Shown one piece after another: positions 1-64,000 of a DNA stretch of 64,000 nt (its first letter is position 1; each line of letters begins with the position of its first letter). The position numbers and the translations under genes were made by a program. The DNA lies in NCBI RefSeq assembly GCF_005406125.1, contig NZ_BIXZ01000001.1, positions 248,001 to 312,000 of the forward strand, read 5' to 3'. The notes under the pieces were generated by a model that was not told the DNA's origin, ran no database searches, and saw only the letters and a list, made by a program, of their open reading frames with translations. This DNA comes from Haloarcula mannanilytica. GTDB lineage: Archaea > Halobacteriota > Halobacteria > Halobacteriales > Haloarculaceae.

Positions 1-1078
1 GAAGTAGTAAGACGACGATTAGCACCAGGAACGCGGAGGCCCGCGTCAGTCCGGAGGGCAGCCAGATCAGGGCCAGGCTGTCGACCAGTCCGATGAGGAT
101 GCCGCCGGCCATCGCCCCGTAAATCGAGCCGATGCCGCCGACGATGACGGCAGCGAAAATGAGCAGGAGGAGAATCCAGCCGAAGTTAAACGAGATTGTC
201 CCGCTTTCCAGTACGAGCAGGTAGCCGCCGATGCCCGCCAGGCTGCCGCCCAGAATCCAGGTGAGCCGGATCACGCGCTCGGTCGGAATCCCGGTGACCC
301 GCGCGAGGTCCTCGTTGTCGGCCATCGCCCGCATCGCCTTGCCGAGCTTTGTCCGCTGTAGCAGCAGGTGGACGCCGAGCATTAACAGGAGCGACACCAC
401 CAGCAGCGTGATCTCGTTGTCGGTGACCGAAACCGTAGAGAGAACCGTCACCCGGAGCCCGCCGCTTGCGACCCCGCTGGTCTGTGTCCCGAAGAGGAAC
501 GCGATGAGATAGCGCAGCGCGAGGGCGACGCCGATAGAGGCGATAAGCAAGGAGATGTTGTCCGCGTCGCGCATAGGGCGGTACGTGAGGCGGTCGACGA
601 GTAGGACGACGCCGACCGACCCGACGCCGGCGACGACGAGGCCGAGAAGCACCGGCAGGAAGGTCGTCACGGTGCTCAACTGCCGGCCGGAGTTGAGCAT
701 GAACAGTTCGGCGACCGGCGCGCCGGTCCCGAGGCCGGCGGCGATGTACGCGGCGACCCACCCCAGAAACGCCCCCGCAGTGACCGTGTCCCCGTGTGCG
801 AAGTTAGCGAAATCGAGGATGCTGTACGTCATCGAGAGTCCGATGCCGGCCAGTCCCACGGCCAGTCCGACGAGCAGCCCGTCCACCACCATCGAGAGTA
901 ATGAGCCGACCGTGAGCGAGCCACCCAGCAGTTTGGCTCCGAGGAAGAACACGGTTGTCCCGGCGAGCTTTGCGACCAGATCCAGCAGGAGGAAGCCGGC
1001 GACCGCGGCCACCGCCACTGCCCCCGGCCGGTCACCCAACACCACGCGACCGTCCTTTGCGAACGCAGCAATTCCCAT
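1..1078 (-). CDS. livH: Branched-chain amino-acid ABC transporter permease, LivH type (partial, 3' end outside window)
   Basis: Membrane permease subunit of a branched-chain amino-acid (Liv-type) importer. The minus strand from the ATG at 1078 reads about 359 codons without a stop to the window edge, so the C-terminus and the rest of the operon lie before position 1. It encodes many hydrophobic segments. Typical LivH family stretches are visible: an early GIGLSMTYSILDFANFAHGD segment, a central MRAMADNEDLA loop, and a late VIVGGIGSIYGAMAGG segment near the cut end. The N-terminus begins MGIAAFAKDGRVVLGD and is longer than in bacterial LivH, as is common in haloarchaea. The partner LivM, ATPase and binding-protein genes are not in view. 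The family call is firm; the substrate is inferred. Confidence 0.88.
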   Translation of the reverse strand, partial: MGIAAFAKDGRVVLGDRPGAVAVAAVAGFLLLDLVAKLAGTTVFFLGAKLLGGSLTVGSLLSMVVDGLLVGLAVGLAGIGLSMTYSILDFANFAHGDTVTAGAFLGWVAAYIAAGLGTGAPVAELFMLNSGRQLSTVTTFLPVLLGLVVAGVGSVGVVLLVDRLTYRPMRDADNISLLIASIGVALALRYLIAFLFGTQTSGVASGGLRVTVLSTVSVTDNEITLLVVSLLLMLGVHLLLQRTKLGKAMRAMADNEDLARVTGIPTERVIRLTWILGGSLAGIGGYLLVLESGTISFNFGWILLLLIFAAVIVGGIGSIYGAMAGGILIGLVDSLALIWLPSGLTRASAFLVLIVVLLL

Positions 1079-1434
1079 AGGTTACCGTTCGTTGGACCCT
1101 CCTGTCTAAATAACCCTCCGGAAATTCGTGCGAAATGACGGTGTAGAAGCCAAAATACCGGTGTCGGAACAGGAATCTTCCCACCCTCTTGTCAGATATC
1201 GACTGCCAGATCGAAGACCGACCTACACCAGCAACCGCATTCAGCCAGTCGGAACACAGCGACGGCTGCCGCAGAGACCGTGAACGGGGCACAGGAGTAG
1301 CAAGTCCAACCGATCCAATTATCATCGTATTGAATAGTCGGTGTATCGAAAAACCACCGGACTCCGGCCTGATACTGGCGTAGAACAGAACTATTCACAG
1401 TGCTTTTATGCAGTCCATCGATGATATACGACAG
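1079..1434. promoter_or_regulatory. Divergent intergenic region between livH and the regulator gene
   Basis: This 356-base stretch has no supportable gene. It must hold both divergent promoters. On the plus side, a TATA-like TTTTATG at 1403-1409 lies about 28 bases before the ATG at 1435. That fits leaderless transcription and is why the later start was chosen for the next gene. Nothing else is recognisable. Confidence 0.5.
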
Positions 1435-2622
1435 ATGGTACGCCTGGTCGTCGCCAGTCTCGTGCTGGTTCTCGTGTTGGGGAGCGGTGCTGCGCCGTTG
1501 GCGGTGTCACAGCCGACCGACGAGAGCGTTGGCGTCCAGACGCCCGACGGGTTCGACCGGTCGACGTTCCAGGTCACGCTGTATCAGAACGGGTCTGCGA
1601 GGTGGGCAATTATCCACAGGACCCCGCTCGAAAACGACACCGAGCAACAGCAGTTCGAGGAGTTCGCTCAGAACTTCGAGCAATCCGAACAGCCGCTGTA
1701 TCAGAACTTCGTCGAGCAGTCGACAGCGCTGACACAGTACGGGACGAACGTGACCGACCGGGACATGAGCGCGACCGACTACCAACGGTCGGCGTCGGTC
1801 GACCCGCTCCAGAACACCGGGACGGTGACGATGTCGTTTCGCTGGCGTAACTTCGCCGTCGTCGAGGGCGATTCGGTCGTCGTCAGCGACGTGTTCGACG
1901 GCGGCTTCTACATCGGCCAGAGCCAGTCGTTCGTCTTCGAGCGCGGTCCCGGGCTGAAGTTTGCCGATGTAGATCCGACACCGGATTCACAGAGCGCACC
2001 GGACTCGATAGCGAACAGCGAGAGCGTCACATGGAACGGGGAGCAGTCGTTCAACGACCGCCGGCCTTACGTGGAACTGACACCGCGCGAGACCGGACAA
2101 GGCGCCGAGACGGAGGGCGGGACCACGGTGGCCGCTGACGCGCCGGGCGAGGCCGGTGGCGGCCCGTCGTGGATGCTCCCGGCCGTTGTCATCCTGGTCG
2201 CCATCGTCGCTGGCGGTGCGGCGGCGTGGCGGTCCGGCGCGCTGGCAGGGGTACTGGGAACCGATGACGATGAACCGCCCGCTTCGGCACCGTCAGTGGC
2301 GGGGGGCACGGAACAGTCGTCGACGGCTGCGCCGGACGACACAGCAGCGGGCACAGACACGCCCGCCGAACCAGCGGTCCCCGACGAGGAACTACTCACC
2401 GACAGCGACCGCGTCCGCAAACTGCTGGAGGAAAACGGCGGCCGAATGAAACAGGTCGACATCGTCGACAACACCGACTGGTCGAAATCGAAGGTGAGCA
2501 TGCTCCTCTCTGACATGGAGGAAGAAGGCGACATCTCGAAGCTCAGAGTCGGCCGGGAGAACATCATCAGCCTCGCCGGTCAGGAACCGGACGCCGCCGG
2601 GTCGCCATTCGATGACGAGTGA
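1435..2622 (+). CDS. Membrane-anchored winged-helix regulator with extracytoplasmic sensor domain
   Basis: Protein of 395 residues. The chosen start, MVRLVVASLVLVLVLG, gives a clean signal peptide and sits about 28 bases after a TATA-like box. An in-frame ATG at 1408 would overlap that box. After the signal comes a roughly 200-residue acidic extracytoplasmic domain, then one membrane helix near residues 245-265 (SWMLPAVVILVAIVAGGAAAW region). A low-complexity linker follows, then a C-terminal winged helix near residues 319-385 with MKQVDIVDNTDWSKSKVSML. This layout matches a widespread haloarchaeal family (DUF7345/DUF7343-like, from memory). It probably senses something outside the membrane and acts on DNA inside. 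The signal is unknown, and it has no obvious operon partner. Confidence 0.72.
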   Translation: MVRLVVASLVLVLVLGSGAAPLAVSQPTDESVGVQTPDGFDRSTFQVTLYQNGSARWAIIHRTPLENDTEQQQFEEFAQNFEQSEQPLYQNFVEQSTALTQYGTNVTDRDMSATDYQRSASVDPLQNTGTVTMSFRWRNFAVVEGDSVVVSDVFDGGFYIGQSQSFVFERGPGLKFADVDPTPDSQSAPDSIANSESVTWNGEQSFNDRRPYVELTPRETGQGAETEGGTTVAADAPGEAGGGPSWMLPAVVILVAIVAGGAAAWRSGALAGVLGTDDDEPPASAPSVAGGTEQSSTAAPDDTAAGTDTPAEPAVPDEELLTDSDRVRKLLEENGGRMKQVDIVDNTDWSKSKVSMLLSDMEEEGDISKLRVGRENIISLAGQEPDAAGSPFDDE

Positions 2623-2689
2623 GAAACCAACACAGGGCGGGGCTGAAACGCAATGATTATACGTATCTCCAATCTACGGATTTGTGTAC

Positions 2690-2764
2690 GCTCCGTTGGT
2701 GTAGTCCGGCCAATCATATCACCCTCTCACGGTGATGACTAGGGTTCAAATCCCTGACGGAGCA
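2690..2764 (+). tRNA. tRNA-Glu (CTC)
   Basis: A full cloverleaf can be drawn. The acceptor stem is GCTCCGT/ACGGAGC with discriminator A. The anticodon stem TCACC/GGTGA closes a CTCTCAC loop, giving anticodon CTC (codon GAG). The T-arm contains GGTTCAAATCC. There is no intron. CCA is not encoded. Confidence 0.95.
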
Positions 2765-2841
2765 TTTCTTTCCGAACCGATAACACACACTGTCGAGTCC
2801 GTGACCGACAGTATTTGTGTCTCCCAGTCCAACCAGGCGGT

Positions 2842-3537
2842 ATGCGCGTCGCGGTAGTCACCGTCGGAGACGAACTGCTCAGTGGCGAGACGGTCAACAC
2901 GAACGCCGCGTGGTTGGGACGCCAGCTCGCGGAGCGTGGCGTCACCGTTGCCCGGACGACAGTGGTCCCCGACGAGATCGCGGACATCGCCCGCGTGGTC
3001 AACGAGTACCACGCGGAGTTCGACGCCGTCATCGTCACCGGCGGCCTGGGGCCGACCCACGACGACCGGACCATCGAGGCGGTCGCCGCGGCCTTCGGCC
3101 GGGATGTCGTCGAGAGCGAGGACGCCCTCGCCTGGCTGGAAGAACACGGCGGCTACACGCGCGACGACCTGACGGACGGGACCGGGGAAGTGCCGGAGGG
3201 GTCCCGCGTCCTGCCCAACCACGAGGGCGTCGCGCCCGGCTGTGTCGTCGAGAACTGCTACGTCCTGCCGGGCGTGCCAGCGGAGATGAAGCGGATGTTC
3301 GAGGAAATCGCGGGAGAGTTTGCCGGCCAGCAGCGGTACGTCCGCACCGTCGACGCCGACGAACCCGAGAGCGCCCTGCTCGACCGGCTGGCGGAGGTAC
3401 AGGAGCAGTTCCCGGTCAAGGTCGGGAGCTATCCGGGCGACCACGTGACCGTCCGGTTCGAGGGGACGGAGGAAGAACTGGTCGAGGAAGCGGCCGCCTG
3501 GTTCGGTGAACGCGTCGAGTCACCGACGGCGGAGTGA
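2842..3537 (+). CDS. Molybdopterin-binding domain protein (CinA N-terminal / MoaB-Mog-like)
   Basis: Protein of 231 residues starting MRVAVVTVGDELLSGETVNT, which is the classic start of the CinA/MogA fold. GGLGPTHDDRT at about residue 70 and a later VLPGVPAEMKRMFEE segment are the other signatures of the family. It lacks the C-terminal nicotinamide-nucleotide amidase domain of bacterial CinA, so it is the stand-alone 'competence/damage-inducible A' form common in archaea. The role is uncertain: pterin-nucleotide binding or a pyrophosphatase-like activity is possible. An earlier in-frame start at 2815 was rejected because the family begins at MRVAVV. The next gene runs convergently and abuts its stop codon. 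Confidence 0.82.
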   Translation: MRVAVVTVGDELLSGETVNTNAAWLGRQLAERGVTVARTTVVPDEIADIARVVNEYHAEFDAVIVTGGLGPTHDDRTIEAVAAAFGRDVVESEDALAWLEEHGGYTRDDLTDGTGEVPEGSRVLPNHEGVAPGCVVENCYVLPGVPAEMKRMFEEIAGEFAGQQRYVRTVDADEPESALLDRLAEVQEQFPVKVGSYPGDHVTVRFEGTEEELVEEAAAWFGERVESPTAE

Positions 3538-3654
3538 CTACCGGTAGAGGTGGTTCAGCCAGAGGAAGGTCAGGAGCAGGCCGCCGAGCGTGATGGCCGC
3601 GCCGGACGCGTTGATGATCCCTGTCTGAACGCCGCTCTGAAGTACAACTGACAT
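3538..3654 (-). CDS. Small single-pass membrane protein
   Basis: A 38-residue protein beginning MSVVLQSGVQTG and ending WLNHLYR. One hydrophobic helix (AITLGGLLLTFLWL) fills its second half. Its stop codon abuts the stop of the preceding plus-strand gene, so the two are convergent with no gap. Coding is inferred from a clean Met-to-stop frame with a plausible membrane helix and from the tight packing. It is too short for a firm functional call. It is divergent from the ATP-NAD kinase homologue, with 79 bases between the starts. Confidence 0.6.
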   Translation of the reverse strand: MSVVLQSGVQTGIINASGAAITLGGLLLTFLWLNHLYR

Positions 3655-3733
3655 AGCAGAGGGTTCTGTGCGGGGTGGCTTGAAAGGCACGCTCCCGGGC
3701 CGCTTTTGCCGCGGGGTCGCCAAGAGACGGCGA

Positions 3734-4804
3734 ATGCGACGAATCGGTGTCGTGGTCAATCCCATCGCCGGGATGGGCGGCCGCGTCGGCCTCAAGGGCA
3801 CTGACGGGAAAGTTGCGGAGGCACGTAGCCGCGGCGCGGAGCAACGCGCACCGGACCGAGCGCGGTCAGCACTCCAGTCGCTCGCCGAGGTGGGGGCGGA
3901 CGTGGAACTGCTCACATACGGCGACCCGATGGGTGCGGGGATCGCCCGCGACGCGGGATTCGACCCGACGATAGTCGGCTCCCCGGCGGACTCCGAGGAG
4001 ACGAGCAGCGAGGACACCCGCGACGCGATCCGAGCGTTCGTTGACGCGGACGTGGACGCGATTCTGTTCGTCGGCGGCGACGGCACAGCGGTGGACGTAG
4101 CCACGACGCTTACCGAACTGGACGCGGACGTTCCGATTCTGGGCGTTCCGGCGGGCGTCAAGGTGTACTCGTCGGTGTTCGGCGTGTCGCCGCGGGCGGC
4201 CGGCCGCATCATCGCCCGCTTCTCCGAGACGGAGCGCGCGGAGGTCAACGACATCGACGAGGACGCTTTCAGAGGTGGCGAGGTGGTCACCGAACTCCGG
4301 GCCGTCGCGACGGTCCCCGTCGCCGACCAGCGCCAGTCTGCGAAGCAACTGGGTGGCGGGAGCGTCGAGTCCTTGGCCGAGAGCGTCGCCGACGCCGTTG
4401 AACCGGGTGTCACGTACGTCCTCGGCCCCGGAAGCACCGTCGGCGCTATCAAGGCACAGCTCGGATTCGACGGGACGACGCTGGGCGTGGACGTGTGGCG
4501 CGACGGCGAGGTACTGCTCCGGGACGGAGCCGAATCGGATATCCTCGACACGCTCGGCGACCGAAACGTCATCGTCGTCTCGCCAATCGGCGGCCAGGGG
4601 TTCGTGTTCGGCCGGGGGAACCAGCAGCTTTCACCGGCGGTCATCCGGCAGTGTGACCTCGAAGTCGTCGCCTCCCGGCGGAAGCTGGACGGCGTCGGGA
4701 CGCTCCGGGTCGACACTGGCGACCCGGAACTGGACGCGGAACTGCGCGGCTGGATTCGGGTACGTGTCGGCCGCCACGAGCGCAGACTGGTCGAAGTCGT
4801 CTGA
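3734..4804 (+). CDS. ATP-NAD kinase family protein (archaeal COG3199 type)
   Basis: Protein of 356 residues beginning MRRIGVVVNPIAGMGGRVGL, a diacylglycerol/NAD-kinase-type opening. The nucleotide-binding signature FVGGDGTAVDV follows at about residue 115, then VPILGVPAGVKVYSSVF. This matches the haloarchaeal group annotated as 'ATP-NAD kinase' or 'predicted polyphosphate/ATP-NAD kinase'. NAD phosphorylation is likely but not proven for this branch, which is longer than classical PpnK. The ATG at 3734 is preferred over an in-frame one at 3668 because the conserved fold starts here. It is single-gene in context; the next gene has its own promoter region. Confidence 0.8.
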   Translation: MRRIGVVVNPIAGMGGRVGLKGTDGKVAEARSRGAEQRAPDRARSALQSLAEVGADVELLTYGDPMGAGIARDAGFDPTIVGSPADSEETSSEDTRDAIRAFVDADVDAILFVGGDGTAVDVATTLTELDADVPILGVPAGVKVYSSVFGVSPRAAGRIIARFSETERAEVNDIDEDAFRGGEVVTELRAVATVPVADQRQSAKQLGGGSVESLAESVADAVEPGVTYVLGPGSTVGAIKAQLGFDGTTLGVDVWRDGEVLLRDGAESDILDTLGDRNVIVVSPIGGQGFVFGRGNQQLSPAVIRQCDLEVVASRRKLDGVGTLRVDTGDPELDAELRGWIRVRVGRHERRLVEVV

Positions 4805-4895
4805 TACCCCGGCGGAATCAAGCCATGATAGATCGGCCGCGGTATTTTATCATGTATAGTCAAGATTAAGGTATGTGGCGCCCCACAAAGGACAT

Positions 4896-5930
4896 ATGGA
4901 AACGCGGAAAGTCCAGCGACTGGGGCCGTCGACGCTCGCGATGACGTTACCGGCGGAGTGGGCCAGCGCACACGACGTTGAGAAGGGCGACGAAGTGTCA
5001 CTGCGGATGGGCGGCAAGGGCACGCTGACGGTCATGCCCGAATCCGTCCAGACTGAGGAATCGGAAGCTATCATCCACGCGGAGAACCTCGACGCCGACT
5101 CCGTCGAGCGGGCTATCGTCGCCCAGTACGTGCTCGGCCGGCGCGTCATCCACGTCGAAGCGCCGGAAGGCGAGACACTGGAATCCTCTCACATCAACGC
5201 GGTCTACAACGCCGAAACGCAGTTGATGGGGCTTGGCGTCATCGAGGAGACGCCCGACCGGATCGCGATTCGCTGCTCCGTCGACCCGGAGGACTTCACG
5301 CTGAACAATCTACTGGAGCGGCTGGAGTCCACCGGCTCGACGATGCGCAACGAGGCGGTAAAATCTCTCGCCCACGGCAACCCGGACCTCGCCCAGCGGG
5401 CGCTCAACCGCGAGCGACAGGCCAACAAGATATTCGTCCTGTTGCTGCGGCTCATCTTCACGGCCTACCAGAACCCCAACCTCGCGCGGGCCATCGGCCT
5501 CAACGACGGCTTCCCGCTTATCGGCTACCGGTCGATTGCGAAGAACCTCGAACTGACGGCGGACAACGCCGAGGACATCGCCGAGATCGCCCTGGAGACC
5601 GAGGACCACTCGCTCAACGTCGATAGCTCGACGATGCGCCGCATCCGCGAGTTCACCGACCAGGTCAACGACATCACCGAACTGGCGGTCCAGGCGGCTG
5701 TCGACCGGAACTACGACACCGCGATTCAGGTCCGGGAGCTGTACAAGGACATCGGCGACAAGGAACACGAGATCCTGGACGACCTCCCGGAGATGGACAA
5801 CGATGCGCTGCTGGAAGTGCGTGAAGTGCTCGTCAGTCTCCAGCAGACCGCCGAGTTCGCGGTCCGGAGCGCCGAAATTGCGACCAACCTCGCGCTCAAC
5901 GAGGAGTCCGAGCACACGACAATCGAGTAA
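4896..5930 (+). CDS. PhoU-type phosphate uptake regulator with N-terminal SpoVT/AbrB-like domain
   Basis: Protein of 344 residues. The first 45 (METRKVQRLGPSTLAMTLP and onward) form an AbrB/SpoVT-like swapped-hairpin domain with the usual 'LPAEWA...GDEV' pattern. The rest consists of two helical PhoU repeats, roughly residues 120-215 and 225-330. Haloarchaea carry several such proteins linked to phosphate transport or signalling. No Pst genes are adjacent here, so its target is unclear. The start at 4896 is supported by the domain beginning. It may act as a DNA-binding regulator through the AbrB part, with PhoU as sensor; that is inference. Confidence 0.85.
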   Translation: METRKVQRLGPSTLAMTLPAEWASAHDVEKGDEVSLRMGGKGTLTVMPESVQTEESEAIIHAENLDADSVERAIVAQYVLGRRVIHVEAPEGETLESSHINAVYNAETQLMGLGVIEETPDRIAIRCSVDPEDFTLNNLLERLESTGSTMRNEAVKSLAHGNPDLAQRALNRERQANKIFVLLLRLIFTAYQNPNLARAIGLNDGFPLIGYRSIAKNLELTADNAEDIAEIALETEDHSLNVDSSTMRRIREFTDQVNDITELAVQAAVDRNYDTAIQVRELYKDIGDKEHEILDDLPEMDNDALLEVREVLVSLQQTAEFAVRSAEIATNLALNEESEHTTIE

Positions 5931-6098
5931 GCTATCAGGTGCGGCCGGTCGGCGTGTTGTCACGCTACTGCGCTCTGCACTGGTTCGTCGAACGTCCTGC
6001 ATTCACAGCGTCTCACACTGTGCTGTCGCGGTTCATTTGCACGCGATAACGGGATGAAAATGTCGCCGGTTTTTGCGTCCTGACACGCTAAAAGAATC

Positions 6099-6329
6099 AT
6101 GAAGCGGACTGTCGACCAATCGACTCCTGTTCACGTCGCAGTCAAAGAGGCTGTGGCGACGCTTGAGGACTGCCATCCCACCCAACTCGGGAGCCTCAGC
6201 CTCGTCGTCGACGGTGAGCGACTTGACGCAGTGCCGAACACCCCATCCAGCGAGTCGCCGATGCTGTTCCGCTACTGTGGCTACACGGTAACAGTCGATG
6301 AGACGGGGACGCTCCGCGTCGAGAACTGA
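6099..6329 (+). CDS. HalOD1 output-domain protein
   Basis: A 76-residue stand-alone HalOD1 domain. It has the characteristic pattern of an N-terminal helix (VAVKEAVATLEDCHPTQLG), then 'LSLVVDGERLDAV', then a C-terminal beta hairpin (MLFRYCGYTVTVDETGTLRV). HalOD1 is a haloarchaea-specific domain predicted to be the output module of signalling proteins, and it is often a separate small protein. No receiver gene is adjacent. The partner is unknown. Confidence 0.82.
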   Translation: MKRTVDQSTPVHVAVKEAVATLEDCHPTQLGSLSLVVDGERLDAVPNTPSSESPMLFRYCGYTVTVDETGTLRVEN

Positions 6330-6352
6330 GAGCTGACAGACGGCAGTTCCGG

Positions 6353-7528
6353 CTACCCGAGCAAACCGTCGTCGGTTTCGGTCTCAGTCGGTGTCGCTGT
6401 TTCCGTCTCGGTGGTTTCTGTCTCCGTTGCCGTTGCCGTTTCTGTCTCAGTCTCCCCGTCACTCAGTAGCCCGTCATCCGTCTCGGTTTCCGTGGGTGTC
6501 GGCGTCGGAGTTTCAGTTTCTTCGTCTCCGTCCGGCGACTCGTCGCCCGACCCATCGTCGGGTTCGGCGCTCGTTCCGTTGCCGGTCGGATACTGCGCCT
6601 TGTTGCCGAAGATGTCCGTCTCGATTTCCTGCTGGTAGTCGATGGAGTCCAGATCGACCCGGAACTGCTCCCCACCGCCCTCAAGCACGAGGTAGAAGTC
6701 GATGTAGAGGTCCGTCCGCTGGTTGCGCTGGAGGTGGCTCACCCACCAGCGGTCCAGATTCTCGTTCTGGATGGCGGTGTTCGCTTCGAGTGTCGTCTCC
6801 TCGCCGGGGCTGAGGACGTAGCCGCGGTCGGTCTCACCCTCGCCGACGGTCACATCATTCATCCGAATGGTGTAGCCGACCTTGGTGATGGTGTAGGGGT
6901 ACGGCTTGGGGTTGTACACGTCGAATCCGAGGTCAAGCGGCGTCTCGGACTGGGTGAGGTTCCCCTGGTCCCACGCGCCGCGGGTCTCGTTGATGTAGAG
7001 TACGGGGTCGGAAACGAGCGGCTGGTCGGCCTCGACGGGACGCGTCTCGGTGGCGTTGAACTGGCCCAGAAGGTCCGTCTCGATGGTACGCTCCTGACTA
7101 ACGGACACTGACCGGCCGCCGAGTGTCGAAGACGTGACGGCGGAGTCGATACCGACCGTCGTCGTCTCGCCGTTGTCGATGTGGGTGACCCACCACGGCG
7201 GGATGCGGTCGTTTTGCATCTCGGTGCTGAACTGCAGTGTCGAGTTACCAGTACCGATGCCGACACCCTGCTTGGCTCCTCGTGCCATCTCCACGCCGTT
7301 CATCGAGATGGTGTAATTGATGCCGACGCCGCCCAGCTGGACGCCGACGGGGTTGGGGTTGTTTACGGTCAGAGCCGTCGCCACGGTGGTCGTCTGGTTC
7401 GAAACGCCCGCGAAGTGGTTGTCGACGGACTCGACACCGGGTGTGCCCAGCACGCCGAGCGCCACGCTGCCACCCACGGCAGCGGCGGCCACGACGAGCA
7501 AGACGCCAACTGTTTTCAACGTACCCAT
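6353..7528 (-). CDS. Exported LEA14-like protein with two WHy domains and acidic Thr/Glu-rich tail
   Basis: Protein of 391 residues. An N-terminal hydrophobic segment (VGVLLVVAAAAVGGSVALGV) acts as signal or anchor. Two similar beta-sandwich units follow, about residues 30-165 and 180-320. Each has the LEA type 2/WHy pattern ('VNNPNPVGVQLGGVGINYTI', 'VYNPKPYPYTITKVGYTIRM') and a repeated 'DRIPPWWVTHI' or 'NLDRWWVSHL' element. The last 55 residues are almost pure T/E/P/D, with the TETETDDGLL motif present twice. It is probably a cell-surface or periplasm-like protein; the function is unknown and WHy domains are linked to water stress. A TATA-like ATATATCTA box at 7553-7562 lies about 29 bases before the ATG. 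Confidence 0.78.
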   Translation of the reverse strand: MGTLKTVGVLLVVAAAAVGGSVALGVLGTPGVESVDNHFAGVSNQTTTVATALTVNNPNPVGVQLGGVGINYTISMNGVEMARGAKQGVGIGTGNSTLQFSTEMQNDRIPPWWVTHIDNGETTTVGIDSAVTSSTLGGRSVSVSQERTIETDLLGQFNATETRPVEADQPLVSDPVLYINETRGAWDQGNLTQSETPLDLGFDVYNPKPYPYTITKVGYTIRMNDVTVGEGETDRGYVLSPGEETTLEANTAIQNENLDRWWVSHLQRNQRTDLYIDFYLVLEGGGEQFRVDLDSIDYQQEIETDIFGNKAQYPTGNGTSAEPDDGSGDESPDGDEETETPTPTPTETETDDGLLSDGETETETATATETETTETETATPTETETDDGLLG

Positions 7529-7615
7529 AGTTGCTCTCCTCTCTCCTGCGGGTAGATATATGTCCTGTGGCCCCAGCCCGAATGAACTAAGTGGGCAACA
7601 CCGAAAGCGTCGTAC

Positions 7616-7846
7616 ATGAGTTCCAAGGCGTCGAAAAGCGACATGGGGATGGGCCTGGCCCTGCTGTTCGGACTCGTCTCAGTCGGTGCGGCCGTGGCCA
7701 CAGCAACGAACAGCTACAACTACGCAATTTTACACGCACAGGAGCTTGACACCGGGAATTTGCTCGTGACTTCCGGCGGCGCGTTCGGGCTCGCGATGCT
7801 TGCCGCTGGCGTAGCTATCGTGGCGATTCACGCCTACGACGCCTAA
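7616..7846 (+). CDS. Small two-helix membrane protein
   Basis: A 76-residue protein with two predicted membrane helices, about residues 10-30 (MGLALLFGLVSVGAAVATA) and 50-72 (GAFGLAMLAAGVAIVAIHAY), separated by a short polar loop. It resembles small uncharacterised haloarchaeal membrane families; I do not recognise a function. It is divergent from the WHy protein with an 87-base shared promoter region. The two may be co-controlled but nothing proves it. Confidence 0.68.
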   Translation: MSSKASKSDMGMGLALLFGLVSVGAAVATATNSYNYAILHAQELDTGNLLVTSGGAFGLAMLAAGVAIVAIHAYDA

Positions 7847-7909
7847 CGTCGGTATCAACGGAGAGACTGTGAAGGGAACCGTTAAAAACGCTGAGAACTA
7901 TCCTCTAGT

Positions 7910-8137
7910 ATGGCCGATTACAGCGAGGAAGACCGACGCATTCTCGAATATCTCCGGGACAGCGTCTCGCGCGGGGAGAGCTACTTCCGCGCGAAGAACA
8001 TCGCTGAGCAGCTCGGCCTCTCGTCGAAGCAGGTGGGAGCGCGGCTCCCGCGCCTCGCTGAGGAGGCCGACGAAGTCGAGATCGAGAAGTGGGGACGCGC
8101 CAGGTCGACAACATGGCGCGTCACGCCGACGGGATAG
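7910..8137 (+). CDS. Small winged-helix DNA-binding protein (DUF7123-like)
   Basis: A 75-residue protein beginning MADYSEEDRRILEYLRDSV. Residues 20-55 form a helix-turn-helix (YFRAKNIAEQLGLSSKQVG), followed by a wing with EIEKWGRARSTTWRV. The family (DUF7123, from memory) is short and highly conserved in haloarchaea. It is probably a transcription regulator with no separate sensor domain; the target is unknown. The next gene starts 67 bases downstream on the same strand. Confidence 0.75.
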   Translation: MADYSEEDRRILEYLRDSVSRGESYFRAKNIAEQLGLSSKQVGARLPRLAEEADEVEIEKWGRARSTTWRVTPTG

Positions 8138-8204
8138 CCGCACCCGAATTTTACACACCACGTCAATCGGTGGTTTCATCGGCCAGTAGTCCACAGTACC
8201 TTCT

Positions 8205-8636
8205 ATGACTGTCCGGGTCGAGCGAACGATGACTGTGCCGGCCACACCGGAACGTGTCTGGGAATTCATCACCGACCCGGAGAAACGGGCTCGGCCGATC
8301 AGCGTCGTCACCGATTGGGAAGTCATCGATGACACGCACGCGAACTGGTCGATCAAACTCCCGATTCCGGTAGTCAATCAGACGCTAACGGTGAAAACCG
8401 AGGATGTCGAACAGCGCCGCCCGGAATACGCCCGTTTCGTCGGTCGCTCGAAGGTGATGACCGTCCAGGGCGAACACGAACTCGAAGAGACGGCAGACGG
8501 CGGAACGAAACTGACGAACCGGTTTATCGTCGACGGGAAGCTCCCCGGCGTCGAGCGATTTTTCAAGCGGAACCTCGACGACGAGATGCAGAACCTCGAA
8601 CAGGCGCTGCGGGACGACCTCGAAGTCGAAGCATGA
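8205..8636 (+). CDS. SRPBCC-family protein (CoxG / polyketide-cyclase-like)
   Basis: A 143-residue START-like domain, beginning MTVRVERTMTVPATPERVWEF, the typical first strand and helix of SRPBCC proteins. It ends with a long helix (FFKRNLDDEMQNLEQALRDDLE). Such folds bind hydrophobic ligands; no specific ligand can be named. Its stop overlaps the start of the nitrilase-family gene by 4 bases (ATGA), so the two are translationally coupled and probably work together. Confidence 0.8.
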   Translation: MTVRVERTMTVPATPERVWEFITDPEKRARPISVVTDWEVIDDTHANWSIKLPIPVVNQTLTVKTEDVEQRRPEYARFVGRSKVMTVQGEHELEETADGGTKLTNRFIVDGKLPGVERFFKRNLDDEMQNLEQALRDDLEVEA

Positions 8637-9451
8637 GACTCACGCTTGCACAGATAGACGTGTCGTCGGATTCCGTTAGCGAAAACGTCGGCCGCGCGAC
8701 GACTGCCATTGAGGATGCGGCCACGGACGGCGCGGACCTCGTCGTGCTCCCGGAACTGTTCAACGTCGGTTACTTCGCGTTCGACCGCTACGCCCGCGAG
8801 GCCGAAGGGCTGGACGGCGAGACGCTCAGCCAAATCCGCAGCGTCGCTACGGAGCAGGACGTGGCGGTGCTGGCCGGCAGTATCGTCGAGGACCTCGAAG
8901 CCAGCGACGACGGCGGGTTCGACGTGCCCGATTCCGAGGGACTGGCGAACACGGCGGTGTTTTTCGACCGCGACGGGGAGCGCCAGGCGGTGTACCGCAA
9001 GCATCACCTGTTCGGCTACGACTCGGCGGAGTCCCAGCTACTGGAGGCCGGCCGGACGATTCCGACCGTCGAGTTCGAGGGGTTCACAATCGGTATCACT
9101 ACCTGCTACGACCTCCGGTTTCCGGAGCTGTACCGGCATCTCGTCGACGAGGGCGTGACGCTGACGCTCGTCCCGAGCGCGTGGCCCTATCCGCGGGTCG
9201 AGCACTGGAAGCTGTTCGGCCGCGCCCGGGCCGTCGAGAACCAGCTGTACGTCGCTGCCGCGAACGGCGTGGGACAGTTCGCGGACGCGGAGCTGCTGGG
9301 CCGGTCGACGGTGTACGACCCGTGGGGGACGACGCTTGCCAGCGCCGACGACGACCCGGCGCTGGTGACCGCCACCGTCGACCCCGATCGGGTCGACCAA
9401 GTCCGCGATGAGTTCCCGGCGCTTGCGGACCGCCGGACGGACTGGTCGTAA
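8633..9451 (+). CDS. Carbon-nitrogen hydrolase (nitrilase superfamily)
   Basis: Protein of 272 residues with the full Glu-Lys-Cys triad of the superfamily: E41 in VVLPELFNVGYF, K123 in YRKHHLFGYD and C158 in ITTCYDLRFPELY. It hydrolyses a C-N bond of an amide or related compound in the cytoplasm. The length and motifs fit the omega-amidase / N-carbamoyl-type branch, but the substrate cannot be told. It is coupled to the SRPBCC gene by a 4-base overlap. A hairpin with trailing T residues lies just after the stop codon. Confidence 0.85.
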   Translation: MRLTLAQIDVSSDSVSENVGRATTAIEDAATDGADLVVLPELFNVGYFAFDRYAREAEGLDGETLSQIRSVATEQDVAVLAGSIVEDLEASDDGGFDVPDSEGLANTAVFFDRDGERQAVYRKHHLFGYDSAESQLLEAGRTIPTVEFEGFTIGITTCYDLRFPELYRHLVDEGVTLTLVPSAWPYPRVEHWKLFGRARAVENQLYVAAANGVGQFADAELLGRSTVYDPWGTTLASADDDPALVTATVDPDRVDQVRDEFPALADRRTDWS

Positions 9452-9459
9452 CTGCAGTC

Positions 9460-9484
9460 GCCGTTTTACAAAAAGCGGCTTTTG
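9460..9484 (+). terminator. Candidate intrinsic terminator after the nitrilase gene
   Basis: An imperfect hairpin (GCCGTTTT...AAAAAGCGGC) is followed by a run of T residues, starting 9 bases after the stop codon. Archaeal termination relies mainly on T-tracts, so the TTTT run is the stronger part of the evidence. Confidence 0.45.
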
Positions 9485-9529
9485 AGCGTTCGCCGTCGTT
9501 ATGCCGCTCTCAGGACGAGTACGTTCCGT

Positions 9530-10543
9530 ATGGTTTCGCGAGTCCGGGTCCTCGCTGTCGTCGCCCTCCTCCTGTTGGCCGGCTGTGCCGGCATGGGTGG
9601 GAGCGGCGATGCGGGCGAGGCGCAAGGTGGCGGTGATGGCGCACAGATGGCTGACGGCGGCGATGGTTCGAGCCAACCGGAGGCGGCGGATTCCGGGGCG
9701 AACGCCGGTGATAGTGAGAACATCCAGGCCGGCGACGCGGCGACGGACCGGGCAATCATCCGTAACGGGCGGATGGTCGTCGAGGTGGAGAACTACTCGA
9801 CCACGGCCGAGGCAATCGCCGCCCGCGCTCGCACCTCCGGCGGGTACGTGAGCGACTCTAACCGCGAACTCCACCGCGACGACGGCGAGACGTGGTACAC
9901 CGGCTACATCGTCGTCAGAGTACCCAGCGAAGAGTACGAACCGATGCAGTCGATGGTGAGCGAGCAGGGGACGGTCCGCTCCGAGGAGACCACGACGAAG
10001 GACGTGACCAACCAGCTCGTCGATCTCGAAGCGCGGCTGAGGAACCTCCGGGAGCGCCGCGACCGACTGCGGACATTCTACGAGCAGGCAAACAGCACGG
10101 AGGAACTGCTGCGTATCGAGGAGGAGCTGTCGTCGGTCCAGAGCGACATCGAGCGCCTGGAGGCCCAGAAGCGCTCGCTCGAACAGCGGGTCGCCTATTC
10201 GACGCTACGCGTCGAGATTCACGAGCCAGCGCCGGAGCCGTCGGCCCAGCAGGTCCCCTACCACGAGCGGTCGCTGGTCTCGGCGTTCCTCTCATCGGTG
10301 ACTGACGTGTACGTGTTCACCCGTGGTCTGCTTGTGACCGCTGCGAGCCTCGCACCGTGGCTCGTCGTCCTCGCCGTTCCAGTCGTCGGTGGCCGACGGT
10401 TCCTTCGTGGGCGGTCGCTCCCGCTGGTAGGACGACGTAGCGGATCGGAGCCAGATACAGAGGACAGAGACGGAAGCGGTGAGAATCCACATCAAGAGCC
10501 AACTGACGAGTCGGATGCGGAGTCGCCCGACAACGACGCCTAG
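9530..10543 (+). CDS. DUF4349 lipoprotein
   Basis: Protein of 337 residues. Starting at the ATG at 9530 gives MVSRVRVLAVVALLLLAGCAGMGG: a short signal with lipobox LAGC, so a lipid-anchored exported protein. A Gly/Asp-rich linker (residues 25-70) leads into the DUF4349 domain (about 75-255). That domain includes a coiled coil (RLRNLRERRDRLRTFYEQANS) and ends VAYSTLRVEIHEP. A membrane helix near residues 265-290 and an acidic tail follow, as is usual for DUF4349. An upstream TTG in frame was rejected because the signal peptide begins at the ATG. The role is unknown; it is probably envelope-associated. Confidence 0.82.
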   Translation: MVSRVRVLAVVALLLLAGCAGMGGSGDAGEAQGGGDGAQMADGGDGSSQPEAADSGANAGDSENIQAGDAATDRAIIRNGRMVVEVENYSTTAEAIAARARTSGGYVSDSNRELHRDDGETWYTGYIVVRVPSEEYEPMQSMVSEQGTVRSEETTTKDVTNQLVDLEARLRNLRERRDRLRTFYEQANSTEELLRIEEELSSVQSDIERLEAQKRSLEQRVAYSTLRVEIHEPAPEPSAQQVPYHERSLVSAFLSSVTDVYVFTRGLLVTAASLAPWLVVLAVPVVGGRRFLRGRSLPLVGRRSGSEPDTEDRDGSGENPHQEPTDESDAESPDNDA

Positions 10544-10820
10544 CCGGGGCCGCACACCGGGCCTTTTTTGCGTGTGCAATCGCTACTGGTAGCTGCCGGC
10601 AAGGCGCTTTTCACGTCGATGCCGGCGCTAACGCCCGTCTCGCTGCTCGGCCACTCGGCGTCGCTCGTCCGCCAAGGCTGTCCGGACAGCCTTTTCACTC
10701 CTCTCCCGGAGTCGCGGATGTCGTCGCCGCTCCTCGTCTTTCATACACTCGTCGGAGCGAAGCGTCTCATCGACGCGCAAGTGCCGAGAGCAAACGTACG
10801 GTACCCGGGGCGTCGATAGC
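10544..10820. other. Convergent intergenic region with palindrome
   Basis: This 277-base gap between two convergent genes has no convincing gene. A T6 run at 10562-10567 follows the GGGCC just after the lipoprotein gene and may terminate it. A perfect 20-base palindrome, AAGGCTGTCCGGACAGCCTT, lies at 10674-10693 and is followed by TTCACT. It could form a hairpin acting as a bidirectional terminator. Confidence 0.5.
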
Positions 10821-12938
10821 CTAGCGCGACCGCTCCCGCGCTAATGCTTCCTCGAAGTGTTCAGGGGTAATCTCCACGTCGTCGGCGTTCTCGGTCGCCT
10901 CCTCGGGTCCGTAAGCGGACGCGACTTCTCGGATAGCCAACATCGACGCTTCCCGGACGACGGCCTCAAGCTCTGCGCCGGAGAAGCCGTCAGTCTCTTC
11001 GGCGATGTCCTCGATAGCGACCGCCCCCGCGAGCGGCTTCCCCTCGGTGTGGACGGTGAGAATCTCCTCACGGGCCGCCTGGTCGGGGTTCGGGACCTCG
11101 ACGTGCTGTTCGAGGCGGCCCGGCCGCAACAGCGCGTCGTCGATCATGTCCCGGCGGTTGGTCGCGGCCAGCACGACCAGGTTGGGGTTTTCGGTGATCC
11201 CGTCCAGTTCCGCGAGCAACTGCGAGACGACTCGCTCGGTGACCTCGTTGCCCTGGCCGCGGTGGCTGGCGATGGCGTCGATCTCGTCAAGGAAGATGAT
11301 GCTCGGCGCGGTCTGGCGGGCGCGCTCGAACAGTTCGCGGACCGCCTCCTCGCTCTCGCCGACGTAGCGGTCCATGATTTCGGGGCCGGCGACGTGGATG
11401 AAGTTCACGTCGCTCTCGCCGGCGACGGCCCGAGCGAGCAGCGTCTTTCCGGTCCCCGGCGGCCCGTACAGCAGGATACCGCTCGGCGGATCTGTGTTGG
11501 TCGCAGTGAACAGTTCACCGTACGACAGCGGCCACTCGATAGTCTCGGTCAGCGTCTGCTTGACCTCCGAGAGCCCGCCCACGTCGTCGAAGGTCGCCGA
11601 CGGCGACTCGGCGACGTACTCCCGCATCGCGCTGGGGTCGACTGTGGCGAGGGCCGTCTCGAAATCGTCCCGGTGGACCATGCCGTCCTCGCGGTCGGCC
11701 CGGAGCGCGGCCATCGCGGCTTCGGTGGTCAGTGAGGCGAGGTCCGCGCCGACAAAGCCGTGGGTCTGGGCGGCGATGCGGTCCAGGTCCACGTCCTCGT
11801 GCAGCGGCATGTCCCGGGTGTGCACGTCCAGAATCTCCCGGCGGCCGTGCTCGCCGGGGACGCCGATTTCGATTTCGCGGTCGAAGCGCCCGCCCCGGCG
11901 CAGCGCGGGGTCGATGGCGTCGACGCGGTTCGTCGCGCCGATGACGACGACGCGGCCCCGGTCTTCGAGGCCGTCCATCAGCGTGAGCAACTGGGCGACG
12001 ACCCGGTTTTCCATGTCGGCGTCCTCGTCGCGGGAGCCGGCGATGGAGTCGATTTCGTCGACAAAGAGGATGGCCGGGGCGTTGGCTTCCGCTTTCTCAA
12101 AGGCTTCGCGCAGGCGCTCCTCGCTCTCGCCCTTGTACTTCGAGACGATTTCGGGGCCGGAGATGGTGTCGAAGTAGGCGTCGACCTCGTTTGCGACCGC
12201 CCGAGCGATGAGGGTCTTGCCTGTCCCGGGTGGTCCGTGGAGCAACACGCCGCTTGGCGGGTCGATACCCAGTCGGCGGAACTCCTCGGGTTCGGAGAGG
12301 GGCATCTCTATCATCTCACGGATGCGGTCCAGTTCCTCGTCGAGGCCGCCGATGTCCTCGTAGCTCACTTCGGATTCCGTCTCAGCGGTTGGTGTGTTCG
12401 CCGCCGTCGTCTCGCCGGACGACGACTGGCTCGCGTCGCTGCCACCGTCGAGGCCCGGCAGTACCGTGACCGATGTCGTGCCAGTGACGCGAACCGGTCC
12501 CGATGGGGATGTCTTGCGGACGAGGAAGGTCCCCAGCCCCTCGATGTGTGTCCGTTCGTCGGCCTGGATAATCTGGTCGACCAGCCGCTTCCCGACCAGA
12601 CTCTCGTAGTCCTCTCTGCCCGGCATCGGTTCGACCGGCTGGACGGCGATTTCGGTGGCCTCGGAGACCGACCCGCTCGTCACTGTGACCGTATCGCCGA
12701 TGTTGACGCCCGCGTTCGCTCGGGTGTCCGAGTCGATGCGAACGAACGAGCCGTCGTCGTCGGCCGGCCACACCTTCACGACGGTCACGTCGTCGCCCTC
12801 GATGATGACCGGCGACCCGCTCAACACTCCGAGTTCGGTCCGTGCGGACTCCGGCAACCGTGCGATACCGCGCCCGGCGTCGCGCTTGTTCGCACCCTCG
12901 ACCGTGAGTTCGACACCGGCGTCAGCGGCTCCGCTCAT
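10821..12938 (-). CDS. CDC48/VCP-type AAA ATPase (shorter paralogue)
   Basis: A 705-residue double-AAA ATPase. Chosen start [20 protein letters not shown] leads into the double-psi-barrel N-domain, with the family's 'DAGRGIARL' element. Two AAA modules follow, each with a Walker A ([14 protein letters not shown] and [14 protein letters not shown]), a Walker B (ILFVDEIDS and IIFLDEIDA) and arginine-finger segments. It unfolds or extracts proteins using ATP, probably feeding the proteasome. It differs from the second CDC48 in this window by lower-conservation N-domain text and a Ser/Thr-rich insert ([18 protein letters not shown]). It lacks the long C-terminal tail. An earlier in-frame ATG at 13064 overlaps the divergent gene and is rejected. 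Confidence 0.9.
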
Positions 12939-12989
12939 GCCGCCTTCTTGCAATCCGACCCCCTTGAGGGTTCCCGTTGTGTTGCGGGA

Positions 12990-13003
12990 AAATAATATAC
13001 GGA
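12990..13003. promoter_or_regulatory. AT-rich core promoter between CDC48 paralogue and small zinc-finger gene
   Basis: AAAATAATATAC at about 12991-13002 is centred roughly 27 bases before the ATG at 13024, as expected for a leaderless transcript on the plus strand. The same AT block could also serve the minus-strand CDC48 gene, leaving a leader of a few tens of bases. Confidence 0.5.
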
Positions 13004-13023
13004 CGGCCATCCGAGTTTTTGGC

Positions 13024-13158
13024 ATGGTTGTCCAAACCGAACGAGACGACATAACGTGGTACAAGTGCGAGACTTGTGGCCTGATGTTCGACGACCAGAG
13101 CGACGCGCGCCAGCACGAGGAGAACTGCGACGACGAGGACCCGTCCTACATCCAGTAG
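13024..13158 (+). CDS. Zinc-finger micro-protein (DUF7128-like)
   Basis: A 44-residue protein starting [20 protein letters not shown] and ending EDPSYIQ. C15 and C18 (CETC) with H31 and C36 (HEENC) form a C2H2/C2HC-type zinc finger. It matches a very conserved haloarchaeal micro-protein family, DUF7128 from memory. The function is unknown; nucleic-acid or protein binding is plausible. It has its own AT-rich core promoter and is divergent from the CDC48 paralogue. Confidence 0.82.
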
Positions 13159-13200
13159 CGGTCCTCGTCCCCACGGTCACACGTCACCCCACGACCGGTA

Positions 13201-13626
13201 TCACTCCTCGACGATCTCGAAGCTCCGCTCGCCGAGTTCGTCCTCCTCGAAGACGAACACGCGGCCGTTCGTCACGTCGTAATCGACCTCCACTTGCGTC
13301 CGCATCTGATTGTCTCGGACCGTGACGCCCGGGAACAGTTCGTCCTCCTCGCCGTCGTCGAGGATGACCCGTCCGACGCCCGTCTCTTCGAGAATGTCGT
13401 CGTGCGTTCGGAGGTCGTTGACGTACACGAGGATACCCGAGGTCTCCGTCTCGTCGGTTATCAGGACGTGCGTATCTTTCCCCGGGCCTGTCTGGACGCT
13501 CCCTTCGACCGCCGTCGGGACGCCGCGATAGAACGCCTGGCGGCCGTCGAGGTACTCCACGACGACCCCGTCCTCGGTCAGTTCGACCGAGACGGTGTCC
13601 GGCGCGATGTCCGACCGGTTGCTCAT
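13201..13626 (-). CDS. DUF5796-like conserved haloarchaeal protein
   Basis: A 141-residue acidic protein beginning MSNRSDIAPDTVSVELTEDG. It is predicted mostly beta, with VEYLDGRQAFYRGVP and ILVYVNDLRTHDDILEETGVGRVIL segments typical of the haloarchaeal DUF5796 family (from memory). It has no catalytic motif, signal peptide or membrane helix. It converges with the zinc-finger gene and is divergent from the phosphodiesterase gene. The function is unknown. Confidence 0.75.
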   Translation of the reverse strand: MSNRSDIAPDTVSVELTEDGVVVEYLDGRQAFYRGVPTAVEGSVQTGPGKDTHVLITDETETSGILVYVNDLRTHDDILEETGVGRVILDDGEEDELFPGVTVRDNQMRTQVEVDYDVTNGRVFVFEEDELGERSFEIVEE

Positions 13627-13758
13627 ACCGTCTGTTCCGGCGGCGCGCTCAAAAGTGACGCGTTGTCCGTTTCGACACGTGCGCGTTCATCACCACACGC
13701 CGAACGCTCTCGGCCAGGGTGCGAAAGGGACTAGTGACTCGCCTGTCTCCGTCTCAAC

Positions 13759-15303
13759 ATGACGAAGACCCTCGTCGTCGGACTCGACGGAGCGAGCTGG
13801 GAACTGCTCGACCCGTGGATTGAGGCCGGCGAGCTCCCGAACCTGGCCGCCTTGCGGGACACCGGAACCTGGGCGGGGACACGGAGCTGTCTGCCGCCGG
13901 TGACATTCCCGAACTGGAAGTGCTACTCTTCCGGCAAGGACCCCGGCGGGTTCGGCGTCTTCTGGTTCGAGAACGTTGACCTCGCCGCGGGCGAGATAAA
14001 CGTAATGAACGGCGGCGATTACGACACCGCCGAGCTGTGGGACTACCTCAACGACGAGGGACAGTCGGCTGGTGTCGTCAACATGCCGACGATGTACCCG
14101 CCGCGGGATATTGACGAACTCGTCGTCGCCGGCGGCCCGGACGCCGTCGAGGGGGAGTACCGCTCGATTAGCTCCGGCTACACGTCGCCGCCGGAACTGG
14201 CCGAGGAACTGGAGGAGCGGTTCGATTACAGCGTCCACCCGGACCCGCTGCTGTCCTCGAATGACGAGCGCGGCGCGGAGGTCGACGCCATTCTGGACCT
14301 GCTGGAGAAGCGCTTCGAGGTTGCGACGACGCTCATGGACGAGCGGGACCTCGATTTCGTCCACGTGACGCTGTTCTATCTGAACGTCCTCCATCACTTC
14401 TTCTGGGACGACGAGCCGAGCCTGCGCGCGTGGAAGCTCGTCGACGAGTGGGTCGGCCGGCTCGACGACCGCGAGGACCTGAACCTGGTGTTGATGTCCG
14501 ATCACGGCTGTGACGCGACCCAGACGGAGTTCTACATCAACGAGTGGCTGGCCGAGAACGGCTACCAGGTCCGGGACACGAGCGTCGACGCCCTACTGAC
14601 TCGAATCGGGCTCGACCGCGAGAACCTGCTGGCGGTGGCAAAGCGCGCCGGCGTGGTGGACACGCTTGCCCGCGTCGTCCCGGAATCCATCCAGCAACTG
14701 GTCCCGCAGAAAGACGGCGTCAAACGGGACCGAAAGCTCGAAGCCATCGACCTGGAACAAACGAAGGTCGTCGCCAGCGGACAGGGACCGGTGTACATCA
14801 ACCCCCGGTTCGACGTGGAGTCGGTCCGCGAGTCGCTCATTGCCGACCTCCGCGAGGTCGCGGACGAACACGGGCCGCTGTTCACCGACGTGTACAGGGG
14901 TGAGGACGTTTACAATGGTCCCTACGTCGACGCCGGCCCGGAGGTCGTCGTCGACCAGCGGCCCGGCGTCCACGTCAACGACGGCATCGGCGGCGGGACC
15001 GTCCAGAGCGGCCCGGACCGCTGGGCGGCCGAGAACACGCCCTACGGCATCTTCGTCGCCAGCGGCCCGGATTTCGAGTCACAGGGCGAACTCGACAGAA
15101 TCAGCATCCTCGATATCGCACCGACGGTGCTGGCTGCCCATGGCTGTGCCGTCCCGACCGACATGCGCGGTGAAATTCTGCCGGTGTTCGCCGAGGACCC
15201 CGATGTCGGGCAGCGGGAGCCGCTCAGTATCGCGGACGCGCTCGATGACGGTGACGGGGACGCCGTCGAAGACCGGCTGAAACAACTGGGCTACATGGAG
15301 TAG
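13759..15303 (+). CDS. Alkaline-phosphatase-superfamily phosphodiesterase (type I phosphodiesterase / nucleotide pyrophosphatase)
   Basis: A 514-residue cytoplasmic-looking protein with no signal peptide. It opens with MTKTLVVGLDGASWELLDPW, whose Asp is the first metal ligand. A nucleophile Thr lies in PPVTFPNWKCYSSGKDPG. The second metal site is in LVLMSDHGCD (about residue 245), and a C-terminal segment has ISILDIAPTVLAAHG. This is the predicted AP-superfamily group common in haloarchaea. The substrate is unknown: phosphodiester or sulfate ester of nucleotides, lipids or glycans. It stands alone; the downstream gene has its own start region. Confidence 0.83.
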   Translation: MTKTLVVGLDGASWELLDPWIEAGELPNLAALRDTGTWAGTRSCLPPVTFPNWKCYSSGKDPGGFGVFWFENVDLAAGEINVMNGGDYDTAELWDYLNDEGQSAGVVNMPTMYPPRDIDELVVAGGPDAVEGEYRSISSGYTSPPELAEELEERFDYSVHPDPLLSSNDERGAEVDAILDLLEKRFEVATTLMDERDLDFVHVTLFYLNVLHHFFWDDEPSLRAWKLVDEWVGRLDDREDLNLVLMSDHGCDATQTEFYINEWLAENGYQVRDTSVDALLTRIGLDRENLLAVAKRAGVVDTLARVVPESIQQLVPQKDGVKRDRKLEAIDLEQTKVVASGQGPVYINPRFDVESVRESLIADLREVADEHGPLFTDVYRGEDVYNGPYVDAGPEVVVDQRPGVHVNDGIGGGTVQSGPDRWAAENTPYGIFVASGPDFESQGELDRISILDIAPTVLAAHGCAVPTDMRGEILPVFAEDPDVGQREPLSIADALDDGDGDAVEDRLKQLGYME

Positions 15304-15379
15304 CCCGGTCTGTACGAGCGGCTGGCGTTCGGATGAGTGAACCCAATGGGATAAGTAGCCGCTCCCGATACACACCGAT

Positions 15380-15910
15380 ATGGTTAGCATCGATCTGAAC
15401 AACAGCCAGCGGACGATGCTTACAACGCTGGTAAACAAGTATCAACAGACCGGTGAGGCAGTCACCGGCGAGACAATCGCGGAGGAGATCGACCGGAACC
15501 CCGGCACGGTGCGGAACCAGATGCAGAGCCTGACCTCGCTGGGGCTTGTCGAGGGTATTCCCGGGCCAACAGGCGGGTACAAGCCGACCTCGGAGGCGTT
15601 CGACGCGATCAACCGCCAGCAGATCGACGAGGCCGAGAGCGTCGTCGTCGCCCACGACTACGAGCGGGTCGACGTGACGGTCGAGGAGATCAACCTCACG
15701 AGCGTCCACCATCCGGAGAAGTGCCGCGCGCGATACCACCTCCAGAACTCGGTCCAGGACTTCAGCGAGGGGCAGGCGGTCATCCTCGGGCCGACGCCCA
15801 TCTCGAAACTTGTCATCGCCGGCACGGTCGTGGCGGTCGACGAATCCAACAGCGAGGTCCTCCTCGACGTGGCGAAGATGGAAGCGCCCGTCGAAGAGCC
15901 GGAAGACTGA
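15380..15910 (+). CDS. Winged-helix regulator, Rrf2-like N-terminus with beta-rich C-terminal domain
   Basis: A 176-residue protein. Residues 1-75 form a winged helix (TMLTTLVNKYQQ, then GETIAEEIDRNPGTVRNQMQ, then LGLVEGIPGPTGGYKPT), the last part being the Rrf2-type 'GGY' wing. The C-terminal half (about residues 90-165) is beta-rich, with VILGPTPISKLVIAGTVVAVD, and may sense a ligand. Homologues in haloarchaea are annotated Rrf2 family or TrmB-like. No Fe-S cysteine triad is visible, so it is not an iron-sulfur Rrf2 like IscR. The target is unknown. Confidence 0.78.
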   Translation: MVSIDLNNSQRTMLTTLVNKYQQTGEAVTGETIAEEIDRNPGTVRNQMQSLTSLGLVEGIPGPTGGYKPTSEAFDAINRQQIDEAESVVVAHDYERVDVTVEEINLTSVHHPEKCRARYHLQNSVQDFSEGQAVILGPTPISKLVIAGTVVAVDESNSEVLLDVAKMEAPVEEPED

Positions 15911-15935
15911 GCGTCCCGACCGCGCCCTGTCCCGT

Positions 15936-16886
15936 TCAGGGGTCGACGCGGTCGATCCACAGCGTTGGCGTCTCTATCTCGTCTTCGGTGGGGAGTGTGT
16001 CCGGCGAGTCCCAGACGCGGCCGGCCGCAGCGACGCCGCGAGCGTCGGCGACTGTGTCGAAGAACGCTTTCCCACGCTCGTATTGCTGTCGTTTCATCCC
16101 GAGACCGAGTAGCCGTCGCATGAGCGACGCGATGGGGCCACGGCCTTGGCGACGCTCGTCGACTTTCCGGCGCAGGTCGTCATACTCGTCGTCGAAGGCG
16201 CGGTCCATGAGCAGTTCTGCGTACCCCTCGACGGCGGTCATCGTCGTATCGAGTTCGCCGAGCGTCGCGCGGTCGATGCTGCCGTCGGTGAGGTTGTCGA
16301 TAGCGTCCTCCATCGCAGTTTCGAGGTGGTCAGACAGCCACGGGGCCGCGCCGAACTCCGCCGCGTGGGTGACCTCGTGGAAGGCGATCCAGCGCCGGAA
16401 GCGGTCCCGTTCGACGTTCAACTGGTCGGCGACCCGGTGGATGTTGGGGCGGACGAAATACAGCGCGTGGGCGTCGTTATCAGCGAGCAGGACCGGGTCG
16501 TACTGACCCAGGACGTTGTTCCCGAGGAAAGATAGTGCAACGGCCATCGACCCGGTGTTGACCATGCGGGCGATGCCGGGGATGTACTCGGCCTGCTGTT
16601 CGATTGGCTCCATCACGCGGCTGAACGTGGCGACGTTGGCGTCGATCCAGTGGTGTCGGTTCTGGATCTCGACGGTCTCGGGTAGGTCGAACTCCAGCTG
16701 TCCCACCTCCCGGACGCGGTTTCTAGCGTCCCGAACGTCCGTTGCGTAGCCGTCGCGTTCGGGCGTCTCGACGGTGAGGTCACCCGTGTCCGTGGCGGCC
16801 TTCGCGGCGTCGGCGACGGCACTCCAGTCGATTGGCCCGTCGCCGCCTGCGCCGGCGACAGCCTGAACGCTGTGGTATAATCCCAT
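15936..16886 (-). CDS. Zincin-type metallopeptidase (DUF2342, 'F420 biosynthesis-associated' family)
   Basis: A 316-residue protein with HEVTHAAEF (HExxH zinc motif) in the central helix around residue 170 and a downstream acidic helix containing AVEGYAELLMDRAFDDEYD. It matches the DUF2342/TIGR03883 group, seen in actinobacteria and haloarchaea and loosely associated with F420 genes. Peptidase activity is predicted, not shown. There is no signal peptide, so it is probably cytoplasmic. It is convergent with the Rrf2-like gene. No F420 genes occur nearby, so the association is not supported by local context. Confidence 0.8.
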   Translation of the reverse strand: MGLYHSVQAVAGAGGDGPIDWSAVADAAKAATDTGDLTVETPERDGYATDVRDARNRVREVGQLEFDLPETVEIQNRHHWIDANVATFSRVMEPIEQQAEYIPGIARMVNTGSMAVALSFLGNNVLGQYDPVLLADNDAHALYFVRPNIHRVADQLNVERDRFRRWIAFHEVTHAAEFGAAPWLSDHLETAMEDAIDNLTDGSIDRATLGELDTTMTAVEGYAELLMDRAFDDEYDDLRRKVDERRQGRGPIASLMRRLLGLGMKRQQYERGKAFFDTVADARGVAAAGRVWDSPDTLPTEDEIETPTLWIDRVDP

Positions 16887-16979
16887 ACGTCTGAAATGTG
16901 GCGGGAGAAAATAGGCCTTCTCCCTGCGAAAACGACCAGCGGCGTTCGGTTCCGAGATAGAGAAGCGAAACGCTGTCCC

Positions 16980-17264
16980 TTACAGCTCTTCGTCGCTGTC
17001 GTCAGCGCCGTCAGACCCACCGAGGTACAGACGCAGGACGACCGCGACGACCGCGACGACACCGAGTGCCACGAGCGCGAGGCGACCGACGCTGGGGCCA
17101 CCGCTGGCGTCGTCGTCGGTCTCGTCGCTCGTCTCGCTCGTTCGGGAGCGCGACCACCGTGATTTGCTCGTCGATTCGTCGTCATCGTCGGAGGAACTGA
17201 ACGGTGCGTTCGCGGTGAACTCCGCGCCGTCGAGATGCAGTTCGAGGAGGGTAAATTCGGCCAT
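16980..17264 (-). CDS. Small C-tail-anchored membrane protein
   Basis: A 94-residue protein starting MAEFTLLELHLDGAEFTANA. A Ser/Asp-rich linker (residues 23-57) is followed by one hydrophobic helix (VGRLALVALGVVAVVAVVLRLYLG, given in part) and a short acidic tail. The beta-like N-terminus followed by a tail anchor suggests a small cytoplasmic domain on the membrane. It is divergent from the M42 peptidase gene. I do not recognise the family. Confidence 0.68.
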   Translation of the reverse strand: MAEFTLLELHLDGAEFTANAPFSSSDDDDESTSKSRWSRSRTSETSDETDDDASGGPSVGRLALVALGVVAVVAVVLRLYLGGSDGADDSDEEL

Positions 17265-17380
17265 ACTGAGAGTTCGACACCGCGACTCTTAGCCGTGGCG
17301 GTAACGGAGTGTCCGTTACTCGACTCGGTCAACGGCTCGCCGTCCGCTGTTTTCATCACCCAGGAGCGATTACGCCAGGT

Positions 17381-18439
17381 ATGGACACGCAACGACGCGA
17401 GTTTCTTGAATCGCTGCTGACGACGCCCGGCCCGTCCGGGTACGAGGCCGACAGCCAGCGGGTGTGGCTCGACTACGTCAGCGAGTTCGCCGACGAGGTC
17501 CGCACTGACGACTACGGCAACGCCGTCGCCAAAGTCGAGGGCGGCGACACGACCGTCGCCCTCGCGGGCCATGGCGACGAGATCGGCTTCATCGTCCGGG
17601 ACCTCACCGACGACGGCTTCGTCAAACTGGGCCGTATCGGCGGCTCGGACAAGACTGTCTCGCGTGGGCAACACGTCACCATCCACACCGCCGATGGACC
17701 GGTCTCGGGCGTCGTGGGTCAGACGGCGATTCACCTCCGGGACGCCGACGACGACTCCGTGCCGGAAATCGCCGAACAGCACGTCGACGTGGGAGCCGAG
17801 GACGGCGACGAGGTGGAGTCGCTCGTCGACCGCGGCGACCCGGTGACGTTCGTCCAGACGCTGAGCGAACTGGAGAACGGCCGCCTCGCTGCACGGGGCA
17901 TGGATAACCGCATCGGCATCTGGGCGGCCGCCGAGGGGCTCCGCCGCGCAGCGGAGACCGGCGCGGACGCGACAGTGTATGCCGTCTCCACAGTGCAGGA
18001 GGAAGTCGGCGTGCAGGGGGCGAAGATGGTCGGGTTCGACCTCGCGCCGGATGTCGCCATCGCAGCGGATGTGACCCACGCGACGGACTCACCGAACGCG
18101 CCGGGCAAAGCCGACACTGGCGTCGAACTCGGCAAGGGGCCGGTCGTCGCCCGCGGGAGCGCGAACCATCCGGTCGCCGTCGACGCGCTGCGAGAGACGA
18201 GCGAGGACGAGGACATCGACATCCAGTTGCAGGCGACGGGGACGCGCACTGGGACCGATGCCGACGCCTTCTACACCTCACGTGGCGGCATCCCGTCGGT
18301 CAACGTCGGCCTGCCAAACCGCTACATGCACACGCCGGTCGAGGTTATCGACCCCGACGACCTCGATGCGCTCGCGGACCTGCTGGCCGGCTTCGCTGTC
18401 CGAGCGGCCGACCGAGCGCCCTTTAGCGTCGACGTGTAG
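17381..18439 (+). CDS. M42-family metallo-aminopeptidase (endoglucanase/tetrahedral aminopeptidase type)
   Basis: A 352-residue M42 peptidase starting MDTQRREFLESLLTTPGPSG. The family's metal and catalytic elements are in order: GHGDEIGFIV (first His/Asp), RLAARGMDNRIG (bridging Asp), TVQEEVGVQGAKM (catalytic Glu pair), IAADVTHATDSPN (Asp ligand) and a late His in YMHTPVEV. It cleaves N-terminal residues from peptides in the cytoplasm, as a large oligomer in relatives such as TET. The ATG at 17381 is preferred because the upstream in-frame codons from 17309 do not match the family. Confidence 0.88.
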   Translation: MDTQRREFLESLLTTPGPSGYEADSQRVWLDYVSEFADEVRTDDYGNAVAKVEGGDTTVALAGHGDEIGFIVRDLTDDGFVKLGRIGGSDKTVSRGQHVTIHTADGPVSGVVGQTAIHLRDADDDSVPEIAEQHVDVGAEDGDEVESLVDRGDPVTFVQTLSELENGRLAARGMDNRIGIWAAAEGLRRAAETGADATVYAVSTVQEEVGVQGAKMVGFDLAPDVAIAADVTHATDSPNAPGKADTGVELGKGPVVARGSANHPVAVDALRETSEDEDIDIQLQATGTRTGTDADAFYTSRGGIPSVNVGLPNRYMHTPVEVIDPDDLDALADLLAGFAVRAADRAPFSVDV

Positions 18440-18479
18440 GACAGCACGACGGTATCACGGCTGCCACCACGCAAACGGT

Positions 18480-18492
18480 ACGTTTAAGCGGC
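18480..18492 (+). promoter_or_regulatory. TATA-like box of the LSm-L37e-purF operon
   Basis: ACGTTTAAGCGG contains a TTTAAG core centred about 27 bases before the LSm ATG at 18513, as expected for a leaderless transcript. Confidence 0.55.
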
Positions 18493-18512
18493 CGTCACTA
18501 TCCAAACCGTAC

Positions 18513-18695
18513 ATGAGTGGACGACCGCTGGATGTACTCGAAGCGTCCCTCGGTGAGACAGTCACCGTACAGCTGAAGGGTGGCGAAATCTTCGAAGGGG
18601 AACTCACCGGCTACGACCAACACATGAACCTCGTCGTCGAGGATGAAGACACAACGATTATACGCGGCGATAACGTCGTCTCAATTACTCCATGA
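18513..18695 (+). CDS. Sm-like RNA-binding protein (archaeal LSm)
   Basis: A 60-residue LSm protein at the short end of the family. It has the Sm1 motif around [20 protein letters not shown] and the Sm2 motif around [12 protein letters not shown]. In Haloferax volcanii the single LSm binds small RNAs and many mRNAs. Its TGA stop overlaps the ATG of rpl37e by 4 bases, an arrangement conserved across haloarchaea. Both are followed closely by purF. Confidence 0.95.
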
Positions 18696-18865
18696 CTGGC
18701 GCAGGAACTCCGAGTCAGGGCAAGAAAAACACCACGACACACACGAAGTGTCGCCGGTGTGGCGAAAAGTCGTATCACACGAAAAAGAAGGTCTGCTCGT
18801 CGTGCGGTTTCGGCAAGTCGGCCAAGCGGCGTGACTACGAGTGGCAGTCGAAAGCGGGCGAATAA
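18692..18865 (+). CDS. rpl37e: Large-subunit ribosomal protein eL37 (L37e)
   Basis: A 57-residue zinc-ribbon ribosomal protein beginning [20 protein letters not shown]. Four cysteines form two pairs, CRRC (20-23) and CSSC (35-38), and are followed by a basic [13 protein letters not shown] tail, exactly as in archaeal/eukaryotic L37e. It binds 23S rRNA. Its start overlaps the LSm stop by 4 bases (ATGA), and purF begins 14 bases after its stop. Confidence 0.97.
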
Positions 18866-18879
18866 CACACTCAACACAA

Positions 18880-20322
18880 ATGCACGAGAAGTGCGGCGTT
18901 GTTGGCATCTCTTTGGAGGACCGTGACGCCGCCCGACCGCTTTACTACTCCTTGTACGCGCTCCAGCACCGCGGCCAGGAATCGGCCGGTATCGTCACCC
19001 ACGACGGGTTCCAGCAGTACAGCCACGTCGAAATGGGACTCGTCGGTGACGCCTTCGAGCCCGGTGACCTGGAATCGCTCAACGGCGCGAACGGCATCGG
19101 GCACGTCCGATACCCGACCGCCGGGAGCGTCAACAGCAGCTGTGCCCAGCCGTTTTCCGTCTCGTTCAAGTCGGGCTCGCTGGGCCTGTCCCACAACGGG
19201 AACCTCGTCAACGCCGACGAGATCGGCGACGAACTGGCCGAACTCGGCCACGCCTTCACGTCCGACGGGGACACCGAGGTCATCGCCCACGACCTCGCGC
19301 GCAACCTCTTAGAGGAGGACCTGGTCCGGGCAGTCAAGCGGACGATGAACCGCATCCACGGGTCGTACTCGCTGACCATCATGCACGACGAGACGGTACT
19401 CGGCGTGCGCGACCCGGAGGGGAACCGACCGCTGTGTATCGGCGAACTTGAGGACGGCTACGTCCTTGCCTCCGAGTCAGCGGCCATCGACACGCTCGAC
19501 GGCGAACTCATCCGCGATGTCAAGCCCGGCGAACTCGTCGTCTTGCACGCCGACGGCACTGGCTACGACACCTATCAGCTCGTCGAGCCCGAGAACACGG
19601 CCCATTGTTTCTTCGAACACGTCTACTTCGCGCGGCCGGACTCGACCATCGACGAGAGCTTAGTCTACGAGGTCCGGCGCGAACTGGGCCGCAAGCTCTG
19701 GGAAGAGTCCGGCGTCGAATCAGACGTGGTGCTGCCGGTGCCAGACTCCGGGCGCGCGTTCGCGTCGGGCTACGCCGAAGCCGCACAGGACGACGGCTCG
19801 GACATCGAGTTCGCCGAGGGGCTGATGAAAAACCGCTACGTCGGCCGGACGTTCATCATGCCGACCCAGGACGAACGCGAGCGGGCCGTCCGCCTGAAGC
19901 TCAACCCCATCAAGTCGACCATCGAGGGGAAAAGCGTCACCATCATCGACGACTCCATCGTCCGCGGGACCACCTCGACGCAGCTGATTCAGCTGCTGAA
20001 AGACGCCGGTGCCGAGGAGGTCAACGTCCGCATCGGCGCGCCACCCATCGTGGCCCCGTGTTACATGGGTATCGACATGGCCTCCCGCGATGAACTCATC
20101 GCCGGGAACCAGTCAGTCGAGGAAATCCGCGACGAAATCGAGGCGGACTCGCTGGCGTATCTCTCTATCGACGCCATCGCGGAGACGCTGGAGACGAGCC
20201 GGACGGATCTCTGTCTCGGCTGTGTCACCGGCGAGTACCCCTACGACATCGACGGCGAAGCGACGGACCGCGAGGTTGCCCGCCCGGAGATCGGCACGCA
20301 GTCGAGCCCGGCCGACGACTGA
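18880..20322 (+). CDS. purF: Amidophosphoribosyltransferase
   Basis: A 480-residue enzyme for the first committed step of purine synthesis: PRPP plus glutamine gives phosphoribosylamine. The start MHEKCGVVGI leaves Cys5 as N-terminal nucleophile after a short propeptide. An earlier in-frame start at 18841 lies inside rpl37e and is rejected. The glutaminase domain fills about 1-230. The phosphoribosyltransferase domain has VTIIDDSIVRGTTS. The four iron-sulfur ligand cysteines of the Bacillus-type enzyme are recognisable in HCFFEHVYFARPDS, IVAPCYMGIDMAS and LCLGC. It is likely co-transcribed with LSm and eL37. Confidence 0.95.
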   Translation: MHEKCGVVGISLEDRDAARPLYYSLYALQHRGQESAGIVTHDGFQQYSHVEMGLVGDAFEPGDLESLNGANGIGHVRYPTAGSVNSSCAQPFSVSFKSGSLGLSHNGNLVNADEIGDELAELGHAFTSDGDTEVIAHDLARNLLEEDLVRAVKRTMNRIHGSYSLTIMHDETVLGVRDPEGNRPLCIGELEDGYVLASESAAIDTLDGELIRDVKPGELVVLHADGTGYDTYQLVEPENTAHCFFEHVYFARPDSTIDESLVYEVRRELGRKLWEESGVESDVVLPVPDSGRAFASGYAEAAQDDGSDIEFAEGLMKNRYVGRTFIMPTQDERERAVRLKLNPIKSTIEGKSVTIIDDSIVRGTTSTQLIQLLKDAGAEEVNVRIGAPPIVAPCYMGIDMASRDELIAGNQSVEEIRDEIEADSLAYLSIDAIAETLETSRTDLCLGCVTGEYPYDIDGEATDREVARPEIGTQSSPADD

Positions 20323-20331
20323 CGACACGCC

Positions 20332-20348
20332 GGGTCTTTTTTCGGGCA
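20332..20348 (+). terminator. T-tract terminator after purF
   Basis: CCGGGTCTTTTTTCGGGC directly follows the purF stop by about 9 bases. The T6 run, in a context of short inverted CCGGG/CGGG elements, fits archaeal termination in a convergent gap of 34 bases. Confidence 0.5.
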
Positions 20349-20356
20349 CTTGATAG

Positions 20357-20917
20357 CTACCACACCAGATACAGCATCGCGTACACGGCGATACCCATCG
20401 AGAAGGAGATCAGCCACAGCCCCGCGGCGAGCTTTCCGGCCCGCGGGTGGTTCGTCGACGGCAATTCCGAGACCGGGTAGGTGTAGGCCAGCAACAGGAC
20501 GTAGTACACTGCCGGGATAGCGGCGATAGCGAGCAGAATGTGGACGGCAAGAAACGGCAGGTAGAAGTATGTCTCGACGACCGATGGGCCGGCGAAGTCT
20601 GTCGGCCCTTCCAGCGTGATTCGGTAGAGATACAACACGAGAAACAGGGCAAACAGGCCAAAAGAGGAGAGCATCAGCGTTCGGTGGCGCGCGACATCGC
20701 CGCGGCGAATCGCCCGGACGCCGCCGACGATAGTGCCGATAACGAGGGCGCTGATCGCGGCGTTGACGTGTGGAATCGCCCCCAGTACCGTCGCGGGAGC
20801 GGCGGGGAGCAGTGACGGCGGGATCGCGCCGAGAACGGCCCCGAACACGAGCGCGAGCGACACGACCGTCAGCAGGCCAGTGAGTGCTGGCACGCGATAC
20901 CGAGCCTGGAGGTCCAT
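20357..20917 (-). CDS. DUF420 multi-pass membrane protein
   Basis: A 186-residue membrane protein starting MDLQARYRVPALTGLL. Five or so hydrophobic helices are visible, including AAPATVLGAIPHVNAAISALVIG-like and YFYLPFLAVHILLAIAAIPAV segments. The conserved His residues ('IPHVNA', 'RHRTLM', 'VHILLA') fit the DUF420 family. In many bacteria and archaea DUF420 proteins lie near cytochrome oxidase genes. No oxidase genes are visible here, so a respiratory link is only by family. An earlier in-frame start at 20941 adds a non-conserved basic stretch and is not preferred. Confidence 0.8.
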   Translation of the reverse strand: MDLQARYRVPALTGLLTVVSLALVFGAVLGAIPPSLLPAAPATVLGAIPHVNAAISALVIGTIVGGVRAIRRGDVARHRTLMLSSFGLFALFLVLYLYRITLEGPTDFAGPSVVETYFYLPFLAVHILLAIAAIPAVYYVLLLAYTYPVSELPSTNHPRAGKLAAGLWLISFSMGIAVYAMLYLVW

Positions 20918-20992
20918 ACCCCAACTGCGGACTGGACGCAAAATACGGTTTCGAGTCGGGTACGGCGAGCCACAGGAGCCATCCCCCGTCTC

Positions 20993-21074
20993 ATAGTGAT
21001 TATTGTAGATTATTTCCGGATAGTGCCGCCCTCGGGAACGGCGCGTCCCGGTAAATCGCTACAATAATCACTAT
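20993..21074. repeat. 82-base imperfect palindrome with 16-base perfect arms
   Basis: The left arm ATAGTGATTATTGTAG (20993-21008) is the exact reverse complement of CTACAATAATCACTAT (21059-21074). Just inside, TTTCCGG and CCGGTAAA continue the pairing imperfectly. The arms are AT-rich in a GC-rich genome. The right arm touches the stop codon of the histidine-kinase gene, so it would form a large hairpin at that mRNA's 3' end. It could be a terminator, a processing site or the remains of a small mobile element. Confidence 0.75.
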
Positions 21075-22621
21075 CAGTCCGAGGTCCTGTCGGCTTTCGC
21101 TGACGGCTGCTCGACGCCGATAACGTCCAGCCGGACCCGTCCTGACGACCCATCGCCGAGTGAAATATCCCAGCCGTGGCCGCGTGCGATCTCACGGATG
21201 ACAGCCAGGTGAAGGCCGGCACCTTCGTCAGTGGACCCGTAGCTGAGTTCGAACGGCCCCTGACTGTCCCCGTCTAGTGGCCGGCCGTCGTGTTCGAGGA
21301 AGAAGCCGTCGGCCGTGTCGGCGACCGTTATCCGCACGCTCTCACCCCGGTCCGTGGCGAGCCGGAAGAAGTTCTCTGCGAGCTGGCACAGACGGCTGCG
21401 GTCAGCCAACACCGTCCCAGTACAGTCGATTTCAACGGTCGACGTACCTGTGTCGATGGCGTTCCATGCTTCGGCCAGCACGTCCGAGAGCGACACCGGC
21501 TCGGCAGTGTACTGTCGTTCCCCCTGTCTGGCGATCTCCATGAGGTCGTCGATGAGAAACGACATGCGGGTGTGACTGCGCTGGATCGCGTCGAACTCCT
21601 CGGCGTCCGTCGCTTCGGCGAGGAGTTCGACCCGCCCCATCGCCGCCTGAAGCGGGTTCCGGAGTTCGTGTGAAATAATCTGTGCGAGCTCTCGCAGCCG
21701 CTCTTTCTGGCGCTCCAGCTCTGTCGTCCGCTGCTGGAGCGCGTCTTTCGTATGGCTCGCGTCGATAGCCAGCGCGATGTTGTGGCCGACCTCCCGAAAC
21801 GTGTCCTGTTCTTCCGTGTCGAAGATGTCGATGCGGTCAGCGTACACAGCGAGGACGCCGTACGAGGTCCCGTCGTACACCAGTGGAACGGCGAGAACGC
21901 GGACACAATCTGTCTCCAGTGCGTCCGTCCGGTCTCCGACCGCTGCCTGGTCGATGTCCGCAACGACGAGTCGCTCAGCCGATCCGGCCCGAACCAACGG
22001 TTCCGGGGCGGTGATCGTTACGCGGCCACGCTGTGAGCCCAGCGTCCGAATGACGGGTCTGTCACCCTGACAGGTCACCGTACAGGCCTCGGTGTATCTG
22101 GACGTGCCTGCCAGAACTGCAGTGACATCGCGTTCAATGTCCATCCGCGACTGTGACCGGACGAGCGCCTGATTGACCAGTCGAACGGCCTCGTTGAGCT
22201 GTTTCCGCTTGCTGGCTCGCTGGCGGGCTGGACTGGACGCGACAGCGGCATCGACCTGTGCCAGGAGTCGCTGGTGGGCGTCGTCGACCGTCCCCGGAAC
22301 GTAACCGAACACGTCGCGGCTGTAGGCCTCACGGGCGATATCGCCGTTCGTCACTTCCGCAAGGAGGACGACCGGGACCTCGGAATGATTCCGTTGCAGC
22401 CGCTCGATGACGGTCAATCCACCGAGGTACTGCGTCCCGTCCGGGTTCGCCACTTCGCAGTTCGTGACAACGCAGTCCGTGTCGTAATCACCGAGCGCAC
22501 ACTCTAGGTCACGAACGCCCTCGACCTCGTGGACAGTGAGGCCACTGTCCCGGAGAAACGAAATCGCGGCCCTGTCCTGGCTTGCACTTCGGACAAACAG
22601 GACGGTGGGCTGGGGCTTCAT
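21074..22621 (-). CDS. Sensor histidine kinase: receiver-like + GAF + HisKA + HATPase
   Basis: A 515-residue cytoplasmic kinase without membrane helices. Residues 1-120 look like a receiver domain (TVLFVRSASQDRAAISFL, then DTDCVVTNCEV with the acidic pocket). About 150-290 form a GAF sensor. A HisKA helix follows with the phospho-accepting His in IISHELRNPLQA, then an HATPase with LCQLAENFF and late G-box text (GAGLHLAVIREIARGHGWD). The start at 22621 begins the receiver fold; CTTTATG at 22644-22650 is a TATA-like box about 27 bases upstream. There is no partner response regulator beside it. It is divergent from a TrmB-like sensor gene. Confidence 0.85.
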   Translation of the reverse strand: MKPQPTVLFVRSASQDRAAISFLRDSGLTVHEVEGVRDLECALGDYDTDCVVTNCEVANPDGTQYLGGLTVIERLQRNHSEVPVVLLAEVTNGDIAREAYSRDVFGYVPGTVDDAHQRLLAQVDAAVASSPARQRASKRKQLNEAVRLVNQALVRSQSRMDIERDVTAVLAGTSRYTEACTVTCQGDRPVIRTLGSQRGRVTITAPEPLVRAGSAERLVVADIDQAAVGDRTDALETDCVRVLAVPLVYDGTSYGVLAVYADRIDIFDTEEQDTFREVGHNIALAIDASHTKDALQQRTTELERQKERLRELAQIISHELRNPLQAAMGRVELLAEATDAEEFDAIQRSHTRMSFLIDDLMEIARQGERQYTAEPVSLSDVLAEAWNAIDTGTSTVEIDCTGTVLADRSRLCQLAENFFRLATDRGESVRITVADTADGFFLEHDGRPLDGDSQGPFELSYGSTDEGAGLHLAVIREIARGHGWDISLGDGSSGRVRLDVIGVEQPSAKADRTSD

Positions 22622-22722
22622 CACCCTTCCGAGGAGACACACACATAAAGAAGTTACACCCGATCTGTCACGGTGAGTGACAGTACTTCCGCAGCGGTGC
22701 CGCGACCGACGCCGGGGGACGA

Positions 22723-22730
22723 TTTATACA
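22723..22730 (+). promoter_or_regulatory. TATA box for the TrmB-like sensor gene
   Basis: TTTATACA lies about 24-27 bases before the two candidate ATGs at 22750 and 22753, as expected of a leaderless haloarchaeal promoter. Confidence 0.6.
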
Positions 22731-22749
22731 CCTGGCACCGCATCCTCTG

Positions 22750-23502
22750 ATGATGGCGCATCAGGGGCTGGAGACGTATCGGACCCGGTCGACAGTCATC
22801 GAGGCGGTCCGATCACTCATCGACGATGCCGAGGAAAGCGTTACGCTCGCGGTACCGAAAGCCGCACTCGCTACATTTGCGCCACAACTCAGAGCCGCTA
22901 TCGAGCGCGACGTACTGGTGTTGGTCCTTGTCCACGGCGAAACGACCGCATCGACACCCGCGTACGACGACATCGCAACGGCGGTTCGGACGATCGGAAA
23001 CGGCATCACGCCGTTGCTCGTGACTGCCGATGTAAAACGTGGCCTCACCGGGCATGACCGGGTTTTGACCGAGCCGGACGGCGACTATCAGGCGACGGTC
23101 TTCGACAGCGAGAACCTCGCTCACGACGAGTTCACGATGTTCCTGGGCGTCCACTGGCTGATGGGAACGGAACGCTACGTCGCCAGCGTCGGTTCGTTCC
23201 CGCAGACGTTCTCGGCGTTCGAATTCGCCGTTCTCACGGCGGCGCTGGCGCTCCGGGATAAGATACCGATCACTGCGAGCGCAGCGGTGGTCTCGACCGC
23301 GGACGGGACGGAGACGACGATATCGGGACCAGTAGTGAACGTCCGCCAGAGCCTCGTCTATCCGGCGTCAAGCTCGAACCCGGCCGAACGGTCGATTACT
23401 GTCGAAACCGACGACGGGCCGGTCACTGTCGGTGGGAACGGTGCCACGAAAGAAGCATACGAATGCCGCGACATCACGCTTGACCGAGACGACAGGCAGT
23501 AG
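22750..23502 (+). CDS. TrmB-like sugar-sensor domain protein lacking the DNA-binding domain
   Basis: A 250-residue protein with TrmB C-terminal architecture. It starts directly in the linker helix (STVIEAVRSLIDDAEESVTL) and continues into a phospholipase-D-like sensor fold (LATFAPQLRAAIERDVLVLV, then DRVLTEPDGDYQATVFDSENLA). It ends with a beta-rich part (TETTISGPVVNVRQSLVYP). Normal TrmB regulators carry about 80 residues of winged helix before this. Upstream of 22750 there is only a promoter and no in-frame winged helix, so the DNA-binding part is truly missing. It may act by forming mixed oligomers with full TrmB proteins. It is divergent from the histidine kinase. Confidence 0.72.
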   Translation: MMAHQGLETYRTRSTVIEAVRSLIDDAEESVTLAVPKAALATFAPQLRAAIERDVLVLVLVHGETTASTPAYDDIATAVRTIGNGITPLLVTADVKRGLTGHDRVLTEPDGDYQATVFDSENLAHDEFTMFLGVHWLMGTERYVASVGSFPQTFSAFEFAVLTAALALRDKIPITASAAVVSTADGTETTISGPVVNVRQSLVYPASSSNPAERSITVETDDGPVTVGGNGATKEAYECRDITLDRDDRQ

Positions 23503-23601
23503 CCACTCCGGCCCTCTGTTCCACTGCTCGGACTCGAAACGGACCGACTGAAATACGAAAAAGAACCGCTATCGCCTGGCGACCGCGCCGATACCAGCCC
23601 G

Positions 23602-25875
23602 TTACTGGAAGGTTCGGCTGGCCGTGCTTTCCTCGGTGACGCCGGGTTCGGCTCGGTCGAAGCGCTGTTCGATCTCGTCGTAGCGCTCGCGGGTCTCCTC
23701 GGTGACGCTGGGACCGACTTCCTCCAGTGCGTGCTCGAAGTGGTCCATCGTCACGCGGACGTTACTGACGCTGTCGCCGATTTCCTCGGGGTCCACGCTG
23801 TTGATGAACTCCCGGGTCGCGGCCATCGATGCCTCGCGGGCGACCGCTTCGATGTCCGCGCCGACGTAGCCGTCCGTGCGGCGGGCCAGTTCGTCGAGGT
23901 CGACGCCGTCGGCCAGGGGCTTGTTCCGGGTGTGGACCTGGAAGATGGCGCGTCGGGCTTCCTCGTCCGGGACGGGCACGTGGACGTGCCTGTCGAGCCG
24001 GCCGGGACGCAGGAGCGCGTCGTCGATGAGGTCCGGGCGGTTCGTGGTCGCAACCACGACGACGTTCTCCATGTCCTCGATGCCGTCAAGCTCCGTCAGG
24101 AGCTGGGAGACGACGCGTTCGCCGACGCCGGAGTCGGTCGTGCCGCCGCCTCGTTCGCTGGCGATGGAGTCGATTTCGTCGAAGAACACCACGGTCGGGG
24201 CGTTCTCGCGGGCCTTCGCGAACACTTCGCGGACGCCCTTTTCGGACTCGCCGACGAACTTGTTCAGCAGCTCAGGCCCCTTCACGGAGATGAAGTTGGA
24301 CTGGGCCTCGTTGGCGACGGCCTTCGCCAGCAGCGTCTTGCCGGTACCGGGCGGGCCGTACATCAGCACGCCCTTCGCGGCTTCCAGATCCATCGACTCG
24401 AACACGTCTTCGTACTCAAGGGGCCACTGGATGGTCTCCCGGAGCCGTTCCTTGGTGTCTTCGAGGCCGCCGACGGAGTCCCAGGTGACATCCGGGACTT
24501 CGACGAAGACTTCCCGCAGCGCGGAGGGCTCGATGCCCTTCATCGCTTCGCGGAAGTCCTTGTCGCTGATCTCCAGCTGCTCCAGTACCTCGGCGTCGAT
24601 CTCGTCCGATTCGAGGTCGAGTTCGGGGCGGATGCGCCGCAGCGCGTTCATCGCGCTCTCTTTCGTGAGCGAGGCGAGGTCGGCCCCGACGAAGCCGTGG
24701 GTGTTCTCGGCGTAGTTTTCGATATCGATCTCCTCGGAGAGGGGCATCCCGCGGGTGTGGACCTGCAGGATCTCTTTGCGCCCCTTCTTGTCCGGAACGC
24801 CGATTTCGATTTCGCGGTCGAAGCGACCACCACGGCGCAGCGCCGGGTCGATATCGTCGACACGGTTCGTCGCACCGATGACGATGACCTGTCCGCGTTC
24901 TTCCAGCCCGTCCATCAGACTGAGTAGCTGGGCGACGACGCGGCGTTCCACGTCGCCTTGGGTCTCGCCACGTTTGGGGGCGATGGAGTCGATCTCGTCG
25001 ATGAAGACGATAGCGGGGGAGTTCTCCGAAGCCTCGTCGAAGACCTCACGGAGTTGCTCCTCGCTCTCGCCGTAGTACTTCGACATGATCTCCGGGCCGG
25101 AGATGGTCGTGAAGTACGCGTCGATCTCGTTTGCGACGGCTTTCGCCATCAGCGTCTTGCCGGTGCCGGGCGGGCCGTGCAGGAGGACGCCCTTCGGCGG
25201 CTCGATGCCGAGCTGCTGGAACAGTTCGGGGTGGCGCATCGGCAGCTCGATCATCTCCCGGACCTGTTCGAGCTCGCGGTCTAGGCCGCCGATGTCCTCG
25301 TAGGTCACGTCGGGCGTGTCGCTCGCTTCGGGCGCGCCCTCGCCGCTGTGGACCTGTTCGGCGGGCATCTCGCTGACCTGGATGTCCGTGGAGTCGGTCA
25401 CGACGACCGTGCCGGAGGGTTCGGTTTCAGCGATCTTCAGCGGAATCTTCTGACCGGACATAGAGGAGAGCGGTCCGAGGCCGAAGCTCACGGGGACCGT
25501 CTGGCCCTGCGTGACGGCCTGGCCGCTGAGGTTATTGCGAATCATCGGGCCGACGTTGCCCCGAACACGAAGGTTCTGAGGTAGGGCGACGGTGACCGAG
25601 GTCGCGGGGTTCACGTCGGCTTTCTCGATGTTTACGTGGTCGTCGATACCGACGTTGGCCTCCTGGCGGAGCTGGCCATCGATTCGGACGATACCTTTCC
25701 CCTCGTCCTCGGGGTAACCGGGCCAGACCCGGGCGACCGCGCGGCTGTCCTGTTTCCCTTCGAGAACGATGTAGTCGCCGTTCTCCAGTTCGAGTTCGTC
25801 CATGGCGGCGCGGTCGATAGCCGCAAGGCCACGGCCGGCGTCTTTCTGTTTGAGCGGTTTAACAGTAAGTTTCAT
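23602..25875 (-). CDS. cdc48: CDC48/VCP/VAT-type AAA+ ATPase (canonical)
   Basis: A 757-residue archaeal CDC48. It starts [20 protein letters not shown] (N-domain double-psi barrel). The D1 Walker A is [19 protein letters not shown] and its Walker B is [15 protein letters not shown]. The D2 Walker A is [19 protein letters not shown] and its Walker B is [15 protein letters not shown]. It ends in a flexible tail ([12 protein letters not shown]). It is an unfoldase that works with the proteasome. Its ATG overlaps by one base the stop of the upstream 81-residue Hsp20-like gene (TGATG), so the two form a translationally coupled operon on the minus strand. Confidence 0.94.
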
Positions 25876-26120
25876 CAGTAATCTCCCTCGCTCTCTGACA
25901 GTTCGATAGTGAGAACCCCGTGATTGATAAACGCTCGTGCGTCACCGGCGGGGATCTCCTGTTCGTGCTGGTGGCCGTCAGCGACGACGATGACGGTCCC
26001 GTCGACCACATCGACACTCGCATCGGCGGCAGGTCCCACGTCCGCCGCGAGCACGACGCTGTCGTCGTACTCGAATCGGCGGAGGGGCGTCTCGTCGAAC
26101 AACTGCTGTTCTGAAGTCAT
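25875..26120 (-). CDS. Small Hsp20-like protein (DUF7127-like), upstream of cdc48
   Basis: An 81-residue acidic protein beginning [20 protein letters not shown]. The strands ([35 protein letters not shown]) resemble the core of an alpha-crystallin domain without its usual flanks. The family DUF7127 comes to mind. Its TGA overlaps the cdc48 ATG by one base, so the products are likely needed together, perhaps as chaperone or adaptor for the unfoldase. That functional link is inference. A strong TATA box lies 30 bases before its ATG. Confidence 0.75.
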
Positions 26121-26143
26121 GCTAACTCAAAGTAAGCGTGATA

Positions 26144-26155
26144 AGTATATAAACC
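26144..26155 (-). promoter_or_regulatory. TATA box of the DUF7127-cdc48 operon
   Basis: On the minus strand the sequence reads GTTTATATACTTA, a near-ideal archaeal TATA element centred about 30 bases upstream of the ATG at 26120. A GCGGGAAAATA element occurs further upstream at about 26179. A very similar GCGGGAAAATA lies beside the other CDC48 gene at 12984. Confidence 0.65.
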
Positions 26156-26236
26156 TATCGCTGAAATGCGCTGTACGGCGGGAAAATACATGTAGTTGCT
26201 TGAATGCGGTTCACACCTTATCTGGGCGCGCCAACC

Positions 26237-26244
26237 TTTTATCC
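26237..26244 (+). promoter_or_regulatory. TATA-like box of the alpha/beta hydrolase gene
   Basis: TTTTATCC is centred about 27 bases before the ATG at 26268. This supports a leaderless start there rather than at the earlier in-frame ATG at 26196. Confidence 0.5.
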
Positions 26245-26267
26245 ACACCGCTTCCCAACGGTGTCGC

Positions 26268-27044
26268 ATGGAGCGGGTGAGCCATCGCGGGCGAGTCACG
26301 GCGTACAGACGGACGCGACCTGGTGGCGTGGGACCGACGACGCTGTACGTTCACGGTAGCGGCGCGACACATCGCGTGTGGGGACGCCAGTACGCGCCGT
26401 CCGGACCGGCCCACCCCGCCGTCGCGCTGGACCTGTCAGGTCACGGGGACTCCGGAGACATCGACACCGAGGCCGGGACCGCGACGCTCGACGCGTACGC
26501 GGACGACGTGGTCGCCGTTGCGGCGGAGACGGACGCCGACGTGCTTGTCGGCAATTCGCTGGGCGGGGCCATCGCCCAGTGGGTCGCACTAGAGCGCGAG
26601 TGGACGCCTGCGGCGATGGTGTTGCTCGGCACCGGCCCCGAACTCCCGGTGTTCGAAGGCCTCCGGGAGTGGCTGGCAGACGACTGGGACCGCGCTGTCG
26701 AGTTCCTGCACGAACGGGACCGGCTGTTTCACGACGCTGATCACGAGGCCGTGGCCCGCTCCCGCGAGCAGATGGCGGCGGTCGGGCAGGCAGTGACCCG
26801 CCGCGACTTCATGACCTGCCATCACTTCGATGTCAGCGACCGACTCGGCGAGATCGACGTTCCCGTCCTCGCTATCTGTGGCGAACACGACAAACTCACC
26901 CCGCGTGCCTATCACGAGACGCTTGCCACTGAAATACCGAGCGGCGAGGTGTCGTTCGTCCCCGACGCCGCGCATCTGGCGATGGTCGAGCGCCCCGACC
27001 CGTTCAACGATATCGTCGGGTCGTTCCTCGATGACGCGGTCTGA
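26268..27044 (+). CDS. Alpha/beta hydrolase
   Basis: A 258-residue hydrolase beginning MERVSHRGRVTAYRRT. It has the oxyanion-hole loop LYVHGSGATH, the nucleophile elbow VGNSLGGAIAQWV (Ser in GNSLGG), the acid in ICGEHDKLTP and the catalytic His in VPDAAHLAMVE. The lid between about residues 130 and 190 is charged. Its substrate is unknown; esterase- or lyase-like members share this layout. It converges with the archaetidylserine synthase gene. Confidence 0.85.
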   Translation: MERVSHRGRVTAYRRTRPGGVGPTTLYVHGSGATHRVWGRQYAPSGPAHPAVALDLSGHGDSGDIDTEAGTATLDAYADDVVAVAAETDADVLVGNSLGGAIAQWVALEREWTPAAMVLLGTGPELPVFEGLREWLADDWDRAVEFLHERDRLFHDADHEAVARSREQMAAVGQAVTRRDFMTCHHFDVSDRLGEIDVPVLAICGEHDKLTPRAYHETLATEIPSGEVSFVPDAAHLAMVERPDPFNDIVGSFLDDAV

Positions 27045-27063
27045 GCAGTTCTTTTGAGAGTGT

Positions 27064-27750
27064 TTAATCGCCGGGATAGCACCACGGCCCGAGAGCGAAA
27101 AACAGCAAGGCGATGGCGAGCATCGCCCGCGGCCCGGCACGGAACAGCGCCGTCGGCGCGACGACGGCCACCGCCTGAACGACGCCCATCGGAACCGCGG
27201 TTTTCGGCCCCGGTTTGGGGTAGTCGAAGGGCGCGACCATCGCCAACGAGAGGCCAAGCGCCCCGACGCTCAGCACGAGCGGGTCCGTGACGCCGCTCAG
27301 ATACGCCGTGGCGATGATGATACTCCCGAGCGTGTTTGGCATCCCCGGCCGCTCGTCGGGGGAGTCGAAGTACGTCGAGTAGAACGCCGTTCGAATAATC
27401 GAGCACACGACGTACGCCGAGGCCAGCAACACGAGACCGACGAACACGGCCGGATGGGCGGATTCGATACCGCCGTAGGCGTTCGTCAGGAGAACATAGA
27501 GAAAGAGGCTCGGTGTCGCACCGAACGAGACCACGTCGGTCACAGAGTCAAGCAGCGGGCCGACCGCCGAACTGTCGCCGTTCCGGGCGACGATACCGTC
27601 GACGGCGTCGGCGATGACCGCGAGCAGGAGCAGCCGAGCGGCCAGATGCGGGTCGGCGAAGGCGATGGCTCCGGCGACGAACCCGACGACGGCGTTGAAC
27701 AGCGTCACCGTGTCGGCGAGGCTCAGTCGTCGCCGTATCTCGAAGCCCAT
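27064..27750 (-). CDS. pssA: Archaetidylserine synthase (CDP-alcohol phosphatidyltransferase)
   Basis: A 228-residue membrane enzyme starting MGFEIRRRLSLADTVTLFNA. The CDP-alcohol transferase signature is complete: DAVDGIVAR, then GPLLDSVTDVVSFG, with all Asp residues. About six membrane helices follow. It is expected to make archaetidylserine from CDP-archaeol and L-serine. In haloarchaea PssA is also tied to the lipid-dependent archaeosortase/PGF-CTERM surface-protein pathway. An ATG six codons earlier is possible but the family begins at MGF. No archaetidylserine decarboxylase is adjacent in this window. Confidence 0.88.
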   Translation of the reverse strand: MGFEIRRRLSLADTVTLFNAVVGFVAGAIAFADPHLAARLLLLAVIADAVDGIVARNGDSSAVGPLLDSVTDVVSFGATPSLFLYVLLTNAYGGIESAHPAVFVGLVLLASAYVVCSIIRTAFYSTYFDSPDERPGMPNTLGSIIIATAYLSGVTDPLVLSVGALGLSLAMVAPFDYPKPGPKTAVPMGVVQAVAVVAPTALFRAGPRAMLAIALLFFALGPWCYPGD

Positions 27751-27822
27751 GCTTCCCCGGTTGGCCACGGCGTATATGAAGGACTCGAAACCGAACGCCC
27801 CGCAGTACCGCTCGACTGTCCG

Positions 27823-28515
27823 TCACTCCTCCGGGAGATCGTGGCCGATGACAAGGCGAGCGGTGGTGGCGAGCGTCCCGACAACGAGCACGACTAGCTC
27901 CCAGCCGCTCCGGGCGATGGGGAACACGCGGTCGACGTTTTCGGGTTCTGACTGTCCCGGATTGGGGTCGACGCCCGTGCTCATCTGCACTTCGCTTGAG
28001 TTGCCCATCGCCTGAGTGGTCGACCCGCCGCCCGCACTGCTTCCACCGCCAGTCGCACCTTCGGATGTCGGCTCAGGCAGTTCGACGAACGTCTGGACGA
28101 TGCCGCGCTGGGTTGACAGCTCCAGGTGGCCGCTGAGCTGATAGAACTGGTCGTACAGCGGCCAGAAGAGGTTCGCACCGCCCGTAATCAGATCGAGGAG
28201 AACATGGCCCGCCACATACACGACGACACAGAACCAGCTGACTCGGACGCCGTAGGCCCCCCAGCGGTTCTTGATATAGGACTCCTCACGTACGTACAGG
28301 TCGACCCCGATGAGAAGCGCCAGCACCGCCGGGATGACGAGGTTCGTCGTCGCGGCTCGGTGACCGGCCTGCCAGTAGAGGCCGATGAAAGCATCGACAT
28401 CGGGGAACGTGACGACGAGTATCGACAGGAGCAGCGACCGTTTGTCGAAGGCCGCTCCCAGCAGCGTCGCAGCGAGCAACCCCACAAACGCGTAGTGGAC
28501 GACCAGCGAGGGCAT
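27823..28515 (-). CDS. Membrane-bound metal-dependent hydrolase (DUF457/YdjM-like)
   Basis: A 230-residue protein starting MPSLVVHYAFVGLLAATLLG. Its conserved polar residues sit in and between membrane helices: an early His, TFPDVDAFIG (Asp pair) and HRAATTNL (His). It then has a helix with GHVLLDLITGG and the YdjM-type arrangement 'LFWPLYDQ'. A Gly/Ser/Thr-rich extracellular loop (GATGGGSSAGGGSTTQAMG) precedes a last helix. The family is called inner-membrane metal-dependent hydrolase, with unknown substrate. It lies close to pssA on the same strand but not overlapping. Confidence 0.8.
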   Translation of the reverse strand: MPSLVVHYAFVGLLAATLLGAAFDKRSLLLSILVVTFPDVDAFIGLYWQAGHRAATTNLVIPAVLALLIGVDLYVREESYIKNRWGAYGVRVSWFCVVVYVAGHVLLDLITGGANLFWPLYDQFYQLSGHLELSTQRGIVQTFVELPEPTSEGATGGGSSAGGGSTTQAMGNSSEVQMSTGVDPNPGQSEPENVDRVFPIARSGWELVVLVVGTLATTARLVIGHDLPEE

Positions 28516-28704
28516 ACAGACAGCACCACCACCACAGAGATGAGCGTTGTGGTGGGCTCTATCAAAATTAGAAACCGCCCCACCTGATTAATATGGACAC
28601 AGTAAATACGTTGTTAGTGGGGAATCGGTGGGGTGGTATGGCACCCACCAGTACTTCTGTAACGGAGCGACACGCCGAGTCACAAACGCGAAAACGGGAA
28701 CCGT

Positions 28705-29001
28705 TCAGTCAGCCGTTATTTCCTGCTGTGCCGTGGCCGCCTCGTCCTTCGTCGGGGCAACGAGTCTGTACGCTCCGTACAGGGCCAGGACCAGGAGGCC
28801 GGCCAGGACCAGCCCGGTCCGGAGCGTCGGGTCGACCATCGGGGTCGCGATGACCTCGCCCGCGTCGTTCGTCAGCGGTGCCGCGCCGTACGGCTGGCCC
28901 GCCAGTATCTCCACGATGCCGAGGACGACGACGCCCAGCAGCATCAGTCCGCCGCTGAGTGCCATCGCCGCTTTGTCGATGACGGTAGTGTGTTGTTGCA
29001 T
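28705..29001 (-). CDS. Small membrane protein paired with DoxX
   Basis: A 98-residue protein starting MQQHTTVIDKAAMALSGGLM. It has two hydrophobic helices, about residues 13-32 and 65-82, joined by an extracytoplasmic-looking loop with QPYGAAPLTNDAGE. It starts 14 bases after the DoxX gene stops on the same strand, so they form an operon. In the DoxDA system a DoxX-like subunit also has a second subunit, but I see no sequence evidence that this is DoxA. The role is unknown. Confidence 0.7.
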   Translation of the reverse strand: MQQHTTVIDKAAMALSGGLMLLGVVVLGIVEILAGQPYGAAPLTNDAGEVIATPMVDPTLRTGLVLAGLLVLALYGAYRLVAPTKDEAATAQQEITAD

Positions 29002-29015
29002 TGGTGGTCACCTCC

Positions 29016-29540
29016 TCAGCCGAGCAGGTACCTGAGTTTCGGGTGTCGTTTGACCAGTTTGGTCTTCTCGATGATGGCGTCGAGGCCGTAGTAGCGGCCG
29101 GTGGCCAGCACGATCATCGTCATGAACAACAGCAGGCCCATGAGGTCGCTGTTGACCAGCCCGTGGCCGAACTCCGCGTTGCCGATCCAGAACAGGGCCA
29201 TGAAGAAGACCCCGAACACGGAGGCCAGCCTGACCAGCGCGCCGACCATCAGTCCGAGCCCGATGAGCGTCTCTCCGAGCGGGACCAGCGCCTGAATGAG
29301 CCAGCCCAGGTGTTCGCCCATCAGCACAGGGATTGGACCGAGCGCCGTGCCAGTCATCTGCCTGAGGTACGCCGGCCCGTAGGTGTAGGCCAGCCCGTCC
29401 TCGATGAGCTTCGTTACGCCTGCGTGGAAGAACCACCAGCCGGTTACGACACGCAGGAACGCCAGCCAGTACGCGGTCCAGGCCCCGCCGAGCTCGAGCT
29501 CGAACTCGTCTGCCAGGGGGTTCGCCGCTTGATAGGACAT
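29016..29540 (-). CDS. DoxX family membrane protein
   Basis: A 174-residue protein starting MSYQAANPLADEFELELGGA. Four membrane helices are visible, beginning YWLAFLRVVTGWWFFHAGVTK, which is the DoxX/DoxD-type opening (R, WFF..G..K). Later comes LVPLGETLIGLGLMVGALVR. Relatives include the thiosulfate:quinone oxidoreductase subunit DoxD. Whether this one is a quinone-linked oxidoreductase is unknown. The start at 29540 is chosen over the in-frame 29645 because the upstream residues are unlike the family. It is in operon with the 98-residue membrane protein downstream. Confidence 0.82.
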   Translation of the reverse strand: MSYQAANPLADEFELELGGAWTAYWLAFLRVVTGWWFFHAGVTKLIEDGLAYTYGPAYLRQMTGTALGPIPVLMGEHLGWLIQALVPLGETLIGLGLMVGALVRLASVFGVFFMALFWIGNAEFGHGLVNSDLMGLLLFMTMIVLATGRYYGLDAIIEKTKLVKRHPKLRYLLG

Positions 29541-29678
29541 CTGTGTCACCTCACATGTGTACCTGAGCGGGCAAGGAGCATATAAACAGGAGAGCGTTCT
29601 CAACAACTGAAAACCGCTCTCGGAGCCTGAGAAGTGTAAAATCACGGACCAGGCCGATATTACCCGTTCGGCTGGGGG

Positions 29679-29763
29679 TTTTTATGTACTCTGTCCAGCC
29701 GTGGGAGCCACTCCCGGGCCACCGTGAGGTTCAAACCCTCGATGCGACTACGCTACAACACCA
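29679..29763 (+). promoter_or_regulatory. rtcB promoter and structured leader
   Basis: A TATA-like TTTTTATG at 29679-29686 would place transcription start near 29705, giving a leader of nearly 60 bases, unlike most genes here. Two hairpins are visible: GGGAG-CCA-CTCCC at 29703-29715 and GAGG-TTCAAAC-CCTC at 29726-29740. The second has the sequence and 7-base loop of a tRNA T-arm. No complete tRNA can be folded around it. Confidence 0.5.
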
Positions 29764-31227
29764 ATGGTACTCGAACTGACGGGCAAACACACGACAGCGC
29801 GGGTGATGGTCGACGACGAGTCGCTCGTCGAAGCGGGGTGTCGAGAGCAGATCGAGACGCTCATCGACCACCCCGCGTTCACCGAGCCGGTCCGGATTAT
29901 GCCGGACACGCACTGGGGAGCCGGCGCACCAATCGGCTTCACGATGCCGCTTGGCGACCGGATTGTCCCAAACATCGTCGGTGTCGACGTTGGCTGTGGG
30001 ATGGCCGCGACGAACCTCGGGCCGGAACTTCCGCTGGAAGACGAAGAGCGCGAGCGCCGCGTGCGCGAAGCGGTCCCGATGGGCCGGTCGGTTCACGATT
30101 ACGACGACGCTATCCACCTCGTTGAGGAGTTCCCGTTTGAGCGGGCCAACCGCGTCTTCGAGCAGTTCGACGCGGCCTACGCCGAGCGGTTCGGCGAGCA
30201 TATCGACCCCGTCGAGTTCGACTTCGACGGCTATGACGAGGAGTACTTCGAGTCGCTGTGTGACCGCGTGCTGGCCGACCAGCGCCAGGGTATGGGGTAT
30301 ATAATCAAGAGTGCGGGAACGCTGGGCGGCGGCAATCATTTCGTGGAGTTCGGCCAGGCACGGGAGTCGGGGGACTACTGGCTGGTCATCCACAGTGGCT
30401 CACGGTATCTGGGCAAATCCGTCGCCGAGTACTGGCAGTCGACCGCGACGGACCGCCGGACTATCGGTGAAATCCGCGAACAGATCCCCGAGGAGTACGT
30501 CGAGTACCTGAAGTTCGACCCCGACACCGTCGAATCGCGTGACCTCTACGCCTGGGTCACCGGCGGCATGGGCGAGTCCTACATCCGGAAGGACCGCCTC
30601 CGCCGCGAACTGGACGGCAAAGAAATTGAGGAGGCCTTCGACGAACTGGGGAAAGTACAGGACGCCATCCACAGCAGCGACGACGAGGACCGTAACACGG
30701 ACCTGGATTGGCTGGAAGGCCAGGAAGCCCACGGCTACTTCGTCGATATGCTGTTTGCCCAGCAGTACGCCCGCTGGAACCGCGAATTGATGAGCGACGC
30801 CGTCTGCGACGCGCTCGGTGTCGACCCCGTCGACCGCTTCCAGTCGATTCATAATTATATCGATTTCCGCGACCTGACCGTCCGCAAGGGGGCGACCCCG
30901 GCCCGCGAGGATCAGCGTCTGTTGATCCCGTTCAACATGGCCGAGGGATCGATCATCGCACGCGGGAAAGGCAACGACGAGTACCACCAGACCGCTCCAC
31001 ACGGCGCAGGACGCGTGATGAGCCGCCGGCAGGCCCACAGCGACATCGACATGGAGGAGTTCGCCGCGGCAATGGATGGCGTCTACTCCGAGTCCGTCAT
31101 CGAAGGCGTCCGCGACGAAGCGCCGATGGCGTACAAGGACGCCGACGCGATTCTGTCGGCCATCGAACCCACGGCAGAAGTCGTCGAGTACGTCGACGCC
31201 GTCCACAATCTGAAGGCGACTGAGTGA
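29764..31227 (+). CDS. rtcB: RNA-splicing ligase RtcB
   Basis: A 487-residue 3'-phosphate RNA ligase. It joins the halves of intron-containing tRNAs after endonuclease cleavage, using GTP and a metal. Visible motifs: PDTHWGAGAPIGFTMPLGD, GVDVGCGMAATNLG (metal Cys/Asp), GGGNHFVEFGQ (the Asn and His of the metal site), WLVIHSGSRYLGK and AHGYFVDMLFAQQYA. The guanylylated His lies in the late segment YHQTAPHGAGRVMSRRQA. It fits the intron-bearing tRNA-Trp present in this same window. The leader before it carries a T-arm-like hairpin. There is no archease gene beside it. Confidence 0.95.
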   Translation: MVLELTGKHTTARVMVDDESLVEAGCREQIETLIDHPAFTEPVRIMPDTHWGAGAPIGFTMPLGDRIVPNIVGVDVGCGMAATNLGPELPLEDEERERRVREAVPMGRSVHDYDDAIHLVEEFPFERANRVFEQFDAAYAERFGEHIDPVEFDFDGYDEEYFESLCDRVLADQRQGMGYIIKSAGTLGGGNHFVEFGQARESGDYWLVIHSGSRYLGKSVAEYWQSTATDRRTIGEIREQIPEEYVEYLKFDPDTVESRDLYAWVTGGMGESYIRKDRLRRELDGKEIEEAFDELGKVQDAIHSSDDEDRNTDLDWLEGQEAHGYFVDMLFAQQYARWNRELMSDAVCDALGVDPVDRFQSIHNYIDFRDLTVRKGATPAREDQRLLIPFNMAEGSIIARGKGNDEYHQTAPHGAGRVMSRRQAHSDIDMEEFAAAMDGVYSESVIEGVRDEAPMAYKDADAILSAIEPTAEVVEYVDAVHNLKATE

Positions 31228-31282
31228 GCGAACCTGTTAGGATAGCAGAAAGTGATTTGCGCTCGAAGGCCCTGGGTCCCGT

Positions 31283-31714
31283 ATGACCATTCTCGTGGCC
31301 ATCGCCAACGATTCGGTCTCCTCAGCGGTCATCGATACGGCGGTTCGGCTCGCCGACGGACTCGAGGATGAACTGTACGTGGTCCACCTCGTCGACGAGG
31401 ACACCGCCGACGGCACGGCCAAACAGCTTCGGGACGAGATACGCGAGCGGTTCCGCGACGCCACCGTGGTTGCGACTGTCGCTATCGAACACGTCGGTCG
31501 GTCTGCGATGCGGTCGGGCACCCGGATCGGCAACGAACTGGTCGAACTCGCGGCTGACGTTGACGTTAGCCATATCGTGATGGGCCACGAGCCGAAGGGG
31601 CTGGCCGGTCGGCTTCGGGAGGGAGATGCGACGGTAGCCGTCATCGACGCCGCCGATGTGCCCGTTACTGTCGTCCCGGAGCCACACGCACAGCAGACAC
31701 AGCCAAACCAGTAG
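31283..31714 (+). CDS. Universal stress protein (UspA family)
   Basis: A 143-residue single-domain Usp starting MTILVAIANDSVSSAVIDTA. It has the alternating strand-helix fold, an Asp in an early position and a late nucleotide-binding-like stretch, IVMGHEPKGLAGRLREGDATVAVIDAADVPVTVV. The glycine pattern differs slightly from the ATP-binding G-2x-G-9x-G(S/T), so ATP binding is uncertain. The C-terminal tail is rich in Gln/His. It is convergent with the acyl-CoA dehydrogenase gene and separated from it by 4 bases. Confidence 0.85.
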   Translation: MTILVAIANDSVSSAVIDTAVRLADGLEDELYVVHLVDEDTADGTAKQLRDEIRERFRDATVVATVAIEHVGRSAMRSGTRIGNELVELAADVDVSHIVMGHEPKGLAGRLREGDATVAVIDAADVPVTVVPEPHAQQTQPNQ

Positions 31715-31718
31715 CGTC

Positions 31719-32858
31719 CTACAGTCCCAGTTCTCTCCCCAGGACCATCCGCTGTATCTCGCTCGTCCCTTCGCCGATCTCCATGAGCTTCGCGTCCCGG
31801 TAGAACCGCTGTGGCGCAAAGTCCGTCGTGTAGCCGTAGCCGCCAAGCACCTGCACGGCGTCCTCGGCGACTTCCCGGCAGATCTCGCTGGCGTCGAGTT
31901 TCGCCAGTGAGGAGAGACGGGTCACGTCCTCTCCCTGGTCGTACATCGTCGCGGCCTTGTGGGTCAGCAGGCGCGCACGCTCGATTTTGCGGTCCATCTC
32001 GACGATCTTGTCCCGGACGGCATCGAACTTCGAGATAGGACGGTCGAACTGCTCGCGTTCGGTGGCGTAGGACTTCGCTGCCTCGAACGCGCCTTGTGCG
32101 AGGCCCGTCGAGAGCGCGGCGATGGAGATGCGCCCGCCGTTGAGCGTTTTCAGCGTCTGCTCCCAGCCGTCGCCTTCCTCGCCCAGCAGGCGGTCGGCGG
32201 GAATCCGGCAGTCGTCGAACTGGAGTTCGCAGGTCGGTGAGGCGTTCAGGCCCATCTTCTCCCACTCGGTCGTCACGTCCCAGCCGTCGTCCTCGGGGGC
32301 GACGATGAACGTCGAGATGCCGTCGTAGCCGGCGTCGGGGTCGGTGACGGCCTTGACCAGCACCGACCCGGCGACGGAGGCGTTCGTGATAAACTGCTTG
32401 GTCCCGTTGAGCACGTACTCGTCGCCGTCCCGCTCGGCCGTCGTGTCCATGTCGCTGGCGTCGCTGCCGCTACCGGGTTCCGTGAGCGCCCAACCGCCGA
32501 GGTGTTCGCCAGTAGCGAGCGGTCTGAGCCACCGCTCTTTCTGGGCGTTTGTGCCGAACAGCTCTATGGGCTTGCTCCCAAGCGAGGTGTGGGCCACATA
32601 CGAGAGACCGATGCTCCCGGAGACGCGCCCGAGTTCCTCGGCGACGAGGGCATACATCAGCGTATCCCCGCCGAGCCCGCCCCACTCCTCGCTGATCGGG
32701 ATCCCCATCATGTCGAGGTCGCCGAGTTCGTCGAATATCTCCGCCGGGAAGCGGTGTTCGTCCTCGATTTCCTGGGCTATCGGCTTGATCTCGTTCTCGC
32801 AGAACTCGCGGACCGAATTCCGGATCATCCGGTGTTCGCCCGGCAGGTCGAACTCCAT
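31719..32858 (-). CDS. Acyl-CoA dehydrogenase
   Basis: A 379-residue FAD enzyme for the alpha,beta-dehydrogenation of an acyl-CoA. It starts MEFDLPGEHRMIRNSVREF. FAD/substrate motifs are GWALTEPGSGSDASDM and FITNASVAGSVLV. The late LGGYGYTTDFAPQRFYRDAK and IGEGTSEIQRMVLGREL segments carry the usual catalytic Glu and arginine region. Starts further upstream (to 32927) add non-conserved text and are rejected. It resembles short/branched-chain and isovaleryl/glutaryl-type dehydrogenases; the chain length preference cannot be told. A second paralogue lies at 44652. Confidence 0.9.
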   Translation of the reverse strand: MEFDLPGEHRMIRNSVREFCENEIKPIAQEIEDEHRFPAEIFDELGDLDMMGIPISEEWGGLGGDTLMYALVAEELGRVSGSIGLSYVAHTSLGSKPIELFGTNAQKERWLRPLATGEHLGGWALTEPGSGSDASDMDTTAERDGDEYVLNGTKQFITNASVAGSVLVKAVTDPDAGYDGISTFIVAPEDDGWDVTTEWEKMGLNASPTCELQFDDCRIPADRLLGEEGDGWEQTLKTLNGGRISIAALSTGLAQGAFEAAKSYATEREQFDRPISKFDAVRDKIVEMDRKIERARLLTHKAATMYDQGEDVTRLSSLAKLDASEICREVAEDAVQVLGGYGYTTDFAPQRFYRDAKLMEIGEGTSEIQRMVLGRELGL

Positions 32859-32939
32859 ACTGAACGTAGGACCTGTGACACTAAATACCACAGGGGCAGA
32901 CACAAGCCATTTGCCCGTCCACAGCATTCATTCGGGGGA

Positions 32940-33734
32940 ATGGCGTTCCGGCGACTCCTCCGTGGCACGGTCCCCTGGGAGCAACTCGAAGGCGTGGTCC
33001 GGGCAGTGATAGACCGGTACGACGAGCCCGCGGCCCACGTGGCGTTTCTGGAGGCGGACAACTGGCTCTCGACGCCGCTGGTCGTCAACGACCAGTGGTT
33101 CGTGAAAGTCATCACCGAGCAGAACTCGCTCGTGCACACACTGCTGACCGCCGGCCGCAACATCGGCGCGTTCTCGTCGGGGACCGAGGGCTTTTTCGAG
33201 CACTTCGGGACGCCCTACGAAATGGCCGAACACGAACTGGCGGCGACCCGGCGGATGCGAGAGATCGGCGTCAACGCCCCCGAACCCATCGAGGCCTTCG
33301 AGTACGACGGGATGGGCATCCTCGTCCTGGAATACATCCCCGATTTCGCGCCACTGGATGACCTTTCGCCGGAAACGGTCGAGCGACACAGCCCGACAGT
33401 GTTTGAGTTCCTGCACCGGATGCACGAGGACGGGCTGGCCCACGGCGATTTCCGCTGTGAAAACGTGCTCGTGGCCCACGACGACCTCTACTTCATCGAC
33501 GCGACGAGCGTCCGCGAGGCGGCGATCAGAGATGCCCGCGCATACGACCTGGCCTGTGCGCTTGGCGCCTTGGAACCGCTTATCGGCGCGTCGGCCGCCG
33601 TCTCGGCAGCGGCGATCCACTACGATACGTCGGAGTTGCTGGCCGCCGAGGAGTTCCTCGATTTCGTCAACATCCGTCCGGACCACGACTTCGCCGCCGC
33701 AGAAATCCGTGGGGCCGTCGAAAAGCGTGCGTAG
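32940..33734 (+). CDS. RIO-like / lipopolysaccharide-kinase-like protein kinase
   Basis: A 264-residue kinase-fold protein starting MAFRRLLRGTVPWEQLEGVV. The ATP-binding part includes NDQWFVKVITEQNSL (the Lys of the VxK motif) and EMAEHELAATRRMREIGVNAPEPIE (the alpha-C Glu). The catalytic loop is HEDGLAHGDFRCENVLVAHD (catalytic Asp in HGDF and Asn in ENVL), and the metal-binding Asp is in YFIDAT. It lacks the activation segment of eukaryotic-type kinases, fitting the RIO1/KdkA/aminoglycoside-kinase group. The target (protein or lipid) is unknown. It is divergent from the acyl-CoA dehydrogenase gene. Confidence 0.8.
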   Translation: MAFRRLLRGTVPWEQLEGVVRAVIDRYDEPAAHVAFLEADNWLSTPLVVNDQWFVKVITEQNSLVHTLLTAGRNIGAFSSGTEGFFEHFGTPYEMAEHELAATRRMREIGVNAPEPIEAFEYDGMGILVLEYIPDFAPLDDLSPETVERHSPTVFEFLHRMHEDGLAHGDFRCENVLVAHDDLYFIDATSVREAAIRDARAYDLACALGALEPLIGASAAVSAAAIHYDTSELLAAEEFLDFVNIRPDHDFAAAEIRGAVEKRA

Positions 33735-33752
33735 TGCCGGCTCTAAGCAGTC

Positions 33753-34661
33753 TCAGTCCGCCGGCGCTGCCCCGACCGCCCGGCTTCTGGCGACGACACC
33801 GATGCCGACGAGAACGACGGCCCCGCCGGCAACTGTCGACGTACCCGGTATCTCGGCGAGCAACAGCAGCGCCAGCAGCGCGCTCCCGACCGGTTCGCCC
33901 AGCAGCGAGACGCTGACCATGCTGGATTCGACGTGGGCAAGCGCCCAGTTGAGGGCGGTGTGACCGAACACGCCGGGGCCAACGGCCATCGCAAAAAACA
34001 GCGCCCACTCCCGCGGCGGGTAGCCGGTGACGGGATGCCCCGACACGAGAACGAACCCCAGCAGACAGACCGCGGCAACACCGTAGACGACGGTCACGTA
34101 GGGGATGAGGGGGAACCGCTGGCGGAGCGAACGCCCGGCGAGCACGTAGCCGGCGGCCATGACGCCGCCGACGAGCGCCAAGGCGTTGCCGTACAGCGGG
34201 CGCGGGCCGATGGCACCGCCGCCGAGCAGTTCGCCGATGGACATCACGACGATGCCGCCGATGGCAACGAGGATGCCAGCCGTCGTCCCCCGCGTCACGC
34301 GTTCGTCGAGCAAGGCCCACGCGCCGACGGCGACGAACAGCGGCTGGCACTGGACCAGCGTGACCGACGCCGCGACGCTCGTCCACGCCAGGCTCTCGAA
34401 CCACGCGGCGAAGTGAACGGCGAGCGCCACGCCGGTCGCCGCGGCCGCCAGCACGTCCCGCCGGGAGAGCCGAGCGAAGGCGGACCGATGTCGGCCCAGC
34501 GCCAGCGGAGCCAGCAGCGTCGTCGTCAACAAGACGCGGTAAAAGGCTGCGACCGACGCCGCGGCCGCGCTCCAGCGGACGAGAATCGCGCTCGTACTGA
34601 CCGCTAATACGGCGACAGCCAGGGCGATTCGCGGGTCGATTCGCGGCTCGGTCACGCCCAT
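33753..34661 (-). CDS. DMT-superfamily exporter (EamA type)
   Basis: A 302-residue membrane protein with ten hydrophobic helices and two EamA repeats, roughly residues 10-140 and 155-292. It opens MGVTEPRIDPRIALAVAVLA. Typical EamA text includes YRVLLTTTLLAPLAL, ASVTLVQCQPLFVAVGAW and MVSVSLLGEPVGSALLALLL in the second repeat. Family members export amino acids, nucleosides or other metabolites; no substrate can be named. It is convergent with the kinase gene (18-base gap). Confidence 0.88.
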   Translation of the reverse strand: MGVTEPRIDPRIALAVAVLAVSTSAILVRWSAAAASVAAFYRVLLTTTLLAPLALGRHRSAFARLSRRDVLAAAATGVALAVHFAAWFESLAWTSVAASVTLVQCQPLFVAVGAWALLDERVTRGTTAGILVAIGGIVVMSIGELLGGGAIGPRPLYGNALALVGGVMAAGYVLAGRSLRQRFPLIPYVTVVYGVAAVCLLGFVLVSGHPVTGYPPREWALFFAMAVGPGVFGHTALNWALAHVESSMVSVSLLGEPVGSALLALLLLAEIPGTSTVAGGAVVLVGIGVVARSRAVGAAPAD

Positions 34662-34806
34662 CGCGCTCCGTTGTGACGCGGCGTCCCAGCGGTCTTATCA
34701 GTTCTCGCGACGACACGTCCGGTCATCTGTTGGCAGTATCCGATACGGCACTAAAGAAACACCGGCTCCCATAGTCGGGACCGTTGCCGCCCGCGGGCAC
34801 GGATGG

Positions 34807-35292
34807 TTACCCTTCGAGCAACTCCTTCGTCTTCCGGTGACGGTACCGGAACATCGGCTCCATCCCGAGACAGCCGAAGGGGCCGAAGGCCTTGCCCAGC
34901 GGCCCGCCGGGGAGTTCGAACTCGACGTGGTCGTGGACGAGCGTCTCCCTGTCGCTCAGCGCCTTGAATGTGTGCGTGTGCTCCCAGTGGGGGAACGGCC
35001 CTTCCGCCATCGCGTCCCGGAACATCGCTTCGTCTTCGCTCTCTTCGCGCGCAACGATGTTCGACACCCAGCGCTGACGCGGCGGTACTCCGAAAGGCTT
35101 GATTGAGGAGACGACGACCGATCCGGCGGTCAGCTCCTCGGGGTCCGGGTCGCCGTCCGGCCCGCGCTCCTCCTCGATGCGGATGTTCATCCAGTTTGGG
35201 GTCAGTGCGACCAGGCCATCGCCTGTCGCGTGGAACGTCCAGACCTCGGACAGCGGGGCTTCGACGCGGACCTGCCGCTCGTAAATCACCAT
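34807..35292 (-). CDS. SRPBCC-family protein
   Basis: A 161-residue START-like protein starting MVIYERQVRVEAPLSEVWTF. Strand text such as VVVSSIKPFGVPPRQRWVSNI and the closing helix region (FRYRHRKTKELLEG) fit the haloarchaeal 'cyclase/SRPBCC' proteins of about 160 residues. It probably binds a hydrophobic ligand; I cannot say which. It is a second SRPBCC gene in this window, unrelated in context to the one at 8205. Confidence 0.8.
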   Translation of the reverse strand: MVIYERQVRVEAPLSEVWTFHATGDGLVALTPNWMNIRIEEERGPDGDPDPEELTAGSVVVSSIKPFGVPPRQRWVSNIVAREESEDEAMFRDAMAEGPFPHWEHTHTFKALSDRETLVHDHVEFELPGGPLGKAFGPFGCLGMEPMFRYRHRKTKELLEG

Positions 35293-35355
35293 ACCGGTAG
35301 TAGGGGCAGCGACGGCAAAACACCCGCGGTAGGTACGACTGGTTTTGAGACGCAG

Positions 35356-36612
35356 TTAGGGCCAGATACCACCTTCCTCGGCGGCCGCGACGACGCGCTG
35401 GATGGCGACGACGTACATCGCCGTCCGGAAGTTCGGTGCGCCGGTCTCCTCGTAGGTCTCGACGAGGTCCTCGAACGCGTTCGTCATAATGGTCTCCAGT
35501 TCGTCGTTGACCCGCTCCTCAGACCAGTAGAACCGCTGGCGGTTTTGAACCCACTCGAAATACGACACCGTGACACCGCCGGCGTTGGCGAGGATGTCAG
35601 GGAACACGGCCACGTCACGGTCCGTGAGTACGTCGTCGGCATTCGGCGTCAGCGGGCCGTTGGCCGCCTCGACAACGATGTCGGCCTGTACGTCGGCCGC
35701 GAGGTCGCCGTCGATGGCGTTTTCGAGCGCCGCCGGCACAAGCAGGTCAACGTCCATCGTCAGCAGGTCTTCGTTGGTCAGTTCCTCGGTCGCGCCGTCG
35801 TAGCCGGTCAGCGACCCGGTCTCGCTCTTGAACGCCTTCGCCTCGCGTGCGTCGATACCGTCTGGGTTGTAGACGGCACCTGACGAGTCCGACACCGCGA
35901 CGATGTTCGCGCCCAGGTCCTCGATGAGTTTCGCCGCCACGGAGCCGGCGTTCCCGTAGCCCTGGACGGCCACCGTCGCGTCCTCGATGTCCTTTCCGAG
36001 GTAGTCGAACGCCTCCCGTGCGGTGAGCATCACAGAGCGGCCGGTGGCTTCGACGCGGCCCGCACTGCCGCCCGACTCCGGTGCCTTGCCGGTGATGACG
36101 CCGGGTTCGGTCGTGTTCTCCAGCGTCTCGTAGGTGTCTTTGATCCAGTTCATCTCCCGCTGGCCGGTGTTGACATCGGGCGCGGGGATGTCCCGGTCTT
36201 CGCCGATGATCGGGCGGAGTTCCTTTGCGAACGACCGCGTTATCCGCTCGATTTCGCTGGCCGAGTACTGGCGCGGGTCGATCTCGATGCCGCCTTTCCC
36301 CCCGCCGTAGGGGATGTTGACAGCGGCGCACTTATACACCATCCAGCCGGACAGCGCCTTGACCTCATCACGTGTGACCTGCGGGTGATAGCGAATCCCG
36401 CCCTTGTACGGTCCCCTGTCGCCGTTGAACTGCGACCGGTAGGCCTTGAACACTTCGACGGAGCCGTCGTCCAACTCCACAGAAAGGTTTGTCTCCAGAA
36501 CTCGCTCGGGGTGTTTCAGCCGTTCGAGAACGTCGGTCGAGTATTCGAGGTAGTCCGCCGCGTCGTCGATCTGCTCCTGTAGACTTTCAAATGGATTTAC
36601 CTCAGTCGACAT
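35356..36612 (-). CDS. gdhA: Glutamate dehydrogenase (NAD(P)+)
   Basis: A 418-residue enzyme interconverting glutamate and 2-oxoglutarate plus ammonia. The start [20 protein letters not shown] is preferred over the in-frame 36669, which adds non-family text. The substrate-binding block is complete: [21 protein letters not shown], then [16 protein letters not shown] with catalytic Lys. The Rossmann part begins [14 protein letters not shown]. The length fits the archaeal hexameric GDH. Haloarchaea have several GDHs with different coenzyme use; this one cannot be assigned. It sits 87 bases from a CitE-like lyase gene read in the same direction upstream, and could be co-transcribed with it. Confidence 0.93.
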
Positions 36613-36699
36613 ACGGGTATTGATTGGCACAGTAGGGAAAAGGGTACCGCCGTCCATGGGATTCCCCACGACAAGAGATACCTACGACGGAACGAACCC

Positions 36700-37533
36700 T
36701 CACTCGCGGCCGATGCCGGCACGCTCGATGATTCGTATTGCCTGTTTGACCTGTGGTGCGTCGATCATCTCCCCATCGACGACGAACACCCCGCCATTAG
36801 CGGCGTCACGAGCATCGAGAATCCGCTCGGCCCACTCGACCCGCGTCTTGTCGGGCGTGAACGCATCATTGATGACCGGGGCCTGGGCGGGGTGGATTGC
36901 GAGCTTTCCGTCGTAGCCCAGACCGACGGCCGTCTCAGTCTCCGCTCGGAGCCCGTCGAGGTCGTCGAACTGCGGGTAGTGCGTGTCTATCGGCGAGACA
37001 CCGGCCGCTCGCGCCGCGAGGACGACGTGCTGGCGCGCGTGACTCACTTCCTGCCCGCTGACCGTCCGCGTCGCGCCGATGTCGCCGGCCAGGTCCTCGG
37101 CCCCGAACACGAGCGCGTCGGTCGCGGCCGCCGCCGCGATCCCCTCCGCGTGCAAGATGCCCGCGGCCGATTCCACCAGCGCCAGCACCGGACAGTCAGC
37201 GCCGTGGGATTCCAGCAGCGACGCCAGTTTCCGAACGTCGGAGGCGTCACGCGTCTTCGGAAGCATCACGCTGTCCGGGGCCGGCCCGTCGAGGACGACC
37301 GCGAGGTCGGCTTCGGCCCCCGATCCGACGGGATTGACCCGGACACACAGTTCGGGGGACGCCGGCACCACGTCGGAAAGTGCCTCGCGGACTGTCTCAC
37401 GGGCCGCCGGCTTGGCGTCCGGAACGACGGCGTCTTCGAGGTCGTACACAATCACGTCGGCATCGCTCGCCGCGGCTTTCCGTAGCTTCTCTCCGTCGTC
37501 GCCCGGGGAGAACAGGACACTTCGGCGGGCCAT
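36700..37533 (-). CDS. HpcH/HpaI aldolase / citrate-lyase-beta-like protein (CitE family; malyl-CoA lyase or thioesterase candidate)
   Basis: A 277-residue CitE-like enzyme starting MARRSVLFSPGDDGEKLRKA. The fold motifs are YDLEDAVVPDAKPAARE (metal-binding Glu/Asp pair), VRVNPVGSG, LALVESAAGILH (Glu), VFGAEDLAGDIGATR and LGYDGKLAIHPAQAPVIN. The classical metal and CoA-binding residues are in place. In Haloarcula, CitE homologues act as beta-methylmalyl-CoA lyase and malyl-CoA thioesterase in the methylaspartate/glyoxylate route (established). Which reaction this one does cannot be told from sequence alone. It lies next to gdhA and is divergent from a MaoC gene. Confidence 0.82.
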   Translation of the reverse strand: MARRSVLFSPGDDGEKLRKAAASDADVIVYDLEDAVVPDAKPAARETVREALSDVVPASPELCVRVNPVGSGAEADLAVVLDGPAPDSVMLPKTRDASDVRKLASLLESHGADCPVLALVESAAGILHAEGIAAAAATDALVFGAEDLAGDIGATRTVSGQEVSHARQHVVLAARAAGVSPIDTHYPQFDDLDGLRAETETAVGLGYDGKLAIHPAQAPVINDAFTPDKTRVEWAERILDARDAANGGVFVVDGEMIDAPQVKQAIRIIERAGIGRE

Positions 37534-37647
37534 ACGGGGCCTACGTCCGCGCCCGTGGTAAGTGATTGGCGGCCAACGACCGCGGGGCGACTGACACTGC
37601 GACCCCGCGCCCCCACGGCTAAGAGCCGTCCGCGCCTGTGCTCAGTC

Positions 37648-38097
37648 ATGCCCGGCAAGTACTACGAGGAGTTCACCGAGGGCGAGACCATCGTCCACGA
37701 GAAGCGCCGGACGATCAGCGAGAGCGACAACCAGCGGTTCTGTGACCTGACGATGAACCAGCAGCCACTCCACCTCGACGCCGAGTTCGCCGCCGGAACG
37801 CAGTTCGGCGAGCGCCTGGTCAACGGGCTGTACACGCTGTCCCTCGCTGTTGGACTGACGATACCCGATACCACCGACGGAACAATCGTCGCCAACCTCT
37901 CCTACGACGCCGTCGAGCACCCGGCACCGGTCGTCCACGGCGACACGATACGCGCGGAAACGACGGTCCTGAACACGCGACTGACCAGCGACGAGGAGCG
38001 CGGCGTCGTCACGATGCAAGTTGACGCCTACAAGCAGGACGACACGCTCGTCTGTACGTTCGAGCGGACGGCGCTGGTCCAGCGGGCGGGTGAGTGA
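37648..38097 (+). CDS. MaoC-like (hot-dog) dehydratase
   Basis: A 149-residue hot-dog protein starting MPGKYYEEFTEGETIVHEKR. The hydratase-2-like motif is degenerate: SDNQRFCDLTMNQQPLHLDAEFA keeps the N-Q-P-L-H-D spacing of MaoC (D/N-x4-H). The later LVNGLYTLSLAVGL matches the family. It probably hydrates an enoyl- or mesaconyl-like CoA. It is much shorter than the two-domain mesaconyl-CoA hydratases, so that assignment is not made. It starts 114 bases from the divergent CitE-like gene. Confidence 0.8.
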   Translation: MPGKYYEEFTEGETIVHEKRRTISESDNQRFCDLTMNQQPLHLDAEFAAGTQFGERLVNGLYTLSLAVGLTIPDTTDGTIVANLSYDAVEHPAPVVHGDTIRAETTVLNTRLTSDEERGVVTMQVDAYKQDDTLVCTFERTALVQRAGE

Positions 38098-38131
38098 ATT
38101 CGGGGACCGGGATGCAGCGTAGCCCGGGCGG

Positions 38132-38515
38132 CTACAGGCTGACAAGCAGGGTCGCGTTAATCAGGACGGCACCCACCCACGGGAGCGCCAGCCCGAGCGG
38201 CACGACGACGCCGCGTTGCTCGCTCAGCGCCCGGCGTGTTAGCCCCGCCAGTCCAAGCACCCCGACCTTCGTCAGGGCGAGGACGGCGATCCCGAACGTC
38301 TCTATCGCGGCCCGCATCACTGGGTTCCCCTCGTGGAGACCGTGCTGGAGGCCGACGTGTGTCAGCCACACGTCGACGACAAGCGTGGCGACGACGACCA
38401 GCCATAGTTCTCGCTCGACGCCCGCGAGTTCGTCGAGCAGGGCGCTACACCACCCGTCGATGGCCCCTATCGGGACCGTTCGGTCCGTTGTGAACACGTC
38501 ACCCTCCGCGACCAC
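38132..38515 (-). CDS. DUF5658-like small membrane protein
   Basis: A 127-residue protein with three to four hydrophobic helices: LWLVVVATLVVDVWLTHVGL, TFGIAVLALTKVGVLGLAGL and a C-terminal VPLGLALPWVGAVLINATLL. The 'D-x5-G-x2-x-GxxExNP' pattern (DVWLTHVGLQHGLHEGNPVM) is typical of DUF5658. The function is unknown. It is convergent with the MaoC gene (34-base gap). Confidence 0.78.
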   Translation of the reverse strand: MVAEGDVFTTDRTVPIGAIDGWCSALLDELAGVERELWLVVVATLVVDVWLTHVGLQHGLHEGNPVMRAAIETFGIAVLALTKVGVLGLAGLTRRALSEQRGVVVPLGLALPWVGAVLINATLLVSL

Positions 38516-38643
38516 GCCCCCACGTGGTCTGTAATTCTGTTTTCACGCACCCTATTAAATACACACTGTTTACTTCTGAAAGAGAGCGATTAGGGGCTTT
38601 TTACTGCCCGACAAGCGCAGTATTCGGACAGGGACGGTTGCCG

Positions 38644-40407
38644 TCAGAGAATCGTGCCGTGTTTCTTCTCCGGGCGGTCTTTTTCGACATCTTCGTACAG
38701 GGCAAACCGGGCAGCGATCTCCTCGCGCAGGTCGCTTGGCGGGACGATTTCGTCGATGACGACTTCGCTCGCCATCCGGTGAACGTCAATGTCCTCGCGG
38801 TACTCCTCGCGCAGTTCCTGCTCGCGCTTGGCACGTTCTTCTGGGTCGTCTATCGCGTCCAGTTTGTTCGCGTACACCGCGTTTATCGCGGCTTCGGGGC
38901 CCATGATCGCGATTTCGCTACCCGGGAGCGCCAGTGTCGCCTCGGGGTCGTAGGCGGGGCCTGACATGGCGTAAATGCCCGCACCGTAGGCCTTCCGGAC
39001 GACGACACACTGCTTCGGGACGGTGGCCTGCGAGGTTGCATAGATCATCCGTTTGCCGGCCTCCAGAATACCCTCTTTCTCGACCGAGGAGCCGGCCATG
39101 AACCCCGGGGTGTCACAGAGGTACAGCAGCGGGATGTTGTAGGCGTCACAGGTCCAGACGAAGCCGGCGGCCTTGCGGGCCGAATCGGGGAATATCGCGC
39201 CAGCCCGCTGGCTCGGCTGGTTGGCGACGATGCCGACCGGTCGGCCGTCGACCCTGGCGAACCCGGTCAGAATCTCGGTTCCGTACTGGGACTGCAACTC
39301 GAAGAAGGAGTCGGCATCGACGACACGTTCGATGACCCGGTGCATGTCATAGCCTTTGTTCGGCTCCGCAGGGATGACCGAGTCGAGGCCTTCGGGGTCC
39401 ACTGCGGGAGCGGTTCCATGGGTTTGGGGCGGCTTCTCGTCGGCGCTGTCGGGCAGGTATGTGATGAGCTGTGCGACCAGCTCCCGGGCGTGTTCCTCGT
39501 CGTCGGCGACCAGATCCGCGCTGCCGGAGTGGCGGGCGTGCAGGTCTGGTCCACCCAGCGTTTCGAGGTCGATGTCCTCCCCGGTAACCATCTCGACCAT
39601 CCGAGGCGAGGCAATCGCCAGCGCGCTCATGCCCCGGACCATGACGGTGAAATCGGCGAACACCGGCGTGTAGGCCGCACCGGCGATACACGGGCCGTAC
39701 AGGACACAGATTTGCGGGACCGCACCCGACAACAGCGAGTGGTTGTAGTAGAACTTCCCGATGCCCTCGCGATTGGCGAAGAACCCCCGCTGCTGGTCGA
39801 TTCGGCCGCCCGAGGAGTCGACCAGATAGAGTAGCGGCCGGCCGCTCTTCAGCGCGCGCTCTTGCAGTCGGAGGAACTTCTCGACGCCGTGGCGGGCGAT
39901 CGACCCCGCCTTGACCGTGAAGTCGTTGGCGGCGACGTGGACCTGTCGGCCCTCGAAGGTTCCCGCGCCGGTGATGAGCCCGTCGGCCGGCAGCCGGTCG
40001 TCCTCCTCGTCCACGTCGGGACTGCTAGGGTGCCACGAATCGAAGTTCGCGAACCGGCCGTCCTCGAAATCAAGGCCGTCGTCACCGAACCAGAGGTCGA
40101 GTCGGTCCCGGACGAACAGCTTCCCCTGCTCAGCGAGGCGGTCCCGGTACTTCTGTGGCCCGCCGCGCTCGATGTCATCGATTTCCTCACGGAGGCGTTT
40201 TTCTCGCTCAGTAGGTTCCGCGTCCCTCGCGTTGTCGTTCGGGACCGCTTCGGCTGTCTCACTCTCGTCGGTCACCTCACGGACCAGCGTGGGGGTTGTC
40301 TCGTCGCCGACGTACACTTCGACGGTTCGGCCCGTGTGTTCGGCGACAGCGGCTGCGATAGCCGACGCCTCCTCGCGGGTGGCCTCGGCTGCGATATGGA
40401 CCTTCAT
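38644..40407 (-). CDS. Acyl-CoA carboxylase beta (carboxyltransferase) subunit with N-terminal extension
   Basis: A 587-residue carboxyltransferase transferring CO2 from biotin to propionyl- or acetyl-CoA. Residues from about 95 on match PccB-type beta subunits: ERGGPQKYRDRLAEQGKL, LYLVDSSGGRIDQQRGFF, the oxyanion glycines in YGPCIAGAAYTPVFAD, VEMVTGEDIDLETLGGPD, and a C-terminal half with DTPGFMAGSSVEKEGI. The first 40 residues (MKVHIAAEATREEASAIAAA and on) and a charged linker are extra. The start at 40407 begins this extra region; an upstream in-frame ATG (40545) overlaps the divergent gene. No alpha/biotin subunit is adjacent. Confidence 0.9.
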   Translation of the reverse strand: MKVHIAAEATREEASAIAAAVAEHTGRTVEVYVGDETTPTLVREVTDESETAEAVPNDNARDAEPTEREKRLREEIDDIERGGPQKYRDRLAEQGKLFVRDRLDLWFGDDGLDFEDGRFANFDSWHPSSPDVDEEDDRLPADGLITGAGTFEGRQVHVAANDFTVKAGSIARHGVEKFLRLQERALKSGRPLLYLVDSSGGRIDQQRGFFANREGIGKFYYNHSLLSGAVPQICVLYGPCIAGAAYTPVFADFTVMVRGMSALAIASPRMVEMVTGEDIDLETLGGPDLHARHSGSADLVADDEEHARELVAQLITYLPDSADEKPPQTHGTAPAVDPEGLDSVIPAEPNKGYDMHRVIERVVDADSFFELQSQYGTEILTGFARVDGRPVGIVANQPSQRAGAIFPDSARKAAGFVWTCDAYNIPLLYLCDTPGFMAGSSVEKEGILEAGKRMIYATSQATVPKQCVVVRKAYGAGIYAMSGPAYDPEATLALPGSEIAIMGPEAAINAVYANKLDAIDDPEERAKREQELREEYREDIDVHRMASEVVIDEIVPPSDLREEIAARFALYEDVEKDRPEKKHGTIL

Positions 40408-40514
40408 ACCACACCTAACGTTCCCAGGGGTCACAGTAGTTGCCCCGCATGCGATTATCAGGTCTCGTAATGATGGCGTACCATTGATATCGGGTGCCGG
40501 AGTAGTCATGCACC

Positions 40515-42509
40515 ATGAGCGCCACCGGCCACGCCCGAGCGGCACCTATGTCGACCGGGCGTCGCCGCCGGTGGCTCCCGCTTCTCGCCCTCCTGCTTGC
40601 GGTTCCGCTGCTCACAGCAGTCGCTGCTGGCACCGCCACGGCCGAGGACACGGACCCGCCGGAGTGGGGCAACGCGACGCGTGGCAACGCGACGACAATC
40701 GACGTGTTCCTGTACGATAACGGCTCGCTCGATACCGATACGATCCAGGCGGACGACTTCCGGCTATCGTCCAACCGGATCCAGAGCGTTTCGGTCACCT
40801 CGCTAAACTCGACAGGAACAAACAGGTCCGGAGCGCGCGTATCACTGCTGTTAGCGAACAAGGCGGACACCGACAATATTACCGTTAGCCTCCGTGACAC
40901 CGGTAGGATCACCGACGAAGCGGGCAACCAACTCCCACACGAGTCGGTCACTGCAACCGGGATGGATTCCGTCGTGCCGAAGTACCGTTCGTTCGAGGTG
41001 CGCCGCGTCAACAGTTCGACCGCCCGTATCTCCGTCGGGGTTCACGAACCGATACAGCAACTGCAGATCTCCATCGGCGGACAGTCGATCGACACGCTCA
41101 ACATCTCCGGGTTTTCCGAACGCACCGGGAACACGATCACCTACACCCGAAAGTACAGGTTCCCGGAGGAGGGAGAGTACTCCCTGCTTTTGCTGTCGGT
41201 GACCGACAGGAACGGGAACGACAACTCCTTCAGCCGCCAACGGAGCTTCCTGTATGATGGGTCTGCGCCGAACGTCACCGTCACTGGACCGGAGAACGCG
41301 ACGGTCGGCGAGTCGGTGACCTTCTCTGTGGCGAATTCAACGGACGATCAGGGTGTAGACTCGGTCCGGTGGCAGGTGGGGAGGGAGACGATTCTGACCG
41401 GTGAGAACATCACCGTCGCGTTTGCCGCCCCAGGCAACCACGAGGTGACGGTGTCAGCCGCCGATCCGCTCGGGAACACGGAGACCGTGACCAGAATCGT
41501 CTCTGTGACGGGGAACGGAACCGCTGGGAACGTGACCGTGCGGCGGCCGAACGCGACGACAGCGAACGTATCGGTAAACGGAACGGGCCAGTCCCAGCGG
41601 ATACAGCCCCCAGACGGCGCACTCGTCAGCGGCCCGAACGGAACATTAGAGCGACTCACCGTGACGTTTCCGCGCAACGAGTCTGCCGAACTCACCATCC
41701 GCTCGCGCCGCCCCGCCTCGGCATTTGCGGCCGCGACCGACCACACCGGCCTTAGCCGGTTCGATGTCGACCACGGCTCCGTCCCGACCGAGGACGTGAC
41801 GTTCACATTTACTGTGGCACGGGAGACGCTGGAAGCGACCGGTGTGGAGCCACGTAGCGTGACGCTGTTCCGGAAACACGACGGCTGGTCGCCGTTAGCG
41901 ACTGAAATCGCGTCCCGGGGCGAGTCACAGATCGTCTATCGAGCCCAGTCGCCGGGCCTCTCCACGTTCGTGGTGGGGGCCGAACGGACGACAGCAGCGG
42001 ACGCAGAAGCGGCCGCAGAGTCGGAAACATCGACTCCCAGACCCGAAACGACCGAGGACGCCGGGCAGCCGGATATCGTGGTCACGAACGCGACAGCCGT
42101 TCCATCGACGCTCGACTCGGGCGAGCGGACCGTCATCACCGTCGAACTGACAAACAGGGGCACAGCGAGCGGCGATCATCTCGTCATTGTCTCGCTCAAC
42201 ACGTCGATACTGACGACACGGACGGTGACAGTGCCGGCCGGCGAGACGCGAACGACGGAGTTCGCCCGCTCGGTCCCCGAGAACTCGTCTGGGTCTCTGA
42301 CCGTCGATAACCGGCGTGTCGGAAACGTCACGGCCGCTGAGGGTGGGTTTTCTCTGCCGGGACTCCCGTCAGTGCCATCGCTCGCAATCCCGAACCCGAA
42401 CTCGTTGTGGCCCGACGGCATCGTCGGGACGGTGCTTGGTGGGCTACTGGGCGTCGCTATCGGTCTCTATAGCCTTCTCAAAGGGTTAGCGATCTATCTC
42501 GGGTACTAA
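40515..42509 (+). CDS. Large secreted surface protein: PKD-like, PGF-pre-PGF and CARDB domains, C-terminal anchor
   Basis: A 664-residue exported protein. An N-terminal signal (RWLPLLALLLAVPLLTAVAAG, given in part) is followed by beta-rich repeats. A PKD/Ig-like unit lies about residues 245-335 (VTVTGPENATVGESVTFSVA). A PGF-pre-PGF-like domain follows, about 340-490 (VRRPNATTANVSVNGTG to LSTFVVGAE), then a CARDB-like domain, about 520-610 (DIVVTNATAVPSTLDSGERT). Many N-x-S/T sites suggest N-glycosylation. It ends in a membrane helix (IVGTVLGGLLGVAIGLYSLL) but has no PGF-CTERM box. The start may be 40515 or the second Met at 40548. Confidence 0.8.
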   Translation: MSATGHARAAPMSTGRRRRWLPLLALLLAVPLLTAVAAGTATAEDTDPPEWGNATRGNATTIDVFLYDNGSLDTDTIQADDFRLSSNRIQSVSVTSLNSTGTNRSGARVSLLLANKADTDNITVSLRDTGRITDEAGNQLPHESVTATGMDSVVPKYRSFEVRRVNSSTARISVGVHEPIQQLQISIGGQSIDTLNISGFSERTGNTITYTRKYRFPEEGEYSLLLLSVTDRNGNDNSFSRQRSFLYDGSAPNVTVTGPENATVGESVTFSVANSTDDQGVDSVRWQVGRETILTGENITVAFAAPGNHEVTVSAADPLGNTETVTRIVSVTGNGTAGNVTVRRPNATTANVSVNGTGQSQRIQPPDGALVSGPNGTLERLTVTFPRNESAELTIRSRRPASAFAAATDHTGLSRFDVDHGSVPTEDVTFTFTVARETLEATGVEPRSVTLFRKHDGWSPLATEIASRGESQIVYRAQSPGLSTFVVGAERTTAADAEAAAESETSTPRPETTEDAGQPDIVVTNATAVPSTLDSGERTVITVELTNRGTASGDHLVIVSLNTSILTTRTVTVPAGETRTTEFARSVPENSSGSLTVDNRRVGNVTAAEGGFSLPGLPSVPSLAIPNPNSLWPDGIVGTVLGGLLGVAIGLYSLLKGLAIYLGY

Positions 42510-42526
42510 AACGAATACCGAAGGTA

Positions 42527-43402
42527 TCAGTCGATGTTCGCTTCGAGCCGGTCGATCAGATCGTCGTTCCCGAGATACAGCGGCGTTCGTTCGTGTAGCT
42601 CGTCGGGTTCGACCTCCAGCAGTGACTGCTCGCCGTTCGAGGAGCGGCCGCCGGCGGATTCGAGGATGTAGGCCATTGGCTGGCCCTCGAACTGGAGCCG
42701 CAGTTTCCCTTCGGGGCGGGACTCCAGTTCCGGATACGAGAAGACACCGCCGTAAGTGAGCACCTGATTGATGTCGGCGACCATCGCCCCGCCGTAGCGG
42801 AGTTTGAGTTCGTGACGGATCTCCTCGGCGTAGGACGCGAACTCGTCCGTCCAGGAGTCGATACCGCCACCGAACCCGAACACTGTCGGATCGTCCGGGA
42901 CCGTCACGTCGTCGTCGACGATCCGCTTGTCGCCGTCTTCGAGGATATACTCGCTGACGCCCCCCTTTCGAGCGACAACCATCGAGGTTATCGGCCCGTA
43001 GATGACGAAGCCGGCGGCGAGCAGGTTCGTCCCGACCGTCGGCGGGCGCTCGCTGTAAACGCCGAAAATCGTTCCCATCCCGCTGTTGGGTTCGAGGTTG
43101 CTCGACCCGTCGAGGGGGTCCATGGCGACGTGCAGGCGGCCGTCTGTGGCTTCCACGCCCGCACGCTCCTCGCTGGCGTAGGTGGCGACCCCGTCGATAC
43201 CGAGGAGGCGCTGTTCGAACAGTTCGTCGGCGCGCAGGTCGGCCGCGAGCTGGTCATCCCCGCTGGGGTTAACGGAGTTGCTCTGGCCGCGGTGGTCGGC
43301 AACGGCACGGCGAACGTCCGGCGTCGTTTCGACGATGCCGTCGATGACTTCAGTGACCGTCTGCTCGGCTTCGGTGGTCGAGGTATCGAGTGACTTGCTC
43401 AT
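42527..43402 (-). CDS. fbp: Fructose-1,6-bisphosphatase (class I)
   Basis: A 291-residue class I FBPase starting MSKSLDTSTTEAEQTVTEVI. Metal sites are ATYASEERAG (Glu) and AMDPLDGSSNLEPNS (DPLDGSSN signature). Substrate-binding text is YGGAMVADINQVLTYGGVFSYP (given in two parts: YGGAMVADINQV, LTYGGVFSYP). It dephosphorylates fructose-1,6-bisphosphate in gluconeogenesis. It is slightly shorter than bacterial class I enzymes, as usual in haloarchaea. It is convergent with the surface-protein gene and divergent from the 3-hydroxyacyl-CoA dehydrogenase gene. Confidence 0.93.
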   Translation of the reverse strand: MSKSLDTSTTEAEQTVTEVIDGIVETTPDVRRAVADHRGQSNSVNPSGDDQLAADLRADELFEQRLLGIDGVATYASEERAGVEATDGRLHVAMDPLDGSSNLEPNSGMGTIFGVYSERPPTVGTNLLAAGFVIYGPITSMVVARKGGVSEYILEDGDKRIVDDDVTVPDDPTVFGFGGGIDSWTDEFASYAEEIRHELKLRYGGAMVADINQVLTYGGVFSYPELESRPEGKLRLQFEGQPMAYILESAGGRSSNGEQSLLEVEPDELHERTPLYLGNDDLIDRLEANID

Positions 43403-43682
43403 TTGTCAGATGTAGGGGGTTGTCCGGGCAGAGACCGGATACGCGACGACCGGTCGAATTATTCGTCTGAACCTGCTGCCCACAGGGTCTCTCATCACCA
43501 GATCGTTCTCCGGCACACCATAAGTATCTTTTTGCTGACATTTACTACAGTTCGAGTGAATCTTCGAGCGGGCGTCAGCGATTGCCGCTAAGTGTGTGAC
43601 GGCCTGACTCGGCTGTGGTCTGGTGTCGCGTTGGCTCACTCCCGTCGGCAGACTTACACGACGGCCGACCGAAGGTGTGACC
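43403..43682. promoter_or_regulatory. Divergent intergenic region, fbp / 3-hydroxyacyl-CoA dehydrogenase
   Basis: A 280-base divergent gap. AAGTATCTTTTTGCTGACATT around 43522-43543 is the most AT-rich part (20 bases or fewer per motif; core AGTATCTTTTTG). It probably holds promoter elements for one or both genes. No gene is supported. Confidence 0.4.
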
Positions 43683-44540
43683 ATGCATCTCGAAGCAGTC
43701 GACACCGTCGGCGTCGTCGGGGCCGGGACGATGGGCAACGGCATTGCCCAGGTCTCGGCGACGGCCGGCTACGATGTCGTCATGCGCGACGTATCCGAAG
43801 AACTAGTCGCTGCCGGGTTCGAGGACATCCAGGCGAGCTTCGAGAACCTCGTCGCGCGCGGGACAGTCACGAAAGAGGAGGCCGAGGCGGCGAAAGACCG
43901 CATCACGGGCACGACCGAGATGGAGGACCTTGCTGACGCTGATCTGGTCGTCGAGGCAGTGACGGAGGACATGGAGATCAAGCAGTCAGTGTTCGAGGAT
44001 CTCGATGGCATCTGTAAGCCGAGAGCCGTCCTAGCTAGCAACACTAGCACGCTGTCGATCACGACTATCGCTAGCGCCACTGACCGGCCCGAGCAGGTTC
44101 TCGGATTGCACTTCATGAACCCCGTCCCGGTGATGAAAGGCGTGGAACTGGTCGTCGGCGAGAGGACCAGCGACGAGACGGTGACGCTGGGTCAAGAGTT
44201 CGCCCACGACATCGGCAAGGAAACCTGGGAGGCCGACGACAAGCCCGGCTTCGTCGTCAACCGCGTGCTGATGCCCTGGATCAACGAGGGGATTCGGGCC
44301 TACGACGAGGGCGTCGCCGAGAAGGCCGACATCGACCGTGGACTGACGCTCGGGACGAACGTCCCCATGGGGCCGCTGGAACTGGCCGACCACATCGGCC
44401 TCGACGTGGTGCTTGACGCCTCTGAAACCCTCTACGAGGAACTAGGCGACCGCTACAAGCCGGCGTATCTCCTCAAACGGAAAGTCGCGGCGGGTGACCT
44501 CGGAAAGAAATCGGGTCGGGGCTTCTACGACTATGACTGA
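43683..44540 (+). CDS. 3-hydroxyacyl-CoA dehydrogenase (3-hydroxybutyryl-CoA type)
   Basis: A 285-residue single-fold HBD starting MHLEAVDTVGVVGAGTMGNG; the NAD-binding motif is GAGTMGNGIAQVSA. Catalytic and dimer motifs are LASNTSTLSIT (Ser/Asn), GLHFMNPVPVMKGVELV (catalytic His and Asn), and DKPGFVVNRVLMPWINE. The closing GKKSGRGFYDYD is the family end. It oxidises (S)-3-hydroxyacyl-CoA with NAD+, or runs in reverse. An earlier in-frame ATG at 43623 is rejected because the family starts just before the GxGxxG. It lies upstream of an acyl-CoA dehydrogenase on the same strand, 111 bases apart. Confidence 0.92.
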   Translation: MHLEAVDTVGVVGAGTMGNGIAQVSATAGYDVVMRDVSEELVAAGFEDIQASFENLVARGTVTKEEAEAAKDRITGTTEMEDLADADLVVEAVTEDMEIKQSVFEDLDGICKPRAVLASNTSTLSITTIASATDRPEQVLGLHFMNPVPVMKGVELVVGERTSDETVTLGQEFAHDIGKETWEADDKPGFVVNRVLMPWINEGIRAYDEGVAEKADIDRGLTLGTNVPMGPLELADHIGLDVVLDASETLYEELGDRYKPAYLLKRKVAAGDLGKKSGRGFYDYD

Positions 44541-44651
44541 CCTGCTTCCGATGATAAACGGCAACGGCGACAGTGGCAGTTCGAGTACGATACCCAGCAA
44601 CGGGCCCGCCGTTGGCGAACAGTAAAGGACCGGCCTGCGTTAGATTTTGGC

Positions 44652-45800
44652 ATGGACTTCAGTCCCACACAGGAACAACGCCAGATACAGGAGATGGTCG
44701 CGGAGTTCGTCGACGAGGAGGTCAAACCGCGGGCGGCGGAGATCGACGACACCGACGAGTTTCCGTGGGACCTCGTCGAGCAGATGGCCGAGCTGGGCCT
44801 GATGGGGATGCCGATTCCCGAGGAGTACGGCGGTGCAGAACTTGACTACCACAGCTACGCGATGGCCCTCGAAGAGATTTCGCGGGGGAGCGGCGGGCTC
44901 GGCACAATCGTCGCCGCCCACATCTCGCTGGCCTGCAACATGATATACGAGTTCGGCGACGAGTCCCAGAAAGAGACCTACCTCACGCCGCTGGCCGAGG
45001 GCGAGGAGATCGGCGCGTTCGCCCTCTCGGAAGCGGGCGCGGGCAGTGACGTGCCGGCGATGGACACCACCGCCGAACCGATAGAGGGCGGCGACGCCTA
45101 TCTGGTCAACGGCGGGAAGCTCTGGATATCGAACGGCTCCGTCGCCGATACCGTCGTCCTGTTCGCCAAGACCGACCCCGAGGCTGGCAACAAGGGCATC
45201 TCGTCGTTCATCGTCCGGCCCGAGGAGGACGACGGCTTCATCGTCGAGGGCACCGAGCACAAACTCGGCGACAAGGGATGCCCGACCGCCGAACTGCGGT
45301 TCGACGACATGCGTCTGCCGGCGGACCGCCGGCTCGGCGAGGAGGGCCGCGGCTTCGTGCACGCCCTCAAGACGCTCAATGGCGGGCGAATCACTATCGC
45401 GGCCCGCGGTGTCGGCATCGCTCAGGCCGCGCTGGACGAGGCGCTGCGCTACGCCCAGGACCGCGAGCAGTTCGACCAGCCAATTAGCGATTTCCAGGCT
45501 ATCCAGCACAAGCTCGCGGACATGGACACGAAGACCCAGGCTGCCCGCCTGCTGATGCACCAGGCCGCCGATAAGAAGATGGCTGGCGACTCCTTCGTCA
45601 AGGAGGCCGCCCAGGCCAAGCTGTACGCCTCCGAGGTGTCCCGGGAAGTGGCCAACGAGGGCATCCAGATCCACGGCGGCTACGGGTACACGAAGGATTT
45701 CCCCGTCGAGCGGTTCTACCGCGACGCCAAACTCAACGAAATCTACGAAGGGACCAGCGAGGTACTGCGCAACACTATTGCGAGTGAACTGCTCGATTAG
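44652..45800 (+). CDS. Acyl-CoA dehydrogenase (second paralogue)
   Basis: A 382-residue FAD enzyme starting [19 protein letters not shown]. Visible motifs: [20 protein letters not shown] (FAD), [38 protein letters not shown] and [18 protein letters not shown] (catalytic Glu region). It differs clearly from the gene at 31719, so the two may prefer different acyl chains. It follows a 3-hydroxyacyl-CoA dehydrogenase, so beta-oxidation or short-chain synthesis is likely. Its stop overlaps by 4 bases the stop of the convergent membrane-protein gene. Confidence 0.92.
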
Positions 45801-46051
45801 GGGATGGAGAGCAGCCCTTCGACGACCACCGCACGCGTGAAATAGAAGGGTTTGCCGTCCGCTCGGTAGCGGTTTGCGCTAATCGTTCCCAGCGCGAGCA
45901 GCACCACCACGCCGACGGTTCCGGCGAGCATGCCGACGAGCACCGGTGGCTGATTGGCCGCACGTGCGAACACGTACGTTGCGACGCTTGCGAGCGCCGC
46001 GAACGGGAGGGCGTCCAGACCTGCCAGGAGGAGCGATCGAGTCAGGGACAT
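45797..46051 (-). CDS. Small membrane protein
   Basis: An 84-residue protein starting [20 protein letters not shown]. It has two hydrophobic helices (residues 3-30 and 38-58, '[20 protein letters not shown]') and a basic segment, [19 protein letters not shown] do not recognise the family with certainty. Its stop overlaps that of the acyl-CoA dehydrogenase (tail-to-tail). An earlier ATG at 46129 adds a polar, non-membrane stretch and is not preferred. Confidence 0.65.
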
Positions 46052-46138
46052 GGCTGTATCCTGTGACAGCCTCCACAAAAAGAATACCTGCTCAGTGGCG
46101 GCACAGCGATATTCGCCAGAAGCCGACATGCAGCGGCG

Positions 46139-46429
46139 TCAGGATTCCTCGCTGAGCGCCTCGCGCATCCATTCAAACTGGTTTCGAAGCCGTTGCTCGC
46201 CGGCCTCGGTCAGGGAGTACTTGTCGGCGATGCCGTCTTCGCGGTGAACGACAAACCCAGCCGACTCCAGCGCGTCGAGCGCGCCGTAGAAGCTCTGGGG
46301 TTCGATTCGCGTGTCGTAGCGGCGTTCGAGCCGCGTCTTCAGCCGCTGGCCGGAGAGTTCGCCGTCCTCGGCGGCAGCAAGCAGGACGCACATGTCGCGC
46401 CGGCGGCCGCTCTGGAGCCACTTCGCCAT
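46139..46429 (-). CDS. PadR-like winged-helix transcription regulator
   Basis: A 96-residue protein starting MAKWLQSGRRRDMCVLLAAA. The winged helix spans nearly all of it: QRLKTRLERRYDTRIEPQSF, then YGALDALESAGFVVHREDGI with the recognition helix and wing, and TEAGEQRLRNQFEWMREAL. The 'QSFYGALDALESAG' text is typical of PadR. It lacks a separate sensor domain. The effector and targets are unknown. It lies head-to-head with the conserved small protein at 46517, so it may control that gene. Confidence 0.82.
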   Translation of the reverse strand: MAKWLQSGRRRDMCVLLAAAEDGELSGQRLKTRLERRYDTRIEPQSFYGALDALESAGFVVHREDGIADKYSLTEAGEQRLRNQFEWMREALSEES

Positions 46430-46516
46430 AGGTGTCTGGTCACAGCCGCCCGGTTTCGCGCTTGTGGTTTCGGACGGACCGCCAGGTTCGCATACCCCGA
46501 CTCCCTAGAACCGCCG

Positions 46517-46804
46517 ATGACCGACTCCGAACTCCCCGTCGAGGCGTCAGCCGACGGCATCACGGCCACCTATCGAGAGACCGAAGACGAGCGGCTGCTG
46601 ACCTTCGAGAGCGACACCGGCAGCGCCGCAATCGCCCAGAACATCGAGGGGTACGCAATGTTGAAGGTCCGGCCGACGGCCGACGGCGACGAACTGGAGC
46701 GGTACTACGGCTTCGACATGGCGCTCGACCACGCGGCGGAACTGCTGAGCCGGTCACCGCATGACCTCCCCGTCCCGGAGGCTGCCGCCGACATGGGAAT
46801 GTAA
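46517..46804 (+). CDS. Conserved haloarchaeal protein (DUF7111-like)
   Basis: A 95-residue acidic protein starting MTDSELPVEASADGITATYR and ending PEAAADMGM. It has strong internal conservation text, including IAQNIEGYAMLKVRPTADGD and RYYGFDMALDHAAELL, as in a very conserved haloarchaeal family (DUF7111 from memory). There is no signal peptide and no catalytic motif. It is divergent from the PadR-like gene (87-base gap). Confidence 0.75.
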   Translation: MTDSELPVEASADGITATYRETEDERLLTFESDTGSAAIAQNIEGYAMLKVRPTADGDELERYYGFDMALDHAAELLSRSPHDLPVPEAAADMGM

Positions 46805-46856
46805 CGCTCACACGCTTGTTCTCGCGGGGTTGACGCTTCTGGCCCATAGCTGTGCG

Positions 46857-47008
46857 CAGTTGGTATGTATCTCGTAAAAATATGTCTGTGTAGTTATCTA
46901 TTCACTATTCACCTGCTCTACTGCTATCGATTCGCATCAGTGAAGAAAACAGACACATGAGCCGATATTATAAACTGGTTTTAAAATACCCCTCCCCTGA
47001 ATACTCGC
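46857..47008 (+). promoter_or_regulatory. Promoter region of the first PhoX gene (duplicated element)
   Basis: Three blocks match the region before the second PhoX gene at identical distances from the ATG: CAGTTGGTATGTAT at -152, GAAAACAGACACATG at -64, and a 21-base AT-rich block at -43 (46966-46986) ending in TTTTAAAA. TTTTAAAA is about 26 bases before the ATG and is the likely TATA element of a leaderless transcript. The two upstream blocks are candidate regulator sites, perhaps phosphate-responsive (inference). Confidence 0.7.
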
Positions 47009-49666
47009 ATGGTTGACTTTACCCGACGACAAGTGCTTTCACAGTCGGTGGCTGCTGCGCTTGGGGCCAGCGTCATCGGCGTGTCAAGTGGCGAAGAGGT
47101 CGAAGAATCCGACACACCCGGCGCACCGAGCGTCAAAGGAGAACTCAAGCGGCTCTCCACGACGGCTTTCGGGGCCGAGGTAACGGGACCGTTCGTCTTC
47201 GAGGACGGGTCGCTGCTGTACAGCCTTCAGCATCCCGAGGGGGAAAACCCCGAACCGTTCGGTCGGGCCGCAGTGGGCTATTTCAGCGGCTTCCAGTTCA
47301 CGTTCAACGGGAGCAACGACGACTTCCAGGAAGTCGGTGTACCGGACACCGAGGAGAAACAGCGGCAGGTCCGGTCCGCGACCGGCGACTACGAGATTCT
47401 CGTACAGGGCCGCGAGCCGATCAACGGCGGCGAGGAGCGCCTCGGCGTGACCCAGACGCCCGACGGAACGGACGTGACTCCCGAGAACTTCGCCGGTGCC
47501 AAGGGCGGGGTCGGTGCGGGACCGGACTGTAACCAGTTCGTCCCGACGAACGACGAGGGGACCGAGGGCTATCTCTTCACGAACTGGGAGAACGTCCCCG
47601 GCTGCATCTCGCGAGTGCCGCTCAGCCAGGACGAAAACGGCGAGTGGAGCGCGGACACCGAGAACGCGATGAACGTCGTCAACACGGAGGCGTTCCGCGA
47701 ACTCGGCGGCACACGAACCAACTGCTACGGCGACCTCAGCCCGTGGGAAACGATGATCTCCGCCGAAGAGAACTACGCCCACGCTCGGGTCCATCGGACC
47801 GCGACGGTAGGGGACATCGTCGAGGCTGGCACGGGCGTCGGCCTGCTTGGCGGCTGCCAGTTCTGGAACCGACCGAACCCGGCCGGTATCGTCGACGCGA
47901 TCAACACCTACGCCGAGAACGGCGACATCAGCGAAGCGTGGACGCCACAGGGAGCCTGGTCACAGATCGGCAATGAGGGGCTCGCGTACTACCTCGGTGC
48001 GGAACCGTCCGACAATGAAGACGGCGAGAACACAACGACCCCCATCGACGATGTCTACCCCAACCCATACCGCTTTGGCTACTTCGTCGACATCCGCAAG
48101 CCGGCAGCCGAGACGCCAAATCCCATCAAGTACTGGGTGATGGGCCGGGCCGCCTACGAGGCCCCGGACATTCAGGGCGACCGGAAGACGGTGTACATGT
48201 GCTCCGACGGCGACAGCAAGGGCATCTACAAGTTCGTCGCTGACGAGCCAATCGACAGCTACGAGAACACTGACGACATCGCCGGGACGCTGTACGCCCC
48301 GAAGATCACCAACGACACGGCCAGTGTCGCCGAATCGGACAGCCGCAACTCGCCCGCACAGACGCCCCTCGAAGTCGAGTGGCTCGAACTCGGGCACGCC
48401 ACCAACGGCGAGGTCGAATCCTGGATCGCCGACTACGACGAGGTTACGCAGGCTGACTACCTCGAAGCACACGCCGAAACCGACTGGCAGGAAGACACGT
48501 CGGCAGCGATCAAGGAGGCCGACCTCGAAGTCCTCAAAAACGGGAACCAGAACTACATCACCAACGAGGAAATCGTCGAATGGGCCACCCAGTACGAACA
48601 GAACGGTCCCGACGGCGTCGACGAAGACCTCCGACGGGTCCCGTTCCTCGAAACCCGTGCCGCGGCGAAGGAAATCGGCGCATCCATCGAGTTCAACAAG
48701 GCCGAGGGCGTCGACACCATGGACAACTCCCAGCCCGGGGACTTCATCTACTTCGGCATCTCCGAGTTCAACGACGGGCTCGCCGACGACGAGGGCGACA
48801 TCCAGATGGACCGCGTCGACGGCGGCGTCGTCTACCGCGCCGAACTCGAATCCGACTACAACGTCTCGACGCTCGAACCCGTCATCACCGGTCCGGACTT
48901 CACCGACTCGCCGGAAGACGCCGACGACGCGCTTCGGAACATCGACAACGTCTATACGATGCGCGACGGCCGCGTCCTCTGCTGTGAGGACGGCTTCGGC
49001 GGTCCCACGCGCTCCTACCCCAACGACGGTCTCTACGTCTACCAGCCGAACGTCATCGTCAGCGCTGGCTCCGCCGCGGTCGGCGGCGGGTCGACGGGCA
49101 GCGTGCCGCTAACCGCCTCCTCGCTCCCCGCCGGCTTCTCCGGTGCGCGACTCACCGTCAGCGTCTCGAACCCCGACATCGCGTCGATCACTGGCGTCTC
49201 CTTCCCGGACTCGCTGGGCCTCACAGAGCAGTCTGTCAGTGACGACGGCGCTACGGCCACCATCCGCGTGGCCGATGTCGACACGAACGTCCAGTCCGGT
49301 GGCATGGACGTTCCCCTCGCGACGCTCGACGTGCGCGCCGACAGCGGCGGCACGACCGACCTCACCGTCTCGGTCGAGCAGATGGACGACGAGAGCGGGA
49401 CCGCCATCGAGGCGGAGACTCGGAACGGGCTCATCGTCGGCGGCCCCGATACGATTATCGGTGACGCCGCACCGACCGACCCCGACGGCGACGGGCACTT
49501 CGAGGACCTCAACGGGAACGGTCGCCTCGACTACGAGGACGTGCAGGTCCTGTTCGAGAACATGGATTCGGACAGCGTCCGCCTGAACGTCGGTGCCTAC
49601 GACTTCAACGAGAACGGCCAGATCGACTTCGCGGACGTGACCGAACTCTACGAAGAGGTCAACTGA
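47009..49666 (+). CDS. PhoX-like (DUF839) secreted phosphatase with C-terminal cohesin-like and dockerin-like domains
   Basis: An 885-residue protein starting MVDFTRRQVLSQSVAAALGA, a twin-arginine (Tat) signal. Residues about 40-675 form the DUF839/PhoX beta-propeller, with CYGDLSPWETMISAEENYAH (metal-site Glu and Asp), GGCQFWNRPNPAG and CSDGDSKGIYKFVADEPI. PhoX enzymes are Ca2+/Fe3+-dependent phosphomonoesterases. About residues 682-805 look like a cohesin (VSAGSAAVGGGSTGSVPLTA, with beta text). Residues about 824-884 form two EF-hand-like repeats (DPDGDGHFEDLNGNGRLDYE and DFNENGQIDFADVTELYEE), as in type I dockerins. It probably attaches to a cohesin on the cell surface, such as the next gene's product. 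Confidence 0.85.
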   Translation: MVDFTRRQVLSQSVAAALGASVIGVSSGEEVEESDTPGAPSVKGELKRLSTTAFGAEVTGPFVFEDGSLLYSLQHPEGENPEPFGRAAVGYFSGFQFTFNGSNDDFQEVGVPDTEEKQRQVRSATGDYEILVQGREPINGGEERLGVTQTPDGTDVTPENFAGAKGGVGAGPDCNQFVPTNDEGTEGYLFTNWENVPGCISRVPLSQDENGEWSADTENAMNVVNTEAFRELGGTRTNCYGDLSPWETMISAEENYAHARVHRTATVGDIVEAGTGVGLLGGCQFWNRPNPAGIVDAINTYAENGDISEAWTPQGAWSQIGNEGLAYYLGAEPSDNEDGENTTTPIDDVYPNPYRFGYFVDIRKPAAETPNPIKYWVMGRAAYEAPDIQGDRKTVYMCSDGDSKGIYKFVADEPIDSYENTDDIAGTLYAPKITNDTASVAESDSRNSPAQTPLEVEWLELGHATNGEVESWIADYDEVTQADYLEAHAETDWQEDTSAAIKEADLEVLKNGNQNYITNEEIVEWATQYEQNGPDGVDEDLRRVPFLETRAAAKEIGASIEFNKAEGVDTMDNSQPGDFIYFGISEFNDGLADDEGDIQMDRVDGGVVYRAELESDYNVSTLEPVITGPDFTDSPEDADDALRNIDNVYTMRDGRVLCCEDGFGGPTRSYPNDGLYVYQPNVIVSAGSAAVGGGSTGSVPLTASSLPAGFSGARLTVSVSNPDIASITGVSFPDSLGLTEQSVSDDGATATIRVADVDTNVQSGGMDVPLATLDVRADSGGTTDLTVSVEQMDDESGTAIEAETRNGLIVGGPDTIIGDAAPTDPDGDGHFEDLNGNGRLDYEDVQVLFENMDSDSVRLNVGAYDFNENGQIDFADVTELYEEVN

Positions 49667-49705
49667 CGACTTCGCCCGAAATTTCCCATCTTTCCATACA
49701 CGACA

Positions 49706-50428
49706 ATGACTGACAGCACCCACCTTTCGATACGCGAGCGGACCGTTCACCTGGCCCTCGTACTCGCTGCGCTCACCCTCCTCGCGGGCACGCTTCCCGC
49801 AGTCGCGGCGGCCCAGAGCGGCCCGACGGTCACCGTCGGAAACGGAACCGTCACCGCCGGAGAGACGACGACAGTCCAGGTGGTCCTCACGAGCGCCCCG
49901 GACGGCCTGGCCGGCTATCAGGTCGAACTCGCGCTTGACGACCCCGCAGTGGCCCAGTTCGACAACGCCAGCTACCCCGACCGCTTCGCGCTTACCACGG
50001 ACCCCGTCGTCAGCTCCGACGGAGGGACGATAACCATTGAGGCGGCTGATCTGGACGGCGCAATCGAACCCGGCGCCGGCAACGTGACGCTGGCGACCGT
50101 CGAGATCGCCGGTGGCGAAGCCGGTGAGACGGGCCTGACAGTCGCGTCCGGCCAGTTCGACGCGGACGGCGGGGAAGCCATAGAGCCCGCGACGGAGCCG
50201 ACGACGGTCACGGTGTCGTCGGGACCGACGGAGACGGCCGTCACGGGGAACTCGGCGTCGGCGACCGCCGCGGACTCGACTGACGGCGAACCGAGCACTG
50301 CGAGCGCCGAAACCGACAGCGGCGACAATCAATCGACGACCGCGGCCGCCGGTCCGCTCGCGCTCCCGCTCGTCCTCGTCGCGCTTGGCGTGGCAGCGGC
50401 ACTCGCAGCCAGAGCCGGTCAACCGTAG
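49706..50428 (+). CDS. Cohesin-domain surface protein with C-terminal membrane anchor
   Basis: A 240-residue exported protein. The signal segment is ALVLAALTLLAGTLPAVAAA. Residues about 38-170 form a cohesin-type beta domain: GPTVTVGNGTVTAGETTTVQ, then APDGLAGYQVELALDDPAVA and NVTLATVEIAGGEAGETGL, the usual cohesin opening and closing patterns. A Ser/Thr/Asp-rich stalk (about 170-215) leads to a C-terminal helix (GPLALPLVLVALGVAAALAA) and a short RAGQP tail. It resembles a PGF-CTERM tripartite end without the PGF. It begins 39 bases after the dockerin-bearing PhoX, so the pair is likely co-transcribed and may dock together. Confidence 0.78.
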   Translation: MTDSTHLSIRERTVHLALVLAALTLLAGTLPAVAAAQSGPTVTVGNGTVTAGETTTVQVVLTSAPDGLAGYQVELALDDPAVAQFDNASYPDRFALTTDPVVSSDGGTITIEAADLDGAIEPGAGNVTLATVEIAGGEAGETGLTVASGQFDADGGEAIEPATEPTTVTVSSGPTETAVTGNSASATAADSTDGEPSTASAETDSGDNQSTTAAAGPLALPLVLVALGVAAALAARAGQP

Positions 50429-50825
50429 CGTCCCAACACAGATCTGCCGGAGTCAGAGCGCAGCCTCTCACTACCGAACAGTTCGAGCGCCCGCGAGTAC
50501 ACCTTCGGGTTCGCATCGTTGAGCGAGCAATAGCGACACGCTCACCGATGATGTCCACACATAGCCAGTCGGACACGCATTTTGAGAGCGGACGGTTACG
50601 CCATCGCAGCAGTGAATAAACGGCGGAAAACGCTTTTTTGACAGGCGTGTGTCATCTGGCTCGTAGTCGTAGACAGTTGGTATGTATCCCGTAAAAATAT
50701 ATCTCGATAGTGATTGATTCACCAACAATCCGATTCCCTGCTATCGGTATTCATCTGTGACGAAAACAGACACATGCGAACGTATTATAAACTGGTTTTA
50801 AAACACCAACCTGCTTGACACCTGC
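50429..50825. promoter_or_regulatory. Promoter region of the second PhoX gene (duplicated element)
   Basis: A 397-base gap without a supportable gene. Its 3' part (from about 50655) is a diverged copy of the region before the first PhoX. CAGTTGGTATGTAT lies at -152, GAAAACAGACACATG at -64 and a 21-base AT block (50783-50803) at -43 from the ATG at 50826, all at exactly the same spacing. A run of six or more T at about 50634 may end the preceding transcript. Confidence 0.7.
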
Positions 50826-53162
50826 ATGGTCGATTTTACTCGACGACAGGTACTATCGAAATCGGTGGCTGCTGCGCTTGGGGCCAGCGTCATCGGTGTG
50901 GCAAGTGGTGACGAAGTCGAAGAATCCGATACACCCGGCGCGCCGAGCGTTAAGGGGGAACTCAAGCGGTTCTCCACGACGGCCTTTGGGGCCGAGGTAA
51001 CAGGACCGTTCGTTTTCCAGGACGGGTCGCTGCTGTACAGCCTCCAGCATCCTGAGGGGGGAAACCCCGAGCCGTTCGGAACCGCCGGTATCGGCTACTT
51101 CAGCGGCTTCCAGTTCGAACTCGACGGGGACAACGACGACTTCGACGAACTGGGGACGCCACAGACCGAGGCGGAACAGCGACGGGTCCGGTCGGGCAAC
51201 GGTGAGTACACCATCTTCGCCCACGGCCGTGACGAAATCAACGGCGGCGAGGAGCGCCTCGGCGTCACGCAGACGCCGGACGGCATGGACATCACGCTGG
51301 ACAATTTAAACGGGACACAGTACGGGGCCGCCGCGACGAACCCCGACTGCAACCAGTTCGTCCCGACGAACGACGAGGGGACCGAGGGCTACCTCTTCAC
51401 CAACTGGGAGAACAGCCCGGGCAACGTCAGCCGAATCCCACTGAGCCAGACGCAGGGCGGCGAGTGGGAAGCCGACCTCGATGACGCGCTCAACCTGGCG
51501 AACACGGAGCCGCTCCGCGAACTCGGTGGCACCCGGATCAACTGCTACGGCGACCTCAGTCCGTGGGGGACGATGATATCCTCCGAGGAGAACTACGCCC
51601 ACCCGCGCGTCTCGCTGACCAACCAGGTCGGCGACATCGTCGACGCCGGCACCGGCAAGGGACGCATCGGCGGCTGCCAGTTCTGGAACCGGCCGAACCC
51701 GACCGGTATCCAGAGCGCCGTCGATGACTACTACGGCGACGAGTCCTGGGGCATCCAGGGGTACTGGGCGCTGGACGGCGTGGAGTTCCTCGCGTACTAC
51801 CTCGGTGCCGAGCAGGCCGACCAGACCGACTACATCAACACCATCCAGCCGATAACCGACGTGTACCCGAACCCGTACCGCTACGGCTACCATATCGATG
51901 TCCGCGAGCCGACGGCCGACCCGCCACAGCCGATTAAATACTACGTGATGGGGCGGGCGTCGTGGGAGGCCCCGAACATCCAGGCCGACGAGCAGACCGT
52001 CTACGGCTGTTCCGACGGCGACAGCAAGGGCATCTACAAGTTCGTCGCCGACGAGCCGATTCCGAGCTACGAGGACCCGATGGACGTGGCGGGAACGCTG
52101 TACGCGCCAAAGATCACCAACGCACAGGCCAACGCCTCGATGGTCGGCACACGGAAATCCCCGGCGCAGTACCCGCTCGAAATCGAATGGATGCCGCTGG
52201 GTCACGCGAGCAATGCGGAAATCGAGGAATGGATCGCCGAGTACGACGGTATCACGCAGGCCGACTACCTCGAAACCCACGCCGAAACCGACTGGGAAGA
52301 GGACCTCGAAGCGGCCCTCGAAGAAGCCGACCAAGCTGTCGTCGAGGACGGGAACCAGAACTACATCACGAACGAGGAAATCGTCGAGTGGGCCGACCAG
52401 TACTATACCGAAGGCCACGACGGCGTTGACGAGGAACTCCGCCGCGTGCCGTTCCTCGAAACCCGCGCCGCGGCCAAGGAAATCGGCGCATCCATCGAGT
52501 TCAACAAAGCCGAGGGCGTCGACAGCAGGGACGGCGCTGGACCCGGCGACCCGGTCTACTTCGGCATCTCGGAGTTCAACGACGACCTCGCCAACGACAC
52601 CGGCGACATCCAGATGGACCGCGTCGACGGCGGCATCGTCTACCGCGGCGAACTCGAAGAGGACTACAATATCTCGACGCTCGAACCTGTTATCGTCGGA
52701 CCGGACTTCACCGACGAACCGGAAGACGCCGACGACGCGCTCCGCAACGTCGACAACGTCTACGTGATGGACGACGGTCGCGTCCTCTGCTGTGAGGACG
52801 GCTTCGGTGGCCCCGCCCGCACCTACCCCAACGACGGCCTCTACGTCTACGAACCGCCGGAATCCGAAGAGGACGAAGAGGAAACAGAAGACGGTGAGGA
52901 AACAGAAGACGGAGAGGAAACCGAGGACGAGGAGGAGACCGAGAACGGAGAGGAAGAGACTGAATCGCCGGGCAACAGCACAGACGCACCCGACAACACC
53001 GAGACCCCGGGGAACAGCACTGACACCCCCGGAAACAGTACCGACGCGCCAGGCAACAGTACTCCTGGTAACAGCACTGACGCTCCTGGCAACAGCACTG
53101 CCACGCCCGGCAACGGCAACAGCACTGCCACGCCTGGCAACGGCAACAGCACCGGTAGCTAA
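50826..53162 (+). CDS. PhoX-like (DUF839) secreted phosphatase, paralogue with acidic repeat tail
   Basis: A 778-residue Tat-exported protein (MVDFTRRQVLSKSVAAALGA), closely related to the PhoX at 47009. The first 85 residues differ at only a handful of positions, and the metal-site region reads CYGDLSPWGTMISSEENYAH. The DUF839 domain runs to about residue 675. Instead of cohesin and dockerin, the tail has an acidic stretch with repeats of EETEDGE (about 677-715) and an NSTDTPGNSTDAPGNST-type repeat region (about 720-778), rich in sequons. No membrane helix follows, so it is probably secreted or held by charge. It arose by tandem duplication including the promoter. Confidence 0.88.
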   Translation: MVDFTRRQVLSKSVAAALGASVIGVASGDEVEESDTPGAPSVKGELKRFSTTAFGAEVTGPFVFQDGSLLYSLQHPEGGNPEPFGTAGIGYFSGFQFELDGDNDDFDELGTPQTEAEQRRVRSGNGEYTIFAHGRDEINGGEERLGVTQTPDGMDITLDNLNGTQYGAAATNPDCNQFVPTNDEGTEGYLFTNWENSPGNVSRIPLSQTQGGEWEADLDDALNLANTEPLRELGGTRINCYGDLSPWGTMISSEENYAHPRVSLTNQVGDIVDAGTGKGRIGGCQFWNRPNPTGIQSAVDDYYGDESWGIQGYWALDGVEFLAYYLGAEQADQTDYINTIQPITDVYPNPYRYGYHIDVREPTADPPQPIKYYVMGRASWEAPNIQADEQTVYGCSDGDSKGIYKFVADEPIPSYEDPMDVAGTLYAPKITNAQANASMVGTRKSPAQYPLEIEWMPLGHASNAEIEEWIAEYDGITQADYLETHAETDWEEDLEAALEEADQAVVEDGNQNYITNEEIVEWADQYYTEGHDGVDEELRRVPFLETRAAAKEIGASIEFNKAEGVDSRDGAGPGDPVYFGISEFNDDLANDTGDIQMDRVDGGIVYRGELEEDYNISTLEPVIVGPDFTDEPEDADDALRNVDNVYVMDDGRVLCCEDGFGGPARTYPNDGLYVYEPPESEEDEEETEDGEETEDGEETEDEEETENGEEETESPGNSTDAPDNTETPGNSTDTPGNSTDAPGNSTPGNSTDAPGNSTATPGNGNSTATPGNGNSTGS
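52853..53162 (+). repeat. Degenerate tandem repeats coding for the acidic and PGNST tail
   Basis: Within the PhoX paralogue the DNA is built of short repeats: GAGGAAACAGAAGACGG-type units (coding EETEDGE), then GGCAACAGCACTGCCACGCC-like units (coding PGNSTATPGNGNS). These are in-frame coding repeats, prone to length change by slippage. They are not a CRISPR array, as there are no unique spacers of regular length. Confidence 0.75.
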
Positions 53163-53221
53163 CGGGTCGGGACCGCCGACTCGGCACCATCTGAACACAC
53201 GAACTCCCCAATTTTACCATA

Positions 53222-53644
53222 ATGGCGCAGACCGACAACTCGAACACAGTAACGGACATGGAGACGTATCGTGAGTACATCCTCGGCGTTCGAATCGTCG
53301 AGTGGACCACAGCCGACGGCGAGGTCCGGTATCGCTTCGAGGCCCCGGACCACCAGGGCGTCAAGTTCGACGACCCCGAGATGGCGACGCTGTACGCTGA
53401 CGTGTACTTCGACGCGAACGGCTTCCAGGAAGCCGGAACCGGCGAACGCGGCGTGCCGCCGACGGTTATCCAGGCCGGCCGCGATACGCTCGTCGCCTAC
53501 TTCCTCACGCAGGACGGGGTCGATGTCCACTGGGCGGCGTCGTTCTACGGCGAGAAACCGGAGAAGATCGAGCGGTACGCGTCACGCGTCCGCAAGCGGT
53601 CGAAGAAGATCCGCGACGGGGCAAAAGAGCAGGGCCACGCCTGA
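53222..53644 (+). CDS. Conserved haloarchaeal protein of unknown function
   Basis: A 140-residue protein starting MAQTDNSNTVTDMETYREYI. Its beta-rich centre includes RIVEWTTADGEVRYRFEAPD and DTLVAYFLTQDGVDVHWAAS. It ends with a basic helix (KIERYASRVRKRSKKIRDG), unusual in this acidic proteome and possibly nucleic-acid or membrane-lipid binding. There is no signal peptide or membrane helix. It starts 60 bases after the second PhoX on the same strand, but there is no clear functional tie. I do not recognise the family. Confidence 0.7.
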   Translation: MAQTDNSNTVTDMETYREYILGVRIVEWTTADGEVRYRFEAPDHQGVKFDDPEMATLYADVYFDANGFQEAGTGERGVPPTVIQAGRDTLVAYFLTQDGVDVHWAASFYGEKPEKIERYASRVRKRSKKIRDGAKEQGHA

Positions 53645-53886
53645 AAAAGGCGATGCCGTGCCCGATGAATGTGCCGTTCCGGTTCAAACGCCGTCTGAAG
53701 AAGTGAATAACAAGACGGTATCGACCGAACTCCGCATTTAGAATTCGACGTAAATATACACCCTCCGAACCAGAAATTACATATCGGAAATCTCCGTTTC
53801 TAGGCCGAGGTGCGGAGATCGGACAGCGGAACGAGAGCTTTTTCCGGTCGGCAGTGACACCGTGAGGTAATGGTTGGAGGGCAGTG

Positions 53887-55422
53887 ATGTCGGTTCGCGT
53901 CGACTGGCGACAGAGCGTCGCCTTCACCGGCACAGTACTCAAGTATCTGGCCGTGACGATGCTCGTTCCGCTGGCTATCAGTCTCCTCTACGGGGAGGAT
54001 ATCGTCACGTTTCTGGTCTCTATCGCGGTCACAGTGTCTATCGGGCTTACGCTGGAACGACTCAGCCCCGACCCCGACCTCGGCCCGCGCGAGGCGCTCC
54101 TGTTCGTCGCCCTCTCGTGGGGGGCCGTCGCTGTCGTCGGCGCAATACCCTACATGATCGCGGGCTGGGGGACTGAGTCGGCACTGGGCCATCCTGTGCA
54201 CGCGCTGTTCGAGTCGATGTCGGGCTTCACGACGACCGGGGCGACGGTCACCGATGAGATATCTTTCGCCCGTCACTCCCACGCGCTGTTGCTGTGGCGA
54301 CAGCTCACCCAGTGGCTGGGCGGCATGGGTATCATCGTCCTGATGGTCGCTATCCTCCCCGAAGCAGCGGTCAACGGTGCGCAACTGATTGAGTCGGAAG
54401 CGCCCGGTCCCGAACTCCAGAAGCTCACCCCGAAGATAGCCGAGACTGCGCGGCTACTGTGGCTGTTCTATCTCGGATTTACGGTGCTGCTCGTCCTCAT
54501 CCTTCTCGTCCTCGGCCAGACATCGCTGGCTCCAAACATGAACGCGTACAACGCTGTCGCCCACGGATTTTCCACGTTACCGACCGGCGGATTCTCCCCG
54601 CAGGCGGAAAGCATCGCGGCGTTCTCTCCGGCTATCCAATGGGTCATCATTCCGTTCATGCTCGTCGCTGGGACGAACTTCGCGCTGTTTTACCTCCTGT
54701 TGCAGAACGACTACGCCGCCTTCCTGCAGGACCGCGAACTCCAGGCGTATCTCGGTGCGAACGCCGGCGTGGCCGTCATCCTCTGGGGGCTGCTCTTTAC
54801 CGGGTCCGCTCCGCCGTTGGAACTCGGCGGCGTTACTCAGGGCGCACTGGAGAACTCGCTTCGGCAAGCGACGTTCCAGGTCGCGTCGCTGTTGAACTCG
54901 ACCGGATACGCGACGAGCAACTTCGCACAGTGGGGCAACACCGCAAAGGGCGTCCTGCTGTTTGCGATGTTCATCGGCGGCTCCGCGGGGTCGACCGGTG
55001 GCGGTATCAAAATCGTCCGCTGGCTCGTCGTGTTCAAGGGCATCCGACGGCAACTGTTCACCACGGCCCATCCCAGCGCCGTCAAGCCCGTTCGACTTGG
55101 CGGGCAGGTCATCGACGAAAACGCTGTGACCGCGATATACGGATTTACGCTGGTGTATCTGCTGACCCTCGGTGTAGCGACGGTAGTGCTGCTGCTCGAT
55201 GCAGGGCGGGTCGGGCTGGAACTGACAGTGTTCGAGGCGATGAGCGCGAGCCTGGCGACCATCGGCAACATCGGCCCGGGCTTTGGCTTCCTTGGCCCGT
55301 TCGGGAGTTACACCGACTTTCCACACACCAGCAAGCTACTGATGATCTTCCTGATGTGGCTCGGCCGACTGGAGATCATTCCGGTGCTGGTGATTTTCAC
55401 CGGGGCGTTCTGGAACGAGTAA
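53887..55422 (+). CDS. trkH: TrkH-family potassium uptake protein
   Basis: A 511-residue membrane channel subunit of a Trk/Ktr K+ uptake system, essential to the salt-in strategy. The four selectivity-filter loops can be read in order: MSGFTTTGATV, STLPTGGFSP, LNSTGYATSNF and LATIGNIGPGFGFLGP, each with its central Gly. The gate region has IGGSAGSTGGGIKIVRWLVV. The ATG at 53887 follows an in-frame GTG at 53884; the ATG is preferred. There is no trkA gene next to it, so the regulatory partner must be encoded elsewhere. Confidence 0.93.
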   Translation: MSVRVDWRQSVAFTGTVLKYLAVTMLVPLAISLLYGEDIVTFLVSIAVTVSIGLTLERLSPDPDLGPREALLFVALSWGAVAVVGAIPYMIAGWGTESALGHPVHALFESMSGFTTTGATVTDEISFARHSHALLLWRQLTQWLGGMGIIVLMVAILPEAAVNGAQLIESEAPGPELQKLTPKIAETARLLWLFYLGFTVLLVLILLVLGQTSLAPNMNAYNAVAHGFSTLPTGGFSPQAESIAAFSPAIQWVIIPFMLVAGTNFALFYLLLQNDYAAFLQDRELQAYLGANAGVAVILWGLLFTGSAPPLELGGVTQGALENSLRQATFQVASLLNSTGYATSNFAQWGNTAKGVLLFAMFIGGSAGSTGGGIKIVRWLVVFKGIRRQLFTTAHPSAVKPVRLGGQVIDENAVTAIYGFTLVYLLTLGVATVVLLLDAGRVGLELTVFEAMSASLATIGNIGPGFGFLGPFGSYTDFPHTSKLLMIFLMWLGRLEIIPVLVIFTGAFWNE

Positions 55423-55534
55423 CCAGACACTCGCCCCTCTGGTGCCCCTGGCTAGCTGTTTGTTATAGTTGTTTGATCTGTTGGCCCAGGCCCCGTCCCA
55501 AATCACTATACTCTCCCCGGCAGACAGTCCTGAT

Positions 55535-55669
55535 ATGGCACCGCTCACTGCTCAGTTCGACCATCCGGCCTGGCTGACAGCCGCCGGGACGCTCGCAGGC
55601 TACGGCCTCATCCTCCTGTTCATGTTCCTGCTGCTATTCATCGTCCCCTATCTCCTGTTCCCGGCTTGA
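55535..55669 (+). CDS. Small single-pass membrane protein
   Basis: A 44-residue protein starting MAPLTAQFDHPAWLTAAGTL and ending in a long hydrophobic helix (YGLILLFMFLLLFIVPYLLF). An AT-rich ATCACTATAC stretch lies about 27-35 bases before the ATG, as for a leaderless promoter. Such tiny membrane proteins are common in haloarchaea and the role is unknown. It converges with the membrane protein gene at 55690 (20-base gap). Confidence 0.58.
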   Translation: MAPLTAQFDHPAWLTAAGTLAGYGLILLFMFLLLFIVPYLLFPA

Positions 55670-55689
55670 ACGAGCCAGTACTGCGGCGG

Positions 55690-56127
55690 CTACTCGTATC
55701 TTGAATCGATGAGAAACCCGAGCGAGATGAGTCCACAGACCATCGAGAGGAAGCCGACGGTGACGAGTCCGAACGGCGGGTCGTCTCCGGGGTAGGTCGC
55801 GAGTCGGCCAAAGGCCCCAACGGTGATAGCCCACAGCCCGACGGTCAGTATGAGGTCCGCGTACGCATTCCAAGCGTCTTCGACCGCTGGTTCGACACGA
55901 GCGAGCCACCAGCCGGGTGTCTCAGCATCTGTCGATGGGCCCCGACCCAGGAGCTGCCGAAACGCGGGCCGGCCACCGGCGGCGACGAGCGCAGCGGTCG
56001 AAAGCACTGCAACTCCGGCGAAAACGGACGCTGGAACCGACCGAAAGCGCAGCAACAGGAACAGCGCGACGTAGCCCAGGACGGCGATGCCCGCCGCAAG
56101 TCCCCGCAACGTTTCACTGACACTCAT
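55690..56127 (-). CDS. Multi-pass membrane protein
   Basis: A 145-residue protein starting MSVSETLRGLAAGIAVLGYV. Four hydrophobic helices are visible: residues 8-28, 35-55, a segment with LILTVGLWAITVGAFGRLAT, and a final FGLVTVGFLSMVCGLISLGF. Short charged loops separate them. I do not recognise the family. An in-frame start at 56223 would add an unlikely polar stretch. It is divergent from the shikimate kinase gene. Confidence 0.66.
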   Translation of the reverse strand: MSVSETLRGLAAGIAVLGYVALFLLLRFRSVPASVFAGVAVLSTAALVAAGGRPAFRQLLGRGPSTDAETPGWWLARVEPAVEDAWNAYADLILTVGLWAITVGAFGRLATYPGDDPPFGLVTVGFLSMVCGLISLGFLIDSRYE

Positions 56128-56270
56128 TTCTCGTATGCTGACCCCGTTCGAATCGGCCGGTACAGCGTCGCCCGTCTTAATTGGTTCACTAGCGGCGCGA
56201 CTGCCGCGGTAAACCGATCCCACACAGGGTATCGCAGTTAGTAAATAGGTCGGCGAGGGAGTACACGTCG

Positions 56271-57149
56271 ATGGAAGGGAAGGCAGCAGCGCCCGCAGCA
56301 GGGACGGTCCTCAACGCGCTGGCGACCGGCCGCGGCGCGGCGTTTGCTATCGACGAGTACACGACAGCCACCGTCGAGCTCTCGACCGAGACCGAGGGCG
56401 TCACCGGCGAGGTCGCCGATGTGCCGGACGCCGACACGCGGCTCATCGAGCGCTGCGTCGAGTACGTCATCGACGCCCACGGCGGCCCACAGAACGTGGG
56501 CGTGCCGGCGGTCTCCGGCGGCACTGTCCGCACCGAGAGCGAGGTCCCGATGGCCTCGGGGCTCAAAAGCTCCAGTGCGGCCGCGAACGCGACCGTCATG
56601 GCGACGCTCGACGCGCTCGACGCGACCGAGCGGATGAGCCGGGAGGACATGGCCCGCCTCGGCGTCATGGCCGCCCGCGACGTTGGCGTCACCGTCACCG
56701 GGGCCTTCGACGACGCCTCGGCGTCGATGCTGGGCGGCGTCACCGTCACCGACAACGAAGACGACGCGCTTCTGGCCCGCGAGGAAATCGACTGGGACGT
56801 GCTGGTCTGGACGCCGCCGGAACAGTCCTTCAGCGCCGACGCTGATGTCGAGCGCTGTCGACAGATCGCACCGATGGCCCGCCTCGTCGAAGACCTCGCG
56901 CTCGACGGCGACTACCAGCGAGCGATGACGGTCAACGGCCTCGCGTTCTCCGCCGCACTGGATTTCGAGACGGACCCGGTACTCGACGCGCTCCAGCACG
57001 TCGAGGGCGTCTCGCTGTCCGGGACGGGGCCGTCCTTTACCGCCGTTGGTGAGCGGGCGGCGCTCGAAGCCGTACAGGACGCCTGGGACGAGCGACCCGG
57101 CGAGACCTGGCTGACGACGACACAAACCGAGGGAACACACACAGTATGA
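56271..57149 (+). CDS. aroK: Shikimate kinase, archaeal GHMP type
   Basis: A 292-residue GHMP-kinase-fold enzyme that phosphorylates shikimate in the aromatic amino-acid pathway. It is not homologous to bacterial AroK. It starts MEGKAAAPAAGTVLNALATG. The ATP-binding loop PMASGLKSSSAAANA is the GHMP motif 2, and VSLSGTGPSFTAVGE is motif 3. Its TGA overlaps the chorismate mutase ATG by 4 bases, so the two steps around chorismate are coupled. The call is firm from length, motifs and neighbour. Confidence 0.93.
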   Translation: MEGKAAAPAAGTVLNALATGRGAAFAIDEYTTATVELSTETEGVTGEVADVPDADTRLIERCVEYVIDAHGGPQNVGVPAVSGGTVRTESEVPMASGLKSSSAAANATVMATLDALDATERMSREDMARLGVMAARDVGVTVTGAFDDASASMLGGVTVTDNEDDALLAREEIDWDVLVWTPPEQSFSADADVERCRQIAPMARLVEDLALDGDYQRAMTVNGLAFSAALDFETDPVLDALQHVEGVSLSGTGPSFTAVGERAALEAVQDAWDERPGETWLTTTQTEGTHTV

Positions 57150-57439
57150 GCACGAACCCGAACCCAGAGGACATGTCGCTGGACGAACTGCGCGACGAAA
57201 TCCGGACTATCGACCGCGAGATCGTCGAGAAGATCGCACAGCGAACCTACGTGGCCGATACCATCGCACAGGTCAAAGACGAGAAGGGACTGCCGACCAC
57301 TGACGAACAGCAGGAACAGGCCGTGATGGACCGCGCTGGCGACAACGCTGAGCAGTTCGATGTCGACGCGAATCTCGTGAAAGCGATTTTCCGGTTACTG
57401 ATCGAACTGAACAAAGTCGAACAGCGTGAATCCCGGTAG
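57146..57439 (+). CDS. Chorismate mutase
   Basis: A 97-residue AroQ-type helical mutase converting chorismate to prephenate. It starts MSTNPNPEDMSLDELRDEIR. The active-site pattern is intact: LRDEIRTIDREIVEKIAQRT (Arg, Asp and Gln/Lys positions), then VKDEKGLPTTDEQQEQAVMD. It ends in IFRLLIELNKVEQRESR. It is translationally coupled to shikimate kinase by a 4-base overlap. It is a single domain with no prephenate dehydratase or dehydrogenase fusion. It converges with the carbonic anhydrase gene (2-base gap). Confidence 0.94.
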   Translation: MSTNPNPEDMSLDELRDEIRTIDREIVEKIAQRTYVADTIAQVKDEKGLPTTDEQQEQAVMDRAGDNAEQFDVDANLVKAIFRLLIELNKVEQRESR

Positions 57440-57441
57440 TA

Positions 57442-58122
57442 CTAGTACGCCCAGAGACGGTTGATCCGCGAATCGATATCAGGATGTGCTGTTCGGAGCG
57501 TGTCGACATCGGTTTCGCCGTCAACGTTGATAACGTGGATTTCACCCCGCTGGCCGTCGTACGCGTCCTGAAAATCGTAGACGACGCCGAACACGTCGAC
57601 CGCATCGGGAACGTCGTCGCTATCGCTGAGGAATTCGACTTGTCTGTCGACGTTGTATTCGACGAGTCGATTGATAGCGTCCGCCCGCTCGATATCATCG
57701 GGGAGCAGTTCCACTCCGGGCGCGAGGTGCGGTTTGAGAACGCTGAGACAGTGCTCGATGCCCGCCGGTTCGTCGAGCCCGTCCGTCAGGTCGTCGTAGG
57801 TCGCCGTCACCGCGCCACAGCCGGTGTGCCCGACGACAACGGCGGTTTCAGTCATCGTGTGTTCGATCGGATACAACACGTCGCCAGACACCGCCTCGCC
57901 GGATGCAGTCCGCTGGATGACTCGATTCCCGATGTTGCTACACGTAAAGAGGTGGCCCGGTTCGTCGTTGCCCCACATGTGGTCCTGCAGGACACGCGAA
58001 TCGGAGCAACAGACCGTGACAGCGTCCGGCGTTTGCGAGTGCTGGACGCTATCGAACCGGTCCCGGAACGCCGCCGCGTGGTCGGCGTTTCCGGCAAGTA
58101 AATCGTACAGGAGCTGACTCAT
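57442..58122 (-). CDS. Beta-carbonic anhydrase
   Basis: A 226-residue zinc enzyme starting MSQLLYDLLAGNADHAAAFR. The zinc and catalytic set is complete: TVCCSDSRVLQDH (Cys, Asp-Arg dyad) and VVVGHTGCGAVTATY (His and Cys), plus LFTCSNIGNRV. It interconverts CO2 and bicarbonate. This could supply the carboxylase whose beta subunit is encoded at 38644, though they are not linked. The start at 58122 is preferred over 58143 because the family begins near there. Confidence 0.92.
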   Translation of the reverse strand: MSQLLYDLLAGNADHAAAFRDRFDSVQHSQTPDAVTVCCSDSRVLQDHMWGNDEPGHLFTCSNIGNRVIQRTASGEAVSGDVLYPIEHTMTETAVVVGHTGCGAVTATYDDLTDGLDEPAGIEHCLSVLKPHLAPGVELLPDDIERADAINRLVEYNVDRQVEFLSDSDDVPDAVDVFGVVYDFQDAYDGQRGEIHVINVDGETDVDTLRTAHPDIDSRINRLWAY

Positions 58123-58333
58123 GCGTGGGCAGATACCCGCCATGAAGTAAACTCATTGGGCTGGTGCAGTGGTGACTGCGCACAGTCTTCTGTCGGGGCC
58201 GAAAGAGTTTATCAATCTATTGTAGCATCTATCCAGATGATTTCAAATAACGGAGCCCGCCACCACCACAAACTGCCAGTACAAGGATGAGACGCACTAC
58301 TGTCTTGCGGTTGTAGTTATTTGAGTAAGGGAA
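58123..58333. other. Intergenic region between carbonic anhydrase and tRNA-Trp
   Basis: About 210 bases with no supportable gene. Both neighbours read on the minus strand. A short minus-strand frame with a hydrophobic stretch (RLILVLAVCGGGG) occurs at about 58240-58300, but it has only a GTG start and no upstream ATG. Confidence 0.4.
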
Positions 58334-58514
58334 TGGGGTCGGAGGGATTTGAACCCCCGATCGGCTGATATCTCCGTCCTGCGCCTCGGAACTCCAGAGG
58401 GTCATCGTTGCGAGCCGGTGATCAGCCGGCCGCTCAGTATATCAGCCCTTGGAGTGTCGTCCCAGGCGCGTGGCCTCTGGAGTCAGCCGCCTTCCCGGAC
58501 TAGGCCACGACCCC
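58334..58514 (-). tRNA. tRNA-Trp (CCA) with a 107-base intron
   Basis: On the minus strand, exon 1 (58514-58477, 38 bases) carries GGGGTCG and GGCTGACTCCAG with anticodon CCA at 58480-58478. Exon 2 (58369-58334, 36 bases) carries ATCAGC, the T-arm with GGTTCAAATCC, and CGACCCC plus discriminator A. The mature 74-base tRNA folds fully: acceptor GGGGTCG/CGACCCC and anticodon stem GCTGA/TCAGC. The intron sits between 37 and 38, the known archaeal site, and would be cut by the splicing endonuclease and joined by RtcB. Exon borders are approximate to one or two bases. Confidence 0.93.
58370..58476 (-). ncRNA. tRNA-Trp intron acting as box C/D-like 2'-O-methylation guide
   Basis: Two antisense elements to the same pre-tRNA lie in the intron. 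GGCTGATAT (plus 58439-58447) sits one base before a D'-like CTGA (58434-58437). It pairs with exon 2, placing U39 opposite the fifth base upstream of the box. CCTCTGGAGT (plus 58391-58400) lies just before a degenerate D box CCGA (58386-58389). It pairs with ACTCCAGAGG and places C34 opposite the fifth base upstream. A C'-like CGATGAC is at 58401-58407. This matches the guide described for the Haloferax volcanii pre-tRNA-Trp intron. The first C box is weak. Confidence 0.75.
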
Positions 58515-58568
58515 GCACTCCGGCGTATGCCCAGCCCTGATAAAGGGATTTCGATTGGCAGACGGCAG

Positions 58569-58796
58569 TCAGTCGCGGTCGGTGTCAGACCAGTCACACT
58601 CCTGGCACTTGTAGCCGGTGACAAACTCCATGGCAGAGGGCATATACCCTACGGAGATGACGTTCTCGCCGCATTCCGGGCAGTCGTCGGCAGCATCTTC
58701 GATCGGTTCGGCGTCCATGACGCTCTCGCCTTCGATGAGTTCGGCCAGGCTCTCGGGGGTCTGCATCCGCCCCTGCACAACGCGGTTATCTCCCAT
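58569..58796 (-). CDS. Zinc-ribbon protein (DUF5795-like)
   Basis: A 75-residue protein starting MGDNRVVQGRMQTPESLAEL. The C-terminal half is a zinc ribbon: CPEC (39-42) and CQEC (64-67), with the sequence VTGYKCQECDWSDTDRD closing it. It matches the haloarchaeal DUF5795 family (from memory). The function is unknown. It lies 38 bases from the DUF5794 membrane protein gene on the same strand, a pairing that suggests shared function or control. Confidence 0.8.
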   Translation of the reverse strand: MGDNRVVQGRMQTPESLAELIEGESVMDAEPIEDAADDCPECGENVISVGYMPSAMEFVTGYKCQECDWSDTDRD

Positions 58797-58834
58797 ACCA
58801 GAGGGCCGGGCCTGACGGGCCTAAAAGTTCTCCA

Positions 58835-59722
58835 TCAGAGCCACGGGGCGCGTTCCTGGTCGGGTTCGTACTCGACGGCGGCCCCGTCGTCGGTCTGCTC
58901 GTCGGCGGCGACACCCTGGGACGCGCCGCCATCGGAGAAGGCGGCGGTGAGATCCACGGCGTCGGGGCGGTACTCCGTGTGGCGCGTGCGGGCGTTCTCT
59001 GGGTCGAAGGACAGCAGCGCCGTGACGGCGAGGACGGCCAGCGCCACGGGAGCGTCGGTGGGCATGACGCCGAGAACCGAGAGGGCGAGCACGCCGAGCG
59101 CGACGGCGCTGCCGAAGCGGAAGCGGTCGATGTCGACGGCGTTGCGGAGCCACGGGCTCGCCAGCGCGACCGCGAGGGCGAAACCGATGCCGACGCCGGT
59201 GGTGGCAGCGGCACGGAGCAAGACGCCGGGTTCGATGGCAGTGACCAGCGTCGCACCGGCGGGGTCGAGGCTCCCCAGCAGCCCCAGCAGGACGATGACG
59301 GCCGGCCGCGGCAGGTACTCGCCGATACGGGCGCTTGCGGTCTGTGCGGCGATAGCGAGGATGACGAGGCCGGCGAACCGTTCGAGGGTCGCCAACTCGA
59401 CGATACCGGCTATCGTCGGCGCGAGCGCCGCCTCAATGAGGGCGACCGGTAGCAGGACGGCCCCGATGATGAGCACGGAGCGGGCCTGCTGTCGGGGGCC
59501 GCCTTCGAGTTCGGCCAGGACGACGGCGACCGTGGCCGAACCGCCGAAGACGAGCAAGCCTACTTCGAGGACGCCGGTCCAGGTCGACAGCGCCCCCGCA
59601 AGGACGAGCACCGGGAAGATGCCGTCGACGAGCGGGAGGCCCATGACAGTGGCGAGGAGTCGGCCGCCGCGGCCGACCTGCTGCTCGATGTCGAGTGCAA
59701 TCGGGTGTCTGGAGATACTCAT
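58835..59722 (-). CDS. DUF5794-like multi-pass membrane protein
   Basis: A 295-residue protein starting MSISRHPIALDIEQQVGRGG. Seven or more hydrophobic helices are visible, including MGLPLVDGIFPVLVLAGALS, SVLIIGAVLLPVALIEAALA and GLVILAIAAQTASARIGEYL, then AVIVLLGLLGSLDPAGATLV. A cytoplasmic acidic C-tail (DAVDLTAAFSDGGASQGVAA) ends at WL. The haloarchaeal family DUF5794 fits from memory. There is no known function; the helix pattern resembles small transporters. It is upstream of DUF5795 on the same strand and probably in one operon. Confidence 0.8.
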   Translation of the reverse strand: MSISRHPIALDIEQQVGRGGRLLATVMGLPLVDGIFPVLVLAGALSTWTGVLEVGLLVFGGSATVAVVLAELEGGPRQQARSVLIIGAVLLPVALIEAALAPTIAGIVELATLERFAGLVILAIAAQTASARIGEYLPRPAVIVLLGLLGSLDPAGATLVTAIEPGVLLRAAATTGVGIGFALAVALASPWLRNAVDIDRFRFGSAVALGVLALSVLGVMPTDAPVALAVLAVTALLSFDPENARTRHTEYRPDAVDLTAAFSDGGASQGVAADEQTDDGAAVEYEPDQERAPWL

Positions 59723-60134
59723 GTCGTGTTACGGTCGAGCGTAACCCAACTCCCGTCGGGGGGTTCTCGCTCGGTCCTGACGGACACGACAGAACTGCCA
59801 GAACTGTTTACCGAACTGCGTGAACACTGTGTTGCCCGACGCTATTGGCGTCGTCTGACGGGCAGTGCCGTTCCGCGCAAGTTCGGTGAGTCGCATGTTT
59901 ATAATTATCCTTCATTCACACATAACCGTTGCGTGAGAACTGGCCACACACGGCACCGTTTCTCCGGAATCGGCCGCCGTTTGTGGACGTACGTCCCACC
60001 ATGGGGAGAAATGCATGACAGATGAGGTAGCATCGGTCGGATTCCGGACAGTCGTCCCCGAGAGAGTGTGGCATAAAACCCCACGTAGCGTCGAGTCTCG
60101 CAACGTTTTTGCCGGGCCGTCCTTGACGAATTAC
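59723..60134. promoter_or_regulatory. Long intergenic region before guaB
   Basis: A 412-base gap with no convincing gene. It includes a GC-rich hairpin at 59834-59863 (GCCCG ... GACGC-TATTG-GCGTC ... CGGGC), which can be extended outward by CACTG/CAGTG. It also has a TATA-like TTTATAATTA at 59898-59907. A second TATA-like CATAAAACC at 60072-60080 would place a start near 60100 and a short leader to the guaB ATG. Which of these serves guaB cannot be decided. Confidence 0.45.
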
Positions 60135-61619
60135 ATGGCGAACGATTCCGAGCCTTTCTCAGAGAAGCTCCGAGTACCGGAGGCGCTGACGTTCGACGAT
60201 GTGCTCCTCAGACCCAAGGAGTCCCGCGTCGAGCCGGACGAAGCGGACACCGCGACACGGGTGTCGAAATCCGTCGAGCTGACCGTTCCGGTGCTGTCCG
60301 CGGCGATGGACACCGTCACTGAGAGCGACATGGCGATTGCGATGGCGCGACAGGGCGGTCTCGGCGTCCTCCACCGCAACATGAACGCCGACGAGATGGC
60401 GACCGAGATCGAGCGGGTCAAGCGCGCCGACGAACTCATCATCCGCGACGTGGTGACGGCCAGCCCGAGCCAGACTGTCCGCGAAGTCGACGAGATGATG
60501 GAGCGCCAGGGCGTCTCCGGCGCGCCTGTCGTCGATGACGACACCGACGAAGTACTGGGTATCATCTCCGGGACGGACATCCGGCCGTATCTGGAGGTCG
60601 GTGAGGACGACGCCGTCACGGACGCGATGACTGACGAAGTCGTCACCGCCCCCGAGGACGTGACCCCACGGGAAGCGCTGGAGCTGATGTACGACCACAA
60701 GATCGAGCGCGTTCCAATCGTCGACGACGAGAACCGCCTCGTCGGGCTGGTCACGATGCAGGGGATTCTCCAGCGACGGGAGTACGACCAGGCCGCCCGC
60801 GCGGACGACGGCTCGCTGCGCTGTGGTGCCGCCGTCGGCCCCTTCGAGATGGATCGCGCCCAGGTCGCGGATGAGGCCGGCGTTGACATCCTCTTCATCG
60901 ACTGCGCGCACGCCCACAACGCCAATGTCATCGAGAGCGCCCGCGAGATCAAGGCCGAGGTCGACGCCGACGTGGTCGTCGGCAACATCGGGACCCGGGA
61001 AGCCGCCGAGGCCGTCGTCGACTTCGCCGACGGGGTCAAGGTCGGTATCGGTCCCGGCTCCATCTGTACGACCCGCGTCGTCACCGGCGCCGGCATGCCA
61101 CAGATCACCGCCGTCTCACAGGTCGCCGACGTGGCGAGCCAGCACGACGTGCCGGTCATCGCCGACGGCGGCATCCGCTACTCCGGCGACGCCATCAAGG
61201 CCATCGCCGCCGGTGCGGACGCGGTGATGCTGGGTTCGTACTTCGCCGGGACCGATGAGGCACCGGGCCGCGTCATCACGATGAACGGCAAGAAGTACAA
61301 GCAGTACCGCGGCATGGGCAGCGTCGGTGCGATGAACGAGGGCGGCGGCGAACGCTACCTCAAAGACGACGAGGAGGGCGAGGAGTTCGTTCCCGAAGGC
61401 GTCGAAGCCGCGACGCCGTACAAAGGCTCACTGGCCTCCGAACTCCACCAGCTCGTCGGTGGGATGCAGTCCGGTATGGGCTATGTCGGCGCGGCGACGA
61501 TTCCCGAGTTCAAGGAGCGCGCCGAGTTCGTGCGTGTCTCCGCGGCCGGACAGCAGGAGAGCCACCCACACGACGTGATGATCACGGACGAAGCGCCCAA
61601 CTACAGCCCCGACAGCTAA
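60135..61619 (+). CDS. guaB: IMP dehydrogenase
   Basis: A 494-residue enzyme oxidising IMP to XMP with NAD+, the first step to GMP. It starts [20 protein letters not shown], the family opening ([10 protein letters not shown]). Residues about 105-225 hold two CBS domains ([20 protein letters not shown] and [20 protein letters not shown]), which regulate activity with nucleotides. The catalytic loop is [17 protein letters not shown] with the nucleophile Cys. The NAD/K+ site and flap include [11 protein letters not shown] and [10 protein letters not shown]. The 60015 in-frame start adds text unlike the family. It serves the same purine pathway as purF at 18880. Confidence 0.95.
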
Positions 61620-61657
61620 CGACGCACTGACCCACAGAAAAATAGATCCGCAACCGA

Positions 61658-61774
61658 CTACAGTGCCGTTTCGCAGGCCGGGCTACACGCTTCCTTCTGT
61701 GCCGCGTTCGAGTCAGGGAAGGCTTTGAACGATTCATCGCAGTTGGCACACTCGTACGTATCGAAGTCGGACAT
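61658..61774 (-). CDS. Zinc-finger micro-protein
   Basis: A 38-residue protein starting MSDFDTYECANCDESFKAFP and ending ACSPACETAL. CANC at 9-12 with C30 and C34 gives two cysteine pairs, enough for one zinc site. It resembles the many C4 micro-proteins of haloarchaea. Coding is supported by the cysteine spacing and the clean frame. The function is unknown. It is convergent with guaB (38-base gap). Confidence 0.65.
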   Translation of the reverse strand: MSDFDTYECANCDESFKAFPDSNAAQKEACSPACETAL

Positions 61775-61860
61775 AGCGGGCGGCCGTACTCACGCCGACA
61801 CAAAAATTATTGCGACCTCTCAGCGGGCTCCATACTGTCGGACATAAGCCTTTCAAGAAT

Positions 61861-61882
61861 TTCGCCACCCCGGGGTGGCGAA
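61861..61882. repeat. Perfect 22-base palindrome
   Basis: TTCGCCACCCC followed by its exact reverse complement GGGGTGGCGAA. It lies in the 136-base gap between two small minus-strand genes: 29 bases past the stop of the zinc-ribbon gene at 61911 and about 87 bases before the start of the micro-protein gene. It could be an operator for a dimeric regulator or a terminator hairpin. Confidence 0.7.
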
Positions 61883-61910
61883 TATCTTAACGAAGTTACG
61901 TCCAACAGTA

Positions 61911-62135
61911 TCAGTCGTAGTAGTCCTCGTCCAGCGGCAGTTCGGTCCCCGAGGAAGTGACTTTTCCGACGGCGGTTTGCAGCGTCAGCGTCTCGCTGCA
62001 CTCGGGGCAGATGACCGCCACGTCGACCTGTAGGGTGTCGTCGGATTCGTAGATGCCTAGGACCTCCGCATCGGAGGCGTACAGATACTCCGCCGACAGT
62101 TCGTGCTCGTGGTCGCGGGCGTAGTCGTACGTCAT
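61911..62135 (-). CDS. Small acidic zinc-binding-type protein
   Basis: A 74-residue protein starting MTYDYARDHEHELSAEYLYA and ending DEDYYD. It has a single CPEC (VAVICPECSETLTLQTAV), so half a zinc ribbon, which could be completed by dimerisation or by His residues at 9 and 11. The rest is beta-rich and acidic. The family is not recognised. It is divergent from the GNAT gene (87-base gap). Confidence 0.68.
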   Translation of the reverse strand: MTYDYARDHEHELSAEYLYASDAEVLGIYESDDTLQVDVAVICPECSETLTLQTAVGKVTSSGTELPLDEDYYD

Positions 62136-62222
62136 ACATCCCTGCTACACCCGGGTCTGTGTTGACGGTTTCGGCGATTCCCAGTAGCAGCACATACGGG
62201 CACCCCTCCCCAAGGGACGGTC

Positions 62223-62663
62223 ATGAGCGATTACGAAATCGAGGTCGGCACTTGGAACGACCTTTCCGAGGGTTCGACGGCCGTCCGAACGGCGGTGTTC
62301 GTCGAGGAACAGGGCGTCTCAGAGGCCGAGGAACTCGACGGCAGAGACCCGGACGCTGTGCAATTTCTGGCCCGGGATGGGGGGTCTCCGGTCGGGACCG
62401 CTCGGCTTCGGTTTCCAGAGCAGACAGTCGGCAAGGTCGAACGGGTCGCGGTCCGCAAGTCACACCGTGACGCCGGCGTCGGCTCGGCACTGATGCGGGC
62501 CGTCGAGGACGCCGCTCGCGACGAGGATGTGTCGGAACTCAAACTCCACGCACAGACTCGGGTCGAGGCGTTTTACCGGCAGCTGGGCTATGAGACGGTC
62601 AGCGACGAGTTCGAGGAGGCCGGTATCCCCCACGTCGAGATGCGCAAGCGGCTGGACGGGTAA
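62223..62663 (+). CDS. GNAT-family N-acetyltransferase (ElaA-like)
   Basis: A 146-residue GNAT enzyme starting MSDYEIEVGTWNDLSEGSTA. The acceptor-side start (VRTAVFVEEQGVSEAEELDG) is that of the ElaA/YjcF group. The acetyl-CoA pyrophosphate loop is RVAVRKSHRDAGVGSALMRA (the Q/R-x-x-G-x-G/A pattern). It ends YRQLGYETVSDEFEEAGIPH, with HVEMRKRL. The substrate is unknown. It is single-gene in context. Confidence 0.87.
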   Translation: MSDYEIEVGTWNDLSEGSTAVRTAVFVEEQGVSEAEELDGRDPDAVQFLARDGGSPVGTARLRFPEQTVGKVERVAVRKSHRDAGVGSALMRAVEDAARDEDVSELKLHAQTRVEAFYRQLGYETVSDEFEEAGIPHVEMRKRLDG

Positions 62664-62767
62664 GCGGTTCTCAAAGCGGGCTGGCAGCCGCCGTCTCCAC
62701 CGAATTGAACGGCGTAGCCGGATGTCTCAGTACAAACATGTTTCCCTGATTCGCCCCTTCCCATGGT

Positions 62768-63559
62768 ATGTTGCGACGAACCGAGTGGGTAGCCACCGCG
62801 AAGACGGTCGCTCGCATCGCATACGAGAGCGACATCAGGTATATCGCGACCTCGCTGGCGTACTACGCGTTCATTTCGCTGATGCCGGTCCTCCTGCTCG
62901 TTCTCGTCGTCTTCGGCCAGCAGCTCGTCGGCGCTGTCTCCGGTTCAGAGGCACAGTTTCTCACCCCCGATACACAGGAACTGTTGTACGAGGGGCTGAC
63001 GACGGCCTCGGGACGGACAGCGGCGACTGTACTCTCCGTCGGCGTCCTGGCCTGGAGCGGGGCCAACGTCGCCGTCGGCTTCCTGACAGTCGTCGAGCGT
63101 ACCGAGGCGGCAACGGAACGCCCCCTCAGACGGCAGGTGTACGACGCCGCGACCGTCCTCGCGACGCTCTCGGCCACGATTCTCGTCATTATCGCCCAGA
63201 GCGTGGTCCTGTCCGTCTCTGCGACCGGTCTTCTGAGCGTAATCGCCGGGTTCGCCGCCCTGTTTGTCGCACTGACCGTGACGCTGGTGCCCCTGTATTT
63301 CGTTCCGTCTCGCGTCGCCAGTACGCCGACCGACGCGCTGCCAGGCGCGATGACAACCGCTCTCGGCTGGACCGTCCTCCACGCGGCGATTCAGTTTTTC
63401 GCCGTCAACGCCGGTCAGTACGCGATCTACGGCGTCCTCAGCGGAATGATTCTCATTCTCACGAGCACGTACGTGGCCGCGATTGTGCTGATGGTCGGCG
63501 TCGTCGTCAACGCCGTCCTTGCCACCGACACTGACGACCTGTACGACGTGAGTAGCTGA
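62768..63559 (+). CDS. YihY/virulence factor BrkB-family membrane protein
   Basis: A 263-residue protein starting MLRRTEWVATAKTVARIAYE. It has six hydrophobic helices and the family pattern DIRYIATSLAYYAFISLMPV, followed by LLLVLVVFGQQLVG. Later come ATVLSVGVLAWSGANVAVGF and AGFAALFVALTVTLVPLYFV. A late ALGWTVLHAAIQFFAVNAGQ and YAIYGVLSGMILILTSTYVA match YihY. It is often mis-annotated as ribonuclease BN; no nuclease motif is present. The role is unknown. Confidence 0.88.
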   Translation: MLRRTEWVATAKTVARIAYESDIRYIATSLAYYAFISLMPVLLLVLVVFGQQLVGAVSGSEAQFLTPDTQELLYEGLTTASGRTAATVLSVGVLAWSGANVAVGFLTVVERTEAATERPLRRQVYDAATVLATLSATILVIIAQSVVLSVSATGLLSVIAGFAALFVALTVTLVPLYFVPSRVASTPTDALPGAMTTALGWTVLHAAIQFFAVNAGQYAIYGVLSGMILILTSTYVAAIVLMVGVVVNAVLATDTDDLYDVSS

Positions 63560-63686
63560 GTCTGTGGGGGTGAACCCGCCGAAAATCCGGGAACTGCGCT
63601 CCTTTCGCTCGCTCGTTCTATCGTTCAACTCCGCTCGATAACCACTTTGCTCCTCACAGATAGTTCGTCCCAAAACGAACTGCACG

Positions 63687-63746
63687 GGATTTGAACCACG
63701 GTCGGACGTGCTCGCTTCGCTGTGCGCGACCTCCTGGTTCAAATCC
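63687..63746. repeat. Inverted repeat of tRNA T-arm-like halves next to tRNA-Lys
   Basis: GGATTTGAACCA (63687-63698) is the exact reverse complement of TGGTTCAAATCC (63735-63746). An inner pair, GGTCG (63700-63704) and CGACC (63727-63731), adds to the stem. GGTTCAAATCC is the conserved T-arm sequence of the tRNAs in this window. No complete tRNA can be folded on either side. It lies about 40 bases from tRNA-Lys and may be a tRNA-end relic or integration footprint. Confidence 0.7.
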
Positions 63747-63785
63747 TTCGGGCGTTTTCACTGCACACATTCGTTCGCAGGAAAA

Positions 63786-63859
63786 CGGGCCGGAAGGGAT
63801 TTGAACCCTCGACCGACGGCTTAAGAGGCCGTCGCTCTGCCAGACTGAGCTACCGGCCC
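63786..63859 (-). tRNA. tRNA-Lys (CTT)
   Basis: A full cloverleaf on the minus strand. The acceptor is GGGCCGG/CCGGCCC with discriminator G. The D-arm contains TAGCTCAGTCTGGCAGAGC. The anticodon stem ACGGC/GCCGT closes CTCTTAA, so the anticodon is CTT (codon AAG). The T-arm is GAGGGTTCAAATCCCTT. There is no intron. CCA is not encoded. Confidence 0.96.
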
Positions 63860-63899
63860 AGTGCACTCAATCCTCTGGACGGCCCGGTAAAATAGGTTT

Positions 63900-64000
63900 T
63901 CATTCGGCCGCCTCGTGTCGGTCGGTCTCACGCCGCCCACCCCGCTCGGCGGGGCGGTAGCGGTAGAAATAGCTGGCATTAAAGAGGCTCGACGCCAAGC
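63900..64000 (-). CDS. C-terminal end of an unidentified gene (5' part beyond window)
   Basis: The minus strand from the window edge reads 32 residues then TGA at 63902-63900: LASSLFNASYFYRYRPAERG and a basic/acidic tail ending HEAAE. The frame is open to the edge, and the following gap contains only the start of tRNA-Lys. The aromatic SLFNASYFYRYR followed by a charged tail looks like the cytoplasmic end of a membrane protein. Too little is visible to name a family. Confidence 0.5.
   Translation of the reverse strand, partial: LASSLFNASYFYRYRPAERGGRRETDRHEAAE

Follow-up and report, generated by a model that had tools for sequence, protein, structure and literature searches.

This locus raises the question of whether an exported phosphatase of Haloarcula mannanilytica is held at the cell surface by the product of the gene next to it. 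Within the window, by which we mean the whole stretch of 64,000 nucleotides that was analysed, a PhoX-like phosphatase ending in a cohesin and a dockerin is encoded directly upstream of a small single-cohesin protein, hereafter the anchor (Table 1). We consider it very probable that the exported phosphatase is docked, in a calcium-dependent manner, on this neighbouring membrane cohesin at the cell surface, because the gene pair is nearly always kept and because one dockerin tyrosine is lost whenever the anchor is lost.

Table 1. Coordinates of the features discussed (positions in the window)
Feature	Position	Strand	Remark
PhoX-like phosphatase gene, C-terminal cohesin-dockerin tail, 885 aa	47009..49666	+	
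PhoX catalytic domain, Pfam residues 220-666	47666..49006	+	
Tail cohesin, immediately 5' of dockerin	49049..49447	+	profile E 1.1e-46
Dockerin domain, two EF-hand-like loops	49460..49660	+	sole genome dockerin at E<=1e-3
Dockerin Ca loop 1, DLNGNGRLDYED	49505..49540	+	
Tyr, position 10 of loop 1, proposed recognition residue	49532..49534	+	PMC8063739 for role of position 10
Dockerin Ca loop 2, DFNENGQIDFAD	49601..49636	+	
Gap, PhoX stop to anchor start, 39 bases	49667..49705	+	short spacing kept, frame not
Anchor gene: exported protein, one cohesin, Ser/Thr-rich stalk, C-terminal hydrophobic segment, 240 aa	49706..50428	+	
Anchor cohesin domain	49823..50218	+	profile E 1.7e-50; Foldseek best E 2.4e-10
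C-terminal hydrophobic segment GPLALPLVLVALGVAAALAARAGQP	50351..50425	+	PGF-CTERM at this place in relatives
Second PhoX paralogue, no cohesin/dockerin, PGNST-rich C-terminus	50826..53162	+	

The 885-aa protein matches PF05787 (PhoX) above the cut-off (E 2.4e-21, 76.9 bits against 24), and its motif NCYGDLSPWETMISAEENY aligns to NC..KTPWGTYLTCEENF of the PhoX structure 3zwu (NC...PW...EEN). By eye, the N-terminus (MVDFTRRQVL...) carries an RR motif and a signal of the twin-arginine type. The tail and anchor cohesins are homologous to each other (34% identity; profile E 1e-46), and in a cohesin tree the PhoX-type tail cohesins and the anchor cohesins fall in different parts, with modest support. 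In the dockerin, the duplicated loops follow the type I pattern (PF00404), with D or N at positions 1, 3, 5 and 9 and Asp at 12, and AlphaFold2 predicts a helix after each loop. ORF, profiles and homology thus agree with an earlier note on this DNA, which had described a PhoX-like protein with a terminal cohesin-like domain and two EF-hand-like repeats; the type I spacing that it recognised stands, although the strings it quoted lie slightly off the true loops, DLNGNGRLDYED and DFNENGQIDFAD.

With respect to the dockerin and cohesin profiles that the note had suggested searching, relatives match them, whereas the window's own domains stay below threshold. Dockerin_1 matches 21 of 22 relatives' tails (best E 3e-6; up to 25.3 bits) and the C-terminus of the window PhoX at E 0.0025 to 0.001 (18.4-19.7 bits, under the Pfam cut-off of 22.9), while Cohesin (PF00963) matches 10 of 25 relatives' anchors at E<=0.1 (best E 2.6e-7) and the window anchor at E 0.09 (13.4 bits; cut-off 24.1). 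Searched against the PDB, the tail profile recovers the solved dockerins 5lxv, 2yik, 2mte, 1daq and 6kgc among EF-hand proteins; a sequence profile built from the anchor proteins matched nothing there. As modelled by AlphaFold2 (pLDDT 86–97 across most of its length), the anchor domain has the cohesin beta-sandwich fold of PF00963, and its best 50 Foldseek matches in the PDB are all cohesins, including 2xdh (best E 2.4e-10). Since relatives match the profiles and the anchor fold matches PDB cohesins, both domain identities are secure.

The anchor protein starts with a hydrophobic signal, and PGF-CTERM, an archaeosortase sorting signal, is found in 6 of 25 relatives' anchors (best E 1.4e-7). 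The earlier note had described the gene 39 bases on as encoding essentially one cohesin on a Ser/Thr stalk with a C-terminal membrane helix, and its coordinates, its single cohesin, the stalk and a hydrophobic segment at the C-terminus are confirmed. The PhoX and anchor genes lie in the same frame in this DNA and in some relatives; translational read-through of the PhoX stop was considered and rejected, because the frame differs in most relatives and the linker is not conserved.

We propose that the phosphatase, which has no membrane anchor of its own, would be exported via its twin-arginine signal, and that its C-terminal dockerin would fold round two calcium ions and plug into the cohesin of the adjacent gene's product. 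The C-terminal segment of this product would fix it in the cell membrane, as suggested by the PGF-CTERM lipid-anchoring signal seen in relatives, and docking would keep PhoX, presumably active as a phosphatase, and the phosphate that it releases at the cell surface, from which the cell may benefit. The dockerin-anchor stretch, which is naturally in frame, was modelled twice with AlphaFold2, with Trp at the stop and without calcium (7 and 16 paired rows including the window). The runs gave confident individual domains, but the relative placement in this predicted complex, proposed earlier as a check, was not confident (pTM 0.54 and 0.58); the docking pose is therefore unsupported, and the runs neither support nor exclude a complex.

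The gene pair is widely conserved in other haloarchaea. In a set that covers the family and samples the order, 86 of the 92 distinct tails of PhoX proteins have an anchor downstream, and these pairs come from several Halobacteriales families. The anchor cohesin starts 94–320 bases past the PhoX stop or, for the first of two tandem PhoX genes, past the stop of the second. All 26 named loci from a genome scan (Haloarcula, Halorubrum, Haloplanus, Natrinema, Natribaculum, Halopiger, Halomicrobium and Halorientalis) have the PhoX–cohesin–dockerin gene followed by the anchor, with one PhoX cut by a contig end. The source genome holds in total one dockerin (E<=1e-3) and two cohesins (E<=1e-4), those of the tail and the anchor, and the anchor is therefore the only cohesin besides the tail's own. 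Among 146 family genomes, dockerins and cohesins occur together in 50, singly in 9 and 3, and neither in 84 (Fisher 6e-26, uncorrected for ancestry). The second PhoX, which adjoins the pair, has PGNST repeats at its C-terminus and lacks a hydrophobic segment there; a 140-aa protein (53222-53644; REYILGVRIVE...) with no Pfam match lies beside PhoX, on either side, in 26/26 named loci.

Six PhoX tails have the dockerin and lack the anchor. Position 10 of loop 1 is Tyr in 86/86 anchored tails and D, H or R in 6/6 anchorless ones, and it is the only column among ~200 tail residues that separates the two groups fully; the aspartate calcium ligands are kept in all six anchorless dockerins. Dockerin positions 10 and 11 are well-established determinants of cohesin specificity (PMC8063739). 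Read from the sequences, the cleanest case of joint anchor and Tyr loss is that of G365 and its congener G329. Both have the same gene downstream, but G365 lacks the anchor gene between it and PhoX, and of the 25 columns that are invariant in anchored tails only this one has changed, from Tyr to Asp. Whole-genome searches of five of the anchorless genomes (G040, G050, G173, G186 and G365) returned no other cohesin at E<=0.01, and the sixth, G052, has three weak cohesins only, elsewhere on its main contig. A contig-end artefact was discarded as the source of the missing anchors, with at least 1.4 kb of downstream sequence present and the anchorless genomes searched whole. The Fisher value of 1e-9 for the association of Tyr with the anchor overstates the case, because parsimony on the tree yields two independent events (sign test p 0.5); as PhoX provides two events and PhoD a single one, sign tests are unable to reach significance. 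Two further genomes depart from the usual arrangement: G021 encodes a PhoX with a tail cohesin, without dockerin or adjacent anchor, and in G292 (C2:787460-787857) the anchor cohesin is split across two frames, which reflects either an error in sequencing or loss of the anchor in the very recent past, while both PhoX dockerins retain the Tyr.

These patterns bear on what the dockerin binds. That it mainly binds the phosphatase's own cohesin, within the chain or head to tail from one molecule to the next, and that the anchor has another role, is in our judgement improbable: tail cohesin and dockerin do sit together, and the tail cohesin persists in 6/6 anchorless PhoX and in G021, yet the Tyr decays on anchor loss though the tail cohesin stays, a pattern not expected from self-binding alone, and it would go unexplained why a second cohesin gene is so strictly paired with PhoX. 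Slightly less credible still is that the EF-hand pair serves to bind substrate, the role given to the dockerin in papers on polysaccharide enzymes of haloarchaea (PMC10963439; PMC13260240), or is a calcium-stabilising module, with a neighbouring cohesin that is coincidental or only co-regulated, against which stand the 86/92 linkage, the co-occurrence of dockerins and cohesins, and the loss in anchorless tails of position 10 and not of the aspartate calcium ligands. Docking of PhoX at the cell surface, the reading first offered in the earlier note, is supported by the profiles in relatives, the fold, the 86/92 pairing and the Tyr loss, and from these we infer the binding itself.

Furthermore, the tail proves to be a cohesin-dockerin tandem common to other phosphatases, a point absent from the earlier note. 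We find it on PhoD phosphatases (PF09423, E<1e-105) of seven family genomes and two genomes of other families (G336 and G298), on 5'-nucleotidases (G064, G411 and Halorientalis persicus) and on choice-of-anchor-I proteins (G081 and G411). All of these have the Tyr, no anchor gene of their own was found near them, and their genomes carry the PhoX anchor, G298 aside (contig end). Within the subfamily of secreted PhoD proteins, 8/8 of the anchor genomes tested have the tail, against 0/15 PhoD genes where the genome has no PhoX-type anchor, although the tailed proteins form one clade. Phosphatases without the tail also exist, among them the window's second PhoX and other PhoD proteins. The restriction of the PhoD tail to anchor genomes suggests a shared port, and we tentatively raise the possibility that one membrane cohesin serves several secreted enzymes that scavenge phosphorus, the tailed PhoX, PhoD, 5'-nucleotidase and choice-of-anchor-I propeller alike. 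Chains might then grow without a scaffoldin into a phosphate-gathering surface complex, since every docked enzyme offers another cohesin.

Dockerin-ended proteins next to a membrane cohesin are also observed with other clients, namely an SNase nuclease (L095), adhesin-like proteins (L088 and L096) and a propeller/PKD protein of Methanoregulaceae (L089), and a GH3 enzyme with one EF-hand loop lies beside a membrane cohesin in L097. That the coupling recurs behind N-terminal domains of unrelated kinds supports docking as the function these pairs have in common.

Other arrangements of the same modules were seen in the genomes. One haloarchaeon (G063:C1:2386000-2402000) has a cellulosome-like cluster with a single-cohesin membrane anchor, a scaffoldin-like protein with five cohesins, a dockerin and a Tat signal, a GH5-cohesin-dockerin and a GH5-dockerin. 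The single 2.7 Mb contig of G045 carries 41 dockerins and 15 cohesins, with several ORFs having two or three cohesins. In a second pair type (G028:C5, G030:C1 and C4, G031:C10, G037:C37, G062:C2 and G064:C2), a cohesin protein of ~300 aa adjoins a very long dockerin ORF on the opposite strand. At G043:C3:676000-684000, a multicopper oxidase-dockerin lies beside an adaptor-like protein with two cohesins and a dockerin, and another dockerin protein.

Our literature search returned no paper joining cohesin, dockerin and Haloarcula, and an earlier listing of the modules in haloarchaea is possible. Haloarchaeal dockerins have been interpreted as substrate-binding modules (PMC10963439; PMC13260240), whereas here the dockerin has a likely cognate cohesin adjacent to it and a residue predicted to govern recognition, and its client is not an enzyme of polysaccharide degradation. 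This suggests non-covalent retention of exported enzymes on archaeal cells, offers a potential salt-tolerant coupling pair and raises the question of whether cells scavenge phosphate through an organised complex at their surface.

Compared with known systems, the window PhoX belongs to the same catalytic family as the PhoX alkaline phosphatases (PF05787; 3zwu and 4a9v; PDB profile E 1.7e-8), from which it differs in being distant and in its added cohesin-dockerin tail. An archaeal cohesin-dockerin pair, that of Archaeoglobus fulgidus, was reportedly described by Bayer in 1999 and Voronov-Goldman in 2011 (PDB 2xdh), and we know of no enzyme of known function in it. Both systems consist of archaeal, non-cellulosomal modules, and the anchor model has a TM-score of 0.77 to 2xdh; unlike the A. 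fulgidus pair, the present one has a phosphatase client and a stalked anchor with a C-terminal anchoring segment, and it occurs in many genera. The A. fulgidus pair binds and has been used in E. coli surface display (PMC9705933, PMC9012536). ANME archaea have surface proteins and transporter parts with dockerins, as well as multi-cohesin proteins (PMC9012536), with partners left unassigned there, in contrast to the private pair of neighbouring genes found here, for which a recognition residue is predicted. A cellulosome, with its multi-cohesin scaffoldin and polysaccharide-degrading enzymes, is not what this genome encodes, having a single-cohesin anchor, a phosphatase client and one dockerin. 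As in the anchoring scaffoldins of bacterial cellulosomes, the dockerin is on the client and the cohesin on the cell-bound partner; unlike in those systems, there is one cohesin per anchor, the client is a phosphatase with a cohesin of its own, and relatives of the window anchor carry an anchoring signal of the archaeosortase type.
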